Source of the DNA: an uncultured bacterium
GTDB taxonomy: Bacteria; Cyanobacteriota; Vampirovibrionia; Gastranaerophilales; Gastranaerophilaceae
Assembly (NCBI GenBank): GCA_946622415.1
Contig: CAMOPX010000003.1
Span: forward strand, 62,001 to 126,000
Direction: 5' to 3'
Length of the DNA stretch: 64,000 nucleotides
Position 1 is the stretch's first letter. Every line of letters starts with the position of its first letter. This document shows, piece by piece, positions 1 through 64,000 of the stretch. A model generated the notes under the pieces. That model ran no database searches. It was not told where the DNA came from and worked only from the letters and a program-made list of their open reading frames with translations. The position numbers were made by a program, and so were the translations under genes.

Positions 1-721
1 TCATTGCTCTATCCATGGCTTCCGTGTGATAAGCATAATTGTGCTTTGGACCTGTGGGGTGAAGTTTTTCATATGATTCTTTATGATAAGTTTCTTGGAA
101 TAAAATGTATGTTCCGATTCCCGCTTCTTTTAATTTTTTATAGTTTTCTATTGTTGTTGCGGCAATATTAACGTTGACACGTCTGATTGCACCGTTTTTG
201 TGCTTGATTGAATATATTGTTTTTATTGAATCAAGCACGTATTCAATAGGATTATTAACGGGATCTTCCCCTGTTTCAAGTGCTAATCTTTTGTGTCCCA
301 TATCCTGAAGAGCAATTACTTCTTGTTTGATTTCTTCTTGTGTTAATTTTTTTCTCGGTATGGTTTTATTTTTTGCATGGTAAGGACAATAAACACAGCC
401 GTTTACGCAGTAGTTTGATAAATATAACGGTGCAAAAATAACGATTCTGTTACCATAGAAGGCATGTTTAATTTCTGATGCCAAATTATAAATTTTATTT
501 AAAACCTCTTTATCTTCACAAGCCAACAAAACACTTGCTTCTCTATGTGATAAACCTTTGCAATACGTTTTATCGCCTTTGGATACAGGTTTTGCTTTTT
601 TTAAGATAGAATCTATGAGTTCAAAATTGTTTTTATTTTCTTCGGCATATTGAAGCGTTGCCGTGATTTCTTCATCTGAAATAAATTCCGTTGCGTTGGC
701 AGAGTTTTTGTCGTATGTCAT
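1..721 (-). CDS. hydG: [FeFe]-hydrogenase maturase HydG (partial, C-terminus outside window)
   Basis: This is a radical SAM tyrosine lyase that makes the CO and CN- ligands carried by the Fe synthon of the [FeFe]-hydrogenase H-cluster. The first 240 residues are in the window and the rest lies beyond base 1. Seen: the radical SAM cluster motif C-x3-C-x2-C at residues 105-112, inside the family context L-S-N-Y-C-V-N-G-C-V-Y-C, followed by a conserved Glu-Thr-Gly-Glu-Asp stretch near residue 145. The ATG at 721 is preceded by a GAGGGGG ribosome binding site. HydG is known to act only with HydE, HydF and a hydrogenase, so these should lie elsewhere in the genome. The neighbouring PFOR fits a ferredoxin-to-H2 route. 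ThiH, a homologous tyrosine lyase, is the main alternative, but the Cys-motif context favours HydG. Confidence 0.9.
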   Translation of the reverse strand, partial: MTYDKNSANATEFISDEEITATLQYAEENKNNFELIDSILKKAKPVSKGDKTYCKGLSHREASVLLACEDKEVLNKIYNLASEIKHAFYGNRIVIFAPLYLSNYCVNGCVYCPYHAKNKTIPRKKLTQEEIKQEVIALQDMGHKRLALETGEDPVNNPIEYVLDSIKTIYSIKHKNGAIRRVNVNIAATTIENYKKLKEAGIGTYILFQETYHKESYEKLHPTGPKHNYAYHTEAMDRAM

Positions 722-853
722 AATCTAACCCCCTCATTCCTTTAAATATTTTACTCTGTAAGAAAGTTAAGTCAAATTTCAAAATGTTTATATTTACGTT
801 GCATTTTTTAAGAATTATTTATATTATTAATATTGTATTTTAGAGGTATATAA

Positions 854-1690
854 ATGAAATTTAAAAAAGGTTTTTCACTTGCCGAAATATTGATTGCAGT
901 GATTTTTTTAGGTGTGGTCGCAACTTTAACAATCCCCAATACAATGGCAAGTATGGACAGAAGACATAAAGTTACTGCATATAAGATAGCGTATAATACG
1001 GTTAGTCAAGTTGTTGCAACTTTGATGTCGGAAAATAAAGCATTATGTCAATCAGGAGCTACTACTGAATGTATTCATTCTATTCTTCGTGAATTAAATA
1101 AAACTGTGGGACCTCAGGGGTATATATGCGAAGGCAGTTCGAATAAAAGACTTTATGCTGACAACAAAATATTTGGTTTAAATGATATTAAGTATAAAGC
1201 AACTTGGACTTCTAATTCTATAAGCTCAATGCGTAATGAAAGTTCAACAGATAGTTATGGTTCTTCTACTGTTTTAGGTCCTGACAGTATTACAGGAGAT
1301 AAAGCTTGCACTAAGACATCAGGTTCAAGTCCATGGATTTTAGCCAAGACAAACATTTCATACGTTGTTGACGCGTGTCCGTCATGCGGTCAAACTTGTA
1401 AATCAGTGCTTGAAATTAATGCTTCAAGCAGTGAAGATGAAGCATACAAAAATGCATGTGGTACCGTATATATTGATTACAACGGATTGGATAAAGGCCC
1501 GAACCGATATGCAAGAGATAATAATACAAATGCCAGATACGGAAAAGGTGCAATAACAGATGAAACATTTGGTGACATTTTAGATTCGACAGACAGATTT
1601 GTTATATATATAGGCAGTGACGGAGTAACTGCAGGCCCTCCGGGAGATACTATATCAGGCAGATTGTTTCACGCAAGTAAAACAAATTAA
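854..1690 (+). CDS. type IV prepilin-like / pseudopilin protein
   Basis: A 278-residue protein with a short basic leader (M-K-F-K-K-G) followed by F-S-L-A-E and a hydrophobic helix (about residues 7-27). This is the class III signal cut by prepilin peptidase after Gly6, with Glu at +5. The rest is a polar exported domain. It has a Cys pair motif C-P-S-C-G-Q-T-C around residue 175 that could form disulfides. Near the C-terminus it has a D-Y-N-G-L-D-K-G-P-N loop followed by an I-G-S-D-G strand, an arrangement shared with two other prepilins in this window. The ATG is preceded by AGAGG at good spacing. It stands alone, divergent from hydG. It could be a minor pilin of a type IV pilus or a pseudopilin of a type II secretion-like system, and the sequence alone does not decide between them. 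Confidence 0.8.
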   Translation: MKFKKGFSLAEILIAVIFLGVVATLTIPNTMASMDRRHKVTAYKIAYNTVSQVVATLMSENKALCQSGATTECIHSILRELNKTVGPQGYICEGSSNKRLYADNKIFGLNDIKYKATWTSNSISSMRNESSTDSYGSSTVLGPDSITGDKACTKTSGSSPWILAKTNISYVVDACPSCGQTCKSVLEINASSSEDEAYKNACGTVYIDYNGLDKGPNRYARDNNTNARYGKGAITDETFGDILDSTDRFVIYIGSDGVTAGPPGDTISGRLFHASKTN

Positions 1691-1806
1691 AAATAAAAAG
1701 CTATAATCTGTAACAAAATAAAGACTGTAGTATTTTATTTTAATGTTTTTTTAATATGTAGTTTTTTTATTATGTTTTTTGCAATTTGATTAATCAATTT
1801 TTAAAA

Positions 1807-1834
1807 TTGCAGAAAATTTTGTTAGAGTTATAAT
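1807..1834 (+). promoter_or_regulatory. candidate sigma-70 promoter of nifJ
   Basis: TTGCAG (1807-1812) and TATAAT (1829-1834) are separated by 16 bp, about 40 bp upstream of the nifJ start. This is a near-consensus housekeeping promoter by inspection only. Confidence 0.5.
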
Positions 1835-1874
1835 TTTTTTAAGAGGTTATAAGCTAGAAAGAAAGAGGATAGTA

Positions 1875-4800
1875 ATGGCTAAAAAAACAATTACTGTTGA
1901 TGGTAATTACGCAGCCGCTCATGTTGCGTATGCACTCAGTGAAGTTTCAGCAATCTACCCTATTACACCATCTTCTACAATGGGTGAATGGGTTGATGAA
2001 TGGTCTTCTCAACATAAGAAAAACATTTGGGGAAAAGAAGTTAAAGTTGCAGAAATGCAATCGGAAGCAGGTGCAGCAGGTGCTGTTCATGGTTCTCTTG
2101 CAGCAGGTGCTTTAACATCAACTTATACAGCATCACAAGGTTTATTATTAATGATTCCTGTTATGCATAAAGTTGCAGGGGAAATGCTTCCATCAGTTAT
2201 TCACGTTGCAGCTCGTGCATTAGCGGCACAATCATTAGCAATATTTGGTGACCATACTGACGTTATGGCTTGCCGCAATACAGGCTACGCTATGCTTGCA
2301 GCAAACAGTGTTCAAGAAGAAATGGATTTGGCTTTAGTTGCTCATCTATCAACATACAAAGCAAAAGTTCCTTTCTTGCAATTCTTTGATGGTTTCAGAA
2401 CATCACACGAAGTGCATAAAATTGAAGAAATTTCTTATGAAGATATCGCTTCACTTGTTGAACCGCAATATATAGAAGAATTCAGAACAAGAGCTCTAAG
2501 ACCTGAAGCACCTGTTTGTAAAGTTGGCGCGCAAAATACAGATGTATATTTCCAAGGCCGTGAAACAAGTAACAAATATTATGATGCAACACCTGATATT
2601 GTTCAAGAATATATGGATAAGGTTGCTAAAGTTACGGGTCGTCAATATCATCCGTTCGATTATGTCGGTGCTCCTGATGCTACAGATATTATCGTTGCAA
2701 TGGGTTCAGGATGCGAAGCTATAGAAGAAACAATAGAATACTTAAATAAAAACAGAGGAACAAAATACGGTTTAATTAAAGTTCGTTTATATAGACCCTT
2801 TGATGTTAAACGCTTCAATGCTGCAGTTCCTAAAACAGCAAAGAGAATTACTGTTTTAGACAGAACAAAAGAACCCGGTTCAATCGGTGAACCTTTATAT
2901 TTGGATGTTGTTGCAGCATTAGATAATAAAGACATCAGAGTAATCGGCGGAAGATACGGTTTATCTTCTAAAGAATTTACTCCTTCAATGATTTTGGCCG
3001 TTTATAAACACGCAGAAAACAACGGATTCCACGGATTTACAGTTGGTATTGAAGATGATGTTACACATAAATCATTAAAAGTAACCGAACACATTGTAAC
3101 CGAACCTGCAGGAACTACAAATTGTATGTTCTGGGGTCTTGGTTCAGATGGTACCGTTGGTGCAAATAAAAACTCAATCAAAATTATCGGTCAATACACA
3201 GATAAAGATGCTCAAGCTTATTTTGCATACGACTCTAAAAAATCTTTCGGTGTTACGGTATCACACTTAAGATTTAGTGATTCTCATATTAAATCTACAT
3301 ATTTAATCACAGCTCCCGATTTCGTATCATGTTCTACTCACGCTTATATCGGCAGATATGATATCTTAAAAGGTATTAAAGAAGGCGGAACCTTCTTATT
3401 GAATTCTCCTTATTCAAACGAAGAAGCATTCGCTCACTTAACTCGTGATTTACAAAAAACAATCATAGATAAGAAAATTAAATTCTATAATGTAAATGCA
3501 GAAGAATTAATTAAACAACAACCGGGATTAAGAGGCAAAGGTGCAAACACTGTTATGATGGTTGCATACTTTAAAGTTTCAGGCGTAATTCCGTTTGATA
3601 AAGCTTATGAAGGCATGAAAGAAATGACAATCAAAACCTTCAAGAAAAAAGGCGACGATATTGTTAATATGAATCTTGCTTTGATTGATGCTGCGGTTGA
3701 TGCTTGTCAAGAAGTAAAAGTTCCTGCTTCATTAGATGGCGTTGGCTGTATTGATGAACAAAAATTAATTCCTGATAATGCGGATAAATTTGCAAAAGAT
3801 ATCATAGAACCTTCTATGCGTCAAAAAGGTGACGATATCCCTGTTTCTGCAATGTCTGTTGACGGTGTTATCCCGACAGGTACTGCATGTCTTGAAAAAC
3901 GCGGTATCGCACCTCGCGTACCAAAATGGAATGCTGAATTTTGTGCACAATGCGGTGTTTGCGCTTCTGCTTGTCCGCATGCAGCTATTAGAACAAAATT
4001 AATTGAAGAAAAAGATTTAGCTAATGCTCCTGCTTCATTTAAAACAGTTCCCGCAAAACCGGCTCTTGCAGATGAAAAATTCAAAGTTCAAGTATATTGC
4101 AAAGATTGTACAGGCTGCGGCGTATGTTTAGACCAATGTCCGATGAATAAAATCGAAGGTAAAAACGCACTTACTTGGTCAACATTAGAAAAAGAAATCG
4201 AAGCTTGTGAAGAAGTAAATGAAAAATTCTTTGATGAATTGCCGGATAACGTTATGGGTAAAAATACAACCGCAACAATTAAAGGTGCAATGCTCAGAAA
4301 ACCGTTATTTGAATTCTCAGGCGCTTGTGCAGGCTGCGGTGAAACACCGTACGTTAAACTTGTTTCACAATTATTCGGTGAAAATGCTATTGTTGCAAAT
4401 GCTACAGGTTGTTCTTCAATTTATTCTGGTACTTTCCCGACAATTCCTTATACAACAAATAAGGATGGCAGAGGTCCTGCTTGGGCAAATTCATTGTTTG
4501 AAGACAATGCTGAATTTGGATACGGTATGAGATTAGCGGTTGATGCAAATAGAGATACCCTAAAAACTTACGTTCAAAAAGTATTGGATAAAGAAGACGC
4601 ACCTGCCGATATTAAAGAAGCACTTCAAGGTGCTATGGCTCATTGGGATAATTCAAAAACTCCTGAAGCAATTGAAGCTCAAAACAAAGCTAAAGTTCTT
4701 ATTGATAAATACGCTAAAGAATGCGGTTGTGATACAATCAGAAAGATAAAAGAACTTGAAGATTACTTCACGGATAAATCAATCTGGATTATAGGCGGTG

Positions 4801-5411
4801 ACGGTTGGGCAAATGATATCGGTTACGGTGGTATTGACCATGTTCTTGCACAAGGTAAAAATGTAAATATTCTTGTATTGGATACGGAAGTATATTCAAA
4901 TACAGGCGGTCAAGCTTCAAAATCGACACCGACAGCCGCAGTTGCAAAATTTGCAACAGGCGGTAAGACTACATATAAGAAAAATATGGGTCTGATGTCA
5001 ATGTCTTATGGATTTGTTTATGTTGCATCCGTTGCATTGGGTGCCGACAGAAATCAAACCTTAAAGGCATTCAAAGAAGCAGAAAGCTACAACGGACCTT
5101 CTATTATATTTGCTTATGCTCCTTGTATCGCTCACGGAATCGATATGTCAAAAACACAAACCGAACAAAAACGTGCTGTTGAAGCAGGTTACTTCCCACT
5201 TTACAGATATAATCCCGCAAACGAAAATCCGTTTACTTGGGATGCTAAAGATCCTAAGGGAAGCTACCAAGACTTTATCAGAAGCGAAGGCAGATATAAA
5301 TCACTTCTCAAAACTAATCCTGAAGCAGCTGAACAATTATATGCTAAAGCTGAACAAGATGCAGCAAAGAGAATGTCTGTTTATAAAGCTATCGGCGAAT
5401 TGGTTAAATAG
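1875..5411 (+). CDS. nifJ: pyruvate:ferredoxin (flavodoxin) oxidoreductase
   Basis: A single-chain 1178-residue PFOR, the usual length for the homodimeric enzyme. It oxidises pyruvate with CoA to acetyl-CoA and CO2 and reduces ferredoxin in the cytoplasm. Domains in order: the pyruvate-binding domain I with Y-P-I-T-P-S-S near residue 28; domain II; the gamma and linker region; a two-[4Fe-4S] ferredoxin domain with cysteine motifs from residues 690 and 742; a proximal-cluster cysteine motif C-A-G-C-G at 818; and the thiamine diphosphate site G-G-D-G-W-A-N-D-I-G-Y-G near 974. The ATG has a purine-rich site (AAAGAGGA) upstream. It is monocistronic, between a near-consensus promoter and a strong stem-loop. 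With HydG nearby it suggests that reduced ferredoxin is disposed of as H2. Confidence 0.97.
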   Translation: MAKKTITVDGNYAAAHVAYALSEVSAIYPITPSSTMGEWVDEWSSQHKKNIWGKEVKVAEMQSEAGAAGAVHGSLAAGALTSTYTASQGLLLMIPVMHKVAGEMLPSVIHVAARALAAQSLAIFGDHTDVMACRNTGYAMLAANSVQEEMDLALVAHLSTYKAKVPFLQFFDGFRTSHEVHKIEEISYEDIASLVEPQYIEEFRTRALRPEAPVCKVGAQNTDVYFQGRETSNKYYDATPDIVQEYMDKVAKVTGRQYHPFDYVGAPDATDIIVAMGSGCEAIEETIEYLNKNRGTKYGLIKVRLYRPFDVKRFNAAVPKTAKRITVLDRTKEPGSIGEPLYLDVVAALDNKDIRVIGGRYGLSSKEFTPSMILAVYKHAENNGFHGFTVGIEDDVTHKSLKVTEHIVTEPAGTTNCMFWGLGSDGTVGANKNSIKIIGQYTDKDAQAYFAYDSKKSFGVTVSHLRFSDSHIKSTYLITAPDFVSCSTHAYIGRYDILKGIKEGGTFLLNSPYSNEEAFAHLTRDLQKTIIDKKIKFYNVNAEELIKQQPGLRGKGANTVMMVAYFKVSGVIPFDKAYEGMKEMTIKTFKKKGDDIVNMNLALIDAAVDACQEVKVPASLDGVGCIDEQKLIPDNADKFAKDIIEPSMRQKGDDIPVSAMSVDGVIPTGTACLEKRGIAPRVPKWNAEFCAQCGVCASACPHAAIRTKLIEEKDLANAPASFKTVPAKPALADEKFKVQVYCKDCTGCGVCLDQCPMNKIEGKNALTWSTLEKEIEACEEVNEKFFDELPDNVMGKNTTATIKGAMLRKPLFEFSGACAGCGETPYVKLVSQLFGENAIVANATGCSSIYSGTFPTIPYTTNKDGRGPAWANSLFEDNAEFGYGMRLAVDANRDTLKTYVQKVLDKEDAPADIKEALQGAMAHWDNSKTPEAIEAQNKAKVLIDKYAKECGCDTIRKIKELEDYFTDKSIWIIGGDGWANDIGYGGIDHVLAQGKNVNILVLDTEVYSNTGGQASKSTPTAAVAKFATGGKTTYKKNMGLMSMSYGFVYVASVALGADRNQTLKAFKEAESYNGPSIIFAYAPCIAHGIDMSKTQTEQKRAVEAGYFPLYRYNPANENPFTWDAKDPKGSYQDFIRSEGRYKSLLKTNPEAAEQLYAKAEQDAAKRMSVYKAIGELVK

Positions 5412-5433
5412 ATATATATTAAATATCAATAAT

Positions 5434-5467
5434 ATAAATAGCAAGAGTTTATGCTCTTGCTATTTAT
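5434..5467 (+). terminator. stem-loop downstream of nifJ
   Basis: A 14-bp perfect inverted repeat (5434-5447 / 5454-5467, AATAGCAAGAG core) with a 6-nt loop, 22 bases after the nifJ stop. There is only a weak T-rich tail. Confidence 0.7.
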
Positions 5468-5534
5468 ATATCTTTTGCTTAATTCTTTTTAGTCTTCAAT
5501 CTTTTCTTTGCCTGAAACGTTTGCTTTTAATTTT

Positions 5535-5630
5535 TAGGTCATAATGAATAATGTCATGCTGAACTTGTTTTAGCATCTTGCAGGGTTTAAGATTCTAAAA
5601 ATAACTTCCGGATGACACTATGGTTGTATT
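5535..5630. repeat. dispersed palindromic intergenic repeat (decayed)
   Basis: This gene-free stretch holds a TGTCATGCTGAACTTG...CATCTTGCAG segment and ends in GGATGACAC. It resembles the TGTCAT...ATGACA family of intergenic repeats seen again in this window near 28.6 and 52.0 kb. Its GTCAT and ATGAC ends are inverted. The rest of 5412-5720 is AT-rich spacer and two terminators. Confidence 0.5.
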
Positions 5631-5671
5631 TGAAATATGTTCACCGAAAAATTATTAAATATTAACCAACA

Positions 5672-5702
5672 AAAAAGAAGCTTTATATAAAGCTTCTTTT
5701 TA
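5672..5702 (-). terminator. bidirectional terminator
   Basis: An inverted repeat AAGAAGCTTTA / TAAAGCTTCTT with a 2-nt loop, flanked by A-run and T-run. It lies 20 bases beyond the stop of the minus-strand gene at 5721 and could also stop readthrough from nifJ. Confidence 0.8.
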
Positions 5703-5720
5703 ATTTAATTATAGTATTTG

Positions 5721-6371
5721 TTAATCTATAGCTTTTCCGTTCTCATCGTAGTAGATTACTGTTCCTGAATCAGTATCGGAACCGGCTTCGGATTTTGAAT
5801 AAAATCTCAATCTGTTTTTATTGTCTAAAGGAAATTCGCTTTCTGAAAAACCATGTTTACCTTGTTTATCTGTGTATTCAAACTTTACAATATCTCCATA
5901 TACTCCTTCATTATTATTGCTTGGTGTAAACTGCTCTTGTGAATAGGTCATGGTAATATCGCCATTGTTAATTTTGTATGTACTATGATTTCCGCAAAAA
6001 CTAATTTCGGTTTCATATTCGCCATCACCGTTTGAATCGTACTTGAATTTTTCAACACTATTGCCGCTATCTTTTTCAATATATTTAGCATCATGCATGA
6101 ATTTATTATTATATTCTGCTTCTAAATACGTTTCCTCCCATTTATTAAGTTCTGTGGATAATTCGCCTGTTTCATCATCAAATAAATCATATGTTGTTTC
6201 TTTTTCGTCCATACCTTTCATAAATTCAGTTACTTTTTCATTGGTGAAAACAGTTAAATTTGGGAATATTGCTTCTTCTCCCGCTCTATCGAGTTTTGAT
6301 TTTTTGGAATCTTTTACTTGGCTATCCTTATTTTGAGATGGCGCAATACCGTTAATTTTTTCTAATGACAT
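5721..6371 (-). CDS. hypothetical acidic protein
   Basis: A 216-residue, very acidic, hydrophilic protein that I do not recognise. It has no signal peptide or membrane segment. The N-terminus is lysine-rich and probably disordered (residues 1-35). The C-terminal half has short beta-type repeats of the pattern Y-D-x-N-G-D-G-E-Y and Y-Y-D-E-N-G-K, similar in flavour to strands in the 1589-residue protein at 15.6 kb and to YD-type repeats. The start is well set by a GGGAGG site about 9 bases before the ATG. It sits just downstream (same strand) of the flagellar operon but is separated from it by a terminator, so it is probably expressed alone. Confidence 0.75.
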   Translation of the reverse strand: MSLEKINGIAPSQNKDSQVKDSKKSKLDRAGEEAIFPNLTVFTNEKVTEFMKGMDEKETTYDLFDDETGELSTELNKWEETYLEAEYNNKFMHDAKYIEKDSGNSVEKFKYDSNGDGEYETEISFCGNHSTYKINNGDITMTYSQEQFTPSNNNEGVYGDIVKFEYTDKQGKHGFSESEFPLDNKNRLRFYSKSEAGSDTDSGTVIYYDENGKAID

Positions 6372-6496
6372 ATATTGATATCCTCCCTTTAATAAAACTT
6401 ATAATTATTAAAAGTCATATCTTAAATTAAAATTGATAATTATTTAGAAATTTTATTAAAATTTCTAAATATTATTTATAATTACTTTAAATAATA

Positions 6497-6524
6497 AAAA
6501 CCGCTTTTTTTAAAAAGCGGTTTT
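6497..6524 (-). terminator. terminator of the flagellar hook operon
   Basis: AAAACCGCTTTTT / AAAAAGCGGTTTT inverted repeat followed, on the minus strand, by a T-rich run. It lies about 30 bases after the flgE stop. Confidence 0.85.
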
Positions 6525-6552
6525 ATATAAAGACAATAAAGAGAAAAATAAA

Positions 6553-7995
6553 CTATCTGCCCAGATAAACAAGAGTTTCTAACATACTGTTTGCACTGTT
6601 GAATACCTGAGAATTAGCTTGGACGAGTCTTTGAGCTAATATCATGTTTGCGAATTGTTGTGCCAAATCCACATTTGATGCTTCCAGAGCACCTTGCGCT
6701 ATGGCACCTGTACCGTTGATACCTGCTGCTGTGTAAATTACTTTTCCTGAATCCGGACCAAATTCGTAGCAGTTATTTCCTACAGCAACAAGACCGGAAT
6801 CGTTTGTTACCTTAGCAAGCTGCATTTGCATGTTTGCTTTCGTCAATACGTTTGGGTCAACGTATAATGAGGCTTTTCCTGAATTGTTTACGTCATCTTC
6901 AATAATAATTCCGCCTGCATCAGTGTATGTAAAAAATGTTGATGTACCGTCTTCTGTTGCTTGTACCGTTAATACGGAACCGTCGTCGTATGTTACTGTT
7001 AACATACCATCTTTTCCGAATGACAGGCTTTTATACAAGTGGGTCGTATCTGCTGTAATATCGTCTACTTCTGTTATATCTGCAGACATATTCATAACTG
7101 ATGAAGTATATACTTTGTCATCAGGCGTTACAAAAGCTAAATTTGTTTGTGATAAGAAATTACTTCCGCCCGGAATAATCTTAAAGCTTATACCTTCGCT
7201 TGAACTATCTGTTGCTTCGATTACGCCGTCTTTAGATTCAAAGGTTGCAAGTTCACCTATGCTTTTTGTTACTTCTTCTTCTGTTTCGTTTCCGTCGTCA
7301 TCTACGGTTACTTTTGTTGCTGTTCCTGTTAAACCGCTTAATTTTGAAATAAGTGATGAAACTTTTGTATCTTTATCCAAATCTTCTAATTCAAATTCAA
7401 ATGTCAAACCGCTTTCTACATCGTATATTCCGAATTTGCCTGATGTTATTTGTTCGCAATTGTTTAACTCACCCAGTTTCATATTGTCAAAATCTGATTT
7501 TGGTGTAGGTTTTTCAATAACTTTAATTGCAGTAGGAACTTTGATTGGAGTAGTGGAGCCTGTGGATGAAGTTATAGAATCCATACCCATAACTTTGCAA
7601 CCTGAAGCGGTACAAAGGTAACCTTTTTCATCCAATGAAAAAGTACCATCTCTTGTTAAAAGGGTTTGGCCGTCTGAATTTTGTACGCAGAACCATCCGT
7701 TACCGGTTATTGCAAGGTCTGTGTTTCTGCCTGTAGTATTTGTAGTTGCTGCAGCAAAATTCTTTGTAATTGATGCACACTGTACACCAACACCAATTTG
7801 ATAAGGGTTCGTACCACCGAGCACGGCTGTAGAATTTGTACCTGTGGTTTTCGTTTGATACCAGATATCCTGAAAATCCACACGAGACGTCTTGTATGCA
7901 GTAGTGTTCATGTTTGCTACGTTGTCTGAAACAACGGTAAGCTGTTCTGTACCTGCATTTAAACCTGTCATTGAGGTAAATAATGCTTGTGTCAT
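6553..7995 (-). CDS. flgE: flagellar hook protein FlgE
   Basis: A 480-residue hook protein, exported by the flagellar type III apparatus and polymerised into the hook. The N-terminal rod/hook motif is clear (A-L-F-T-S-M-T-G-L-N-A-G, then V-S-D-N-V-A-N-M-N-T-T-A-Y-K). The C-terminal coiled-coil D0 segment (L-E-A-S-N-V-D-L-A-Q-Q-F-A-N-M-I) is also clear, and the variable surface domains lie between them. The length fits FlgE rather than the shorter FlgF or FlgG (about 260 residues). It is last in the minus-strand order fliJ-fliK-flgD-flgE, the classic grouping of hook subunit, hook cap and hook-length ruler. Confidence 0.93.
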   Translation of the reverse strand: MTQALFTSMTGLNAGTEQLTVVSDNVANMNTTAYKTSRVDFQDIWYQTKTTGTNSTAVLGGTNPYQIGVGVQCASITKNFAAATTNTTGRNTDLAITGNGWFCVQNSDGQTLLTRDGTFSLDEKGYLCTASGCKVMGMDSITSSTGSTTPIKVPTAIKVIEKPTPKSDFDNMKLGELNNCEQITSGKFGIYDVESGLTFEFELEDLDKDTKVSSLISKLSGLTGTATKVTVDDDGNETEEEVTKSIGELATFESKDGVIEATDSSSEGISFKIIPGGSNFLSQTNLAFVTPDDKVYTSSVMNMSADITEVDDITADTTHLYKSLSFGKDGMLTVTYDDGSVLTVQATEDGTSTFFTYTDAGGIIIEDDVNNSGKASLYVDPNVLTKANMQMQLAKVTNDSGLVAVGNNCYEFGPDSGKVIYTAAGINGTGAIAQGALEASNVDLAQQFANMILAQRLVQANSQVFNSANSMLETLVYLGR

Positions 7996-8036
7996 TTTGT
8001 TTGTTTCACCTTTCTTCTTTATTGTCCTGTCTTTTA

Positions 8037-8621
8037 TTAATCTAAAATATCGTCGACAACTTCTTCGATATTATCTTTTCCTATATATTGAGCAATTTTA
8101 TCCGCTAAATTAGCAATTCCTCCTGCGATTGTTTCTAATTTGTCTTTTATATCGCTTGTGTTTTGTTTGATTTCATCGGTAACGGCTTCATTTGCGGGGA
8201 ATACTTTTGTTACTTGTGCTACCGGTCTTAATGTACCGTTTACGCTTACGCTTGCCCCGTCTTTTTCGTTCATGTTTACGTAATCAACATATCCGTAATC
8301 CGTGTTTCCGCTTTCATCTGTTACTTCTACGTATTGACCCATAAGCGAATTAGCTTGATATGCATTGGAGAAGCTTGTAAACGAGCTAGTCAAAGCTTCC
8401 ATTTGTTCTAAAGTTGAAAATTGAGCTTCTTGCGCTAACATTTCAGAATTATCAAGCGGATTTGTCGGGTCTTGATATTGAAGCTGCATTGTCATTAATT
8501 TTAAAAATGCGTGACTGTCAACCGATGTATTACTTTTTGAGGTTGATTCTGCAGTTTGGTTTGCATTTAAGGTTGCCGTATTATTTTGCAAATTAATAAT
8601 TGCTTCTGATGTTGTTACCAT
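8037..8621 (-). CDS. flgD: flagellar hook capping protein FlgD
   Basis: A 194-residue hook cap, the scaffold that guides FlgE assembly at the growing tip. The conserved FlgD N-terminal block is present at about residues 37-75: F-L-K-L-M-T-M-Q-L-Q-Y-Q-D-P-T-N-P-L-D and then F-S-T-L-E-Q-M. The C-terminal part is shortened compared with FlgD of about 220 residues. The extra tail is a helical segment ending in D-D-I-L-D instead of a full FLN/tudor-like region. It lies 41 bp upstream of flgE and 14 bp downstream of fliK, so it is almost certainly co-transcribed with them. Confidence 0.92.
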   Translation of the reverse strand: MVTTSEAIINLQNNTATLNANQTAESTSKSNTSVDSHAFLKLMTMQLQYQDPTNPLDNSEMLAQEAQFSTLEQMEALTSSFTSFSNAYQANSLMGQYVEVTDESGNTDYGYVDYVNMNEKDGASVSVNGTLRPVAQVTKVFPANEAVTDEIKQNTSDIKDKLETIAGGIANLADKIAQYIGKDNIEEVVDDILD

Positions 8622-8635
8622 TTTTATCTTCCTTA

Positions 8636-11137
8636 TTAGTTTAATATGTAATTAAAGGTATTATTTAACACACCTGAAAATTCTTCGTTTTTATTTTTAG
8701 AAAAGAATGAATCATAGTTTTCGTGAGAATCGAAATTTTGTTTATTTCTTTTATGTTCACTGTTTTCTTTTTGTTGATTTTGTTGCTGATTAAATTCATC
8801 CTCTTTTTGATTTCCGTTGTTTTGGTTTCCTTCATATGTGGATGAACCTGTTTCCCCTGCTGTTTTGATTTGAATTGTATTTACATTTACTCCTGCATCC
8901 GACAAATGTTGTCTTAGGGAATCAATGTTTTTTTCTATATAATTTTTAACATCCGCATTTTGCACAAGAATATGTGTTGATAATCCTTTTTCGTTGACGG
9001 ATAATTCAATGGATAATCTTCCTAAATCATAGGGTCTTAATACCATTGTCAATTTTTGTGCAGCCGATGGATTAAAGTTTTGAAGTTTATCTGATATTTG
9101 GTTAAAAATGTTGCTTGATTCAATTCTTGATTGTATGTTTTGGTTTTGTTGAATTACTTTTTCAAATGAAATATTTTTAATAATATTGTTATTTTGATTT
9201 ATCGGAAGAACATTATTTTTATTGTTTTGAGAATTTGCATTGATTGCAATTTTTGCAATTTCATCAGATACGGATAATGCGCCTGACTCTTTATATGTAT
9301 TTTCAAAGGTCATTTCTTCTATTAAATCAATTTTATCTTTCTCAAACATTCCGGTTGTATTTTGCGGTTTGGTTTCTGATGTTTCATCGGATATTTCAAT
9401 TTCATCCATAGAAACTTCATCTGTTTCCGCAGTAATTTCAATTTCTTCTTTGGTATTTGTTTCTTTTGTTTTTGGTTGTTCTATTGTGTTTGTTTTTGGT
9501 TGTTCTTTTAAAACATTTTGTTTTTTAAAAATATCATCTTTGTTATTTTGATTGTTTGAGTTGTCGTTATTTGATAGTTCATCCTGATTTGTTGAAGAAT
9601 TAAAGTTGCTTTCCATTATTGTTTTTTGTTCGCTATTTTCTTCAACTTTTGAATTATCTGTTTGTATTGTTGTTTCTTTTTCTGTTGTTTCTATTATAGA
9701 TGTATCAATAGTTTTTGCCGTTTTGTCTGTTTTAATATCTTTTGATTCAAAGGTTGTTTTGTTTGTATTATCTTTTGATAAATTTGTTTGGTCTGGTTCT
9801 TTTGTTTCTGTATTGCTATCAGAAATGGTTGTTGCTTGAACGGTTTTATTTGTATATTCTTCCAATTTTACTTCTTTGGTTTCAAGATTTTTTATTAAAG
9901 GAATTTTATCGTTGTTTTCATTGTTAACAGTTTCTTTTACTGATACTGTATCTTTAGCATTCTTATCGTCTTTTATGTTTTCTTTTAAAAATTCTTTTAT
10001 TTTGGATAAATTTTCTTTAATCTTATTCAAATCTTCTTTTATATCATTTTTATCTTTATTTGTTTCAATTTTTTCTTCTGTTTGCGTTAAAAGATTTTTT
10101 GTTTCATCACATGTTTCTTTTGTGTCTTTGTCATTAGATTCTGCTGATATTTCATCCAGAAGTTTTTTTATTTCTTTTAGTTCTTTTATATCAAATTCTT
10201 CGTTGATTTTTTCAGTATCTTTTACAACTATTTCTTCTTTGACTGTAGTTTTTAGTTTAGATATTATATCTTCAATTGTTTTTTGAATTTCTTTTGATGA
10301 ATCAGAATCTATAGTTGTATTTTGAATTGAATTTTTTGTATCATCAAGTATACTGTTTAATTCTTGCTTGCTTTCGTCTGTCAGGTCGCTATTGTTTATT
10401 ACATCCGTTACCTTTTCAACAAGACCCAAAGAATCATTATTCAAATCTGCTTCTGTTGCAAATTCTTCTATTTTTTTGATAAGTTCATCCGTGTTTGACA
10501 GCTTTATTTCTGCCGTGATATTCAAGATTTCCGCTGTTTCGATTGTTTCTTGTGTTGTTATTTCTGAATTATTTTCAGATGGTATTGTTTGAATGTCGTT
10601 TGTATCGTTTTCTAAAAAAATAACCGGTGATGAGCATACAGGTGAGCTATTATTTATGTCTGTTTCTTTTTCTGCATTTATGTCAGATGAATCTATTTCA
10701 GACGTTGGAGCTTTTGTAGTCAGAATATTTTTTGTATCAGTTACGGAATTTTCAGATTTTTTATCTGTTGTGGAGTTTTTCTTTATTAAATCTTTTTTAT
10801 TATTTGTATCTTTTGTGTCGATATTTTGTTGGTTTTTTATATCGTTCTTTTCTATAGTTTTTGTATCGTTTGTTTTTGTTGTTTTGGATTGTTTTTTTGG
10901 TTTTTCATTTGGAGTTGTATTATTTTCTATTGTTTTTTTATTGATACTGCTTGTATTTGATTTTATTGCTTTGGATACAAAATTTGATTGCACTTGAGAT
11001 GATTTTGCACTAACATTATCCATTAATTTTGAAAAATTAACTTTTTCCTTGCGTGATGCTGTTTTATTTGCAGATATTACTTCTGCAAATGTTTCCTTTG
11101 CGTTTTCTACTGTATTTAATATTGATTGTTGTGCCAT
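8636..11137 (-). CDS. fliK: flagellar hook-length control protein FliK (very long)
   Basis: An 833-residue protein whose last ~200 residues carry the Flg_hook domain: A-Q-K-L-T-M-V-L-R-P-Y-D-L-G-R-L-S-I-E-L followed by Q-H-L-S-D-A-G-V-N-V. This domain in FliK switches the export gate from hook to filament substrates. The preceding ~620 residues are low-complexity, rich in Asn, Lys, Thr, Glu and Asp, and presumably form the extended molecular ruler. Typical FliK is 400-600 residues, so the ruler is unusually long here. The gene lies between fliJ (11 bp upstream) and flgD (14 bp downstream). The many long open frames on the opposite strand are produced by this biased composition. Confidence 0.9.
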   Translation of the reverse strand: MAQQSILNTVENAKETFAEVISANKTASRKEKVNFSKLMDNVSAKSSQVQSNFVSKAIKSNTSSINKKTIENNTTPNEKPKKQSKTTKTNDTKTIEKNDIKNQQNIDTKDTNNKKDLIKKNSTTDKKSENSVTDTKNILTTKAPTSEIDSSDINAEKETDINNSSPVCSSPVIFLENDTNDIQTIPSENNSEITTQETIETAEILNITAEIKLSNTDELIKKIEEFATEADLNNDSLGLVEKVTDVINNSDLTDESKQELNSILDDTKNSIQNTTIDSDSSKEIQKTIEDIISKLKTTVKEEIVVKDTEKINEEFDIKELKEIKKLLDEISAESNDKDTKETCDETKNLLTQTEEKIETNKDKNDIKEDLNKIKENLSKIKEFLKENIKDDKNAKDTVSVKETVNNENNDKIPLIKNLETKEVKLEEYTNKTVQATTISDSNTETKEPDQTNLSKDNTNKTTFESKDIKTDKTAKTIDTSIIETTEKETTIQTDNSKVEENSEQKTIMESNFNSSTNQDELSNNDNSNNQNNKDDIFKKQNVLKEQPKTNTIEQPKTKETNTKEEIEITAETDEVSMDEIEISDETSETKPQNTTGMFEKDKIDLIEEMTFENTYKESGALSVSDEIAKIAINANSQNNKNNVLPINQNNNIIKNISFEKVIQQNQNIQSRIESSNIFNQISDKLQNFNPSAAQKLTMVLRPYDLGRLSIELSVNEKGLSTHILVQNADVKNYIEKNIDSLRQHLSDAGVNVNTIQIKTAGETGSSTYEGNQNNGNQKEDEFNQQQNQQKENSEHKRNKQNFDSHENYDSFFSKNKNEEFSGVLNNTFNYILN

Positions 11138-11148
11138 ATTATACCTTA

Positions 11149-11589
11149 TTATGCAGTTCTTTTTGAATTTGTAATGTCATCCAGTGTTTTTATTTCTTCA
11201 TAAAGAACTTGTTTATCGTAGTCCTCTTTTTGTTTCTGTTTTAAGTTTTCTATCGTTTTTAATTCAATATATGCTTTTTTTGTATTTTCCTGTTGTTTAT
11301 TTAATTCTATTTCAATGTTTTTTATTATGTTTTGCTGGGTTATTACTTCGCTATCTATTTTTGATAGATAATTGCCGTAATTATTGATTAAAGAAGTACA
11401 GAAGCCTACTTGTTGAAAGTATTTTTCCGAATCATTCTTTAATGTTTCGAGCTTCAAAATTAAATTTTCCAGTTCTTCCTTTTCTTTGTTATAGGATTGA
11501 ACAATTTTTGATAATTTAATTCGCTCGTCTTCCAGTGTGTGTTCTCTTAATAACAGCACACTTTCAAGGTTAAATTTAAACCTCCTCAA
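11149..11589 (-). CDS. fliJ: flagellar export chaperone FliJ
   Basis: A 146-residue all-helical coiled-coil protein. FliJ is the stalk-like activator of the FliI ATPase that links it to the export gate FlhA. The N-terminus M-R-R-F-K-F-N-L-E-S-V-L-L-L-R-E matches the conserved FliJ start (K-F-x-L-E-x-V-L-x-x-R). That match supports the TTG at 11589 as start codon even though no in-frame ATG precedes it and the Shine-Dalgarno is weak. It is first in the operon, and fliI, its usual upstream neighbour, is not in this window. Confidence 0.85.
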   Translation of the reverse strand: MRRFKFNLESVLLLREHTLEDERIKLSKIVQSYNKEKEELENLILKLETLKNDSEKYFQQVGFCTSLINNYGNYLSKIDSEVITQQNIIKNIEIELNKQQENTKKAYIELKTIENLKQKQKEDYDKQVLYEEIKTLDDITNSKRTA

Positions 11590-11611
11590 TTTCTAATTCT
11601 ATCCCCATATA

Positions 11612-11640
11612 ATTTTATGTATAGATAAAGAATATCTAAA
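11612..11640 (-). promoter_or_regulatory. candidate promoter of the fliJ-fliK-flgD-flgE operon
   Basis: On the minus strand, TTTAGA (11635-11640) and TAAAAT (11612-11617) are 17 bp apart, just upstream of fliJ. The -35 is weak. It does not look like a sigma-28 or sigma-54 flagellar promoter. Confidence 0.3.
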
Positions 11641-11711
11641 TTTGTTTTTTTCTTCATCATCTGATATGTTGAAAAACATCAGTTATTTTTTTAAAAAATA
11701 CTTTATATATA

Positions 11712-11740
11712 TTAAAGCTCTCGAATTTCGAGAGCTTTAA
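11712..11740 (-). terminator. terminator of the prepilin cluster
   Basis: A perfect 13-bp stem (TTAAAGCTCTCGA / TCGAGAGCTTTAA) with a 3-nt loop, starting directly after the stop at 11742. It separates the prepilin cluster from the flagellar operon on the same strand. Confidence 0.85.
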
Positions 11741-11741
11741 A

Positions 11742-12464
11742 TTATTGTTCATCATCTTTAAAATCTGTTGCTTTTAGGAAAGATTTTGCGGTTTTGTCGT
11801 TATCGTGCAGCTGCATTTTTCCGTCGTATCTGACATACATATAAAATTTGTCCCTGTTTTTAACATTACTCAAATCTTTTGATGAGCTTGTATTTTTTCT
11901 TATTGTAGTTAATGTTGGTGCATTTGGCACTTTGTCGCCGTTTACATCAATCGCAATTAAAAAACCGCTTACATTATCGGTAGAGGCAGCATTATAAATC
12001 GTCCATTTGATTCCGTCTGTTGTTGTGAATGAACAATTTTTACCAGAATTATCAAATACGGTTTTTGCTTCCAGATTCAGGTTGTTTGAAAACAAATTGC
12101 AAAATTTTATACGTCTGTATTTATTTGCGTCAGTTTCACTAAGGTCTTGTTTGCTCCAATCGGTATTAGCGACAGTGACAGGGCTATTATAATTTGTTGT
12201 ACTTGTATAATAATCGGGTCCCAATATCTTAACATCTGAATGTTCTTTAAAACCGAAATTTTTATAGTCATAAGGATAATATGTTTCATCGTTTACGAGT
12301 TCTACTACTGTTCTTTCTGTTAAGGAATATGCTTTTTTAAACATTGCCTTGTTTCTGTTGATTTTATTACCGAAAGAAGATAACATTAAAACTGTTATTA
12401 CTCCTATGACGCATAATACAACTAATGTTTCTGCCAGTGTAAATGCTTTATTTTGTTTTTTCAT
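11742..12464 (-). CDS. type IV prepilin-like protein
   Basis: A 240-residue protein with leader M-K-K-Q-N-K-A, then F-T-L-A-E and a hydrophobic helix (residues 8-30). Ala instead of Gly precedes the predicted peptidase cut, which is tolerated in many prepilins. The globular part ends in a D-V-N-G-D-K-V-P-N loop followed by R-D-K-F-Y-M-Y-V-R-Y-D-G-K. This is the same signature as the proteins at 854 and 14367, and it recalls the Ca2+-binding end of major pseudopilins (inference). It is third in a minus-strand cluster, 17 bp after the preceding gene. Confidence 0.8.
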   Translation of the reverse strand: MKKQNKAFTLAETLVVLCVIGVITVLMLSSFGNKINRNKAMFKKAYSLTERTVVELVNDETYYPYDYKNFGFKEHSDVKILGPDYYTSTTNYNSPVTVANTDWSKQDLSETDANKYRRIKFCNLFSNNLNLEAKTVFDNSGKNCSFTTTDGIKWTIYNAASTDNVSGFLIAIDVNGDKVPNAPTLTTIRKNTSSSKDLSNVKNRDKFYMYVRYDGKMQLHDNDKTAKSFLKATDFKDDEQ

Positions 12465-12481
12465 TTTTTATTTCCTTATTA

Positions 12482-13471
12482 TTACCAGATAATCAAAACT
12501 ACACCATTCTTTTTCGGATTGCGTGTGTCATCTTGATAATATTTTAGCAATTCATCCGTTAATCCGTTTTGTATGCTTTCAGGTAACATCTTTAATATTT
12601 TAACGATTTTTGCTTTACTTAATACTACATGTTTATTCTTGATTGATGAATCTTCTCTTTCTACGTTAACTTTGACTATTCCTCTGTCTGTTCCGTCACT
12701 TCTTATGCATTTTCCTTTAATGTAGTTATTTTCAGATTGATAAGAAGATTCTTGCAATTGGCAAGAATGATCCTGAATTGTTAATGCTGTTTCATCACGC
12801 TGACCTTCATTCTGTACACTCATACAAGCTATATTTATGCTTTGTCCGTTTGCATCAATATTACATATGGGTTTTTCTCCGGATTCACATGGTGTTTCTA
12901 TTCCATTTGTAGTGCCGCATTTATTGTCTTCGCAATCTAAAGATTCTATAAATTTACATTTTTTTAAATTTCTGTAAGTAACTCCTGTTGTTATATTTCC
13001 CAATGCTTCTACTATGTTATTTCCGTTTTGCATTACTTTTGTATCGCCGTTAGTTTGATCGCCTATTGTAAAATCCAATTTCATTTCTTCTTCATTGGCT
13101 CCGCTCGGTGCTTCAATGTAACTTTGGCTAACTTGTCCTTCAATACATTGTTGTTGACCGTCTACAAGCTTGCAATCGTTATTCGCTCCTGCTGCAAAGA
13201 TATAGTATTTATAGGCGCGCCTATCCATTTCAAACTCGCATTTATCGATATTAGCATACACTTGTCTGTGACCATCAAAGAACCTGTCTTTTTTTCTTCC
13301 GTCGCTACCTATCCAGCATGCGTATATACCGCTTATTGTAACTTTATTTAACGGTACAGGTTTTTTTCTTGTTAATGTAGTCATTGTTAAAAGAATTACA
13401 AGTGCCAAAAGCACCATAGATATAATTGATTCTGCAAGGGAGAATCCTTTTTTTTCTTTAAACTTCATCAT
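12482..13471 (-). CDS. prepilin-like protein with cysteine-rich exported domain
   Basis: A 329-residue protein with leader M-M-K-F-K-E-K-K-G, then F-S-L-A-E and a hydrophobic helix to about residue 30. The exported part has more than a dozen cysteines, many spaced for disulfides. It ends in a short beta-type tail N-G-V-V-L-I-I-W, which parallels the G-G-L-V-I-I-K tail of the gene just upstream. The start overlaps the upstream stop by 4 bases (ATGA), so the two are translationally coupled. A minor pilin, or a surface protein anchored through the pilin pathway, is the likeliest role. I do not recognise the exported domain. Confidence 0.75.
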   Translation of the reverse strand: MMKFKEKKGFSLAESIISMVLLALVILLTMTTLTRKKPVPLNKVTISGIYACWIGSDGRKKDRFFDGHRQVYANIDKCEFEMDRRAYKYYIFAAGANNDCKLVDGQQQCIEGQVSQSYIEAPSGANEEEMKLDFTIGDQTNGDTKVMQNGNNIVEALGNITTGVTYRNLKKCKFIESLDCEDNKCGTTNGIETPCESGEKPICNIDANGQSINIACMSVQNEGQRDETALTIQDHSCQLQESSYQSENNYIKGKCIRSDGTDRGIVKVNVEREDSSIKNKHVVLSKAKIVKILKMLPESIQNGLTDELLKYYQDDTRNPKKNGVVLIIW

Positions 13472-14220
13472 TTTATTATTACTAAGCCTCCCATGCCTAC
13501 TTCTGCTTTTTCTTTTTTATCTTTCGGTTTTATTCCGCCGTTTCCGTATAAATCTTTGTCTTCTAAGGAAATACTGGAATATCTATCGTTTTTAACAATA
13601 TTATAATTTTCGTTAGAAGTTATTCCGCCTTCTGCTGAATCTATTATTACGACTTTGTTGTCGCGGTCTTCCTTGCATTTTGCACTATTAATATTTCGTG
13701 TCATATTTTCGGGAATTGTACATATAACGGTTTTTTCTCCATTTTTGCCATTACTTCCGCCTTTACCAACTTCCATTAAATAATAGCCCGTTAGTATTCC
13801 TTCGTATATTTTATTATTTGAGTCATTTGTGATGTCTTTATTTTCATCTAATGTAGGAATCATTATCGTTTTTGTTTCTCCGGGGAAGCCAATAGAGAAT
13901 TTGATAGAGCTTTTATCCGTGGCGCCTGCGCCTCCGCCAACCAAAATAATTGTATAAAATTCGTTCGTATTTTTATTGTAATCTAGTACGGTCTCGGTTT
14001 TAGTACCTTTTCCATCTAAATATGTGAGTGTAGAAGTATGAGCATCGTAAATGCATTTTGTCTTGCATTCCACAATGTTATCAAATTTTTTCGCCTTTTG
14101 TGGTTTAACATCTCTTTTTAATATAATTACGGGAGCAACAACACAAACAATAGCCATTATGACGGTTGTGAGTATTAATTCCGCAATTGTAAAAGCTGAT
14201 TTATTATTATTCTTCTTCAA
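13468..14220 (-). CDS. prepilin-like protein with glycine-rich domain
   Basis: A 250-residue protein with leader M-K-K-N-N-N-K-S-A, then F-T-I-A-E and a hydrophobic helix (residues 10-30). The exported part carries Y-T-I-I-L-V-G-G-G-A-G-A and later G-K-G-G-S-N-G-K-N-G, and ends G-M-G-G-L-V-I-I-K. These Gly-rich beta strands resemble those in glycine-rich tail-fibre and surface domains. It is first of the three-gene minus-strand cluster and overlaps the next gene by ATGA. The promoter should lie in 14221-14366, shared with the divergent prepilin at 14367. Confidence 0.75.
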   Translation of the reverse strand: MKKNNNKSAFTIAELILTTVIMAIVCVVAPVIILKRDVKPQKAKKFDNIVECKTKCIYDAHTSTLTYLDGKGTKTETVLDYNKNTNEFYTIILVGGGAGATDKSSIKFSIGFPGETKTIMIPTLDENKDITNDSNNKIYEGILTGYYLMEVGKGGSNGKNGEKTVICTIPENMTRNINSAKCKEDRDNKVVIIDSAEGGITSNENYNIVKNDRYSSISLEDKDLYGNGGIKPKDKKEKAEVGMGGLVIIK

Positions 14221-14366
14221 AATAACCTCTGTTTATAAAAAATCACCAATTCTTCATATTAATATATATAATAATATCAAATTTTTATAAAATTACAATT
14301 TAAATACATCTTGTAAAGTATATATTCTTTTTCGTAATATGGTACTATTTACTGTGAGGGTTTTGC

Positions 14367-15353
14367 ATGAAAAATAAATCAGGATTTACTTTACCGGAAC
14401 TACTTATTGTATTAACGATTGCAGGGATTTTAATCGTTATTTCTTTGTATACTGTAAACAATAGATTTACGGACTTTTTTACAAGATATTATGCGGCTTA
14501 TGATGCATTAAATAAAGCTGTCTATAATACATATACCGATACTTATTGCAGGGTAAAGGCGGTCGGTTCAGCGGATTGCGTAGTTGGCGATGATAGCTTT
14601 TCTTCGGCGAGTAAAAAAAATAAGAACGAAGGTCGTCCTTTTCCGACAACTACAACGCAACTTTGCAATCGTCTAAAAGAATATTTAAATGCAGTTGATG
14701 GCGAAGGAAAATGCGGCGCTGCCTCAGTAACAGACCCTAAGAATATATACGTAAACGGAAGTGACAAACCATATCTTCAGTTTGCTCTGAGTAACGGGTT
14801 TAGGATTTATTTTTCAAATATATATAAAAATGTTAACTTCCCTCATGGCGAAACACAAAAAAAATACAATTTTTTTATAGTCTATGTTGATTTAAACGGA
14901 AAACAGGGGCCAAACAGATTCACTCTTCCGCACCCAGATATTGTTCCTTTTATTATAACGTTCAAAGGTGATGTTATACCTGTCGGACTTCCCACTCTTG
15001 ATAAAACATATGCGACAGCAAGGGTTGTAACAAGCGATGGCACCGAAACAAAATCCTTCACGATTGATGAAGCAGTACAAATTGCATTTGGCAGTGAAAA
15101 AGTTGAGCTTGGCGAAGATGATCCAAAAACCTGTAAAGCATATATGTATACGGATATTCCGATTACATTAATGCGAGATTTCCATGATAAAGCTTTGTAT
15201 AAAAGTATGCTTATTCCGCATGGCGCACCAAGAATTCCTCATCATAAACTCGGTAATGATAGAGATAATACGAGTGAAAATTTCCTTGGTTGTGCTTGTG
15301 GTACGTTCAATTGTATGTTGAAGATAGATGAAAACTTGGAAAGAAGACACTAG
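14367..15353 (+). CDS. type IV prepilin-like protein
   Basis: A 328-residue protein with leader M-K-N-K-S-G, then F-T-L-P-E and a hydrophobic helix (residues 7-27). Pro at +4 before Glu+5 is common in prepilins. It contains V-D-L-N-G-K-Q-G-P-N, followed by a strand ending F-K-G-D-V, again the D-x-N-G-x-K-x-P-N signature. The C-terminal ~100 residues form an extra segment with a C-A-C-G-T-F-N-C cluster near the end. It is transcribed away from the three-gene prepilin cluster and ends in a strong terminator. Confidence 0.8.
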   Translation: MKNKSGFTLPELLIVLTIAGILIVISLYTVNNRFTDFFTRYYAAYDALNKAVYNTYTDTYCRVKAVGSADCVVGDDSFSSASKKNKNEGRPFPTTTTQLCNRLKEYLNAVDGEGKCGAASVTDPKNIYVNGSDKPYLQFALSNGFRIYFSNIYKNVNFPHGETQKKYNFFIVYVDLNGKQGPNRFTLPHPDIVPFIITFKGDVIPVGLPTLDKTYATARVVTSDGTETKSFTIDEAVQIAFGSEKVELGEDDPKTCKAYMYTDIPITLMRDFHDKALYKSMLIPHGAPRIPHHKLGNDRDNTSENFLGCACGTFNCMLKIDENLERRH

Positions 15354-15359
15354 AAACAT

Positions 15360-15383
15360 AAAAGCTCCCTTTAAGGAGCTTTT
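15360..15383 (+). terminator. terminator of the prepilin gene at 14367
   Basis: AAAAGCTCC / GGAGCTTTT stem with a 6-nt loop and terminal T-run, 7 bases after the stop. Confidence 0.85.
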
Positions 15384-15591
15384 AATCATAGATTAACTTA
15401 ATTAATCATATTGCGGGATTGTCCTGAGGTTTTAACTTCCGAAACATCACCGCAGCAGTAATATAATTCCCGACAATCGAACATTTATAACATTTGTTAA
15501 ATTATGTAAAAGTTTTTCGGGTAAATTAAAGATAATTACAGTAAATACCGTTAATAATTCTATGGTGCATTAAAAAAAGGGAATAAGAACT

Positions 15592-18500
15592 ATGATTCAC
15601 AACAGCAAATTTAACAAAGATTTACAACCGGTTAAACCTTCAACAAATCTTCCGAAGGTAGTTAATCCTGAAGGCGAAGATGAAGTACAAGGACTTTTGT
15701 CCGAAAAAAACGATACAGAAAGAGAAATTTCATCTCAACAAAATAATGTTGATGCTGCAAAAGAAGATAGTGAAATTAGCAAGGAAGAAATTGAAAGTTT
15801 ATCGAATGATTTGCAAACCGCAACTCAAAATATGGAAACAATGACCCAGGCTGCAACGCAAGCTGATGAAGCTGCAACGGGTCAAGAAAATTTAGCAAAT
15901 GATTTATTTTCTCAGGCTGCTTCTCTTCCGGATGAAATACCCGATACATCAGCAACACCTGATGAAAACGGCAATGTACCGATGAAAAAAAATGAAGCAA
16001 AAATTGCGCTTTTAAAACAAGCTCAAGAAGCAAAAGCTGAAGCTGAAGAAATGAGAAATGAGGCAAATGAATTAAAATCACAAGAACAAGAATATGCAGA
16101 AATATGTAAAAATTTATCTGATTCAATTGATAATATTGAATCAAAAGGCGATGATACAGAAGAAAAAGTAAAAATCGAAGAAGAATCTCTTAATGAATTA
16201 AATGAAAAGAAAGATGAATTAGATAAAAAAATTGAAGAAGCAAAAAGTAAAGAAGAAAATACATCTTCTGAAAATTTATTATATGAAAATCAAGATGGTA
16301 TAAATCAAGAGCTATTGAATTCTGATTATGAACCAAAAGGAACAGCTGTTCTTAATGAAGAAGGTAAATATGTAACACCTGACGGTTGGGAATATCAAGA
16401 ACTTCAGCCCGGAATGTTTCAACTAAAAAAAGATGATGGTGAATATATAATGTTGCAATCCGGAGAAGATGGCGCATATATTGCAGGCAGTTTATGTAAT
16501 GTTAAAATTGACCCTAAAAACAATCAAACCGTGGTGGATTATGGTGAAGGAACAAACTTTGCGGTACAAATGAATTTTGATGAAAACGGTAATTTAATCA
16601 GAACTCAAACTTCAAAAGAAGGCAAAACAACAATTACAAAAACTGATGATAACGGTGCATTAATTACTCAAATGGTTGATGAAAACGGAAAAATTGTTTA
16701 TGCTCAAAGCGGTTCTGATGGAAAACCCGCTTCATTTGTTTTACCTGATAAAAATGGCGAATTTATAGAATATTCATACACTTATAACAGTGATACAGAC
16801 AATAGCCGACCCGAATCTAAAGTTGACAATCCTGAAGCAATTTCAGATGAAAATAATGAAGAAAAAGTTGATAAAGAAACTGATGAAGCCGCAACAACCG
16901 AAGAACCCGAAGAAGCCGCAACAACTGAAGAACCGGAAGAAGCAGCGACCGAAGAACCCGAAGAAGTTGAAGAAGAACCTGCAGAATCAGCTGAAACAGA
17001 AGAACCTGAAACAACAGATGATGACTCTGAAACATACAGCAAGTTTTCAAAAGACCAAAATGGTAATCCTGATGAAATATTAGGATTTAAAAACAATAAC
17101 AATGAAACATATGACATTGCAGGATTTGAAGGTTTAAAATTTGCGGATAACGGAGAAAAATTCGCAGATGAACCTGAAATTGGAAAAACATACGAATTTA
17201 CAAAAGATGGTGAAGAAAATACTGTATATAAATTAAACGTAACGGAAGAAAACGGCGAAAAGGTATATACAGTTACAAAAACAGATGATTCAGGTGAAAA
17301 AACAGAACAAAGCTATAATTTTGATAAAAATGAACTTACAACAAAAAATCTGGATAAAGATGATAAATTAATAAATTCTATTACTTATAAATATGATGAC
17401 CATGGAAAGGTTACAAATGTAAACGGCCGCGCCGTTGCAAATATGCCCGAGGACGATGATACGAATACTGATTCTAAATCAACAGACGAAATGCATCCTG
17501 AAGAAATCCCGGCAAATTCTGCTGAAGAGCCAAAGGAAGAATCAGCGGATGATGTTACTGAAGAAGAACCTTCTTCAACAACAACAGAAGAACCTGCGGA
17601 AACAACTCTGGAATTACCCCAAAATTTAGAAGAAGAATACGCAATTGAAGGTAATCCCGACGACGAATATGGACTAAAAGAACAGTCTGACGGAAAATAT
17701 TCGGTTGCAGGTATGGATAACTTGGAACCTGTTGGCGATTTCAATATTGATGAGATTGAATACGGTTCTGAAAATCAATATGAATTTACAGACGAAGACG
17801 GTAATTCGGTAGTTCTGTATGTTGAAAATAACAACGGCAATATAACATATAATGCCGTACAATCCACAGACACCGGCTCGGTTATGAATATATATGATTC
17901 TAATGAAAATAAAATAGATATTACAAATTATGACAACGATAGCAATCCTCAAGGCGGATGTACGATAATGTACAATGAGTCAGGTACTGTTAGATATTGG
18001 GAAATCCAAAGTGAAATTGTTACGGAACAAAATGAAGACGGCACAATGACACCTAAAGAATGTAAAATAAAAACCATAGAAGGCGAATTTACCTTCAAAT
18101 CCGGAAAATTTTACGATAGCGACGGCAATGAATATGATTCCCAAGAAGATGCAATACCGTCATATAAAAATGCAACTTCAACAAATGATTCCGAAACCTC
18201 GCAAGAAAGAGCGTGGGATAGAAATGATTTAAATAGAGAAGCTATTACAAACCACGATAATATTAATGACCCGAAAAATAACTGGGGCAAGGATGAAACA
18301 AACATTAAAGGCACGCAATTTGATTTAGATATATTCCACGATAAATATAAAGATAAATATACTAAAGGTAGTGAAGAATATACGCAAGCTGTTGCAAATG
18401 ACGTTAATGCCACATTAGCAGAAAGATATGATTGCGACCTTACAACCGATGAAGGTAAAGAAAAATTAGCTGATGTATATCAAACAATGGCCGAAAGTGA

Positions 18501-20361
18501 TGCAAATAAAGATTTCGGATTCAAAACAAGAGATTCATTTGATAGCAATGATGCTTATATTGATTACATGTCAAAAGAATGTGCCAAAATATCTTGGGAT
18601 GGCACTATGGCAAATGACTATTTAGATTTAAATAAAGTTGATGAAAAATATAACATAGATAAAAACACGTCAACAAATACTGTCTATGCTTCAGAAGATA
18701 CGGATAATACAGAAAATTCAAGTGAAACCGATACTGATAATACGGTAGATGAATCGGGTACTACCGAAGAAAATGAAGCTGTTGATGATGAAACTAAAAC
18801 AACAGAAGAAACCGAAGAAACAGAAGAAAAAGAAAAAACTGAAGAATCAGAAGAAATCGATTCAGATGAAGCTGCAGAAGAAGAAGTAACAGTGCCGGAA
18901 GATTTAAATGCAGATCCCGATGGTGTATACGGAATAAATTCTAATGATGATGGTACATATACTATAGCAGGTGTTGAAGGTTTAACCCCTGCAGAAAACG
19001 AAGACTGTTCAAACCTCGAAGATGGCAAAGAACATAAGTTTACAAAAACCGATGAAAACGGAAATGAAGTAAATGTTACGGTTCAAGTAGCAAGAACAGA
19101 AGGAAATGCAGAAGCTAAAGTATGTACCGTTAAAGAAGAAAGTGCTGACGGCACTACCATAACAAAATACGATCCGGACACAAACGGACTTATTACGCAA
19201 ACTATTAATGCAAACGGTAAAACGTTATCAACTGATTCTGTTAATTACGACGACAACGGAAAGGTAAAAACCTGGGCTAAGAACACCTATGAAACCGACG
19301 AAGTAGGTGATAGCATTACTCATCACGATGGTTCAGACGGTTCCTATATGCAAGTAACAGGTGTAAATTCTAATGGAGATACCTATACTCTATATTACGA
19401 TAAAGACGGTGAATACGTATTTGATTCCGCAGATAAGGCTAAAAACGCAAGTAAAGCAATAAAAGCATATAAAGATGCAGGAATTGATAAATTAACTCCT
19501 TCTCAAAAACTATTACTCGGAGAAGGAAACTCGCTAGATGAATTAATGGTGAAAATCACAAATGGCGAAGACGTTGATGCGGATAAATTTATTGAAGAAA
19601 ATTCGGATTTAATCGAAAAAGTTAAAGATTTAACCGAAGATAGTACGGTGCTTAAAGAAACATTATCCGAAGAAGAAAGAGCAAATCTTTCAGATATGAT
19701 GGAATATTACGATATGATTATGGGTGTATATAGTAATCTTCCTAGTGACAAAAAAGATGATATAAAAGATGCTCTGACTGATTTTGAAAAATATTTTAAA
19801 CATGTATTCAATGGTAGTTATTTCAACGGAGATTTGAATTCATTGAAAGAAAATCTGGAAGGAGCTTGCTATCAACTCGGTATTCAACGTAAATCCGATA
19901 ATAAAGACGGCTACGAAAAGAGTATTGAATATACAGTAGAATACGAAGATATATACGGATATAAAGTAAAAGAAACCTTTGATACAAAAGCAGGAAGCAA
20001 CAAAAAGACAAAAACAATAGTAAATGATGACGGAACAATCAGAACTTATGAATATGAAAATGGTAAATGCATAAGAAGAACTGACGTAAAAAAAGGTAGT
20101 GACGGAAATGTTGCAGAAAAGACTGTGATAGATGATTACCATACAATAAATGTTGACAAAACACGTGAATCAACAAGAAAAACAACAATAGTATACGATT
20201 CCGACGGCAACGTAGAAAAAATACTTGTTACTGAAAACGGCAAAAGAGAAAAAGAATACAGAGTAATAAACGATGAAATAGTTGATCTCGGCGGTGTACC
20301 GATAAATGATGATTCTATTCTTTATCAATATATAAAATTGGATGAAGAAGACGAAGAATAA
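15592..20361 (+). CDS. giant acidic modular protein of unknown function
   Basis: A 1589-residue, strongly acidic protein with no visible signal peptide or membrane segment. Layout: residues 1-220 form a coiled-coil-rich N-terminus (Gln, Glu and Lys heptads). A module of roughly 110-150 residues then appears three times, from about residues 494, 690 and 1109. Each copy opens with a G-(F/L/I)-(K/N)...Y-(D/S/T)-I/V-A-G-x-(E/D)-G/N-L block and continues into K-Y/F-E/K-F-T-(K/D)-(D/E) beta strands. The modules are joined by Glu-Pro-Thr-rich linkers (E-E-P-E-E-A-A-T-T repeats near residue 430; T-E-E-T-E-E near 1075). The last 350 residues include Y-D-D-N-G-K-V/Y-D-S-D-G-N type strands like those of YD-repeat proteins. 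The GGGAATAAG stretch before the ATG is a modest ribosome site. I do not recognise a family; a structural or surface-associated scaffold is a guess. Confidence 0.8.
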   Translation: MIHNSKFNKDLQPVKPSTNLPKVVNPEGEDEVQGLLSEKNDTEREISSQQNNVDAAKEDSEISKEEIESLSNDLQTATQNMETMTQAATQADEAATGQENLANDLFSQAASLPDEIPDTSATPDENGNVPMKKNEAKIALLKQAQEAKAEAEEMRNEANELKSQEQEYAEICKNLSDSIDNIESKGDDTEEKVKIEEESLNELNEKKDELDKKIEEAKSKEENTSSENLLYENQDGINQELLNSDYEPKGTAVLNEEGKYVTPDGWEYQELQPGMFQLKKDDGEYIMLQSGEDGAYIAGSLCNVKIDPKNNQTVVDYGEGTNFAVQMNFDENGNLIRTQTSKEGKTTITKTDDNGALITQMVDENGKIVYAQSGSDGKPASFVLPDKNGEFIEYSYTYNSDTDNSRPESKVDNPEAISDENNEEKVDKETDEAATTEEPEEAATTEEPEEAATEEPEEVEEEPAESAETEEPETTDDDSETYSKFSKDQNGNPDEILGFKNNNNETYDIAGFEGLKFADNGEKFADEPEIGKTYEFTKDGEENTVYKLNVTEENGEKVYTVTKTDDSGEKTEQSYNFDKNELTTKNLDKDDKLINSITYKYDDHGKVTNVNGRAVANMPEDDDTNTDSKSTDEMHPEEIPANSAEEPKEESADDVTEEEPSSTTTEEPAETTLELPQNLEEEYAIEGNPDDEYGLKEQSDGKYSVAGMDNLEPVGDFNIDEIEYGSENQYEFTDEDGNSVVLYVENNNGNITYNAVQSTDTGSVMNIYDSNENKIDITNYDNDSNPQGGCTIMYNESGTVRYWEIQSEIVTEQNEDGTMTPKECKIKTIEGEFTFKSGKFYDSDGNEYDSQEDAIPSYKNATSTNDSETSQERAWDRNDLNREAITNHDNINDPKNNWGKDETNIKGTQFDLDIFHDKYKDKYTKGSEEYTQAVANDVNATLAERYDCDLTTDEGKEKLADVYQTMAESDANKDFGFKTRDSFDSNDAYIDYMSKECAKISWDGTMANDYLDLNKVDEKYNIDKNTSTNTVYASEDTDNTENSSETDTDNTVDESGTTEENEAVDDETKTTEETEETEEKEKTEESEEIDSDEAAEEEVTVPEDLNADPDGVYGINSNDDGTYTIAGVEGLTPAENEDCSNLEDGKEHKFTKTDENGNEVNVTVQVARTEGNAEAKVCTVKEESADGTTITKYDPDTNGLITQTINANGKTLSTDSVNYDDNGKVKTWAKNTYETDEVGDSITHHDGSDGSYMQVTGVNSNGDTYTLYYDKDGEYVFDSADKAKNASKAIKAYKDAGIDKLTPSQKLLLGEGNSLDELMVKITNGEDVDADKFIEENSDLIEKVKDLTEDSTVLKETLSEEERANLSDMMEYYDMIMGVYSNLPSDKKDDIKDALTDFEKYFKHVFNGSYFNGDLNSLKENLEGACYQLGIQRKSDNKDGYEKSIEYTVEYEDIYGYKVKETFDTKAGSNKKTKTIVNDDGTIRTYEYENGKCIRRTDVKKGSDGNVAEKTVIDDYHTINVDKTRESTRKTTIVYDSDGNVEKILVTENGKREKEYRVINDEIVDLGGVPINDDSILYQYIKLDEEDEE

Positions 20362-20403
20362 TTATTTCTGTACAAATAAAAAAGATAATATTGCACCATG
20401 ATT

Positions 20404-20436
20404 AATCGGAAAGATATAATTCTTTCCGATTTTTTT
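20404..20436 (+). terminator. Rho-independent terminator
   Basis: AATCGGAAAGA / TCTTTCCGATT stem with a 6-nt loop followed by TTTTTT. It lies 40 bases after the giant acidic gene and isolates it from the ribosomal cluster. Confidence 0.92.
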
Positions 20437-20450
20437 ATTTAAAAATTTTC

Positions 20451-20478
20451 TTGCAAAATAAAATTTATAATGTAAAAT
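20451..20478 (+). promoter_or_regulatory. candidate promoter of rpsE-rpmD-rplO-secY-adk
   Basis: TTGCAA (20451-20456) and TAAAAT (20473-20478) are 16 bp apart, right after the upstream terminator and about 135 bp before rpsE. The position is logical because transcription has to restart here. Confidence 0.4.
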
Positions 20479-20615
20479 AACACTTGTCAGAAATTATTTA
20501 CATCTCAATAACTAAATTAGGCTTTTAATTAAGCAGTTTTTGTTATTTTTATTTTTAGATGTTGAAAAGAATTAATACGAGAAAAAGAAAAATACTATTT
20601 TAGAAAGGTAATATC

Positions 20616-21296
20616 GTGGAAGAAAACAAAGACATCCAAGCTGAACAAGAAAATCAAGAAGTTGAAGCAGTAGAAACAGAAGAAAAAGTTGAAACTGCAG
20701 AAACAGAATCAGCTCAAGAAGGAACAATCCACCAAGAAGAAGCACCGCAACAAGGTAAAAAAGCTTCAAGACGTGGAAAAAGAAGAAAAATTGAAACAGT
20801 AGAACCTGTTGAATCAGAATGGAAAGAACAAGTTGTTCAAATCCGCCGTGTAACAAAAGTTGTTAAAGGTGGTAAAAAACTTTCATTCCGTGCAATTGTT
20901 GTTGTAGGAAACAAAAAAGGACAAGTTGGAATGGGCGTTGCAAAGGCTGCAGAAGTTATTATTGCAATTCAAAAAGCCGTTGCTGATGCAAGAAAAAATC
21001 TTATTACTGTTCCTCTTTTTAATTCTACAATTCCTCACACAATCACAGGAAAATCAGGTGCCGGCTCCGTTAAATTAAGACCTGCTTCAAAAGGTACAGG
21101 TGTTATTGCGGGTGGTGCCGTGAGAGCAGTTCTTGAACTTTCAGGTGTTGAAAATATTTTATCAAAATCACTTGGTTCAAAATCTCCTTTGAATGCTGCT
21201 AACGCTACACTTAATGCTTTAAAATCTTTAAGACAATTTAAAGATGTTGCTAGTGTACGTAAGATCAGTGTTAAAGAAATGTTGGGACAAAAATAA
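20616..21296 (+). CDS. rpsE: 30S ribosomal protein S5 with long acidic N-terminal extension
   Basis: A 226-residue protein. The S5 core starts near residue 67 (double-stranded RNA-binding N-domain with [12 protein letters not shown], then the G-x-G-x-A-K-A C-domain) and ends K-E-M-L-G-Q-K. S5 sits in the small-subunit mRNA entry and decoding region. Typical S5 is 160-175 residues. Here residues 1-42 are a Glu/Gln-rich acidic tail and 48-58 a basic patch ([11 protein letters not shown]). The start is GTG with AGAAAGG 7 bases upstream, which supports the long form. It is first of a five-gene ribosomal/secretion cluster that begins with its own promoter. Confidence 0.95.
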
Positions 21297-21314
21297 TTTA
21301 AAAGGTAAATAAAA

Positions 21315-21491
21315 ATGGCTAAAATAAAAATTAAACAAGTAAGAAGCACAATCGGTGCAAGCGAAAAACAAATCAAAGTTGTTCGTGCTTTAGGTTTAAC
21401 AAAAAAAGACCAAATAGTTGAACACGAAGATTCTGCAACAATTATGGGAATGGTTAAAAAAGTTCCGCATATAGTTGCTGTTGTTGAATAA
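21315..21491 (+). CDS. rpmD: 50S ribosomal protein L30
   Basis: A 58-residue protein, M-A-K-I-K-I-K-Q-V-R-S-T-I-G then L-G-L-T-K-K-D-Q and a V-P-H-I-V-A-V-V-E end, all typical of bacterial L30. It lies between rpsE (18 bp upstream) and rplO (26 bp downstream) in the conserved spc order. A site AAAGG precedes the ATG. Confidence 0.95.
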   Translation: MAKIKIKQVRSTIGASEKQIKVVRALGLTKKDQIVEHEDSATIMGMVKKVPHIVAVVE

Positions 21492-21517
21492 TAGAAAATT
21501 AGGAAGGTTAATTAAAA

Positions 21518-21961
21518 ATGTTAAGTTTAGAAGATATAAGACCAAATGAAGGTGCAACTCACGCTAAAAAACGCAAAGGCAGAGGAATAGCATCAGGTCA
21601 TGGTAAAACTGCATGTCGTGGTAACAACGGTGAAGGACAAAGAAGCGGCAACAGTCACAAACGTGGTTTTGAAGGCGGACAAATGCCATCTTACCGTCAA
21701 ATGCCTAAATTAAAAGGTTTTAAAAACAGATTCAGAGAAGAATCTGCAGTAATAAATGTTGCAAGATTAGCTGCAATTGATGCTGATGTTGTTGATTTGG
21801 CTTATTTACAACAAAATAAAAAAGCATCAAGTACTGCAGTTGCTTTAAGAATTCTTGGAAACGGAGAAATTTCAAAAGCAATTACAGTAAAGGCTACATA
21901 TTTTAGTCCCTCAGCAAAAGAAAAAATTGAAAAAGCAGGCGGAAAGGCAGAATTAGTATAA
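21518..21961 (+). CDS. rplO: 50S ribosomal protein L15
   Basis: A 147-residue large-subunit protein. The Gly/Arg-rich N-terminus (K-K-R-K-G-R-G-I-A-S-G-H-G-K-T) and G-F-E-G-G-Q-M-P-S-Y-R-Q-M-P-K-L-K-G-F motif are diagnostic. AGGAAGG lies upstream of the ATG. Its stop overlaps the secY start by one base (TAATG), which suggests coupled translation. Confidence 0.96.
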   Translation: MLSLEDIRPNEGATHAKKRKGRGIASGHGKTACRGNNGEGQRSGNSHKRGFEGGQMPSYRQMPKLKGFKNRFREESAVINVARLAAIDADVVDLAYLQQNKKASSTAVALRILGNGEISKAITVKATYFSPSAKEKIEKAGGKAELV

Positions 21962-23301
21962 TGCAACAAAATATCGATTCGGCAAAAGTTGTTCAAAATC
22001 TGAAAACAAGCTGGCAAGAAAGTAAATTAAAACAAAAACTTATATTTACGTTTGCCATAATTGCTTTATTCAGATTGGGTGCACAGTTGCCAATTTATGG
22101 TATAAACAATTCAGTATTTCAAGCATTTGCAAGCGGGAATAACCTAATCGGCTTTCTTGATATGTTTTCAGGCGGTGCCTTGGGTAAAGTTTCAATCTTT
22201 GCTCTCGGTATTGGACCTTTCATTACATCATCAATTATTATGCAATTGCTTGCTGTTGTTATTCCTTCATTGGAAAAATTGCAAAAAGAAGACGGCGAAG
22301 CAGGCAGAAGAAAGATTCAACAGTACACAAGAGTGTTTGCTGTTGCTCTTGCGTTGTTTCAATCGGTTATTTTTGCACTCGCTCTTTATAAATTTGAAGG
22401 CGTAATACTTCCCGGTGTTAACCCAGTAATGTTTTTTGTCGGTTCTGCAGTTTCTCTTACAGCAGGCGCAATGATTGTTATGTGGTTAGCCGAATTGATA
22501 ACGGAAAAGGGAGTTGGAAACGGAGCTTCATTGTTGATTTTCATAGGTATTATCGCAGGTATTCCTATGTATTGCAGTAAAACAAAAATGCTTGTTGAGC
22601 ATGACACAAGATTACAGATTGGTTTAATGCTTCTGTTTTTGATATTTATTGCAACAATAATATTTATCATAATATTGCATGAAGCAGCAAGAAAAGTTCC
22701 GATAGTCTCAGCACGTCGTCAGGTAGGAAACAAAGTGTACGGCGGCCAAAATACAAATATTCCGTTTAAGCTCAATCCCGGCGGTGTTATGCCGATTATC
22801 TTTGCAATTGCAATATTGTTGTTCCCTGCGACCGTGCTGGGCGTAGTTCAACAAATGCACATTCAAAATGTTGTCTTATCAAGTATTTTTGAAAAATTGA
22901 ATCTTTTATTCAGCGCGGGTTCAATATGGTACTATATCATATACTTTACTTTAATCGTATTTTTAACTTTCTTTTATGCTTCAATAATTCCTTCTATGCA
23001 GCCTAAAGAAATTGCAAATAACTTGAAAAAATACGGTTCTGCAATCCCCGGTGTTAAACCCGGAAAGCCGACAGCGGACAAATTAAATGAAATATTAAGC
23101 AGAGTAATGTTTATCGGTGCTGTTGCACTGGGTATTATTGCTATGGTTCCGACTGTGGCAACAAAAATTACTAACATAACAACATTTCAGGGTATTGGTG
23201 CGACAAGTCTTATCATCCTTGTTGGTGTAGCATTAGACTTTATTAATCAAATAAAGACGCATATGCTGGCTAAACAATATGAAAGCTTTTTGCAACAGTA
23301 A
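21961..23301 (+). CDS. secY: protein translocase channel subunit SecY
   Basis: A 446-residue, ten-helix inner-membrane protein that forms the Sec translocon channel with SecE and SecG. Hallmarks: the plug and second-helix region with F-L-D-M-F-S-G-G-A-L, G-I-G-P-F-I-T-S-S-I-I-M-Q-L in TM2, the cytosolic loop with K-V-P-I-V-S-A-R-R-Q-V-G, and F-Y-A-S-I-I near the C5 loop. It overlaps rplO by one base and is followed 13 bp later by adk, the standard bacterial order. Confidence 0.97.
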   Translation: MQQNIDSAKVVQNLKTSWQESKLKQKLIFTFAIIALFRLGAQLPIYGINNSVFQAFASGNNLIGFLDMFSGGALGKVSIFALGIGPFITSSIIMQLLAVVIPSLEKLQKEDGEAGRRKIQQYTRVFAVALALFQSVIFALALYKFEGVILPGVNPVMFFVGSAVSLTAGAMIVMWLAELITEKGVGNGASLLIFIGIIAGIPMYCSKTKMLVEHDTRLQIGLMLLFLIFIATIIFIIILHEAARKVPIVSARRQVGNKVYGGQNTNIPFKLNPGGVMPIIFAIAILLFPATVLGVVQQMHIQNVVLSSIFEKLNLLFSAGSIWYYIIYFTLIVFLTFFYASIIPSMQPKEIANNLKKYGSAIPGVKPGKPTADKLNEILSRVMFIGAVALGIIAMVPTVATKITNITTFQGIGATSLIILVGVALDFINQIKTHMLAKQYESFLQQ

Positions 23302-23314
23302 GAGGAATTTGTAA

Positions 23315-23980
23315 ATGAAGAAAGTATTTATATTCTTAGGGCCTCCCGGCTCTGGCAAAGGAACTCAAACTTCACGTCTTGCGGATAAATTGTCTGTTCC
23401 TCATGTTGATACAGGTTCCCTGCTTCGAAAAAATATTCAGGATGAAACCGAATTGGGTATAATTGCAAAAGGTTTCATTGACAAAGGTCAGCTCGTTCCT
23501 TTACATGTTGTGTCTGCCGTTATTAAAGACAGAATCCAAAAAGACGATTGTAAAGACGGATATATTCTGGATGGCTTTCCTCGCTCCGTTGAACAAGCGG
23601 ACGAACTGAAGAAAATAATGTCTGAAGTTGGAACTTTTGATTTAAAAGAAGATGCTTTGGCAATATATTTTGATATTGATAATGAGGTTTTGATACAAAG
23701 ACTCATAAACAGAAGGTCTTGTCCGAAGTGCGGTACAATATATAACCTTATTTCCAATCCGCCAAAAATAATGGACTATTGTGATATATGTGATACAAAA
23801 CTCACGATAAGAAAAGACGACAATGAAGAAACAGCAAGACTCCGTTTTGAAACTTATGAAAAAGAAACAGCACCTTTATACGATTATTTTAAGCAACTCG
23901 GCATATTAAAAGAGCTGGATGCGGATAAACCGATTACTGAAATCTGGGAAAACCTAAAAGAAATCGTATTTGATGAATAG
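23315..23980 (+). CDS. adk: adenylate kinase (zinc-lid form)
   Basis: A 221-residue enzyme catalysing ATP + AMP = 2 ADP. The P-loop G-P-P-G-S-G-K-G-T spans residues 9-17, and D-G-F-P-R is near 86-90. The LID domain carries four cysteines (C136, C139, C156, C159) in C-x2-C...C-x2-C, the zinc-binding form common in Gram-positives and other anaerobes. It is last in the cluster; map, infA and rpmJ, which usually follow, are absent because a terminator closes the unit. Confidence 0.96.
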   Translation: MKKVFIFLGPPGSGKGTQTSRLADKLSVPHVDTGSLLRKNIQDETELGIIAKGFIDKGQLVPLHVVSAVIKDRIQKDDCKDGYILDGFPRSVEQADELKKIMSEVGTFDLKEDALAIYFDIDNEVLIQRLINRRSCPKCGTIYNLISNPPKIMDYCDICDTKLTIRKDDNEETARLRFETYEKETAPLYDYFKQLGILKELDADKPITEIWENLKEIVFDE

Positions 23981-23997
23981 AATCTTATATATAAAAT

Positions 23998-24053
23998 AAA
24001 ATTGCTCTTATAATTTCCGTTACATACGCAAAATTGTAAGAGCAATTTTTTAT
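23998..24053 (+). terminator. terminator after adk
   Basis: A long inverted repeat (AAATTGCTCTTA... / ...TAAGAGCAATTT) with T-run, 18 bases after the adk stop. It also faces the minus-strand gene at 24065 and can serve both. Confidence 0.88.
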
Positions 24054-24064
24054 TTTTGATTAAA

Positions 24065-24271
24065 TTAGTTGTTGCTGATTAAGATTGCTTTGAAAGGTGC
24101 AAGGCTTCTTGCTGAAATTGCTTTAGAAGTTGTACGCTGTTCGTTTGCAATTTGGAATATTTTTACAATTTTTTGAATTTCCTGAATATTTTTAGCAGAA
24201 TCCACACGATAAACGTTTTTAATTCTTTCAGGGGTAATGTTAAACATTACGTTTAATTCAACTTCTGTCAT
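24065..24271 (-). CDS. small hypothetical protein
   Basis: A 68-residue protein from the ATG at 24271, which has GAGAG 7-8 bases upstream. A GTG five codons earlier is possible but less likely. It is mixed polar and helical, with M-F-N-I-T-P-E-R-I-K-N-V-Y near the N-terminus. It has no signal peptide, membrane segment or cysteines. It is a single gene between the adk terminator and a 220-bp spacer before tyrS. I do not recognise it; the good start and terminator argue that it is real. Confidence 0.55.
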   Translation of the reverse strand: MTEVELNVMFNITPERIKNVYRVDSAKNIQEIQKIVKIFQIANEQRTTSKAISARSLAPFKAILISNN

Positions 24272-24494
24272 AGTTTTATCTCTCACTTATTGTAGTTTAT
24301 ATTTTAATAAAGTATTTAAGAGAATATAAATTGCAGAATTGATTAATTTATTTACATAACTTCATAATTAGATTAAACACTTATTGTGCTTTGATTTTGA
24401 ACTTAATAACATAAATTTAATTTGTATCTGCGTCATATTTAATTTAAAATTAAGTAGTAACGGTAGTAATTTAATGAATTAATAAGGAAAGACA

Positions 24495-25706
24495 ATGCAG
24501 ATATTTGAAGAACTCACAAAAAGACAATTAATTGCCCAAATTACAAATGAAGAAGAAGTTAAAAACCTGATTAACAGCGGTAAAGCAAGATTTTATATAG
24601 GTTTTGACCCTACGGCAGATTCACTTCATGTGGGACATTTTATGGCTTTGTGCCTTATGAAGAGACTTCAAATGGCAGGAAATAAACCGATTGTTTTAAT
24701 CGGAGGCGGCACAGGACATGTCGGCGACCCTTCGGGAAGGTCTGATATGCGCTCTATGATGGATAAAGAAACCATTAATCATAATTGTGAATGTTTCAAA
24801 AAACAAATGGAAAGATTTATTGAATTTGGTGAAGATAAAGCAATAATGGTTAATAACGCTGATTGGCTTTTAAAGTTAAATTATGTTGAATTATTAAGAG
24901 AAGTCGGTGCCTGTTTTTCCGTAAATAATATGCTTAGAGCTGAATGTTATAAACAACGTATGGAAAAAGGTCTCAGCTTTTTGGAATTTAATTATATGAT
25001 TATGCAGGCTTACGACTTTTATTATTTAAATGAACACTATGATTGCAATCTGCAATTCGGCGGTGATGACCAATGGTCAAATATGCTTGCCGGTTCCGAT
25101 TTAATCAGAAAGAAAACAGGTCGTGATGCTCATTCTATGACAATCACTCTATTGTTAAATTCTCAAGGTAAAAAAATGGGAAAAACAGCTTCAGGCGCAG
25201 TTTGGTTAGACAAAAACAAAACTTCTGTTTATGATTTTTATCAATATTGGAGAAATGTAGAAGATGCTGATGTTTTAAAATGCATCAGAATGCTGACGTT
25301 TTTGCCGCTAGAAGAAATTGAAAAAATGAAATCCTGGCAGGGTGCGGAATTAAATAAAGCAAAAGAAATTCTTGCCTATGAATTAACGGCTCTTGTCCAT
25401 GGGGCAGATGAAGCCGAAGCTGCGCAAAATGCTGCAAGAGCAATATTTGTACAAGGCGGAGATGATGCCAATATGCCGTCTACTAAAATTACACTTGACG
25501 GAGATGAAATATTCTTATCGGATGTTCTTGTTCAATGCGGTTTATCATCAAGTAAGGGTGAAGCAAAAAGACTTATTCAACAAGGCGGAATAAGTGTTGA
25601 CGAAGAAAAAATATCTGATTTTTCTACTAAAATCACTAAAGTTCAACTTTTAAAAGGTATTAAAATTAAAAAAGGTAAAAAAATATTTCATAAAGCATCT
25701 TTATAA
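24495..25706 (+). CDS. tyrS: tyrosyl-tRNA synthetase
   Basis: A 403-residue class I synthetase that charges tRNA-Tyr in the cytoplasm. The HIGH motif appears as H-V-G-H near residue 45 in F-D-P-T-A-D-S-L-H-V-G-H. The KMSKS loop appears as K-M-G-K-T near residue 228. An S4 RNA-binding domain fills the last ~65 residues (S-S-S-K-G-E-A-K-R-L-I-Q-Q-G-G-I). The lengthened form with K-x-G-K-T places it in the TyrZ-like branch rather than the E. coli TyrS branch (family knowledge). GGAAAG precedes the ATG. No T-box or other leader structure was seen in the 208 bp upstream. Confidence 0.94.
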   Translation: MQIFEELTKRQLIAQITNEEEVKNLINSGKARFYIGFDPTADSLHVGHFMALCLMKRLQMAGNKPIVLIGGGTGHVGDPSGRSDMRSMMDKETINHNCECFKKQMERFIEFGEDKAIMVNNADWLLKLNYVELLREVGACFSVNNMLRAECYKQRMEKGLSFLEFNYMIMQAYDFYYLNEHYDCNLQFGGDDQWSNMLAGSDLIRKKTGRDAHSMTITLLLNSQGKKMGKTASGAVWLDKNKTSVYDFYQYWRNVEDADVLKCIRMLTFLPLEEIEKMKSWQGAELNKAKEILAYELTALVHGADEAEAAQNAARAIFVQGGDDANMPSTKITLDGDEIFLSDVLVQCGLSSSKGEAKRLIQQGGISVDEEKISDFSTKITKVQLLKGIKIKKGKKIFHKASL

Positions 25707-25730
25707 AAAAATTTTTTTCACGTGTTTTAT

Positions 25731-26705
25731 ATGAATATGATTCCTAAAATTTCAAACATATCATTTAAAGGTTATGATGCTTGCCCCATAAAAAATTTAT
25801 ATGTTGATTCCGTTGGTTTTAAACCATTTCATCACGAAATGAAAAATATTGCCAAAAATGAGGGTGTTGGTCTTGTTAAAATGAATGATTCATCAAAATG
25901 GATGCAAGATAATAAAACACTCCTTCAGAGCGGAAATGGAGAAATTTTACTTAATTGCGGTGATGTTTCGTATGATGTGCTTAATTATTTTAATCGTCGC
26001 GGTATAGAAAGTAAAAACCAATATGGATTTGTGACAGGCGGAAATTGCTTTATCGGGAAAAATGAAAAAGGCGAGCGCTGGGTTATGGCAGGTTCAAAAC
26101 AATCTTTTTTAATTGACAGTAAAGAAGATTTAATTGCAGATGCATATGAAGTTGATAAAAAAAATATAATTTTAATTCCTCAACAAGACTACCACCTTGA
26201 TATGTTTTTAAGACCTGTCGGATATCCATATGTACTTGTTGATGATCCGGAGTTAGATATAAAAAATCTGAGCGGATTTAATAGTGATTCAGCTAAAAAT
26301 ACAATTGAGTATCTTAAATATATAATAAATTCTAAAGAAAACCCAAAATGCGAGGATACGATAAAAGCGCTTAAAGATGCAGGATTTATTCCGATTAGAA
26401 TAGCAGGAAACTATTTAAACGGTATCAATTTTATGAATGCAATAGTAAACAGACACAAAGACGGCACAATGACGTATATTACAAATTCTTCTTTATCTGA
26501 TGGTAATGAAGATTTTTCCAAGCTTCAAGAAATGTTTGAAGCGGAATTAAAAGCAAAAGTTCCAGATATAAAAAAAGTGTACTTTATCAAGGGAAAACAG
26601 AAAAATCCGCAGTGCGATAACGAAATGATGTCTCATTTGCAATGGGAAGGCGGCGGAATACATTGTCTTTGTCTTGAAGAACCGAATTTTGAAGTTTGGG
26701 CTTAA
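25731..26705 (+). CDS. deiminase-fold (guanidino-group-modifying superfamily-like) protein
   Basis: A 324-residue protein with several features of the PAD/agmatine deiminase/arginine deiminase fold: W-M-Q-D-N at residues 57-61 (Asp60), V-T-G-G-N-C-F-I-G, Q-D-Y-H-L-D-M-F with His155 and Asp157, and a C-terminal G-G-G-I-H-C-L-C with Cys312. In agmatine deiminases the nucleophile lies in the same G-G-G-x-I-H-C context near the C-terminus. The acidic residue usually before G-G-N is Thr here, so activity and substrate are uncertain. The ATG at 25731 is preferred over a GTG at 25722; neither has a clear Shine-Dalgarno, so it may rely on tyrS transcription. The N-terminus N-I-S-F-K-G resembles that of the 31081 protein. 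It converges on and overlaps the ABC transporter gene by 4 bases. Confidence 0.6.
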   Translation: MNMIPKISNISFKGYDACPIKNLYVDSVGFKPFHHEMKNIAKNEGVGLVKMNDSSKWMQDNKTLLQSGNGEILLNCGDVSYDVLNYFNRRGIESKNQYGFVTGGNCFIGKNEKGERWVMAGSKQSFLIDSKEDLIADAYEVDKKNIILIPQQDYHLDMFLRPVGYPYVLVDDPELDIKNLSGFNSDSAKNTIEYLKYIINSKENPKCEDTIKALKDAGFIPIRIAGNYLNGINFMNAIVNRHKDGTMTYITNSSLSDGNEDFSKLQEMFEAELKAKVPDIKKVYFIKGKQKNPQCDNEMMSHLQWEGGGIHCLCLEEPNFEVWA

Positions 26706-28522
26706 ATAGTATTTGTTCTTTTGAATTGCATTTCATAAAGTTTTTTATATTCGCCGTTTTCGATTTTTAAAAGTTCTTCGTGTGAACCTTGTTCTACGAT
26801 TCTGCCTTCATTTATAACAACAATTTTATCCGCATCTTTGATTGTTGATAATCTGTGTGCTATCACAAAAACGGTTCTATTCTTCATAAGATTGTCTATA
26901 GCTTTTTGGACAATTGCTTCAGAATTGTTATCAAGAGCGGATGTTGCTTCATCTAAAATTAAAATCGGAGCATTTTTAATAAATGCCCTTGCAATTGCAA
27001 TTCTTTGTCTTTGTCCGCCTGATAGAGTTGTTCCCCTCTCTCCGATTACGGTATCGAGTCCTGCCGGCATGTTTGTTATGGTTTCTTCTAAGTATGCATA
27101 ATGTATTGCGTTTTTAAGGTCTTCTTCTGTTGCATTATAATTACCCATCATAATATTTTCCCTTATTGTTCCGGAGAATAAGAAATTATCTTGAAATACA
27201 ACAGCAATATTTTTTCTTATACTATCAAGCGAAAATTCTCTTATATCAGTACCATCAAATGTAATTGAGCCTTCGTTGATATCATAGAATCTTGAGATAA
27301 GATTTACAATGGTGCTTTTTCCGCCGCCTGAATTTCCGACAAAAGCTACGGTTTCATTTTTGTTTATTGTTAAATTTATATTTTTTAGTACGGGGATTTC
27401 AGGATTATAGCCGAAGCTTACGTTCTTTAATTCGATTTTTGAATTTAATTCTTTAAATTCTTTCGGATTATTTTGCTCTTTGATATCAGGCATTATATCG
27501 AAAAGCTCAAAAACCCTGCCCATTGCAACAAATATTTTTTGAATGCCTGTCATTGTGTTGCCCAATGTTTTTACGGGCTTATATAAAAGCAATAATGATG
27601 TTACAAAAGAAGCAAAACTTCCTGCGGTTATTTGCCCTGTTGTAATAAGGCTTGTTCCGTAATAAAGGACTATTGCTATACCAAAAGAAGCAATTAAATA
27701 CATTAAAGGCGACATCCAACCTGAACGTTTAATCAGGTGCATTGAAATATTATAAGATTCTTTTATTTGTGCTTTAAATAAATCTATTTGTCTGTTTTGA
27801 AGCTGATAAGAAGTCATAACTTTGTTGCCGGAGTACGTTTCATTCATATTTGTTCTGATGTTGCCCGATACAACCATATTTTCATTCGAGGTTTTTTTGA
27901 TTAAGTTTCTGATAAGCAAAACAGGAACAAAAGCAATACAAAGGACACCGACGCCGACAAATGCCAATTTCCAAGAACTGTAGAGCATTACACCAATAAG
28001 ACCTAATGCGCCAAAAAGACTTGTTGTTATTGTTTTAATTTTTTCAATTAAACCGTCTGCTGCTGTTTGGGGGTCGTTTAGATATCTTGATTGAATAATT
28101 CCTGATGAATTTTCATCAAAAAATTTAATATCCATTTGAACGAGTGTTTTAAATAAATCTATTTTAACGGAGTTTGTGATTCTTTGGCTTGTCCATTCGG
28201 ATAAATATGTATTTAAATATCTCAAAACACCTTGTACGATAGCAAAAGCAATTACTCCAAAAGGAATAATATAGGCAAATGTCTGCCAAGTTAAAGTATA
28301 ATTATGATTTAAAATTGCAAATTCAAGATCTTTTTGTCCGACAACATAATCCATATATGGTTTTAGCGCGAATGCCGTAACACCATCCAATAATCCCAAA
28401 GGTATTGCAACAAAGAAGCCTAAAATTACTCTGAATAAAACAGGCTTAATATAGGGGTATATTTTTGATAAAAGCCAACTGTATCTATAAGAATTTTCGG
28501 CGGTAGTTTTACTAAGTTTCAT
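26702..28522 (-). CDS. ABC exporter, fused membrane and ATPase domains (MsbA-like)
   Basis: A 606-residue half-transporter with six transmembrane helices (residues ~20-330) followed by a nucleotide-binding domain. The Walker A G-N-S-G-G-G-K-S-T is near residue 394, the signature L-S-G-G-Q near 499, Walker B L-I-L-D-E-A-T-S-A-L just after, and the H-loop I-A-H-R-L-S later. The length and architecture match MsbA and related lipid or multidrug exporters, which work as dimers and flip lipid-linked molecules across the inner membrane. The substrate cannot be read from the sequence. It is monocistronic on the minus strand and tail-to-tail with the deiminase-like gene. Confidence 0.9.
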   Translation of the reverse strand: MKLSKTTAENSYRYSWLLSKIYPYIKPVLFRVILGFFVAIPLGLLDGVTAFALKPYMDYVVGQKDLEFAILNHNYTLTWQTFAYIIPFGVIAFAIVQGVLRYLNTYLSEWTSQRITNSVKIDLFKTLVQMDIKFFDENSSGIIQSRYLNDPQTAADGLIEKIKTITTSLFGALGLIGVMLYSSWKLAFVGVGVLCIAFVPVLLIRNLIKKTSNENMVVSGNIRTNMNETYSGNKVMTSYQLQNRQIDLFKAQIKESYNISMHLIKRSGWMSPLMYLIASFGIAIVLYYGTSLITTGQITAGSFASFVTSLLLLYKPVKTLGNTMTGIQKIFVAMGRVFELFDIMPDIKEQNNPKEFKELNSKIELKNVSFGYNPEIPVLKNINLTINKNETVAFVGNSGGGKSTIVNLISRFYDINEGSITFDGTDIREFSLDSIRKNIAVVFQDNFLFSGTIRENIMMGNYNATEEDLKNAIHYAYLEETITNMPAGLDTVIGERGTTLSGGQRQRIAIARAFIKNAPILILDEATSALDNNSEAIVQKAIDNLMKNRTVFVIAHRLSTIKDADKIVVINEGRIVEQGSHEELLKIENGEYKKLYEMQFKRTNTI

Positions 28523-29045
28523 TGATTAACTCCGTATTATCTATAAAATTATCATAAAAATAAAAGCTAATCAATTTTATAAACAGATTTTAATTGTTTT
28601 AATCTGTCATTTTATAATGTTGTCATTCCGAACCAGGTTCGGAATCCCATGGAAAGTATAACAAGACCCTGAAACGAGTTCAGGGTGACAAGTTTTGTCA
28701 GGTTAAAACCCGACCTATAAGCTATAAACTTGTCATTGCGAGCGAAGCGAAGCAATCCATAATACCAAAATGGATTGCCGCGAAATTGCAAGCAATTTCT
28801 CTTAATGACGTATTATTATGTTGTAAATATAATTTGTCGGGTTAAAATTCGACCTATAAACTGTCAACAGTAAAAGCCTCGCTTATCGCAAGGCTTTTTA
28901 CTCTGATTTTATTTGGCTCCTGTAGGTATTTCGCAAAAATTTGCTATCGTTTCACTGTCGCAAATTTTGCTCAATTATCCTACGTCGCTATTCAATAGTA
29001 AAGAGGTCTTGTGATATACAAGACCTCTTTACCCTGTTATTTATT
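28523..29045. repeat. intergenic region filled with palindromic repeats
   Basis: No gene is seen. The region contains: (a) 28620-28692, two hairpins (CATTCCGAAC/GTTCGGAAT and ACCCTGAA/TTCAGGGT) between TTGTCA and TGACAAG ends; (b) 28731-28812, a TTGTCATTGCGAGCGAAGCG unit ending in AATGACG with inner ATGGATTGC/GCAATCCAT arms; (c) a short direct repeat, TTGTC.GGTTAAAA..CGACCTATAA, at about 28695 and 28840; (d) a stem-loop at 28872-28898; (e) an AT-rich piece with GCAAAAATTTGC and GCAAATTTTGC. These are dispersed non-coding repeats of the kind that collects in this lineage's intergenic DNA. Confidence 0.65.
28999..29031 (-). terminator. terminator of dnaK
   Basis: A 14-bp stem (TAAAGAGGTCTTGT / ACAAGACCTCTTTA) with a 5-nt loop, 14 bases beyond the dnaK stop. 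Confidence 0.88.
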
Positions 29046-30899
<1,854 letters not shown>

Positions 30900-31080
30900 T
30901 TATCTCCCTCTTTAATGTGTTCTTTTATTACATAACCAAGATAACACTGTTTTTAAAAGTTAATTAAAAAATAAACAATTTCTTAATAATTTAATTTATA
31001 ATTTTTTGGTGAGTATACGAAAAAAAATATATTTACATGTGTTTAATAGTTAGAGAGTAACAATTTTAAAAGGAAAAAAC

Positions 31081-32307
31081 ATGAATATTTTACCTGTAAG
31101 AAGCGGAAACCCGTTTGTTAATAGTTCAAACTATATTACCCAAAAAGAAAAAAGAAATGCGAATGATTCTAACAAAAATTCATATGATTATTCGTCGGTT
31201 GCATACCCTAAAAACTACTATTTTAATAATTTATCTTTTGGCGCGTGCAGTTATACTCCTTCAGAATTAATCAAAAAAATAGGAGAAGAAAATTTTCCGA
31301 ATCAAGAAATTGTCAGAAGATTGTCAGAATTAGAAGACAACCATGATTTTTCACTATACGATGTTCATCGTGGTTATTATGGCGATATCTTAGATTGCGA
31401 AAATCTGGAGGAAGTTAAAATATTTTACCCTGAATTTGAAGATGTTGTTGATGCTAAAGATGTGGATTTATCAAAATTACACAAATACCATGTGCTTAAA
31501 AAAATAGCAAATGGAGAAATTGAAGGAATAGATATTGAAAATTTATCTTTTGAAATACTAAAAAAATACTACGGAGGATTACACAGTCCTATGGACAAAG
31601 ATGCATACTGGGGTTTGTCGGATAAAGCCATGCGTAAGTTAACTGATTTATTAAAAATAAAACGATTTACTACCCAATATTCAAACAGGCTTTATACTCA
31701 ATCCCCTGAATTTAGAGAAAGGCTATCTGTAGCAACAAAAGAGAATTGGGCAAATCCTGACTCTGTATTTAATACAAAGGAGCACAGAGAAAAAATGGCT
31801 CAAGCAACCGCAGCGAGCTGGAAAAAGCCTGAAATTAAAAAAAGACGTACTGAGGGATTACAAGAATACTGGGATAATAATCCGGAGCGCAAAGAAGCAT
31901 TAACCCAAATGCTGATAGATATGTGGGCAGATCCTGATTCTGTATTTAATTCAGAAGAATTTAGGAATGAACGCTCAAGAATAAGGAGAGAGCAATGGGC
32001 AGATCCTAATTCTGTATATAACTCAGAAGAATATAAAAGTACAATGAAAAGGGTGCATGAAGCACATTCCTTGGCATTTAGAAGACATCCTGAAATTGTG
32101 GAAGCGATGAGAGAGGTTGCAAATGATTTTCCGAGATTGGGGATATTGTTTGCTAAAGAGCAAAAAAATGAAGAATTAACAGATGAAGAAAAAAAATATT
32201 TGGCACGATATTATAAGATGTGCGAAAGCAAATGTCCGGGATATAAATATATAATAGGTGAAGAATGGCACAGAATTCTTGGTGAATGGCGTGCAAACGA
32301 AGAATAA
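31081..32307 (+). CDS. hypothetical protein with W-x-x-P repeats
   Basis: A 408-residue cytoplasmic-looking protein. Residues 1-58 are low-complexity and end in N-N-L-S-F-G-A. Residues ~60-200 form an unknown helical region. Residues ~205-335 hold about five units of 20-30 residues centred on a tryptophan: W-A-N-P-D-S-V-F-N, W-K-K-P-E, W-D-N-N-P-E, W-A-D-P-D-S-V-F-N and W-A-D-P-N-S-V-Y-N, each followed by a basic helix (R-E-K-M-A-Q-A type). These look like the NUMOD-type helix repeats attached to homing endonucleases and phage DNA-binding proteins, but no nuclease domain is visible. AAAAGGA before the ATG supports the start. It is monocistronic with a strong terminator. Confidence 0.7.
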   Translation: MNILPVRSGNPFVNSSNYITQKEKRNANDSNKNSYDYSSVAYPKNYYFNNLSFGACSYTPSELIKKIGEENFPNQEIVRRLSELEDNHDFSLYDVHRGYYGDILDCENLEEVKIFYPEFEDVVDAKDVDLSKLHKYHVLKKIANGEIEGIDIENLSFEILKKYYGGLHSPMDKDAYWGLSDKAMRKLTDLLKIKRFTTQYSNRLYTQSPEFRERLSVATKENWANPDSVFNTKEHREKMAQATAASWKKPEIKKRRTEGLQEYWDNNPERKEALTQMLIDMWADPDSVFNSEEFRNERSRIRREQWADPNSVYNSEEYKSTMKRVHEAHSLAFRRHPEIVEAMREVANDFPRLGILFAKEQKNEELTDEEKKYLARYYKMCESKCPGYKYIIGEEWHRILGEWRANEE

Positions 32308-32392
32308 TACTATTACTAATTTTGAATTGAAAACTATATTATTCATATTTTACCGGAGTAACATAGTTATTTAAAGTGGCTAAGTAGAGTTT

Positions 32393-32423
32393 AAAAAAGG
32401 CAAGCTCAACACTTGCCTTTTTT
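32393..32423. terminator. bidirectional terminator between 31081 gene and groEL
   Basis: AAAAAAGGCAAG / CTTGCCTTTTTT stem with a 7-nt loop; A-run on one side and T-run on the other. A second long palindrome (32444-32485, GTAATTTTCAA...TTGAAAATTAC) overlaps the groEL stop codon. Confidence 0.9.
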
Positions 32424-32481
32424 CACACACTATTGGGTCATTCGTAATTTTCAACAAAATTCAAGAATTTTGTATTGAAAA

Positions 32482-34146
<1,665 letters not shown>

Positions 34147-34177
34147 TTACTAACTAGTTTTTATGAGTTTTATCTTC

Positions 34178-34384
34178 GTACGGTTTCGAGCTGTCTGCCG
34201 TTGCTCAGCGCAACGCCATCACGCTCTCACACACCCTTGCCTCTCGCTTACGGCTCGAGGATTACTCCTGTGAAAATTAAAATTTCCACGTCGCCTTGGT
34301 ACGGTTTCGAGCTGTCTACCGTTGCTCAACGCAACGCCATCACGCTCTCACACACCCTTGCCTCTCGCCTACGGCTCGAGGATT
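34178..34384 (-). repeat. duplicated GC-rich 86-bp element between groES and groEL
   Basis: Two copies (34178-34263 and 34299-34384) differ at 3 of 86 positions and are separated by a 35-bp spacer. Both are clearly more GC-rich than the surroundings. On the minus strand each copy begins AATCCTCGAGCCGTA and contains a GTTGC...GCAAC hairpin. The inner copy contains the last codons and the TAG stop of groES. The outer copy repeats those same bases out of context. This could be a tandem duplication of the groES 3' end plus leader, or two insertions of a small mobile palindromic element. It would be transcribed as part of the groES-groEL mRNA. Confidence 0.85.
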
Positions 34385-34656
34385 GCCAATGCGTCTTTTA
34401 CACTTATTATTTTATATTCGACATCGTTTACTTTTACGTCTGTTCCTGAATATTTTGCAAAAAGTACAATATCACCAACTTTTACTTCCATCGGTTCTTT
34501 TTCTCCTGAATCAAGAGTTTTTCCTGAACCTATTGCTACAACTTCACCTTTTTGGGGTTTTTCTTTTGCACTATCAGGAATAAAAATTCCGCCTGATGTT
34601 TGTTGTACATCATCAATAACCTTGATTACGATTCTGTCTGCCAAAGGTTTAATCAT
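34369..34656 (-). CDS. groES: co-chaperonin GroES (Hsp10)
   Basis: A 95-residue lid of the GroEL chamber, the normal length. Seen: I-K-P-L-A-D-R-I-V-I-K at the N-terminus, a mobile loop T-S-G-G-I-F-I-P-D, and V-G-D-I-V-L-F-A-K-Y-S-G-T. The last residues A-I-L-E-P and the TAG stop come from the GC-rich repeat that starts here; the normal end in relatives is A-V-V/I-E-x, so the protein is intact. A near-perfect AAGGAGG precedes the ATG. It is first gene of the groESL operon, and no CIRCE was found in the 206 bp upstream. Confidence 0.96.
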   Translation of the reverse strand: MIKPLADRIVIKVIDDVQQTSGGIFIPDSAKEKPQKGEVVAIGSGKTLDSGEKEPMEVKVGDIVLFAKYSGTDVKVNDVEYKIISVKDALAILEP

Positions 34657-34862
34657 TAATATATCCTCCTTATCTTATTTACTTCATATTAAAATTTTAT
34701 AACAATATAATAGTTGCGATTTTTAAATATATCGGATATGTTAACAAAAAATTAATAATTCATTTAATATTTTAAGAAATGTTTAAAAAAAGCAATTTTT
34801 TTTAAGAAATTGTTTTTATAAAACTATACTATTTTTTATCGATACAAGAGGAGAAAATTATT

Positions 34863-35618
34863 ATGGAATTAAAAGTTAATTCAAACTTTGCATTAAGCAG
34901 TGCCAACACATCAGCAAAAGTTTCAAAAGACTTTTCTAAAAATGATAAAGATGATGTTAAAGTTACTTCTTCAAAAGCAGAAGGAAGCAGTTATGTTTCT
35001 GATGAAGAAGCCTTGGCTGCATTGGAAGGGGCAAAATCTAAAGATAAAGAAAATAAGATAAGTGAAAAAGATAGAAAACTATCTAAAGAATTTTCAAAAA
35101 AATTGGATAAAGAATTCGGCAATGGATTTGCTTCCAAGTTAGAAGATGTTGCAGCAGATAACGGAATGAAAGTTAGAGATTTAGTCGGATTAATCCAAAG
35201 TGAAAGCGGTTTTAATCCCTATGTTGAAAATGAATATGGCTATGTGGGATTTTTCCAAATCCACGAAAGTTATTTCCCTTCATACGGAACAACTAAAGAA
35301 GAATATTTGCAAATGTCACCTGTTGAACAACTTGACATTGTAAATAAACGTTTAGAGGACTTAATTTCAAATTGTGCGTACGGACACAAAAATCTTACAG
35401 GTGGCGATATATATGCTATGAACTTTATGCCGGCTCGTGTATTTGATGAAAATGGAAATTATCAACAACCCGATGGTCAAGGCGGCGGTATATTTAAAGA
35501 AGTAAATACCGCATATGGCGAAGAAAATTTAGATACAAATAATGATGGAGTATTATCAACAACTGATATGCAAAAATGGATGGAAAAGAAATATAAAGAA
35601 GTACGTAATAGCTTATAA
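34863..35618 (+). CDS. lysozyme-like (SLT-type transglycosylase) protein with C-terminal EF-hand loop
   Basis: A 251-residue protein. Residues 1-85 are Lys/Ser/Glu-rich and probably disordered. Residues ~95-200 look like a lytic transglycosylase domain: L-I-Q-S-E-S-G-F-N-P with the likely catalytic Glu114, then G-Y-V-G-F-F-Q-I, and Y-A-M-N-F-M-P. In this family the glutamate cleaves the MurNAc-GlcNAc bond of peptidoglycan. A D-T-N-N-D-G-V-L-S-T-T-D calcium loop starts near residue 224. No signal peptide is visible, so export might use the flagellar or another dedicated route, as for flagellar rod transglycosylases (inference). The G-A-G-G-A-G site 7 bases before the ATG is good. Confidence 0.75.
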   Translation: MELKVNSNFALSSANTSAKVSKDFSKNDKDDVKVTSSKAEGSSYVSDEEALAALEGAKSKDKENKISEKDRKLSKEFSKKLDKEFGNGFASKLEDVAADNGMKVRDLVGLIQSESGFNPYVENEYGYVGFFQIHESYFPSYGTTKEEYLQMSPVEQLDIVNKRLEDLISNCAYGHKNLTGGDIYAMNFMPARVFDENGNYQQPDGQGGGIFKEVNTAYGEENLDTNNDGVLSTTDMQKWMEKKYKEVRNSL

Positions 35619-35650
35619 AACCTATAAATTTTAACAGGAACAATTTTTCA

Positions 35651-35686
35651 AAGTAAAGGATATATTTTAAAATATATCCTTTACTT
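35651..35686 (+). terminator. terminator after the lysozyme-like gene
   Basis: A perfect 18+18 palindrome (AAGTAAAGGATATATTTT and its complement), 33 bases after the stop, followed by T/A-rich DNA. Confidence 0.85.
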
Positions 35687-35731
35687 TATAATTTGCTTTT
35701 TGTAGAATTGTGAATATAAATTAATAACCAT

Positions 35732-35818
35732 AGAGACGTGTCCGAGTGGTTTAAGGTGCAGTCCTGGAACGACTGTGCGGGGGCAACCCCGCCAAGGGTT
35801 CGAATCCCTTCGTCTCTG
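35732..35818 (+). tRNA. tRNA-Ser (anticodon GGA)
   Basis: An 87-nt cloverleaf with acceptor AGAGACG/CGTCTCT and discriminator G. The anticodon loop CTGGAAC reads UCC/UCU. The long variable arm GCGGGGGCAACCCCGC is typical of serine tRNAs, and the T-arm is GGGTTCGAATCCC. CCA is not encoded. The T-run after it may terminate transcription. It marks the left edge of the restriction-modification patch, but no second copy of its 3' end was seen. Confidence 0.96.
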
Positions 35819-36049
35819 TTTTTTATTGCCTTGATTTTATTTAAAGTTATTCAAGTGTACTTTTTCAGGACGGTTGATTATTCGGTTGAAATGATTATTT
35901 GTGGGTTGCGTGAAATTAAAATTTTATATTTTTTGACTCGAAAATTATCTTGGTTGGAAATTTTTTGCAAAAGGTAGGAAGTTGAAATTTATTTTTGGTA
36001 AATAATTTAGAAAATCCAAAAAGCAAGAAAGATTTAAAAAAGGACATAA
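35819..36049. other. gene-free spacer after tRNA-Ser
   Basis: AT-rich sequence with no credible gene, repeat or hairpin that I can support. Confidence 0.5.
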
Positions 36050-37168
36050 TTAAATTTCTACTGTTATACTTAAGACTTTATCAATTTCATTGATAACCTG
36101 TTCTTTAATAGCTTCAAGTTTTTTATATTTTTCAGAAATTTCTTTTTGTGCTTTCAAATCAAATTCGCCATTTTCCTTTACAGGTATAGGGATTTGCAAA
36201 TCCTGAATTATTGTTTTGTTTATTTTTCTTCCTCTGACTTTCGATAAAAATAAAGGATGGAGTACATATTTCAAGTATATAGGATCTAATTTATCTTTAT
36301 ATTCATCAAATATTATTAGTGGGCGAACCTTTTCAGAAAGACTAAATCGACCTGTTCGGTAAAATACATATCCACATGCACCTTCTCCATCTATATTATA
36401 CGTAAGGCAATTTTCAAAATATCTAACTGGAGTTTTAGTAATTTTACCATTTTTATTTTCTTCAATGATTATATTATCCTTTACATACCCATAACTTGCA
36501 TAATTTTCTGTATTAACAGCACCATATACAGGTACATCTCCTTGATTTGCATTTATAAATCCTATTGTAAATTTTGAACTATTTGTAGATTTTGTTAGAT
36601 CAAAAATTTTATTAATTTTAGGATATACATATTTATAGTCCGTTTGTTCTGCAACTAAATAAATATTTTGCAAATTCTTTTTGTGATTTGATATTATTGT
36701 TGCGATATTTTCTAAATGGATATATTTATTGGCGATGGTTATTTGAGAATCAATATCAAATTCTTCTTTGCCATTTATTGGAATTGGCACCAATATGTCC
36801 TTGATTAATTGCCAAGTTGTAGCCTGTATGCCATTTTGCCTTGTGACATTTTTAAATAATGTAGCAAGGATATATTTAAAATATGGTAAGTACATATTAT
36901 TTAATTTAGATGACAAAATTGCTCTATTATTACCTATTGAATATTTCCCCTTTAAAATTGTTAGGATTCCTGCATTTCCTCGTGTAGAATAAGAAAGATT
37001 TTCACCATCATAATCATACTCATTAATAGATGCCAACTCTTCAGAAATGTTTGCAGAATATACCTTATATTGTCCTTTATGTTCATTACAGTACTGTTTT
37101 GTATATTTACTATTCCCGACAATATTATCAAAAAGTTCATGTAATTTTTTCTCTTTAAATTTACACAT
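36050..37168 (-). CDS. restriction-modification DNA specificity subunit (HsdS/BcgIB-like)
   Basis: A 372-residue protein with two similar halves, each a target-recognition domain plus a long helix. The ends of both halves match: D-I-L-V-P-I-P-I-N-G-K-E-E-F-D near residue 145 and D-L-Q-I-P-I-P-V-K-E-N-G-E-F-D near 340, each followed by Q-x-x-I-(A/S)-x-K-Y. This is the type I-S-like fold that reads a bipartite DNA site. The ATG at 37168 is preferred over an upstream one because AGAGGTG lies 7 bases before it. It overlaps the end of the methylase/nuclease gene by 8 bases, implying translational coupling. The frame is intact although its partner is broken. Confidence 0.85.
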   Translation of the reverse strand: MCKFKEKKLHELFDNIVGNSKYTKQYCNEHKGQYKVYSANISEELASINEYDYDGENLSYSTRGNAGILTILKGKYSIGNNRAILSSKLNNMYLPYFKYILATLFKNVTRQNGIQATTWQLIKDILVPIPINGKEEFDIDSQITIANKYIHLENIATIISNHKKNLQNIYLVAEQTDYKYVYPKINKIFDLTKSTNSSKFTIGFINANQGDVPVYGAVNTENYASYGYVKDNIIIEENKNGKITKTPVRYFENCLTYNIDGEGACGYVFYRTGRFSLSEKVRPLIIFDEYKDKLDPIYLKYVLHPLFLSKVRGRKINKTIIQDLQIPIPVKENGEFDLKAQKEISEKYKKLEAIKEQVINEIDKVLSITVEI

Positions 37169-39226
37169 TATTAAGCACCTCTTGATATTTTTGCAAATCA
37201 GATATGACATCGTTTATGTAAATTGCAAAATCTTTAGGTGATAATGTTTTTATTTCTTCTTTTATGCCTAATGCAATTTTTTCTTCATCACTCCAATTAT
37301 TATCAATTATCCAATCTTTGCCAATATTATTTATAAACCATTCAATATTTAATATTTTTAATCTTGGGTTATTAATTTTACCATTTTCTACACGTTCTTT
37401 ATATAGTTCTTTATTTCCTTTGAAACTATGATATTCATATGCTGCATCAGCCAAATCATTTTCTTGTGTATCAAATCGATTAACATCAAGTGTTTCTCCA
37501 GTAGATGAACATAAATAGGTAAATATAGGTGAGGTTTGACGAATTTTTTCGAATTGCTTTTTCTTGGTTAATGCAATAATATAAGTTTTCTTCTCCGTAG
37601 AGAAAAAAGTGTTTTTAGGTAAAGAAATAATACCATTTACAATACATTCATCTATCACAAACTGTCGTAAATCCGTATCTTGAAGACGGTACAAAAATCC
37701 TTCAGGAACAATTATAAATGCCTGTCCATCATCTTTCAGACTTCTTATTATCCATTCAATAAATAAGCTTTCTAAACCAGTACCGTTCTTATTATAATAT
37801 TTCTTTAGTTTGCATTGCCATCAATTTCTTTTTTATAAACATCTGTAGCTCCAACATATGGAGGGTTAGAAAGTATCAAATCATATTTTTGTTTCTCTGT
37901 AGGAATATAATCAAGTGTACCTAATACGGATGTTCTAAGGTGAAAAGAATCGTTGAATAATTTTGAAAACTTTTGGGTCATATCGGGATGATTTTTTATT
38001 AAATCTGAAAAATAAATCATCATATTTGCTTTCGCAAGTATAATAGTTCTCTCGCTATCTTTTGTAAAACCTTTATCAAAACCTTCTATTGTTATATGAT
38101 TTATTATTTCATCGTCTTTTATTTCATAAAATCTATTTATATCTCTTGAAATTGCATCAAGTAGAAATTTTCCAACACCACATGCTGGGTCACAAATTCT
38201 CATATTTGGTTTTATGTCAGCCATATTAACAATTTATTGTACAACCTTAAGCGGTGTAAAATACTGTCCCAATCCTCCTTTTTGCGTATCTTTTTTGAAA
38301 AATACTTCAAAAATTTTCGATTTAAAGTCCTTATCGATATTTTTTAACTCAACGTCTTTAAACATTTCTAAGATGGTGCGAAAAGTTTTGCCATAACCAG
38401 TATAACAATCACCTGTTGTATCATTTACAAAAATTGTTCCATTTATAATTGTTGTTTTATCATCATCTTCAGGAAATAATTTTTTAATTTCAGGTCTTAT
38501 TGTTTTAGCATAATATGATAACACATTATCTTCTTTGGATTTTTTATACATTCCTAATAATGTATTGTACTGATACAATTCATCAAGTATATTTAAGTCG
38601 CTTAAATACTTAAATATAAAAATTTCAACAAATGTATATAAGCAATTTTCAGGAGTAGCAGTTGTTGCCTTATATATTTTCTGCCATATAGCATATGCTA
38701 ATGGAGTTGGGTCAACCTCCTGTATTTGCATTATTTGTCTACATTTTTTGTTTATAGTATTATCTAATAACTCAATTAGTTTTTCAATTTTAGGAGTGTT
38801 ACATGTTGTAATACCAAAAACTTCTTTTAATTCACTTCCATCAATATTTAATATTGGTTTATTATCAAACGCACTATACCATTGACTATTAACACTATCC
38901 GTACTAATTACAAATTTTGCTCCTAGATCTTGAGCAACCTCAAGAGCTTGTTTTGTTGCAGAAGCTTTTAAACTCGCTGTTTTATACTTAGCAAGATTTT
39001 TATTTTCGATTACAGCGATTACTCTTTTAGTATTATCTACAATTAGTCCATCAGGCTTTCTATCTTCATTTTTATAATCTTTATTGGGTATTAAATTATT
39101 ATCCCTTAAAGATCCTATCATTGTATTACCAATATTATAATAAGTATATTTACCAATTTTATCAGGATTAGTTAATATACCTCTTTGCAAAATTTCTTCT
39201 GATACTTCATATTTCTTTCTTGCCAT
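37161..39226 (-). pseudogene. broken BcgI-like restriction-modification subunit (nuclease + N6-adenine methylase)
   Basis: Three collinear reading-frame pieces make one ~688-residue protein. Piece 1 (39226-38234) has an N-terminal PD-(D/E)xK-like nuclease core (P-D-G with D59, then E74-N-K76), an HsdM-type helical domain, and ends at Y-F-T-P-L-K-V-V-Q. An in-frame TAA (38234-38236) interrupts it. Piece 2 (to 37805) resumes with I-C-D-P-A-C-G-V-G-K-F-L (SAM site) and S-N-P-P-Y-V (catalytic motif). A one-base loss near 37805-37808 then shifts the frame, and the homology runs on (K-K-Y-Y-N-K-N-G-T-G-L-E-S-L-F) into piece 3 ending at 37161. Nuclease and methylase in one chain with a separate S subunit and no hsdR is the type IIB/IIG BcgI layout. 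The lesions could be real decay or assembly errors. Confidence 0.85.
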
Positions 39227-39228
39227 TC

Positions 39229-40542
39229 TTATACCTCATTAGGATTCAAAATTTCATCAAACTTTCCTGCCATAAATAACGGAATATTGTAGAGTCCGTT
39301 ATTTATTTCAAAATCAGCAAGACTTGTTCTTATACTTATTTCAGGTTCAAACTTTTCTCTGTATACTTTTAGTGATTTTGCCTGTAAATTTGTCGTTGCT
39401 TTTACTTCAACAGGGATTACATATCCATCGGTTTGGATAACAAAGTCAATTTCAGCGTTTCCTGATTTGCTTATCCAATAAGCGACTTCCATATCATCAA
39501 GTGTTTTCAATTGTTGCAATACGTATTGCTCTGCCAATGCTCCGTTAAATTCGGTAAAAATTTTATCACCGTCAATTAAAGTTCTTGCCGGAAGCTTACT
39601 CAACGCACAAAGCAAACCGACATCCAAAATAAACAATTTAAATGCTTTTGTATCTTCATAGGCTCTTATAGGTAAAGCCGGCTTTGTAATACGGTTTATT
39701 TTATAAACAAGCCCACAATTTATAAGCCACGACAATGCTTCTTCAAATTCATCTGCTCTTGCACCTTGTTTAATCTTTTTATATACAAACTTTTTGCTTT
39801 CTTGAGTTAATTGATTCGGAATCGATTCCCAAAGTAAATCTATTTTTAATTTTCCCGTTGAAGATATATGCTTTGAAAAATCGTTTGTATAAGCACTTAA
39901 AATATTTTCCTGAATTTTTCTTGCTTTTTTATAATCATTGTTTTTGATAAAATCATTAACTGCTTCGGGCATTCCGCCAATATAATAGTATTTTTTTAAC
40001 CATTCAATATATTTAGGTTTGAAGATTTTGATATTATCGGAATCGGGTTTATTTAATAATTCGACGAAATTTTCTTCACCCATTGCATCAAGAAATTCTA
40101 AGAAAGATAATGGATATAAATCTAAAAAATCCACCTTGCCAACAGGGAAAGAAATATCTTCGTGTAAAGCCACACCTAATAAACTTCCTGCTGCAACAAT
40201 ATGATATTCGGGATTGTTTTCATAAAAATATTTGAGAACCGTAAGAGCTTTTGGACATTCTTGTATTTCATCAAGAATAATCAAAGTGTTTTTTGAATCA
40301 ATTTTAGAATGTTCAAGTTCCAAACCTTCAATAATTCTTTTTGTATTTAAATCCTTTGAAAAATGCTCGCGCATTAGGTCATTATCTTCAAAGTTTATAT
40401 AAATAGTCTTTTTATATTGAGTTTTGCCAAACTCTTTCATAAGCCAAGTTTTACCAACTTGTCTTGCACCTCTTATTATAAGAGGTTTACGGTTTTGGCT
40501 CCCTTTCCAGTCTATAAGTTTTTTAATGGCATATCTTCGCAT
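39229..40542 (-). CDS. AAA-family ATPase with DUF4143 / PD-(D/E)xK-like C-terminus
   Basis: A 437-residue protein of the widespread AAA_14-DUF4143 family. Walker A G-A-R-Q-V-G-K-T-W spans residues 25-33 and Walker B L-I-I-L-D-E-I-Q has D91-E92. The C-terminal domain has E-I-D-F-V-I-Q...V-I-P-V-E-V-K-A, a PD-(D/E)xK-like nuclease core. The biological role of the family is not settled. The ATG at 40542 is chosen for its GAGG site 6 bases upstream; an upstream in-frame ATG at 40602 lacks one. Its stop is 2 bp from the restriction-modification start, so it is first gene of that operon. Confidence 0.88.
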   Translation of the reverse strand: MRRYAIKKLIDWKGSQNRKPLIIRGARQVGKTWLMKEFGKTQYKKTIYINFEDNDLMREHFSKDLNTKRIIEGLELEHSKIDSKNTLIILDEIQECPKALTVLKYFYENNPEYHIVAAGSLLGVALHEDISFPVGKVDFLDLYPLSFLEFLDAMGEENFVELLNKPDSDNIKIFKPKYIEWLKKYYYIGGMPEAVNDFIKNNDYKKARKIQENILSAYTNDFSKHISSTGKLKIDLLWESIPNQLTQESKKFVYKKIKQGARADEFEEALSWLINCGLVYKINRITKPALPIRAYEDTKAFKLFILDVGLLCALSKLPARTLIDGDKIFTEFNGALAEQYVLQQLKTLDDMEVAYWISKSGNAEIDFVIQTDGYVIPVEVKATTNLQAKSLKVYREKFEPEISIRTSLADFEINNGLYNIPLFMAGKFDEILNPNEV

Positions 40543-41056
40543 ATTATTCCTCAAAATTATCTTAACATTTCTTAACATATTGTGTAAATAGATTTTGGAC
40601 AAAAATCATATAAGCAGATGACATTTTTTCGAGGGACTTTTTAATATGGAACGACATTTTTTGTATGTACTTTTTAATATAAAATATCATTTTTTATAGT
40701 GAATGAAAAATAATGTTGATATTTCTTCGTAAACTTGTTTAAAATTTTGAACGAAAAATCAATAGTTTCCGGCTCTCGAAATTTTGCAAAAATTGCCTTT
40801 ATTATAGTGAGTGTTTGACAAACAGCGTTTTTAAACAAATTTACTAAAAATTATTAAGTATACTCAAATAGACTTGAAATGTGATTAAAACAGAGTTAAA
40901 GCGTAAATGTAAAAAATATTTTTTGAAAAACAAAATTTTTCGATTAATTATAATCCACATTAACGGGTTCGTTTTCCTACACCCGCTATATAAAAGAATC
41001 AAACTAACTGTTACAATACATTAAACTGCAAGTCTTGGTGCATTTATAATTACTTC
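40543..41056. other. gene-free region with short repeats upstream of the AAA/RM operon
   Basis: No gene seen. It holds a 33-bp tandem repeat (separate entry) and a perfect 13-bp palindrome, TGTTTG-A-CAAACA (40812-40824), that could be an operator. Near 40973-40997 an ACGGGT...ACCCG pair could form a small hairpin. The rest is AT-rich. Confidence 0.5.
40618..40715. repeat. 33-bp tandem repeat, two good copies and one decayed
   Basis: Units 40618-40650 and 40651-40683 share the order GACATTTTTT, then a variable middle, then GACTTTTTAATAT or TACTTTTTAATAT. A third, weaker unit (40684-40715) keeps ATCATTTTTTA. They lie 75 bp upstream of the ATPase start, where regulatory sites would be expected. 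Confidence 0.6.
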
Positions 41057-42280
41057 TTATCTTCCTTTTTTGCGTTCGTATATATCCGCAGCTGCGCTGA
41101 ATATAACGTCGCTTGAAGAATTGAGTGCGGTTTCAAGACTGTCTTGTATAACGCTGATAATAAAGCCGATTCCGACTAATTGAATTGCTATGTCATTCGG
41201 AATACCGAATAATGAACATCCCATAGGAATTAAAAGTAAGGAACCCCCTGCAACACCTGATGACCCGCAAGCACCAAATGCGGATAAAATACATAATGCA
41301 ACAGCCAAAGCAAAAGAAACATGAATACCGACAGTGCTGGCCGCAGCAAGAGTCATAACAGAAATAGTGATTGCTGCTCCTGCCATATTAACCGTTGCGC
41401 CCAGAGGGATTGTAACCGAATACATATTTAAATTTAATCCCAATTTTTCGCACAATGCCATATTAACAGGAATATTTGCCGCAGAACTTCTTGTAAAAAA
41501 TGCTGTTATTCCGCTTTCTTTTAGGCATTGAAAAATTAAAGGATAAGGATTTTGTCTTATTGTTAAAAAAACTATAATAGGGTTGGTTACAAAATAAACA
41601 ACAAACATACACCCTGCCAAAAGCAAAATGAGTTTTCCGTAAATTGTAAATATTTCAATTCCGCTTGATGTAACGGTTTTATAAACAAGCGAAAATATTC
41701 CGACAGGTGCAAATTCAATTATCCAGATAACAAGTTTTGAAATGCATTTTGAAAAATCATCGAGTACGATTTTTGTGTATTCGCTTGCTATATTTTTTAA
41801 GGCTATACCTGAAATTATTGACCAGAAAATAATACCCAAATAATTTCCCTTGATAATGGATTCTATCGGATTCATTACTATTTTGACAAGCAAATTATTT
41901 ATTATTCCGCTGATTTCTTGCGGAATTGCTTGAATATCCGCAGTTTGAGCATCCAATATTAAATGCTGCGGGAATAAAAAGCTCATCACAACCGCAACAA
42001 CGGATGCTGTAATTGTTGACAAAAGATATAAAAACATAACATTGCGAAATCTTTTATCTCTGAGTTTTTTTCCTCCGGCAAGCGAAGATACTACAAGAAT
42101 ACAAACCAATATCGGTGCTATCGCTTTCAGGGCGCCTATAAATAATTCTCCAAAAACATGTAACCAAGAAGCCTTAGGAAAAATAAAAGCAAAAATTATC
42201 CCTAAAACAATACCTATAGCTATTTTAATAACCAGATTCGTATCTAAATATTTCCTAATAATGTTTTTAAAATTTATCAT
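41057..42280 (-). CDS. sstT: Na+/serine-threonine symporter SstT
   Basis: A 407-residue inner-membrane carrier of the dicarboxylate/amino acid:cation symporter (DAACS) family. It has eight or more hydrophobic helices, the hairpin-loop motif A-F-F-T-R-S-S-A-A-N-I-P-V-N (serine-rich re-entrant loop) near residue 250, P-L-G-A-T-V-N-M-A-G-A-A near 290, and C-G-S-S-G-V-A-G-G-S near 345. The family imports Ser/Thr with sodium, and the S-S-A-A-N-I-P motif favours SstT over glutamate or dicarboxylate carriers. It is a single gene, divergent from the envelope genes at 42.4 kb onward. Confidence 0.9.
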   Translation of the reverse strand: MINFKNIIRKYLDTNLVIKIAIGIVLGIIFAFIFPKASWLHVFGELFIGALKAIAPILVCILVVSSLAGGKKLRDKRFRNVMFLYLLSTITASVVAVVMSFLFPQHLILDAQTADIQAIPQEISGIINNLLVKIVMNPIESIIKGNYLGIIFWSIISGIALKNIASEYTKIVLDDFSKCISKLVIWIIEFAPVGIFSLVYKTVTSSGIEIFTIYGKLILLLAGCMFVVYFVTNPIIVFLTIRQNPYPLIFQCLKESGITAFFTRSSAANIPVNMALCEKLGLNLNMYSVTIPLGATVNMAGAAITISVMTLAAASTVGIHVSFALAVALCILSAFGACGSSGVAGGSLLLIPMGCSLFGIPNDIAIQLVGIGFIISVIQDSLETALNSSSDVIFSAAADIYERKKGR

Positions 42281-42406
42281 AAAACTATTATATTATAAAA
42301 AGTGCTATTTTCACATTTACTCAAAAATAATACAATGCTTGAAAAACATAACATATTAATATAACATTTAATTAGCGTTGTTATTGTATAAAAGGGAGTT
42401 TGGTTT

Positions 42407-43552
42407 ATGAAAAAGAATATTATAAAACCTCTGTTAATATCAATTTCTGTTGTTTTAATATTGCTTATTGCCTTGGTCTTTGTATTTTTAAATTACAAAA
42501 AATCGGGTGAAAATTCGGATATTACGCCTGTTCAAGAAGAAACACAAACTGATGAATTAAAATCTGATGTTTTGGATAAAATTAATGCATATCAAAAAAG
42601 ATATTTTGAAATTGCAAAAAGACACGATGCGCTTTTGGATTTGGCAAACAGTGAAGAATCAAAAAAAGATTTATCCGAATTAAAAGCTTTATTTGAAGAA
42701 GTGAAAAAAGAGATTCCAAAGGATTTAGAATACATAAAAAAATACGATAAAATCAAAAAAGATTACAAAAACAATACAGGCAATACAACACTTGAAATGA
42801 ATGAATTTGTATCAAATGAATACAAAGCTTTTGATGCTCTTTTAAATGAAACATATAAAGCTGTTCAACAAAATATTTCACCCGACGAATTTGAAAAATT
42901 AAAAGAATCACAAAGACAATGGCTGAAAGATGTTGAAGATTACAATAAAGTTTTTGAAGCAAAGGAATTCGGAACAATAGCCACTCTTGTAAAATTATCC
43001 TATGAAATAAATATGCGCGCGTACAGAACCCTGCTTTTGATGTTATATTTTAATGAAAAACAAACCCCTGTTGTTTTGGAAGATTTTTTGGGAAATTGGG
43101 ATGAAATTATTGCAGGCAGGATATATATTGAAATCAAGAAGAATAAAAACAATATACAAGTGGAATACGGCGGTTCAAATTCTGCTTATTCGCATTCTAA
43201 ATCTGTTTTTGAATGCGAATTTGACAATAAAATGTCGGATTTAGTATGCAACGGTGCAAAAAATACCGATTACTTTATTTCTTGTAACGGATATAACCCT
43301 ATGGATAGTATGGATAAATTTACGGAATGTATGGATAAAACTCCAAATAAACAAAAAGACGACAAAAAAGAATACTCAGACGACAAAACAAGAGTCTTAA
43401 CAATAAAAAAAGTAAAATACGGAAAACACGTTATTGATGATGAACAGTATCTTGATAACGAAAGAAAAAATCAATTAAAAAAAGATTACGAAAATATCGG
43501 TCTTTATTTTCAAGATGACCGAGAAACAGTTTATTACAAAAGTAAAAAATAA
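42407..43552 (+). CDS. membrane-anchored LprI-like protein
   Basis: A 381-residue protein with an N-terminal transmembrane anchor (residues 7-29) and an extracytoplasmic part. Residues ~120-215 match the DUF1311/lysozyme-inhibitor LprI N-terminal pattern: A-L-L-N-E-T-Y-K-A-V-Q, L-K-E-S-Q-R-Q-W-L-K, and Y-E-I-N-M-R-A-Y. The last ~150 residues form a charged beta-rich domain with cysteine pairs (F-E-C-E-F and L-V-C-N-G). LprI proteins can inhibit lysozyme, though many DUF1311 members are uncharacterised. GGGAG precedes the ATG. It lies 100 bp upstream of the six-gene envelope operon and may or may not belong to it. Confidence 0.7.
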   Translation: MKKNIIKPLLISISVVLILLIALVFVFLNYKKSGENSDITPVQEETQTDELKSDVLDKINAYQKRYFEIAKRHDALLDLANSEESKKDLSELKALFEEVKKEIPKDLEYIKKYDKIKKDYKNNTGNTTLEMNEFVSNEYKAFDALLNETYKAVQQNISPDEFEKLKESQRQWLKDVEDYNKVFEAKEFGTIATLVKLSYEINMRAYRTLLLMLYFNEKQTPVVLEDFLGNWDEIIAGRIYIEIKKNKNNIQVEYGGSNSAYSHSKSVFECEFDNKMSDLVCNGAKNTDYFISCNGYNPMDSMDKFTECMDKTPNKQKDDKKEYSDDKTRVLTIKKVKYGKHVIDDEQYLDNERKNQLKKDYENIGLYFQDDRETVYYKSKK

Positions 43553-43652
43553 CATTATTGTGTACTATAAATTTAATTGTTAAATATTGTTATTTTTTAT
43601 ATCATTTTACTTTTTTATCGTATAATTACATTAAATAATAGGGATGTATGTT

Positions 43653-43844
43653 ATGAAAGCTTGTTTATCTTTAATTTTAATTCTATCGACAGTTTTTACG
43701 ATTGGCGTATGCATAAAAAAACCCGTAATGCATAAACCTTTTTCCGTTAATACGGTAGAATACCTTGTTAAAATTAACGATGACGGCTCTATGACTACAA
43801 CCAAACAAACTACATATACTGAATTTATGAAAGAGAGCAAATGA
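43653..43844 (+). CDS. small membrane-anchored protein, first gene of the envelope operon
   Basis: A 63-residue protein with an N-terminal hydrophobic helix (residues 2-20) and a short exposed tail. The ATG at 43653 is preferred because AGGGA lies 8 bases upstream; an ATG three codons earlier sits too close to that site. After the helix it reads K-K-P-V-M-H-K-P, strikingly like M-K-P-K-M-H-K-V in the same place of the TonB-like protein at 47152, so the two may share an anchor or docking motif. Its stop overlaps the next start (ATGA). Function unknown. Confidence 0.6.
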   Translation: MKACLSLILILSTVFTIGVCIKKPVMHKPFSVNTVEYLVKINDDGSMTTTKQTTYTEFMKESK

Positions 43845-44863
43845 AAAAATTACTGTCTGTTTTAATTACGATGTTTTATTTTTCCGCTAACGCATACGCT
43901 TTTAGCGAATTGTACTATTTAAAAAATACTACAACACAAGAAATTATGCCGAAAGTTAAAAACGCATATTTATCAAAAAATTATTATCTTACAAAAGAAA
44001 ATCCTTATTACGGTACAAGCAATAAAGATGCAAACGAATATGCTGTTGTTATACTACAACAAAGCGGACAAAATATGTTCTATTATTATCAGTCAAATGA
44101 TAACAAGACAATAAATAAATACATTTTAAAACAAATAAAATCTTCTGATATTACAATAGAAAAATCGGAAAATTCACATTTAATCGGTATATATGACAAT
44201 CTTGCATCTCAAGTTATAAACCCCGCTGCAAAACCCGTTTATAATTTTGAAGATACTCCGCAAGTAACAACGAGTAATGTTTCAACAACCAAAAAATCAG
44301 ATACTCTGAGAGGTTATGTTGCACAAATTGATAAAGGCACAAAGTTCGGTGCGTATTTACAAAGCCCGATTAATACATCAACAGCTTCAGTCGGCGATCA
44401 GGTTGTTGCCGTATTGACCGATAATTGGACGTACAACGGACACATTATTGCAGAACAAGGCAGTGTTGTATATGGTGCATTAACCCTTGCTCACCCTGCA
44501 CAATACGGTTCAAGAAACGGACGTGTTGTAATAAATTTTGATAAAATAGTTACGCCGCAAGGTAAAACCCTGAACATTTCAACCGAAAAAATTGATTTTT
44601 CCGTTGAAAATGACGGAAAAGTTGCTTCCACCGCAAAAAACGTTGCAACAGGTGCAATCGTTGGAGCTTTAGGCGGATTGCTTTTGGGAGCATTATCCGG
44701 TACAGATAACCTTGGCAGAGCCGTTGCAATCGGAGCAGGTATTGGTGCAGGCGGAAGTCTTGCTACTTCTACAATAGAAAGAGGCGTAGATGCTGAAATA
44801 CCTTCATATACCGAACTTGAAATAGAACTATCAAAAACATTAAGAGTAACAGTAAGCGAATAG
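43841..44863 (+). CDS. exported TrbI/VirB10-like protein with glycine-zipper helix
   Basis: A 340-residue protein with a signal peptide ending A-N-A-Y-A (about residue 20). Residues ~155-270 match the TrbI/VirB10 beta-barrel pattern: D-K-G-T-K-F-G-A-Y-L-Q-S-P-I-N-T, V-G-D-Q-V-V-A-V-L, and I-I-A-E-Q-G-S-V-V-Y-G. VirB10-type proteins bridge the inner and outer membranes in type IV secretion. Next comes a glycine-rich helix (G-A-I-V-G-A-L-G-G-L-L-L-G-A-L-S-G, ~275-310) of the glycine-zipper kind that can insert in membranes. No other type IV secretion gene is present, so a stand-alone envelope role is more likely. It overlaps the preceding gene by 4 bp and is 9 bp from the next. Confidence 0.7.
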   Translation: MKKLLSVLITMFYFSANAYAFSELYYLKNTTTQEIMPKVKNAYLSKNYYLTKENPYYGTSNKDANEYAVVILQQSGQNMFYYYQSNDNKTINKYILKQIKSSDITIEKSENSHLIGIYDNLASQVINPAAKPVYNFEDTPQVTTSNVSTTKKSDTLRGYVAQIDKGTKFGAYLQSPINTSTASVGDQVVAVLTDNWTYNGHIIAEQGSVVYGALTLAHPAQYGSRNGRVVINFDKIVTPQGKTLNISTEKIDFSVENDGKVASTAKNVATGAIVGALGGLLLGALSGTDNLGRAVAIGAGIGAGGSLATSTIERGVDAEIPSYTELEIELSKTLRVTVSE

Positions 44864-44872
44864 GAATAATAA

Positions 44873-45541
44873 ATGAATAAAAGATTAATTATAGTCGGCA
44901 TTTTAATTTTAGCAATATCGGTAATAGGAAAGCTATTATTTGTAGGTTTAAAAAATATTAAAATTGATGATTTCCATAAATCGGCAATTATTTTTGTTGT
45001 GGATTCGTCGGCATCAAACCAAAAAATGCTTCCCGAAGAAACAAAATATATTAAATCCCTATGCTCTATTTTAGATCCCGAAGATGAAATCAAAATATTA
45101 AAGGTATCCGAAAAATCATATTTAATATACGAAGGTTCTCCTGCTGATTCATCGGGAATACTTTCCGCTTTAAAAGAATTTACAAAATACAACGAAAACG
45201 ACTACGGCACAGCTTATGGCGAAGCACTCAAAAAAGCGTTTGAACACGTTTTGACCATGAAAAAAGAAGGTTTTGTTCCTTCGATTGTCGTTGTCGGTGA
45301 TTTAGAAAATGAAGGTGCGGCAGAAAAACAAATAAACTGGGAAACATTACCCGAAAACGTTAAAAATGTTCAAAAATATGCACCTGATTTAGCAATGATG
45401 TTTGTATATGCTCATCCTGAAAAATTGGATTTGGTAAAATCAAAATTGAATCCTGTTCTGGGTGAAAAGAAGCTTGTTATAGCAAATAAAGAAAATGTAG
45501 ATAAAGCAAACAGAAGATTTTTAGAAGCAATAGGACGATAG
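44873..45541 (+). CDS. membrane-anchored von Willebrand factor A-like protein
   Basis: A 222-residue protein with an N-terminal transmembrane helix (5-27), followed by a VWA-type Rossmann domain. The metal-ion-dependent adhesion site appears as D44-S-S-A-S48 after a hydrophobic strand (I-I-F-V-V), and a second strand-plus-acid, V-V-V-G-D-L, lies around residues 141-146. The domain would face the periplasm. VWA domains usually bind partner proteins through Mg2+. The 8-9 bp gaps on both sides put it firmly in the operon. Confidence 0.7.
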   Translation: MNKRLIIVGILILAISVIGKLLFVGLKNIKIDDFHKSAIIFVVDSSASNQKMLPEETKYIKSLCSILDPEDEIKILKVSEKSYLIYEGSPADSSGILSALKEFTKYNENDYGTAYGEALKKAFEHVLTMKKEGFVPSIVVVGDLENEGAAEKQINWETLPENVKNVQKYAPDLAMMFVYAHPEKLDLVKSKLNPVLGEKKLVIANKENVDKANRRFLEAIGR

Positions 45542-45549
45542 GAGAAAAT

Positions 45550-47148
45550 ATGGGCTTTTCAATTATTTCAAAAGCGGGCGAAAAAACATTCTTAGATAAG
45601 GAAGTTGTTAATATATCATCAAGAGACGGTTATGACTACAAACTTGATGTTGATTTTGATTTTATGTTGACAATTCAATACAATAAATCAACAAACAAAT
45701 GCTATCTGTTGAATCAATTTAATAACACAAAGTTTTTATTCAAAGGAAAACCGCTTCCTCAAACCATGGAAATAAATAAAGTATGTAAAATTATTGCATC
45801 CGGAAGCGATGAATTTATTACAATAAAAATGCTTGAAACATCATACGATACCTCTAATCTGGGAAACAACATTGATGAAAGTGATATTAAATCAATCTAC
45901 GGTGATAAAGTAAATGCACAAACAAAAATAAAAATTGACCAATCAAAAGCTGAAATTGAAAAAGCAAGAGTTTCTATCGTAAAAGATATTTATGCCGATA
46001 TTAATCAGCTAAAAAGTAAAATTTCAGCAAATTCCAAAGCGGGAATTATGATTCATATCGCATTATATTTTGCATCTTTAGTTTGTGCTTTTGGTATTTC
46101 AAATTATTTAACCGGATTGCCGCTGGAAGATGCCGGTAATGTTATACAAATGCCCACAAATATGAAGCTTATATTTGTGTATTCGCTTGTAGTGTATGGA
46201 ATAGGTATGATTTTAAAACAAGGAGTATTTTTATACTTCCAAAATAAGTTGGGTGAAGATTCTTCCGTTTCCGTTGTTGCGGAAAAATTCATGATGGTTT
46301 TGCCTTGCATATTTTATGCAGCTGTGTATGTAATTAATGTATTGTATTACATAACACCAAAAACCTTCCCTATATTTGCGGTATTGATTTCGTTATTCTT
46401 TACCGGAACCGCTCTGACTCTTGCCCTTGCTTGCGGATATTATAAAAACAACAGTTTTGAAATGAGAAAAGAACTTAATAAATACGAATACAGACCTGAT
46501 TTTGAACATGTTATAAAAGAATACCAAAAATGGATTGAAATATACGCTAACAATTTAAGCAATACAAAAATTCGCAATATTAAAGATAAAACATTTATGC
46601 TTCAAATAAAACAATGGGGCGAAATACTTTTGGGTATAATAACAGCGCCCTTCCTTGCTTATGGTGTTTCTAACACTCTTGCAATGTGTTTCCCTGAAGC
46701 TGCAGGCTGGGTTAGAATTTCAGGTTTGAGAATTTCACCTGTATTTCTTGTATTGGCTATGTTTTTAATTATTTTTGCATTCTTTGCATTTGCAAACGGA
46801 TTTCTTGCAAATAAAAAAGTACAAGCATCAGACGTTTTGAAACAAGACGGCTTCAGTAATTATCTTCAACATGGTGTTGAAATATACGGACTTGAAGGTG
46901 TAAAAAAACTGGATAAAGAAATGAGAAGATTTTTTGCAATCGGCTTAATAATCGTGTTTATTGAATTTACAATGAACGCTTCCTTCTTTATGCAAGAAAT
47001 GGGCGGAGATTTGAGCGGATTAGCATTAAGTATCATTGCGGCTCTTGTTCCGACAGCTTTATTAATAGCTGAAACCTTTATGCTAAGTCAAACAAAATTT
47101 GAAACATTTGCCTGTGAAGAATTAATTGAAAAAATAGATAAAGACTAA
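45550..47148 (+). CDS. polytopic membrane protein with N-terminal beta-rich cytoplasmic domain
   Basis: A 532-residue protein. Residues 1-95 form a beta-rich soluble domain, possibly FHA-like, with S-S-R-D-G at 23-27 but without the full phosphothreonine-binding motif. Residues 125-162 are a charged helical linker. About eight transmembrane helices follow: TM1 at 164-186, then a cluster to residue ~285, a cytoplasmic loop of about 65 residues, two more helices, a second loop, and two last helices. I do not recognise the family. As the only polytopic protein in the operon it is the natural inner-membrane platform for the single-span VWA and TonB-like partners (inference). Confidence 0.65.
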   Translation: MGFSIISKAGEKTFLDKEVVNISSRDGYDYKLDVDFDFMLTIQYNKSTNKCYLLNQFNNTKFLFKGKPLPQTMEINKVCKIIASGSDEFITIKMLETSYDTSNLGNNIDESDIKSIYGDKVNAQTKIKIDQSKAEIEKARVSIVKDIYADINQLKSKISANSKAGIMIHIALYFASLVCAFGISNYLTGLPLEDAGNVIQMPTNMKLIFVYSLVVYGIGMILKQGVFLYFQNKLGEDSSVSVVAEKFMMVLPCIFYAAVYVINVLYYITPKTFPIFAVLISLFFTGTALTLALACGYYKNNSFEMRKELNKYEYRPDFEHVIKEYQKWIEIYANNLSNTKIRNIKDKTFMLQIKQWGEILLGIITAPFLAYGVSNTLAMCFPEAAGWVRISGLRISPVFLVLAMFLIIFAFFAFANGFLANKKVQASDVLKQDGFSNYLQHGVEIYGLEGVKKLDKEMRRFFAIGLIIVFIEFTMNASFFMQEMGGDLSGLALSIIAALVPTALLIAETFMLSQTKFETFACEELIEKIDKD

Positions 47149-47151
47149 TAA

Positions 47152-48072
47152 ATGAATTATAAAACCATATTTACAATAATTATTATAACGACGGTTGTTG
47201 CAACTTTGTGCATAATGGCTATGAAACCTAAAATGCACAAAGTTATGCTGATATATAATTCTGATTACGAATTAGTAAATAACGAAACTCCAAAAACGGA
47301 AGATAAAGATATTCCTGTTGTTGTACAGGAAGAACAAATAAAAACTTCCAAAATGAAATTAAATGAGATTGCGGATAGAGAAATAGCTTCCATACCCAAA
47401 CAAACAACAACCGTAAAAAAAGAAACTGCACCTGTTAAACAAAATACGGTGGCTGTTAAAAAAGAAACCAAAAAACAACCCGAGGTTAAAAAACAAACTG
47501 CACCTATTAAACAAAACACGGTTGCAGTAAAAAAAGAAACAAAACAACCCGTGCCCGAAAAAAAAGTTACGGTAAAACAAGAACCAAAAGCTGAGCCAAA
47601 AAAAGTTGAAGTTAAACAAGCACCTGTTGTTAATACTCAAAAAACCGTTCAAAAACCGGCTGAACCTGTTAAAGTCAAAACAACTCAAACACCGCCTGCG
47701 CCTCAGGTATTGACAAAAGAGCAGGAAGAAATTGCTTGGAATGTTTGGCGCTCAAACCTCCAAAATAAAATAATGCAAGATACAAATCTTCCGACTGTAC
47801 CAAATGGTACCGTATTCAGGTTTAAATTTGATGTGGATAAATACGGCAGAGTATCAAATATTCAAACATATTCGGATACTCCTCAATACACTCCCTATGC
47901 AATACAATATATTGCACCTGTTATAAGAAGTTATCAAGGCAAAAGAATTCTGAATTTCCCTCAAGGAACAAGCAGAATAACAACTACCGCAAAGGGTGCT
48001 TGGAAAATATCCAATAACACGAGATATTCAACGCCAAAAGACTACAATGACACCGAAATAATACAAAGATAG
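47152..48072 (+). CDS. TonB/TolA-like protein 1
   Basis: A 306-residue protein with a short cytoplasmic start, one transmembrane helix (5-24), then K-P-K-M-H-K, a Lys/Pro/Gln/Val-rich periplasmic linker (~75-185) containing two copies of a ~23-residue repeat (P-V/I-K-Q-N-T-V-A-V-K-K-E-T-K), and a C-terminal domain (~195-306). That domain fits the TonB/TolA C-terminal fold: F-K-F-D-V-D-K-Y-G-R-V-S-N-I then Y-A-I-Q-Y-I-A-P-V-I. TonB-type proteins reach across the periplasm and transmit force or contact outer-membrane partners. No ExbB or ExbD is visible here. It is 3 bp from the previous gene and 8 bp from the next. Confidence 0.75.
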   Translation: MNYKTIFTIIIITTVVATLCIMAMKPKMHKVMLIYNSDYELVNNETPKTEDKDIPVVVQEEQIKTSKMKLNEIADREIASIPKQTTTVKKETAPVKQNTVAVKKETKKQPEVKKQTAPIKQNTVAVKKETKQPVPEKKVTVKQEPKAEPKKVEVKQAPVVNTQKTVQKPAEPVKVKTTQTPPAPQVLTKEQEEIAWNVWRSNLQNKIMQDTNLPTVPNGTVFRFKFDVDKYGRVSNIQTYSDTPQYTPYAIQYIAPVIRSYQGKRILNFPQGTSRITTTAKGAWKISNNTRYSTPKDYNDTEIIQR

Positions 48073-48080
48073 GATAAAAA

Positions 48081-49256
48081 ATGTTCAGATGTACGGAATG
48101 TAATAAAGAATACGATATAAAACCAGATTATTGCGACGATTGCGGAAATGATGTATTTGTTGAAATTGCGCCGCAAGTTAATGAAACACCCGCTGTACAA
48201 AAACAAGAAGAAATTAAATCCGAACCTCAAATTCAAAATATTCAGGAAAGTACATATCAAAAGACTCCCCCGCATTCTTATTACGAAGAAAGAAAGCCCA
48301 TAAAAAAAGAAGAACTTTTATCTTATATTATTTTTTGTATGTGTTTGATTTTATCTTTTATGGTAGTTTTTGTGTATAACCCAAAAGAAACCCCAAAAGA
48401 AGAAGTTGCTAAAGAAAAACCCGATGTTGTAGCACAGAATATACCTACACTTGACAGTTTTTGGAATAATACTCCGGCAAAACCGGAGCCGCAAAAACAA
48501 ACCGTAATATCACAATTGCCCCAAGAACAAGAACCTGCAAAACCCGTAATTGTTAATCCTCCGCAAGAGGTGGTTCAAAAACCGGAACCAAAAACTACAA
48601 CCGTAAAATTAAAAACTGTTCCGATTACAAAAAACAATATATTTACAAAAAAAGAACCAAAACAAGTATCAACCAAAGCATCTGTTCAAACAAAACAACC
48701 CCAAACAAAAATTCAATCTAAATCTCAAACAACTCAAAATAAAGTTGTTCAACAAAAACCTGTAACAACTTCTAAAACTACAGTTCAAAAAAATACTGTT
48801 CAGCAAAAACCGACGCCCGTCAAAACACAGGTTCAAACCTCGCAAGCTTCTAAAACAATAACTCAAACAGCTCAATCAAAACCAATACAGGTAAATACTC
48901 AACAATCTGCTCAAACAGCAACTGTTCAAGTTCAACCATCCGTTGATACTGCGGCACTTAGAAAAGAACTTTCAACTTATAAAACATCGCTCAGAAATAC
49001 AATCGGCAGAAAAATTGATTTCACTGATGTTGTTGGGGATGGTTCATGCAGTATTATATTTAAAATAGATTCATCAGGAAGATTAACAAATAGAGCTTTT
49101 TCTAAACAATCAACAAATACAACCCTGAATGATGCCGTATATAAAGCAGTAATGAGTACGCCTTCATATAATCCCCCGCCAAGCGGATATAAGGGTGAAA
49201 CTTTGACATTAAAAATATCATTTTATAACGGTAATTTTGAAATTGCTTTGAATTAA
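48081..49256 (+). CDS. TonB/TolA-like protein 2 with N-terminal zinc ribbon
   Basis: A 391-residue protein. A cytoplasmic zinc ribbon (C4-x2-C7 and C18-x2-C21) opens it, followed by one transmembrane helix (~75-97), a long Gln/Thr/Lys/Pro linker (~100-290), and a C-terminal domain with C-S-I-I-F-K-I-D-S-S-G-R-L-T-N, a paired helix, and P-S-Y-N-P-P-P-S-G-Y. This closely follows the TonB/TolA C-terminal pattern (strand, D-x-x-G-R-L, helix, P-P). Zinc-ribbon plus TM plus TonB_C is an unusual combination. It is last gene of the operon and ends before a strong terminator. Confidence 0.78.
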   Translation: MFRCTECNKEYDIKPDYCDDCGNDVFVEIAPQVNETPAVQKQEEIKSEPQIQNIQESTYQKTPPHSYYEERKPIKKEELLSYIIFCMCLILSFMVVFVYNPKETPKEEVAKEKPDVVAQNIPTLDSFWNNTPAKPEPQKQTVISQLPQEQEPAKPVIVNPPQEVVQKPEPKTTTVKLKTVPITKNNIFTKKEPKQVSTKASVQTKQPQTKIQSKSQTTQNKVVQQKPVTTSKTTVQKNTVQQKPTPVKTQVQTSQASKTITQTAQSKPIQVNTQQSAQTATVQVQPSVDTAALRKELSTYKTSLRNTIGRKIDFTDVVGDGSCSIIFKIDSSGRLTNRAFSKQSTNTTLNDAVYKAVMSTPSYNPPPSGYKGETLTLKISFYNGNFEIALN

Positions 49257-49277
49257 AATGAAAAATATACAATAATT

Positions 49278-49321
49278 AAAAAACTATTGCGCAAAATAAA
49301 TAAAAAGCGCAATAGTTTTTT
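49278..49321. terminator. bidirectional terminator between the envelope operon and the VWA gene
   Basis: AAAAAACTATTGCGC / GCGCAATAGTTTTTT stem with a 14-nt loop, between the stops of two converging genes. Confidence 0.9.
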
Positions 49322-49348
49322 TAAGTTATACAAAATGTAGTTTTAATC

Positions 49349-50254
49349 TTAATCCTCGGGAATGTATTCATAGTTTTGTTTAGTTACTTCTTGAGGTACT
49401 GATTGAATTGAATCGGTCAGAACATTCGAGAAATCTGCAAGATTGTTTATTGTGTAGAATTTTCCGCCGGTATAATTTGCAAGACAAGTCAGACTTCTTG
49501 AATTAGAAGAAACTAAAACTACATCAATATGTACATCTGAACGTGTTTGCATTAATTTTTTAGCAAAAGCACAAGGATCGCCTCCGCAGTTTTCTCCGCC
49601 ATCGGTTATTAAAACAATCTTTTTAGCAGAGGTGGTGCCGTAGGGTTTAAAATCTTGATTAACTGTTCTGTCTAATGCATAAACAAGAGGTGTTGCACCG
49701 CCTAAATCAACAGAATTCATACCTGCTAAGATATTAGAAGCGTTAGCTGTTGAAATTCCTGTTACCTGTTGAGTTGCTGCACAAACTCCTGATGTTGAAC
49801 CGAGTGAAGAGGCTTCTGTTACAACAGAGAATTTGTTTCCTTTTCTTACTATTTTTTTAATTTCTTGCAGAGTATTTGTAGTTGTCGGATTATTGCCGTA
49901 GCTGTCGTGTCCGAATACCCTGAAGCCTAATTGTACATTAGACGGTATTTGGCTGATAATTGCTGCCATACTTCTTTTTGCAACAGTAATCCAGTTTGCC
50001 ATACTGCCCGAATAATCCATTACTATTTCAACTATTCCTGCTTGTGTTGCATTAACTTGATTTGATGCAATATAATTTTGTGTGTAATAATTGTTGTAGT
50101 AGTTTTGATTGGTTGAATTAGCAGGAGAAGTTATTACTTGACCGCTTGAATTTTTGACGGTGCCTGATGTATTTACTTTGTATTTTGCGGCTTCAGTTGA
50201 GCCAATTGTAGCTAATATCGCACAAATTATAGCTATAGACGCATATTTTTTCAT
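49349..50254 (-). CDS. secreted von Willebrand factor A domain protein
   Basis: A 301-residue protein with a signal peptide (1-22, ending T-E-A-A). A low-complexity Asn/Tyr/Gln stretch (45-65) comes next, then a full VWA domain: MIDAS D80-Y-S-G-S-M, the threonine in G-G-A-T-P-L, and I-T-D-G-G-E-N-C-G-G-D. All metal-coordinating motif positions are present. Cysteines around C-G-G-D-P-C suggest disulfides in the periplasm or outside. It lies tail-to-tail with the operon containing another VWA protein, so a functional link is plausible but unproven. Confidence 0.85.
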   Translation of the reverse strand: MKKYASIAIICAILATIGSTEAAKYKVNTSGTVKNSSGQVITSPANSTNQNYYNNYYTQNYIASNQVNATQAGIVEIVMDYSGSMANWITVAKRSMAAIISQIPSNVQLGFRVFGHDSYGNNPTTTNTLQEIKKIVRKGNKFSVVTEASSLGSTSGVCAATQQVTGISTANASNILAGMNSVDLGGATPLVYALDRTVNQDFKPYGTTSAKKIVLITDGGENCGGDPCAFAKKLMQTRSDVHIDVVLVSSNSRSLTCLANYTGGKFYTINNLADFSNVLTDSIQSVPQEVTKQNYEYIPED

Positions 50255-50465
50255 ATTTCACCTGCTTTCTTATGAAATCTTTGGATTTCTTTTATATATT
50301 CTACAACGAATCTTTTTTAAAAAAGTTCGTTTATTTTAAAAAATTTAAAAAAATTTAAAAAAATTGACTAATTTTAACAAAAATAAGGAATCTCATTTTA
50401 TTGACAATTGGCTATGACTATGAGAAATTTTATAGAGTAAGAGATATTACTGCTATAGGTTATTA

Positions 50466-51875
50466 ATGTTTGCAGAAATAGAATCGAGTCTATATCCCGT
50501 TGTATGCAGGATAAATACATATTTGTCAAATTATATTCTGGTTTTTTTACTATCAGGAGTGGGTATTTGGTATACATTTAAAACCCGTTTTGTTCAAATC
50601 AGATGCTTTCCCGAAGCAATAAAAAATACCTTTGGTTCACTCGTTCATTTTGGCAGACGACACGATAGCGGTATGAGTTCTTTTCAGGCATTATCAACAG
50701 CTATTGCATCGCAAGTCGGAACAGGCAATATTGTCGGTGCTTCAGGCGCTATTCTTGTCGGAGGTCCCGGGGCAATATTTTGGATGTGGGTAATGGCTTT
50801 TTTGGGAATGGCAACAATATATGCAGAAGCAGTTTTGGCGGTTAAAACAAGAAAAATTGATACCGATGGCCACATCAAAGGCGGGCCTGTATATTACATT
50901 ACAACTGCGTTTAATGGAATTTTCGGGAAATTTCTTGCGGGATGTTTTGCAATAGCGATTATATTGGCGCTTGGATGTATGGGTTGTATGGTTCAATCCA
51001 ATTCAATCAGCTATACAATGCAATCAGCGTTCGGAATCCCTTCTTGGGTGATTGGTATTATATTAATTGTAATTTGTTCGGTTATATTTATAGGCGGAAT
51101 AAAAAGACTTGCTTTTGTTGCGGAAAAAATAGTTCCTTTTATGGCTCTTTTCTTTATAGTGGGCGGAATTATAATCCTTATCGCAAGAATACAATATATC
51201 CCCGATACATTTATGATGATATTCAAGTATGCATTTCACCCTCAAGCAATAATCGGCGGCGGATTTTGGTATGCTTTAATGCAAACCGTGAGTCAGGGCG
51301 CAAAAAGAGGATTGTTTTCAAATGAAGCAGGTATGGGTTCTACTCCGCACGCCCATGCTATGGCAAAGGTTAAAACCCCGCATAAACAAGGGACTATTGC
51401 CATGATGGGCGTGTTTGTTGATACGTTCGTTATTCTTACAATAAATGCTCTTGTTATAATTTCGACATTATACACTCAGGACGGTATCTTGAATGCAGGA
51501 TACACAGGTGCAATAACGGAAGTTATTACAAAAACAAATCTGGTTCAAACCGCATTCGGAACAGTGTTTGGTTCTTCCGTCGGTGCAATATTTGTTGCTA
51601 TATGCTTAATGTTTTTTGCGTTTTCAACAATTCTTGGGTGGAATTTCTTCGGAAAAATCAATACCATCTATCTTTTTGGAAAAAATAAAAGAGTAAAATT
51701 AATCTATGCATTAATATCACTTACGTTTATTATGTTTGGTACTGTTGTTTCTTGTGATTTGGTTTGGGAAATGGCGGATATGTTTAATAACCTTATGGTT
51801 ATTCCGAATGTTATCGCACTCTTTGCTTTGACTAAAATGGTGCTTATGCTTTTGAAAAATGGTAAAACAAATTAA
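50466..51875 (+). CDS. sodium:alanine (AGCS family) symporter
   Basis: A 469-residue inner-membrane carrier with 10-11 helices. AGCS signatures: G-T-G-N-I-V-G-A near residue 82, G-G-P-G-A-I-F-W-M-W, the charged K-G-G-P-V-Y-Y-I-T segment, K-R-G-L-F-S-N-E-A-G-M-G-S-T-P near 280, and G-W-N-F-F-G near the end. The family takes up alanine or glycine with Na+. There is no visible strong Shine-Dalgarno before the ATG at 50466 (TATAGGTTATTA). It is a single gene. Confidence 0.92.
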   Translation: MFAEIESSLYPVVCRINTYLSNYILVFLLSGVGIWYTFKTRFVQIRCFPEAIKNTFGSLVHFGRRHDSGMSSFQALSTAIASQVGTGNIVGASGAILVGGPGAIFWMWVMAFLGMATIYAEAVLAVKTRKIDTDGHIKGGPVYYITTAFNGIFGKFLAGCFAIAIILALGCMGCMVQSNSISYTMQSAFGIPSWVIGIILIVICSVIFIGGIKRLAFVAEKIVPFMALFFIVGGIIILIARIQYIPDTFMMIFKYAFHPQAIIGGGFWYALMQTVSQGAKRGLFSNEAGMGSTPHAHAMAKVKTPHKQGTIAMMGVFVDTFVILTINALVIISTLYTQDGILNAGYTGAITEVITKTNLVQTAFGTVFGSSVGAIFVAICLMFFAFSTILGWNFFGKINTIYLFGKNKRVKLIYALISLTFIMFGTVVSCDLVWEMADMFNNLMVIPNVIALFALTKMVLMLLKNGKTN

Positions 51876-51961
51876 TTTTTGTATTTTTTATACTCGGTTT
51901 GCAAAAAAGCAGGATAGATTTCTTGATATAAACAATACTATTAACTATTTAATATGTATAA

Positions 51962-52075
51962 TTAAGAGGTGATTTTATCGCTATGATAATCCAAAAATTC
52001 AAGCAAACGTACTAATCCCTATGAATATGTCATTGCGAGGCGATTTTATCGCCGCGGCAATCCGTTTGATATAAA
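51962..52075. repeat. two decayed copies of the TGTCATTGCGAG intergenic repeat
   Basis: The second copy (about 52028-52066) reads GTCATTGCGAGGCG then ATTTTATCGCCGCGGCAATCC. A more mutated one (about 51966-51992) reads AGGTGATTTTATCGC and then TGATAATCC. No gene is present in 51876-52111. Confidence 0.55.
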
Positions 52076-52111
52076 AGTATGTGGTATACGTACCTTTTTG
52101 TACCTTGCGGA

Positions 52112-53293
52112 CTATGGATTGGTATCAATCATTGATTTATAACTATTTACCATACCTTGTCCAAATATTTTTTCACTAGGTACAGTTTGTACAGGGTTAG
52201 CTTTGCAAATTTGTTCGGCTTCGTTAAAAACTACTGTTATACTTCCATATCCGAAACTACTCCTACCATCCCATGTGTGATTCCATACATCACAAACTAA
52301 ATCATATATTATACCAGGTGATGTACCACCGTTATCACCGGAATGTACTGTATATGCGTATTTTGCGATAAGATGATTGTCTCCTGAGCATGTGTATAAT
52401 TGCAAGACTGGTTCTACGGAAGCAACCGGAAAAGTATCTTCTGATTGTATATTTGTTGGACAATTATGATAATAAATTTTATAAGACACAGGTTTTGCGT
52501 ATTTGCATTCCTGCCAAGTTGAATTATAATCACTACATTTTTTTGAATGTCCATCATTTTTATCGATATAATAGCTGTTATTAATTACACTCAGGCATTT
52601 TGTTGAATCGCATGATGCGCATCCTTCTCCAAACTGTTGTTCGCAATCGTTTTTACATACTCCGTCTTCGAGTTTGTATCCTTTTGCTGTATCACATGCT
52701 GTGCATTGTGTTTTATTACATGTTATACATCCTGTACCGTATTTCACGGCACAACAATCTCCTGTTGTACATGATTTTTCGCATGACCCGTTTTCTAATT
52801 CATAACCCGTTTCGCATTTTGTACAAATTCCGTCAGATTCATTGCAATCAGCACAATAGGGGGTTTTATCCGAACATGCAACACAAGCATTGTTTAAAAA
52901 ATATTCTCCGTAATTGCATTTGGTATCTTCACATTTGCAAGTACGATAATTAAGTTTCTTACCTTCATTTAGACAAGATTCATTATTTAATTCGCAACTG
53001 ATACACGTTGTTTGACCGGATTCGACTGCACAATAAGTACAATTTTCACCGCAATCCGTAGACTTATACTTTGAATTACTGCTTGAGACAGCACTTGCGG
53101 AATGATGAATATGTCTGCTTATTACCGGAACTAAAGCGGCTAAAACTATTGATAAAGCAACAAACATAAATCCGAGTTCAAGTACCGAAAAGCATTGCTT
53201 AATCTTAATTTTGAAATTTTGTTTTTTAAAATTTTTAAATTTATTTGCTAATATATATGTATAATATTTTAATGATTTAAATATATTTTTCAT
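52112..53293 (-). CDS. prepilin-like protein with cysteine-rich furin/EGF-like repeats
   Basis: A 393-residue protein. A long basic leader (~33 residues) precedes F-S-V-L-E and a hydrophobic helix (~35-60). This resembles a prepilin signal except that Cys, not Gly or Ala, sits before the cut, so processing is doubtful. Residues ~78-235 contain roughly 30 cysteines in repeats of the type C-x2-C...C-x2-C-x-x-G-Y-x-L-x-x-G-x-C, as in furin-like, growth-factor-receptor and protist variant-surface proteins. The last ~150 residues are a separate domain with scattered cysteines. It is most likely a disulfide-rich surface protein anchored in the inner membrane or a pilus. Confidence 0.75.
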   Translation of the reverse strand: MKNIFKSLKYYTYILANKFKNFKKQNFKIKIKQCFSVLELGFMFVALSIVLAALVPVISRHIHHSASAVSSSNSKYKSTDCGENCTYCAVESGQTTCISCELNNESCLNEGKKLNYRTCKCEDTKCNYGEYFLNNACVACSDKTPYCADCNESDGICTKCETGYELENGSCEKSCTTGDCCAVKYGTGCITCNKTQCTACDTAKGYKLEDGVCKNDCEQQFGEGCASCDSTKCLSVINNSYYIDKNDGHSKKCSDYNSTWQECKYAKPVSYKIYYHNCPTNIQSEDTFPVASVEPVLQLYTCSGDNHLIAKYAYTVHSGDNGGTSPGIIYDLVCDVWNHTWDGRSSFGYGSITVVFNEAEQICKANPVQTVPSEKIFGQGMVNSYKSMIDTNP

Positions 53294-53380
53294 AACTTAT
53301 TCATAATAAAATAAATTGCTAAAAATAAAAAGAATATAATATTTCTTAACAATATAAATTTATTTAGTCCATTCATTTTT

Positions 53381-54130
53381 CTATCTGTCTTCTTTTGAAC
53401 AGAAATTTCCGTCTCCATTGTTCAATGGGTCTTTATTTTGTCCTTTTTTATAGTATTCTTTTATCATCTTAATTTCCGATAATGAACAAAATCTGTCTTC
53501 GCCTAAGTTTGCTCTTTCAAAACAATAAAATGTTACACCTTTCTTTTCAAGAGTCCTCGGGAAACAATCTTGCGTATAAACGGGTTCAACAATATCATCT
53601 ATTCTTCTTGAATCTTGTAATTGTTCTATGGTGATATTATCAGATTCATCAAAACTTAGTCTTGGTGCTTCCGCTTCTTTTAATAACTCATACAAATATT
53701 TGATATCCTTTATTTTTAAACCCTTTTTATAATAAAAACTGTAATATCCTGTTTCTGCTGCCATACTCATAACATAATATTTATTCTTTTTTCCTCTGAT
53801 ATTAAAATACACGCCCGATATATTGATATCTTTATTGACAGGAAAATTATCATAGACACCCGAAATATCTTTTATTCCGTGTTCGTTTTCTTTTCCTTCA
53901 AATGTTTCTGATTTTCTTGCGACAATTTTATGTCTTTTGTAGGGAAAAGCTATTTCTATCATACCTTTCATAGCTCTAACCGAATAATTTTCTACTTTTA
54001 AAGGGAAATTAAAACCTGTAATTTCTCTTGCTAAACTGATATCGTCTTCGCAATTTGTCCATGGATTAGGGATTGCAAAAGCAGCCTGAATTAATAAAAA
54101 GATAACCGTAAAATTTAAAAATTTTTTCAA
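53381..54130 (-). CDS. secreted hypothetical protein
   Basis: A 249-residue protein with a signal peptide (M-K-K-F-L-N-F-T-V-I-F-L-L ending A-A-F-A, about residue 19). The mature part is a mixed alpha/beta domain with four cysteines (N-C-E-D-D, D-C-F-P, F-Y-C-F-E and late C-S). I do not recognise the family. AAGGAG precedes the ATG. It is upstream of the cysteine-rich prepilin gene on the same strand with an 87-bp gap, so they may be co-transcribed. Confidence 0.7.
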   Translation of the reverse strand: MKKFLNFTVIFLLIQAAFAIPNPWTNCEDDISLAREITGFNFPLKVENYSVRAMKGMIEIAFPYKRHKIVARKSETFEGKENEHGIKDISGVYDNFPVNKDINISGVYFNIRGKKNKYYVMSMAAETGYYSFYYKKGLKIKDIKYLYELLKEAEAPRLSFDESDNITIEQLQDSRRIDDIVEPVYTQDCFPRTLEKKGVTFYCFERANLGEDRFCSLSEIKMIKEYYKKGQNKDPLNNGDGNFCSKEDR

Positions 54131-54222
54131 AATTTGTTCTCCTTTACTTAATATTATATTACCGGAATAAATATTTATGTGATATTATTTTTTTGTAACA
54201 GCATTGGGGGTTGATAGGTATT

Positions 54223-55599
54223 ATGAAAAAAATTTTAATTTGTTTTATTTTATTGTTTAATTTGGTTTTACCTTCTTATTCAGCCGACTTTACGGGTCGC
54301 TGGGCGGAAAAAATATCCGAACGAGTTGTAATGGATATATTTTCTAAACAAAATGACAACGAATATAAAATATTTATCACATGGAGAGAGGATAAACTCG
54401 CCCAAAAAGATATATACAGATTTGATGCAACCGACATCGGCAACGGAGTTTTAAAATACAAAAACGGTATTCATATATATCGTTATTTTGATTCCAAAAA
54501 TAAATTTAAAGATGAAACAGATTACACTGATGGCTCGGGAACTATCAAAATAAAAGGTAATGAAATCATCTGGCAGGATGATAAAGCAAAAAATGAAGAT
54601 ACTGTATTTATAAGAGCAAACAAAAACCTTATCAAAGATTCAATCATAAAAAATAAATCGTTTTCTATAATGCTTCCTCAGGAATTAAAGGGAATATATG
54701 ACGCAAAAATTGATAAAAATACCATAACTTTATATCATAAAGCATCTAAAAAAGCAGGCTTTGGCGGATTCGGATTCGGAATAAGAGCATACAAAACTCC
54801 GGCAGACCATGCAATGCTTCCGGGTGGAGAAAAAATAGGTGAATTAAAAGATAAGAAGAATAATCTTTATGATATTGTTTTAAAATACCCGACAGATGTT
54901 CAATACGATTATACAAAAAGTGAAAAACCCGAATCCTATGTTGCTTTGTATGATGCAGGCAGAGTTGTTAAAATAAAAGGCTTAAACGGCTCTACATACT
55001 ATAAAAACCAAGGCGCAAAAGGCGAAGGTATGTATAAAGATATTTTAAATAAACACGTTAAAGCAATAAATGAAAAATGGGATTCGGCTAAACTCGAAAA
55101 AGAAGAAATGAGTTATATGTATAACGTCATAACGCAATCCGGTGAAAATGCACTTGATAAGATTGGTTATACTTATTATGACACAAACGGTGACGGCATA
55201 GAAGAATTGTTAATCGGTGAAATTACGACAGATACCAATAAAGGAATTATCTATGATATTTATACAATGACAGATAGAAAACCCGCTCACGTTATCAGTG
55301 GCGGCACTCGTGACAGATATTTTGTTTGCAATGATTCTTTTATATGTAATGATTATTCAGCAGGCGCTGAAGAAAGAGGCTGGCTTGTTTATATATTAGT
55401 TGAAAATTCAACGGAATTATTCCCTCAAGTCGGTTTTAAATATGATGCATATACAAACAAGAAAAATCCTTGGTTTTTATCTTATGACTTTTTTAAAGAC
55501 GAGTGGCAAAATGTGGATGAAGCTGCTTTTAAAGACAGAAAAGCAGTATTTGACAGATACAAAAGATTCGACTTTATTCCTTTGAATACGGTAAAATAA
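54223..55599 (+). CDS. secreted hypothetical protein with C-terminal D-x-N-x-D-G calcium-type loop
   Basis: A 458-residue protein with a signal peptide (1-20, ending S-Y-S-A). Residues ~20-135 form a beta-rich domain beginning F-T-G-R-W-A-E-K, reminiscent of lipocalin-like stress proteins. Residues ~150-270 include a Gly-Phe-rich stretch (G-F-G-G-F-G-F-G). The C-terminal third has Y-D-T-N-G-D-G-I-E-E-L-L-I-G, a calcium-binding loop of the FG-GAP/EF-hand type, and paired cysteines. The ATG at 54223 is preferred to a TTG at 54211. Unknown function; it runs tail-to-tail into htpX with a 4-bp gap. Confidence 0.7.
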   Translation: MKKILICFILLFNLVLPSYSADFTGRWAEKISERVVMDIFSKQNDNEYKIFITWREDKLAQKDIYRFDATDIGNGVLKYKNGIHIYRYFDSKNKFKDETDYTDGSGTIKIKGNEIIWQDDKAKNEDTVFIRANKNLIKDSIIKNKSFSIMLPQELKGIYDAKIDKNTITLYHKASKKAGFGGFGFGIRAYKTPADHAMLPGGEKIGELKDKKNNLYDIVLKYPTDVQYDYTKSEKPESYVALYDAGRVVKIKGLNGSTYYKNQGAKGEGMYKDILNKHVKAINEKWDSAKLEKEEMSYMYNVITQSGENALDKIGYTYYDTNGDGIEELLIGEITTDTNKGIIYDIYTMTDRKPAHVISGGTRDRYFVCNDSFICNDYSAGAEERGWLVYILVENSTELFPQVGFKYDAYTNKKNPWFLSYDFFKDEWQNVDEAAFKDRKAVFDRYKRFDFIPLNTVK

Positions 55600-55603
55600 A
55601 AAA

Positions 55604-56500
55604 TTAACCGTTGAAATTCATTTTTTCCAGTCTTCTTATTCTATCTTCCGTATTCGGGTGAGTAGAAAAAAGATTGGTAAAAATATTGTTCCTTAATGGG
55701 TTTGAAATATATAAAGGCGCAACGGCAGAATTTGCACAGGGCATTTCAGAGCCATCGTGGCTGATTCTGTATAATGCTTTAGCAAGAAGCATCGGATTTC
55801 CGCAGATTTGTCCGCCTGTGGCGTCTGCCATATATTCTCTCGAACGTGAAACAGCCATTTTTATTAATGTTGCAGCAATTGGTGTTACAACAGAAGCTAA
55901 AATCGCAACCAATGCCAACATAGAAGATGAATTTGAATTTCTGTTGTTGTATCCGCTTCTATAAATAGAAGCATTTCTTATAAAAGAGGCCATTATAGTA
56001 ATACATCCCAGCATTGTTCCGATAAAACTCGTTACCATTATATCTTTATGAATTATGTGCGATAATTCATGTCCCACGACGCCCATAATTTCATCCATTG
56101 GAACATTTTGCAATAAACCTTTTGTTACAACAACAGCCGCATTTTTTTGATTTCTTCCCGTTGCAAAAGCATTGAGAGCGGAACTATTGATATAATATAA
56201 TTCAGGAAGTCTTATATTGTTGTTTTCGCACATTCTTTTGACGTTGTTGATGTATTCGCCAAATTCTTCTTCTCTCATACGGATTGCACCTTGAGATTTT
56301 AGGACAATATCCTTTGAAAAAAAGTATGAAAAGAGGTTCATACCAACTGCAATAACCATTGTCGCCATAATACCCGTCATTCCGAGTCCGAATATTTCGG
56401 TTATTATGTATCCTAAAAATAGTATTGCCGTTATTGATAAACCGATAAAAAACATCAGTTTTATTTCGTTCGCTATTATTGTTCTATTAACTGCATTCAT
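55604..56500 (-). CDS. htpX: membrane zinc metalloprotease HtpX (M48)
   Basis: A 298-residue inner-membrane protease that degrades misfolded membrane proteins. Zinc motif H144-E-L-S-H148, with the third ligand expected in the S-R-E-Y-M-A-D segment near residue 230. Two N-terminal helices (15-60) and two more around 155-215 flank the catalytic site, and T-H-P-N-T-E-D-R-I-R-R-L lies at the end. The length and layout match HtpX. GGAAG precedes the ATG. Confidence 0.93.
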   Translation of the reverse strand: MNAVNRTIIANEIKLMFFIGLSITAILFLGYIITEIFGLGMTGIMATMVIAVGMNLFSYFFSKDIVLKSQGAIRMREEEFGEYINNVKRMCENNNIRLPELYYINSSALNAFATGRNQKNAAVVVTKGLLQNVPMDEIMGVVGHELSHIIHKDIMVTSFIGTMLGCITIMASFIRNASIYRSGYNNRNSNSSSMLALVAILASVVTPIAATLIKMAVSRSREYMADATGGQICGNPMLLAKALYRISHDGSEMPCANSAVAPLYISNPLRNNIFTNLFSTHPNTEDRIRRLEKMNFNG

Positions 56501-56630
56501 TGTATTTCTTCCTTTTTTGATTATTTTAGCACAATTATAAATACGAGTAAAAGGAAGAAGCTATTAATTAATAAACAAATGTTTAAAATTTGTGACTGTA
56601 AAAACTGAGAAAAATGCAAATTGCTGAAAA

Positions 56631-57180
56631 GTCTTTTTCGAGAGGGAAGAACCCGAATTTGTGAAACAAATTCTATGGGTCGAGTCAACTACAATTAAAC
56701 CTAAAAAATAAAAATTGGGTCCGGTGACTCTGCCGAGAAAAAGACTAAATGTCTTTTTCGAGAGGGCAAAAGCGAAGCGGATTTTTCGTAGGGCGAAACA
56801 AAGTGAAGACCCGAAGTAGCGAGGACAACATGAAGCGAAAACAAAGTGTAGCGAAATACTTGTCCGAGTGAAGAAAAATCCAAGAAAGCGGTTGCTCCCA
56901 CCGGAATACTAAAGTTTAATCATTAATTTAAAAAATAAAAATTGGGTCCGGTGACTCTGCCGAGAAAAAGACTAAATGTCTTTTTCGAGAGGGAAGAACC
57001 CGAATTTGTGAAACAAATTCTATGGGTCGAGTCAACTACAATTAAACCTAAAAAATAAAAATTGGGTCCGGTGACTCTGCCGAGAAAAAGACTAAATGTC
57101 TTTTTCGAGAGGGAAGAACCCGAATTTGTGAAACAAATTCTATGGGTCGAGTCAACTACAATTAAACCTAAAAAATAAAA
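56631..57180 (-). repeat. 120-bp tandem repeat array carrying the 3' end of tRNA-Lys
   Basis: Two identical 120-bp units (56941-57060, 57061-57180) abut the 3' end of tRNA-Lys. A further full-length unit lies at 56631-56750. A partial start (56751-56766) is followed by ~168 bp of different, more GC-rich sequence (56767-56934). On the minus strand each unit begins with the last 11 bases of the tRNA (CACCGGACCCA), then a T-rich run. Two hairpins follow: AGAATTTGT/ACAAATTC, and the perfect GAAAAAGAC/GTCTTTTTC with loop ATTTA. No gene is credible here; 56501-56630 holds nothing I can support. Confidence 0.9.
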
Positions 57181-57182
57181 AT

Positions 57183-57255
57183 TGGGTCCGGTGGGACTCG
57201 AACCCACGACCAAGTGATTAAGAGTCACCTGCTCTACCAACTGAGCTACAAACCC
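57183..57255 (-). tRNA. tRNA-Lys (anticodon CTT)
   Basis: A 73-nt cloverleaf on the minus strand: acceptor GGGTTTG/CGGACCC with two G-T pairs, D-arm GCTC/GAGC, anticodon loop CTCTTAA, T-arm GTGGG-TTCGAGT-CCCAC, discriminator A. CCA is not encoded. It is embedded in repeats built from its own 5' and 3' ends. Confidence 0.96.
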
Positions 57256-57558
57256 AAGAATATTAAATTTTCATTATTTCTCTTGCTCAGTTGCCAGAGC
57301 AAGCTCTATGTTTTTATTTGTTTCACTTCCGTTCAACAACGGGAGCTACAAACCCAAGAATATTAAATTTTCAATTATTATGAATTTCCGCCTGTGAAAT
57401 CAAAGATTTCTTCGCTCGTTTCGCTGTCGCTTCACTTCGCAACGGCGGTCATCTAAGGTCTTCATAAATGCCAAAACTCAACGTTTTGTCATTTATTCCG
57501 CACAGCTTGCCCTCGCTTTGCTCGGGTATGCTACAAACCCAAGAATATTAAATTTTCA
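57243..57558 (-). repeat. repeated 5'-leader fragments of tRNA-Lys
   Basis: A ~30-bp block (leader TGAAAATTTAATATTCTT plus the first 12 bases of the tRNA) is present as part of the real gene (57243-57273) and again at 57343-57373 and 57530-57558. After the two extra copies the sequence departs from the tRNA into unrelated DNA (57274-57342 and 57374-57529), the second rich in TTCGCT/CACTTCGC motifs. No gene is seen in 57256-57642. Confidence 0.85.
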
Positions 57559-57642
57559 ACAATACAAGTTTAAAATAACACTGCAAGAAAATCAAGACTA
57601 TTTTTAAAAACAAATTTTTGTGCTAAAATTTTTCATATATAT

Positions 57643-57716
57643 GTCCACGTAGTTCAGATGGATAGAACGTCACCCTCCTAAGGTGAATGTCGGCGGTTCG
57701 AATCCGCCCGCGGACA
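57643..57716 (+). tRNA. tRNA-Arg (anticodon CCT)
   Basis: A 74-nt cloverleaf: acceptor GTCCACG/CGCGGAC with one A-C mismatch at the fifth pair, D-arm GTTC/GAAC, anticodon stem TCACC/GGTGA with loop CTCCTAA (reads AGG), T-arm GGCGG-TTCGAAT-CCGCC, discriminator A. CCA is not encoded. The mismatch is unusual for a working tRNA. Confidence 0.93.
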
Positions 57717-57904
57717 ATAAAAAGTAGTCCAAAATTCTATCCATCTGAATCAGATGCATAGAACATCCACCCACAATAAGGTGAATGAGGGCGATTAAAA
57801 TCCGCCCGCGGACAATAAAAAGTAGTCCAAAATTCTATCCATCTGAATCAGATGCATAGAACATCCACCCACAATAAGGTGAATGAGGGCGATTAAAATC
57901 CGCC
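57711..57904 (+). repeat. two tandem tRNA-Arg-derived pseudo-copies (98-bp period)
   Basis: Units 57711-57808 and 57809-57904 are identical to each other over their shared length. Each carries a degenerate tRNA-Arg: CAGATGCATAGAAC for the D-arm, TAAGGTGAATG from the anticodon stem, and ATCCGCC from the T-arm. The anticodon loop is destroyed and the TTCGAAT loop is changed to ATTAAA. They resemble the real gene much less than they resemble each other. Confidence 0.88.
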
Positions 57905-57940
57905 TGTAAAAAATAATAATTCAAAATAAGAGGAAAAAAA

Positions 57941-58690
57941 TTGACGGAAGTATTCGGAAACATAAATTCTTTTGTAAGATGTTCTGCTTTATTAACACAA
58001 GAAACCGCATTTTTAATTTATATGCAGGGTTGCGTTTTAAGGTGTCTTCACTGTAATGCACCTGAAATGTTCAGCTGTAACGTTAATAAAAAAATGTCCG
58101 TAAACGATATGATGTCTGAAATCTCGCAAACAGAAAATTTTATTAAAAAGGGCGGAGTTATAATTTCAGGTGGTGAACCTCTTATACAGATTGATTTTGT
58201 AACTGAGCTTTTTAAAGCGGTAAAACAAAAAGGTTTAAAGACTACACTTGATACATCAGGTGCTTTATTTAATCCCGCCGATACTTCAAAAATTGATATA
58301 GTGCTTAGTTATACAGATATTGTTATATTAAGTATAAAGCACATAAATTCAGAAACAAACAGGAAATTGACAGGACAACCAAATGCCAATGTTTTAGCAT
58401 TTGCAAAATATTTATCCGCAAAAAATATTCCGATGAGAATAAATTATGTTGCGATTCCGACAGTAAATTCAAACAGAAATCATCTTTTGGAATTAGGGGA
58501 ATTTTTGGCTACGCTGAATAATATAAAATCGCTTGATGTTGTTCCTTTTATAAACAGCGAATTAAAATACAAAAGCATGAATTTAGAATACAGGTTAAGC
58601 GATATAAAAACTCCGTCAAAAGAATACGTTCAAAACGTTAGAGATACTATTCTTGATGCGATGAGAAATTGTAAAAAGAGCGGATTTTAA
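57941..58690 (+). CDS. radical SAM glycyl-radical-enzyme activase (PflA/NrdG-like)
   Basis: A 249-residue protein with the radical SAM motif C31-x3-C35-x2-C38 (G-C-V-L-R-C-L-H-C) and S-G-G-E-P near residue 76. The size and start (F-V-R-C-S-A-L, M-Q-G-C) match pyruvate-formate-lyase-activating enzymes, which abstract a hydrogen from a glycine of a partner glycyl radical enzyme. No such partner is adjacent, so PflA versus another activase is open. The start is TTG with AAGAGG 7 bases upstream. It follows directly on the tRNA-Arg-derived repeats. Confidence 0.82.
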   Translation: MTEVFGNINSFVRCSALLTQETAFLIYMQGCVLRCLHCNAPEMFSCNVNKKMSVNDMMSEISQTENFIKKGGVIISGGEPLIQIDFVTELFKAVKQKGLKTTLDTSGALFNPADTSKIDIVLSYTDIVILSIKHINSETNRKLTGQPNANVLAFAKYLSAKNIPMRINYVAIPTVNSNRNHLLELGEFLATLNNIKSLDVVPFINSELKYKSMNLEYRLSDIKTPSKEYVQNVRDTILDAMRNCKKSGF

Positions 58691-58700
58691 ACCGCTCTTT
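58675..58700. terminator. bidirectional terminator at the end of the activase gene
   Basis: AAAGAGCGG / CCGCTCTTT stem with an 8-nt loop that includes the gene's own stop codon. It also faces the minus-strand gene at 58710. Confidence 0.8.
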
Positions 58701-58709
58701 AAATTAAAT

Positions 58710-58934
58710 TTAACAGTTGTAGTGCGAACATTCGTTTTCGTCTTTTATGGAAAATATCAAATAACCGACTGCGCATAAACCTACTATTGAATAAATAACT
58801 CTTGAAATCATTGACATTTCGCCGAATAGAAAACTGATTAAATCAAAATCAAATGCTCCTATTAAACCCCAATTTAAAGCGCCTATCAGAACAACTGTAT
58901 AAGTAACCCATTTAAAAATATTCATAAAATTCAT
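58710..58934 (-). CDS. DUF378 family small membrane protein
   Basis: A 74-residue protein with two transmembrane helices and the DUF378 core V-L-I-G-A-L-N-W-G-L-I-G-A-F-D-F-D-L-I. It ends in an acidic tail with two cysteines. The function of the family is unknown. GGAGAAAG precedes the ATG. It is downstream of the FlhA-C-like gene on the same strand, 93 bp away. Confidence 0.88.
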   Translation of the reverse strand: MNFMNIFKWVTYTVVLIGALNWGLIGAFDFDLISFLFGEMSMISRVIYSIVGLCAVGYLIFSIKDENECSHYNC

Positions 58935-59027
58935 AAAGCTTTCTCCTTTTTTGTTATCAAGAATATTATTCTCTAAAACAAAAGGAAAAATAATACCGAA
59001 TCTGCTAATAGAGGGTTACTCTTTAGT

Positions 59028-60479
59028 CTATAATTTTCCTAAAATATTTAATTTATATTCAAGTCCTATTTCTTCATAACATACAACAGAAACATCCATA
59101 AATAACTGTGCAACCAGAATGAATATTACCTGTCTGTACTGTTGAGGAACAATAATAACTGCATTTTGATTGATTATATCATCACGCATTTCTTTTAAGA
59201 TTTTTTTGAGTTTGGTAAATTTTGACAAATCAATTCTTATGTTGTTTTCATCTTTATTTGTTTGTTTTTCCAACAATGCAATCGTATCTTCACCTAATTC
59301 GTATGCATTTATTTCTTTATCTTTTGTTGAAATACTTTCCGAGATTTGTCTTGAAAGCATTACTCTCAATTTATCAAGAAGGTCGGATTTATTCGGATCA
59401 TCCGAAAAGTCATTTAATTTTTCAAAAATATACATGATATTTTTCACACTGACTCTTTCTCTGATTAATTGAATCAAGAGATATTTTAACTCGGAAGCAC
59501 TGAGATAATCCCCTAAGATATTATCTACAAGAAGTTCGTTTTGAGATGCAACAATATCAACATATCTGTTCAGATCGTTATAATCAAAAATTTCGTCAAC
59601 ATGAACAATTGCGTAGTGACTTAAATAATTTGCAATATATTCGGTTGCTTCAATGCCTTCTGCCCAGAAATTTTTGCAATCTTCTTTTTTAATCCACAAT
59701 ATTTTTCTTTTTGTAAGAGTGTCTTTAGTCTTGTGAGAATGTTTAATAGGTTCTGTCAAATTTAATTCGTCTTCAAAAAATGCAAGACAATCCGGATAAA
59801 CTTTACCATCTACAACAGGAACACCATGGATATTTATCGTAAATTCATATTCATTTAAAGAAGGATTTTCAATAAATTGTACTTTAGGAATAATGTAACC
59901 CAGTTGCTTTGTTAATTCCTGACGAACTTTTACCGTTTGAGATAAAAGATTTTTTTCATCTTGAGGGTCGCAAATCGAATAAATTTCGGATGAGAGACTG
60001 ATGGAAAGTTTTTCTTCTCCAAGTAATTTTGACATTTTGGAAGGAGCGAGAATTTCTTTTAAATCTCTTTTTAAGTCATTTAATTCGTCAATTTCTTTTT
60101 TAACTTCGTCATTTAAAAATTCACGTTCAGTGTCTTTTGAACTTTCTAAGAATTTTTTTATTTTTTCTATTTTATCTTTTTTATCTCTTATTTTCTTTTG
60201 CAAGTTTATACATAGTTCATACGGTTCTTCTTTAGAATACATCATTTTCTCAACTTGAGAACGGAAAGAAACCATATCCTCTTGCATGTCTTCTTCGATG
60301 TTTTCAACTTCTTTTACAAAGATGCAGTTATATACAATCTTTGAATTTTGCTCTGCTTCATAAATTGAATATAATTCCCAACCGGCTAACGACATTGAAT
60401 TAAGAGTGTTTTCCAATAACGGAGTATCATCTGTCGGTATCGATTTAATTGAAAATTCTTGCCTGTATTGTTTATTCAT
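59028..60479 (-). CDS. soluble protein with FlhA cytoplasmic-domain-like region
   Basis: A 483-residue protein without membrane helices. Residues 1-57 look like a DUF4177-type domain (L-N-S-M-S-L-A-G-W-E-L-Y). Residues 60-150 are a charged coiled coil. Residues ~155-410 follow the cytoplasmic domain of the flagellar/type III export gate FlhA: V-R-Q-E-L-T-K-Q-L-G-Y-I-I-P-K-V, E-F-T-I-N-I-H-G-V, A-T-E-Y-I-A-N-Y-L-S-H-Y, L-V-D-N-I-L-G, and L-I-R-E-R-V-S-V-K-N-I-M-Y-I-F-E-K-L. The N-terminal eight-helix channel part of FlhA is missing. FlhA-C forms a ring that docks export chaperones, so this could be a free export-platform paralogue. It sits between an HlyD-type gene and a DUF378 gene, away from the flagellar operon. 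Confidence 0.75.
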   Translation of the reverse strand: MNKQYRQEFSIKSIPTDDTPLLENTLNSMSLAGWELYSIYEAEQNSKIVYNCIFVKEVENIEEDMQEDMVSFRSQVEKMMYSKEEPYELCINLQKKIRDKKDKIEKIKKFLESSKDTEREFLNDEVKKEIDELNDLKRDLKEILAPSKMSKLLGEEKLSISLSSEIYSICDPQDEKNLLSQTVKVRQELTKQLGYIIPKVQFIENPSLNEYEFTINIHGVPVVDGKVYPDCLAFFEDELNLTEPIKHSHKTKDTLTKRKILWIKKEDCKNFWAEGIEATEYIANYLSHYAIVHVDEIFDYNDLNRYVDIVASQNELLVDNILGDYLSASELKYLLIQLIRERVSVKNIMYIFEKLNDFSDDPNKSDLLDKLRVMLSRQISESISTKDKEINAYELGEDTIALLEKQTNKDENNIRIDLSKFTKLKKILKEMRDDIINQNAVIIVPQQYRQVIFILVAQLFMDVSVVCYEEIGLEYKLNILGKL

Positions 60480-60565
60480 TTTTTTATCCGATTACTAATC
60501 TCTTATATCTAAAAGTATAAAACAAAGTGCCAAAAACGACAAACGTGTTAAGTGATTTTAAAATA

Positions 60566-61564
60566 TTATTTGTTGAATTTTACGTGCACTTTTGTATTTT
60601 TGTCGATATTGTAATTCGATATATCTTCATTAAAAATTATTTTTGCTGTGGTTTTTTCATTTTTATCATAACAAGGAGCTTTAATACAAACTATATTTGA
60701 AGCGGGATAAATTGAAATAACTTTGCCTTCTAAAGTTTTATCGGGCTTTTTTAACTTGAGAGTAACTTCTTGATTGAGCTTTAAATTTTGATTTTTTGTT
60801 GAAGTTTCATAAATAACATAGAAATTATTTGTTGAAATTCTGTATAATGGTTCGCCCGCTTCTATATTGTTTCCGATTTCTTTGTATTTTTTTATTATGG
60901 TTCCTTCAACTTGAGATATAATTATTGAATGCGAAATGTCGAGTTTAAGTTTTTCTGTTTCTTTTATTAATTTCTTGATTTCGGAATTTTTTTCATCATT
61001 TTTTGATAAGTTTGAATTTAAATTATTATTTGAAATTTGTAACTTTTTTTGTGCCGAATTGAAATTTGCACGGGCAATTTCCAGATTTTTTATTGCATTA
61101 TTTAAATCTTTTTCCGTAACAGAGCCATCTTGGAATGCGTTTTTGTATCTTATGTAATCGGAATTTGCGTTTGTTAATTCGGTTTTTGCTTTTTCAAAAT
61201 TACTTTTGTCGGATGAAATATTCAAACTAATGTTGTCTATATTTTTTTCTGAAAGTTTTAATTCTTTTTTTAATTCTTCAAGTCTGTTATTGTATTTTTG
61301 TAATTTTTCTTCATATTCCGTTGAGTCTAATTTTGCTACTATTTCGCCTTTTTTAACTAAAGAATTATTTTCGTTATTTAATTCAGTAATTTTTCCCGAA
61401 ATATCAGAAATAATATATATGTTGTCGGATTCAATGCGTGCAGTATTATTTGATTTTAAAAATATGAAATAAATTGAACAAAGAATCCCGAATAAAAAAG
61501 CGATAATAATCAAAACGGCAACAAGTATTATTTTTTTTGTATTGATTTTTTCTTTACTAAACAT
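60566..61564 (-). CDS. HlyD/EmrA-type membrane fusion (periplasmic adaptor) protein
   Basis: A 332-residue protein with an N-terminal transmembrane helix (12-35), a split biotinyl-lipoyl-like domain (S-D-I-S-G-K-I-T-E-L near 55 and V-E-G-T-I-I-K-K-Y near 220), a long coiled-coil hairpin between them (85-210), and a C-terminal beta-barrel with C-I-K-A-P-C. Such adaptors link an inner-membrane exporter to an outer-membrane channel. No transporter gene is adjacent here. It is upstream (same strand) of the FlhA-C-like gene with an 86-bp gap. Confidence 0.85.
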   Translation of the reverse strand: MFSKEKINTKKIILVAVLIIIAFLFGILCSIYFIFLKSNNTARIESDNIYIISDISGKITELNNENNSLVKKGEIVAKLDSTEYEEKLQKYNNRLEELKKELKLSEKNIDNISLNISSDKSNFEKAKTELTNANSDYIRYKNAFQDGSVTEKDLNNAIKNLEIARANFNSAQKKLQISNNNLNSNLSKNDEKNSEIKKLIKETEKLKLDISHSIIISQVEGTIIKKYKEIGNNIEAGEPLYRISTNNFYVIYETSTKNQNLKLNQEVTLKLKKPDKTLEGKVISIYPASNIVCIKAPCYDKNEKTTAKIIFNEDISNYNIDKNTKVHVKFNK

Positions 61565-61710
61565 TCCTCTGCCCTTATTAAAGTATTTCTTTATATATTA
61601 TAGAATAAAATATATAATATATTAATGACAAAATCAAAACACATAATTTTTGTTGTAAAATAATAATTATTATTGGAAAATATGAGAATAGATTTATCGG
61701 GAGGCAAAGA

Positions 61711-63051
61711 ATGTCAAATTTAGACGAAAAAAAGCAAAAGATTAAACAGCAGTGTGAAGAATACAATGTTGCATATATCAGATTACAGTTTTGTGATATA
61801 AACGGAGCTATAAAAAATCTTTGCATGCCTGTTCGCCAACTTGATAAAGTCATGAATAACGAAATTATGCTGGATGGTTCTTCTATTAAAGGATTTCGCA
61901 GCATAGAAACTTCCGATATGTATTTTTATCCCGATTTGGATACTTTTATGATTTTACCTTGGTGCGAGCAAAACGGTGAAAACGTCGCAAGAATAATCTG
62001 TGATATTCATAATGCAGACGGAACCCCATTTGAAGGTTGTCCCCGCTGCAATTTAAAAAGAATGCTTAAACGCGCGGAAAAATTGGGCTACAAAATGAAT
62101 GTAGGTCCTGAAGCCGAATTTTTTATATTTGAATTTGATGAAAAAGGCAGAGCGACTACGATTACCCATGATAAAGGCGGATATTATGATGCAGCGCCGA
62201 CAGACATGGGAGAAGATATCAGACGTGATATAGTCGGTATTTTAGAGGATATGAATTTTGAAATTGAAGCAAGTCACCATGAAGTATCCGACGGTCAGCA
62301 TGAAATAGATTTTAAATATACGGATGCTCTAAAAGCTGCGGATAACATAATCACATTTAAATATGTCGTAAAAAGTATTGCAAACGAATACGGTGTCCAT
62401 GCAACATTTATGCCAAAACCGATTTATGGAATTAACGGTTCGGGCATGCACTGTAATTTATCCTTATTTAAGGACGGTGAAAATATATTCTATTCTCCCG
62501 ATTCTCCTTATCAACTTTCAAAAGAAGCATTGTATTCAATAGGCGGTGTTTTAAAGCACGTTAAATCGTTTACTGCCGTTACAAATCCTATTGTCAACAG
62601 TTATAAACGTATAGTTCCGGGTTTTGAAGCTCCTGTTTATTTGGCGTGGAGTTTAGCAAATCGTTCCGCACTAATAAGAGTTCCTGCAAAACGCGGTGTT
62701 GCAACAAGAATCGAATTACGTTCACCCGATCCGAGCTGCAATCCGTATCTTGCTTTAGCTGTTATTTTGGGTGCAATTTTAGACGGTATAGAAAATAAAA
62801 TAGAACCGCCGACACAAGTTGAAGAAAACATATACGGAATGACAAAAGATGAATTAAAAGAAGCAAAAATCGAATCACTCCCGGGAACCTTGATAGAAGC
62901 GGTGAATTTACTTGAAGGTGATGAAGTTATTAAAGATGCATTGGGCGAACACATATTAAATGAATTTATCACGGCAAAAAATATCGAATGGGATAAATAC
63001 AGAACCTGTGTTACACAGTGGGAATTAAATACATATCTTAATAATTATTAA
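61711..63051 (+). CDS. glnA: type I glutamine synthetase
   Basis: A 446-residue enzyme (glutamate + NH3 + ATP to glutamine). Motifs: L-D-G-S-S-I-K-G-F near residue 55, G-P-E-A-E-F-F-I-F near 132 (metal ligands), N-G-S-G-M-H-C-N near 246, and [10 protein letters not shown] near 338. The length and the absence of the N-L-Y-D-L-P adenylylation segment suit the shorter GSI-alpha form, unlike the ~470-residue GlnA of photosynthetic cyanobacteria. GGGAGG lies 8 bases before the ATG. It is monocistronic with a strong terminator. Confidence 0.95.
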
Positions 63052-63085
63052 AATATTGTTTAAAAATATAAAATTTAAAAACAAA

Positions 63086-63129
63086 AAATTTAAAAACAAA
63101 TAGAAATTTTTCTATTTGTTTTTAAATTT
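63086..63129 (+). terminator. terminator after glnA
   Basis: A perfect 21-bp stem (core AACAAATAGAAA / TTTCTATTTGTT) with a 2-nt loop, 35 bases after the stop. Confidence 0.85.
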
Positions 63130-63256
63130 ACAAATTGTAAAGTTTTTTTAAAACGTAATTAAAATTATTAAAGTTATAGCCATTTTTGCCGTATAAGAGG
63201 ATATATAGTCAATGTTTACTCTTGCGTATCGGATGGTGTTATATGAAATATTAATT

Positions 63257-63313
63257 TTTGTAAAATTTTTACAAACCTATGTAAAATAATTGCATTTAAA
63301 TGTTTTTACATAG
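63257..63313. promoter_or_regulatory. two adjacent inverted repeats upstream of the haemagglutinin-type gene
   Basis: TTTGTAAA / TTTACAAA (63257-63275, 3-nt gap) and CTATGTAAAA / TTTTACATAG (63277-63313, 17-nt gap) lie 50-110 bp before the start at 63366. Both share GTAAAA arms. They could be operator sites or leader hairpins. Nothing else is recognisable in 63130-63365. Confidence 0.4.
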
Positions 63314-63365
63314 ATATACATTATATAGTGCAGTTATATTTTTTTTGAAAGGATAATAAGAGTCA

Positions 63366-64000
63366 ATGAGAAATTTTAAGAACAAATTAGCATTATTTGC
63401 TACGGTTTTGACATTTGTATATGTCACAGCTCCATCTTCAAATGCTCTTGATATGGGCAGTATAGATTCTAAAACTCCTAATATCAACATGACAAGCGTT
63501 ACTGATGAAAAATTCCAATTAGATATGGCAAAAAATGCAGGTAAAGGCGCAATTGGTCAACTTGATTGGGTTAAATATAATGTTCCGAAAAACCAAGAAG
63601 TTAAATACGGATTTTCAAACAGTTCACAAACAATCATAAACAGAGTTATCGGAAAAGAAACTTCGTTTATATACGGTAAAATTACACAAGGCTGCTCGGC
63701 AGGAGTTGATTGCGGAAATGCAGCTGCAACAGGTAAAGTTCTTTTAATTAACCCCAACGGTGTTGTAATGGGCGCAGGTTCAACAATTGATTTGAATTCA
63801 TTCACGGTTTCAACAAAAGATATTAAAGGAATTAAAAACCTTAGCAGTGTAACCGATATGGCTGCATATCAAGAATCATTAAAGAATTTAGGAAAAAATA
63901 TTAATTTTGTTAAATCATCAGACGGTTCAACAGCAACAATTTGGCTTGGAAACACTGATGGTACAGGCGGTACACATATTACTGCAGATAAATCAATCGC
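63366..64000 (+). CDS. filamentous haemagglutinin-type two-partner-secretion exoprotein (partial)
   Basis: The first 211 residues of a secreted protein cut by the window end. The signal peptide (1-27) ends S-S-N-A. The TPS domain follows: G-Q-L-D-W-V-K-Y-N-V-P-K-N-Q-E-V, I-N-R-V-I-G-K-E-T-S, and L-L-I-N-P-N-G-V-V-M-G-A-G, then L-N-S-F-T-V-S-T. The N-P-N-G block is the hallmark that the outer-membrane TpsB pore recognises. A C-x5-C pair lies between. The remaining, probably long beta-helix and the TpsB partner lie outside the window. AAGAG lies 4 bases before the ATG and AAAGGA further up. Confidence 0.88.
   Translation, partial: MRNFKNKLALFATVLTFVYVTAPSSNALDMGSIDSKTPNINMTSVTDEKFQLDMAKNAGKGAIGQLDWVKYNVPKNQEVKYGFSNSSQTIINRVIGKETSFIYGKITQGCSAGVDCGNAAATGKVLLINPNGVVMGAGSTIDLNSFTVSTKDIKGIKNLSSVTDMAAYQESLKNLGKNINFVKSSDGSTATIWLGNTDGTGGTHITADKSI

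Follow-up and report, generated by a model that had tools for sequence, protein, structure and literature searches.

A conserved six-gene unit of Gastranaerophilales, probably encoding a membrane-linking machine with TonB-like arms around a hub unlike the known TonB motor

Current understanding attributes the energising of the outer membrane to a single motor family (MotA/ExbB/TolQ). A stretch of 64,000 nucleotides from a genome of the Gastranaerophilaceae (GCA_946622415.1, contig CAMOPX010000003.1, positions 62,001 to 126,000; hereafter the window) harbors six adjacent genes, designated A to F, which code for TonB-like and VWA proteins together with a polytopic membrane protein, D. The locus raises the question of what kind of envelope machine such a set of proteins could form. 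The features of the locus, with positions in the window, are as follows.

43653–43844, + strand: A, small single-pass anchor protein (ORF call; an in-frame ATG also at 43644)
43841–44863, + strand: B, probably exported TrbI-like beta-barrel with an overlapping glycine zipper (ORF, Pfam)
44873–45541, + strand: C, one membrane helix followed by a VWA domain with metal site (Pfam VWA_2, TM prediction)
45550–47148, + strand: D, putative hub with FHA-fold head and eight TM segments (hydropathy, structure model)
47152–48072, + strand: E, one TM segment, KPxMHK motif, K/P/Q/V-rich linker and weakly TonB-like C-terminal domain
48081–49256, + strand: F, N-terminal zinc ribbon, TM segment 80–98, Q/P/K/T-rich linker and C-terminal TonB_2 domain
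49272–49328, + strand: terminator-like hairpin 3' of F (folding energy against shuffles)
49349–50254, − strand: X, convergent VWA protein with N-terminal hydrophobic segment, possible partner (Pfam, neighbourhood)

Organization and distribution of the unit

The compact unit with gaps of 3–9 bp and one ATGA overlap, described in the original prediction, was confirmed by the ORF coordinates: all six genes share the plus strand, A and B overlap by 4 bp (ATGA), and the further gaps measure 9, 8, 3, and 8 bp. The hairpin and T run after F had a folding energy of −20 kcal/mol (shuffle z −7.4); it was omitted by the consensus terminator scan as its loop of 14 exceeds the scan's loop limit of 8. A promoter scan showed no excess (25 found versus 26.9 expected). 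In the relatives' loci L051, L086, and L088, intergenic gaps of ∼1 kb or more were observed, and hence tight co-translation is not general.

The conservation of the gene order was borne out in the relatives. Among the 57 fully flanked D loci, which are not independent (L088 and L114 share one D, and close relatives are numerous), A–F were complete and in order in 21 and B–F in 35, with E present in 56, C in 54, B in 47, F in 40, and A in 27. Homologous gene order in dozens of loci indicates that the arrangement is more than chance. Apart from A–F and X, no neighbour family, as defined by clustering and not by annotation, was found in more than 8 of 78 loci. These observations support A–F as one conserved unit in non-photosynthetic relatives of cyanobacteria, which are mostly gut-dwelling.

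D was matched in 100 of the 146 genomes of the order, five of which showed only the 100-aa head, leaving 95 with a longer D. E was found in 91 genomes, all of which contain D. Full-length D without E was seen only in G105, G123, G126, and G128 (genome lists compared by eye), and in L102 and L103, from two of these four genomes, the unit is C-D-F. Within the window's own genus, D was present in 2 of 9 genomes searched, a patchy distribution that was counted against the reading preferred below; one of the two, the genome G120, carries only a D copy of 40% identity in a C-D-E unit. A small gene substituting for A upstream of B was absent from 11 loci checked, and a search of plasmid and phage records with D at E 1e-5 gave no match. 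An empty-site comparison in the genus by means of the upstream LprI-domain gene was uninformative, the gene being present in 2 of 28 genomes.

The TonB-like proteins and the housekeeping Ton locus

B had been described as a TrbI-like barrel with a glycine zipper, and matches to both were found. TrbI matched residues 163–296 of the window protein (1.8e-5, 25.1 bits, under the 35-bit cut-off), and Gly-zipper matched the overlapping residues 267–305 (0.0023, also under cut-off). TrbI was detected in 16 of 38 B members at E ≤ 0.01, the best match being 1.4e-9; a PDB sequence search with B gave nothing significant. The TrbI match, together with a VirB10 model match of 0.016, would fit a remnant of a VirB10/TrbI-based type IV secretion or conjugation system, or a variant of one. 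The genomic context of the domain argues otherwise. ExbB and ExbD are encoded elsewhere in the window's own genome, in a locus whose first gene is a homologue of B, and the housekeeping Ton locus of this order is arranged as TrbI-TonB-ExbB-ExbD-ExbD, with a TrbI homologue directly before tonB in 20 of 20 loci (the genome's own and 19 chosen for reading). The TrbI barrel hence points to Ton, not to type IV secretion. As only A–F and X recur in more than 8 of 78 loci, a secretion ATPase is not a constant neighbour of the unit. The type IV secretion reading of B was rejected on the grounds of gene neighbourhood and TrbI–Ton linkage, and descent of the whole unit from such a system is considered extremely improbable.

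The statement that neither ExbB nor ExbD is involved holds for the unit itself, which contains no PF01618-type gene, but not for the genome, given the locus headed by the B homologue. The two PF01618 (MotA_ExbB) matches of the genome lie on contigs C14 and C17 and none on the window's contig, C3; the ORFs of its Ton locus include no D-like protein. Of the 146 genomes of the order, 144 have ExbD and 145 a member of the ExbB/MotA family. The TonB-receptor plug domain was absent from the window's own genome and from 136 of 146 genomes, and it is therefore probable that these Ton-type proteins serve a purpose other than receptor-driven import. The near-universal ExbB/ExbD, the Ton locus headed by TrbI wherever it was read, and the scarcity of plugs are hints that Ton may have a role not yet recognised in these bacteria. 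In the window's own genome (92% complete), the OmpA domain was matched once, on C14, next to one of the MotA_ExbB matches, whereas at least two OmpA matches are common in other genomes of the order.

Two TonB-like proteins had been proposed. For F, both the zinc ribbon and the TonB domain were recovered: TonB_2 scored over cut-off (5.8e-7), the F profile matched housekeeping TonB with 97.8% probability, a PDB sequence search retrieved a TonB chain at 0.0014, and the zinc-ribbon cysteine pattern was present in 51 of 52 members, the exception being a fragment of a split gene. Judged by its C-terminal domain sequence, F belongs to the TonB family. The resemblance of E is weaker than claimed. Profile comparison of its end domain with TonB gave probabilities of 24% and 40%, TonB chains appeared in the PDB search only at E 0.53–0.7 with nothing significant, and at E ≤ 0.1 the Pfam families matched by 42 members did not include TonB, the window protein having no Pfam match at all. 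The C-terminal domain of E may be called weakly TonB-like.

The closeness of the F end domain to housekeeping TonB and the presence of ExbB/ExbD in nearly all genomes are what would be expected if E and F were ordinary TonB-type arms of an accessory Ton system, energised in trans by the housekeeping ExbB/ExbD, with D as a mere scaffold. Of 19 housekeeping TonB proteins read, 18 have S-x3-H in the hydrophobic helix at the N terminus, whereas even the looser SHLS-type pattern [SAT]xxxH was seen in none of 52 F and in 4 of 72 E, and a histidine within or near the membrane helix in 13 of 72 E. Moreover, the occurrence of E tracks that of D and not that of ExbB/ExbD. An accessory Ton system is regarded as an unlikely alternative.

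The putative hub D and its proposed partners

D is polytopic as predicted. Hydropathy averaged over 48 sequences gave eight TM segments (seven for the window sequence alone with a stricter limit), and a long helix (residues 123–188) with TM1 inside it follows the head (residues 1–96). In the structure model, the beta-rich head adopts an FHA beta-sandwich fold, with the FHA domain of Rv1747 as best match; all fold matches listed for the D model were filled by this head. The head consensus reads IGS at the position of GR, which is usual in the phosphothreonine-binding motif of FHA domains. PDB sequence searches with D and with its head gave nothing significant.

Rv1747 is an ABC exporter, and this match, along with eight TM segments and long helices reaching into the cytoplasm, would suit a D that transports or exports some envelope component and to which the VWA and TonB-like proteins are accessory handing-over parts. 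The six proteins, however, show no transporter or ATPase domain in Pfam, and the sole family matching more than 4 of 48 D was DUF2207_C, weakly and in 15 of 48 (2e-4 and under cut-off in the window protein). A transporter is accordingly judged improbable.

Seven residues (K223, E358, E472, N476, T502, E508, and T509) are each invariant in 48 of 48 D and lie inside or next to TM segments. D could be speculated to represent an ion-driven motor of the inner membrane that forms a class of its own, without kinship to ExbB/TolQ/MotA, and would drive a VWA arm and two TonB-like arms, some via a shared KPxMHK docking motif, with the invariant glutamates E358, E472, and E508 forming the ion path; we consider this rather unlikely. 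PF01618 was missing from the 18 Pfam families matched by the 48 D at E ≤ 0.1. A remote ExbB origin of D received no support from sequence profiles (hhalign against 15 ExbB, 0.1% probability, in a comparison run without a positive control by a method that does find TonB kin), nor did an internal duplication of the membrane domain (1.3% probability).

The KPxMHK-type motif lies beside the membrane helix of A and is followed by a conserved tail. P.[MLS]H was present in 33 of 33 A family members, including that of the window, and 33 of 42 E have P.[ML]H among their N-terminal 50 residues (28 when K, T, or E must follow). The nine E without the motif derive from C-D-E units (six) and X-X-B-D-E-F units (three). 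All nine come from units without A. C was a weak candidate as a further carrier of the motif, with FHK in 21 of 42 and the histidine missing in 10 of 42, and is not counted among the proposed motif-bearing proteins.

The membrane VWA protein with an intact metal site was likewise recovered: C matched VWA_2 over cut-off (4.5e-6), and the five positions D-S-S-T-D of the site (pattern D-x-S-x-S / T / D) were complete in 33 of 42 aligned members. X, which was not part of the original prediction, recurs beside the operon, with a homologue near D in 11 of 77 fetched relatives' loci (12 of 78 in neighbour clustering); three B-D-E-F loci contain two X copies and lack C.

The preferred reading, which we hold to be about evenly poised between right and wrong, is that the products form a trans-envelope complex of the Ton/Tol-like type, particular to this lineage, in which D is the base, A, C, E, and F are single-pass arms, and B is the partner on the outer-membrane side. 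D would be the inner-membrane hub, its FHA-fold head and long helices lying in the cytoplasm. A, C, E, and probably F would dock on it, with KPxMHK just after the membrane helix as the proposed docking site of A and E. E and F may cross the cell wall on flexible linkers and present their TonB-like end domains, while C (and X) could offer VWA domains to binding partners, either periplasmic or at the surface. B, with its TrbI barrel and glycine zipper, is assigned to the outer-membrane side, in line with the role inferred for the B homologue that heads the housekeeping Ton locus. Such a complex would likely keep the outer membrane and surface tethered, or mechanically coupled, to the inner membrane. 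The data establish the gene set with its order and co-occurrence, the domains found in B, C, and F, the modelled FHA fold of the D head, and the link between TrbI and Ton; we infer the assembly, its topology, the docking on D, and outer-membrane binding, as well as possible energisation through D and ion carriage by it. An FHA-headed hub without sequence kinship to MotA/ExbB/TolQ that keeps TonB-like and VWA arms would amount to a second drive mechanism or to a passive membrane-coupling scaffold.

Comparison with known envelope systems

Overall, the earlier interpretation of the locus is partly supported. Literature searches, judged by titles and the beginnings of abstracts, listed no described system of this composition, but related designs have been published (PMC12204202, PMC3169522). 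The nearest known systems are the vWA force transducers, Agl-Glt, and Ton/Tol. Among vWA force transducers, inner-membrane-tethered VWA proteins are proposed to carry force across the periplasm; they have either an SHLS/His helix or a pore helix with Asp, they adjoin tolQ-like genes, and cyanobacteria are not among the phyla listed in section 8 of that paper (Williams-Jones, 2025; PMC12204202). C resembles them in its inner-membrane helix and VWA domain. It differs in that [SAT]xxxH was found in 1 of 70 and D/E within the TM core in 0 of 70, and in adjoining D instead of a tolQ-like gene.

In the Agl-Glt system of Myxococcus, CglB has a VWA fold and GltJ a zinc ribbon, and the system is not known to us to include a D-like hub or a TrbI barrel. 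The unit, with FHA on D, zinc ribbon and TonB on F, and VWA on C and X, could be envisaged as an Agl-Glt-like surface apparatus whose arms pass force to VWA adhesins for attachment or gliding. Agl-Glt likewise unites FHA with TonB domains in one envelope-spanning complex, which has two modular TonB-like proteins, GltG (FHA and TonB; PMC3169522) and GltJ (PMC5349195). Unlike the operon, that complex has a TolQR-type motor (AglRQS), TPR and outer-membrane proteins, and FHA and TonB joined in GltG, which here are split over D and F. Since the FHA domain belongs to the hub instead of a TonB arm, the unit lacks a TolQR-type gene, and both MotA_ExbB matches of the genome are on other contigs, a surface apparatus of this kind appears quite improbable.

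The operon shares with the housekeeping Ton locus a TrbI/glycine-zipper protein, a TonB-type arm, and a multi-pass inner-membrane partner, and differs from it in the ExbB/ExbD motor and the S-x3-H of TonB. As in Tol-Pal, TolA-like arms would couple the membranes instead of serving receptor import, whereas none of the six proteins has a TolQR, TolB, or Pal domain by Pfam. The operon probably encodes a membrane-linking machine that acts via TonB-like arms around a hub unlike the known TonB motor.

Layout of the six-gene operon

ORF reading of the window placed six genes on one strand, encoding A (small anchor protein), B (TrbI-like), C (VWA), D (polytopic, with an FHA-fold head), E (weakly TonB-like), and F (zinc ribbon and TonB). 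The following features lie at this locus:

42407-43552: LprI (lysozyme inhibitor) domain protein just 5' of the operon, shared by 2 of 28 congeneric genomes, including this one
43653-49256 (+): operon A-F
49272-49328: hairpin with a T run at the end of the unit (shuffle z -7.4)
49349-50254 (-): X, a convergent VWA protein, with homologues in 11 of the 77 loci read
52112-53293 (-): pilin-like N-terminal helix, then cysteine-rich stretches; Pfam gave nothing over cut-off

The compact layout of the original prediction was confirmed, A and B overlapping by 4 bp and the remaining gaps being 9, 8, 3, and 8 bp. A promoter scan of the window added nothing on the operon. Pfam matches were TrbI (under cut-off) and a glycine zipper in B, VWA_2 in C, a weak DUF2207_C in D, and TonB_2 in F; E had no Pfam match.

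Conservation and variants within the order

The operon is a real, conserved, and lineage-restricted envelope unit. D was matched in 100 of 146 genomes of the order (23 of 40 genera), being longer than the head in 95 and head-only (∼100 aa) in five (G033, G054, G057, G113, and G143); within the genus of the window, two of nine genomes matched. At the phylum level, D was found in 102 of 292 genomes (22 of 115 genera), and the matches listed were all from the window's own family; the order-level search gave one match from another family (G020, a genome 66% complete, on a contig of 8.7 kb). No match to D was found in plasmid and phage collections. A pattern scan of GTDB r220, which holds one genome per species and reaches close relatives only, returned 57 named loci labeled, among others, Gastranaerophilales, cyanobacteria, and a doubtful "Acinetobacter." Three loci titled "uncultured Acinetobacter sp." (L049, L057, and L060) carry the operon, within the main D clade, and these labels are probably wrong; in L057, C-D-E was the only part seen. 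E occurred in 91 of 146 genomes, all 91 with D, as judged by matching the genome lists of both searches by eye; D without E was confined to nine genomes, the five head-only ones and G105, G123, G126, and G128.

Gene order recurred in relatives. Of the 75 long-D clusters in L039-L115, enough flanking sequence for counting was present in 57, although these are partly near kin (L088 and L114 share an identical D): A-F stood in order in 21 and B-F in 35. On the strand of D, the counts were 56 for E, 54 for C, 47 for B, 40 for F, and 27 for A. Neighbor clustering (≥80 aa; 77 loci and the window) showed that outside the operon only X exceeded 8 of 78 loci, reaching 12. Variant clusters comprised C-D-E alone, C-D-F, and X-X-B-D-E-F without C; in the D tree (74 rows), the latter two each formed one starred group, and the C-D-E type appeared at two places as drawn. 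Two divergent X copies adjoin the B-D-E-F unit in L098, L107, and L108. In one genome (L110, 4071-14309), a distinct C-D-E unit lay ∼1.3 kb from a B-F unit. In one genus, a separate 99-aa copy of the FHA-like head (L100, 6021-6320; L101, 6387-6686; L113, 6798-7097) lay near genes resembling, by eye, EmrA/EmrB efflux.

Motor motif and the housekeeping Ton locus

The membrane helix of the housekeeping TonB, encoded with ExbB/ExbD, carried S-x3-H in 18 of 19 proteins (L148 being left out by the filter), the exception, L154, having A for S. The looser [SAT]xxxH was found in 0 of 52 F, 4 of 72 E, and 1 of 70 C proteins, and an acidic residue in the transmembrane core in 0 of 70 C proteins. As the arms mostly have no motor motif, their use of ExbB/ExbD in the known way appears unlikely, and D, the sole multi-pass protein of the unit, would be the natural partner. 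Profile comparison of D with ExbB gave no kinship (0.1%).

Twenty Ton loci were examined, one from this genome (L141, 1703-5836 of contig C17) and 19 (L142-L160) chosen among 144 ExbD genomes, covering families f1, f3, f6, and f7. In this genome, a B homologue lies 5' of tonB, exbB, exbD, and exbD. A TrbI-type glycine-zipper protein was encoded immediately 5' of TonB in 20/20, followed by ExbB and two ExbD (L148 having a short TonB-like ORF between TonB and ExbB), and is thus part of the Ton locus there; the B profile scored 91-161 bits against those of the other 19. A second short homologous gene lay 5' in 17/20. Of the 146 genomes, 144 had ExbD, 145 the ExbB/MotA family, and 10 the TonB-receptor plug (9 over cut-off), which was not found in this genome. 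The single OmpA-domain match of this genome adjoins a MotA-type match and so is probably MotB rather than Pal. Hence, the Ton proteins of the order probably do not serve mainly receptor import. Chains of unusual build, with two or three TonB_C domains and N-terminal hydrophobic segments, occurred on contigs C5 (L001, L005, and L007) and C35 (L004 and L006) of this genome.

Proposed complex and comparison with known systems

The operon products may form a trans-envelope complex of Ton/Tol-like type, in which D would be the hub. Docking would occur via KPxMHK, the juxtamembrane motif common to A and E, B would act at the outer membrane, and D might carry ions. A motor is no more probable than a passive tether.

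No description of this operon was found in the open-licence literature by title and start of abstract. In the Agl-Glt machinery, GltJ has a zinc ribbon and CglB a VWA domain. GltG combines FHA and TonB, and GltJ is modular (PMC3169522, PMC5349195). Roles besides import have been proposed for some Anabaena TonB-like proteins (PMC8597729, PMC8262864). Inner-membrane vWA force transducers have been described with TolQ-like motors (PMC12204202); C is alike in build but mostly carries neither motor motif and does not show their linkage to tolQ-like genes. The operon is best regarded as a variant of the Ton/Tol/Glt kind, with D as a hub of predicted membrane topology, and the membrane fold of D could prove the unit to be more than such a variant.
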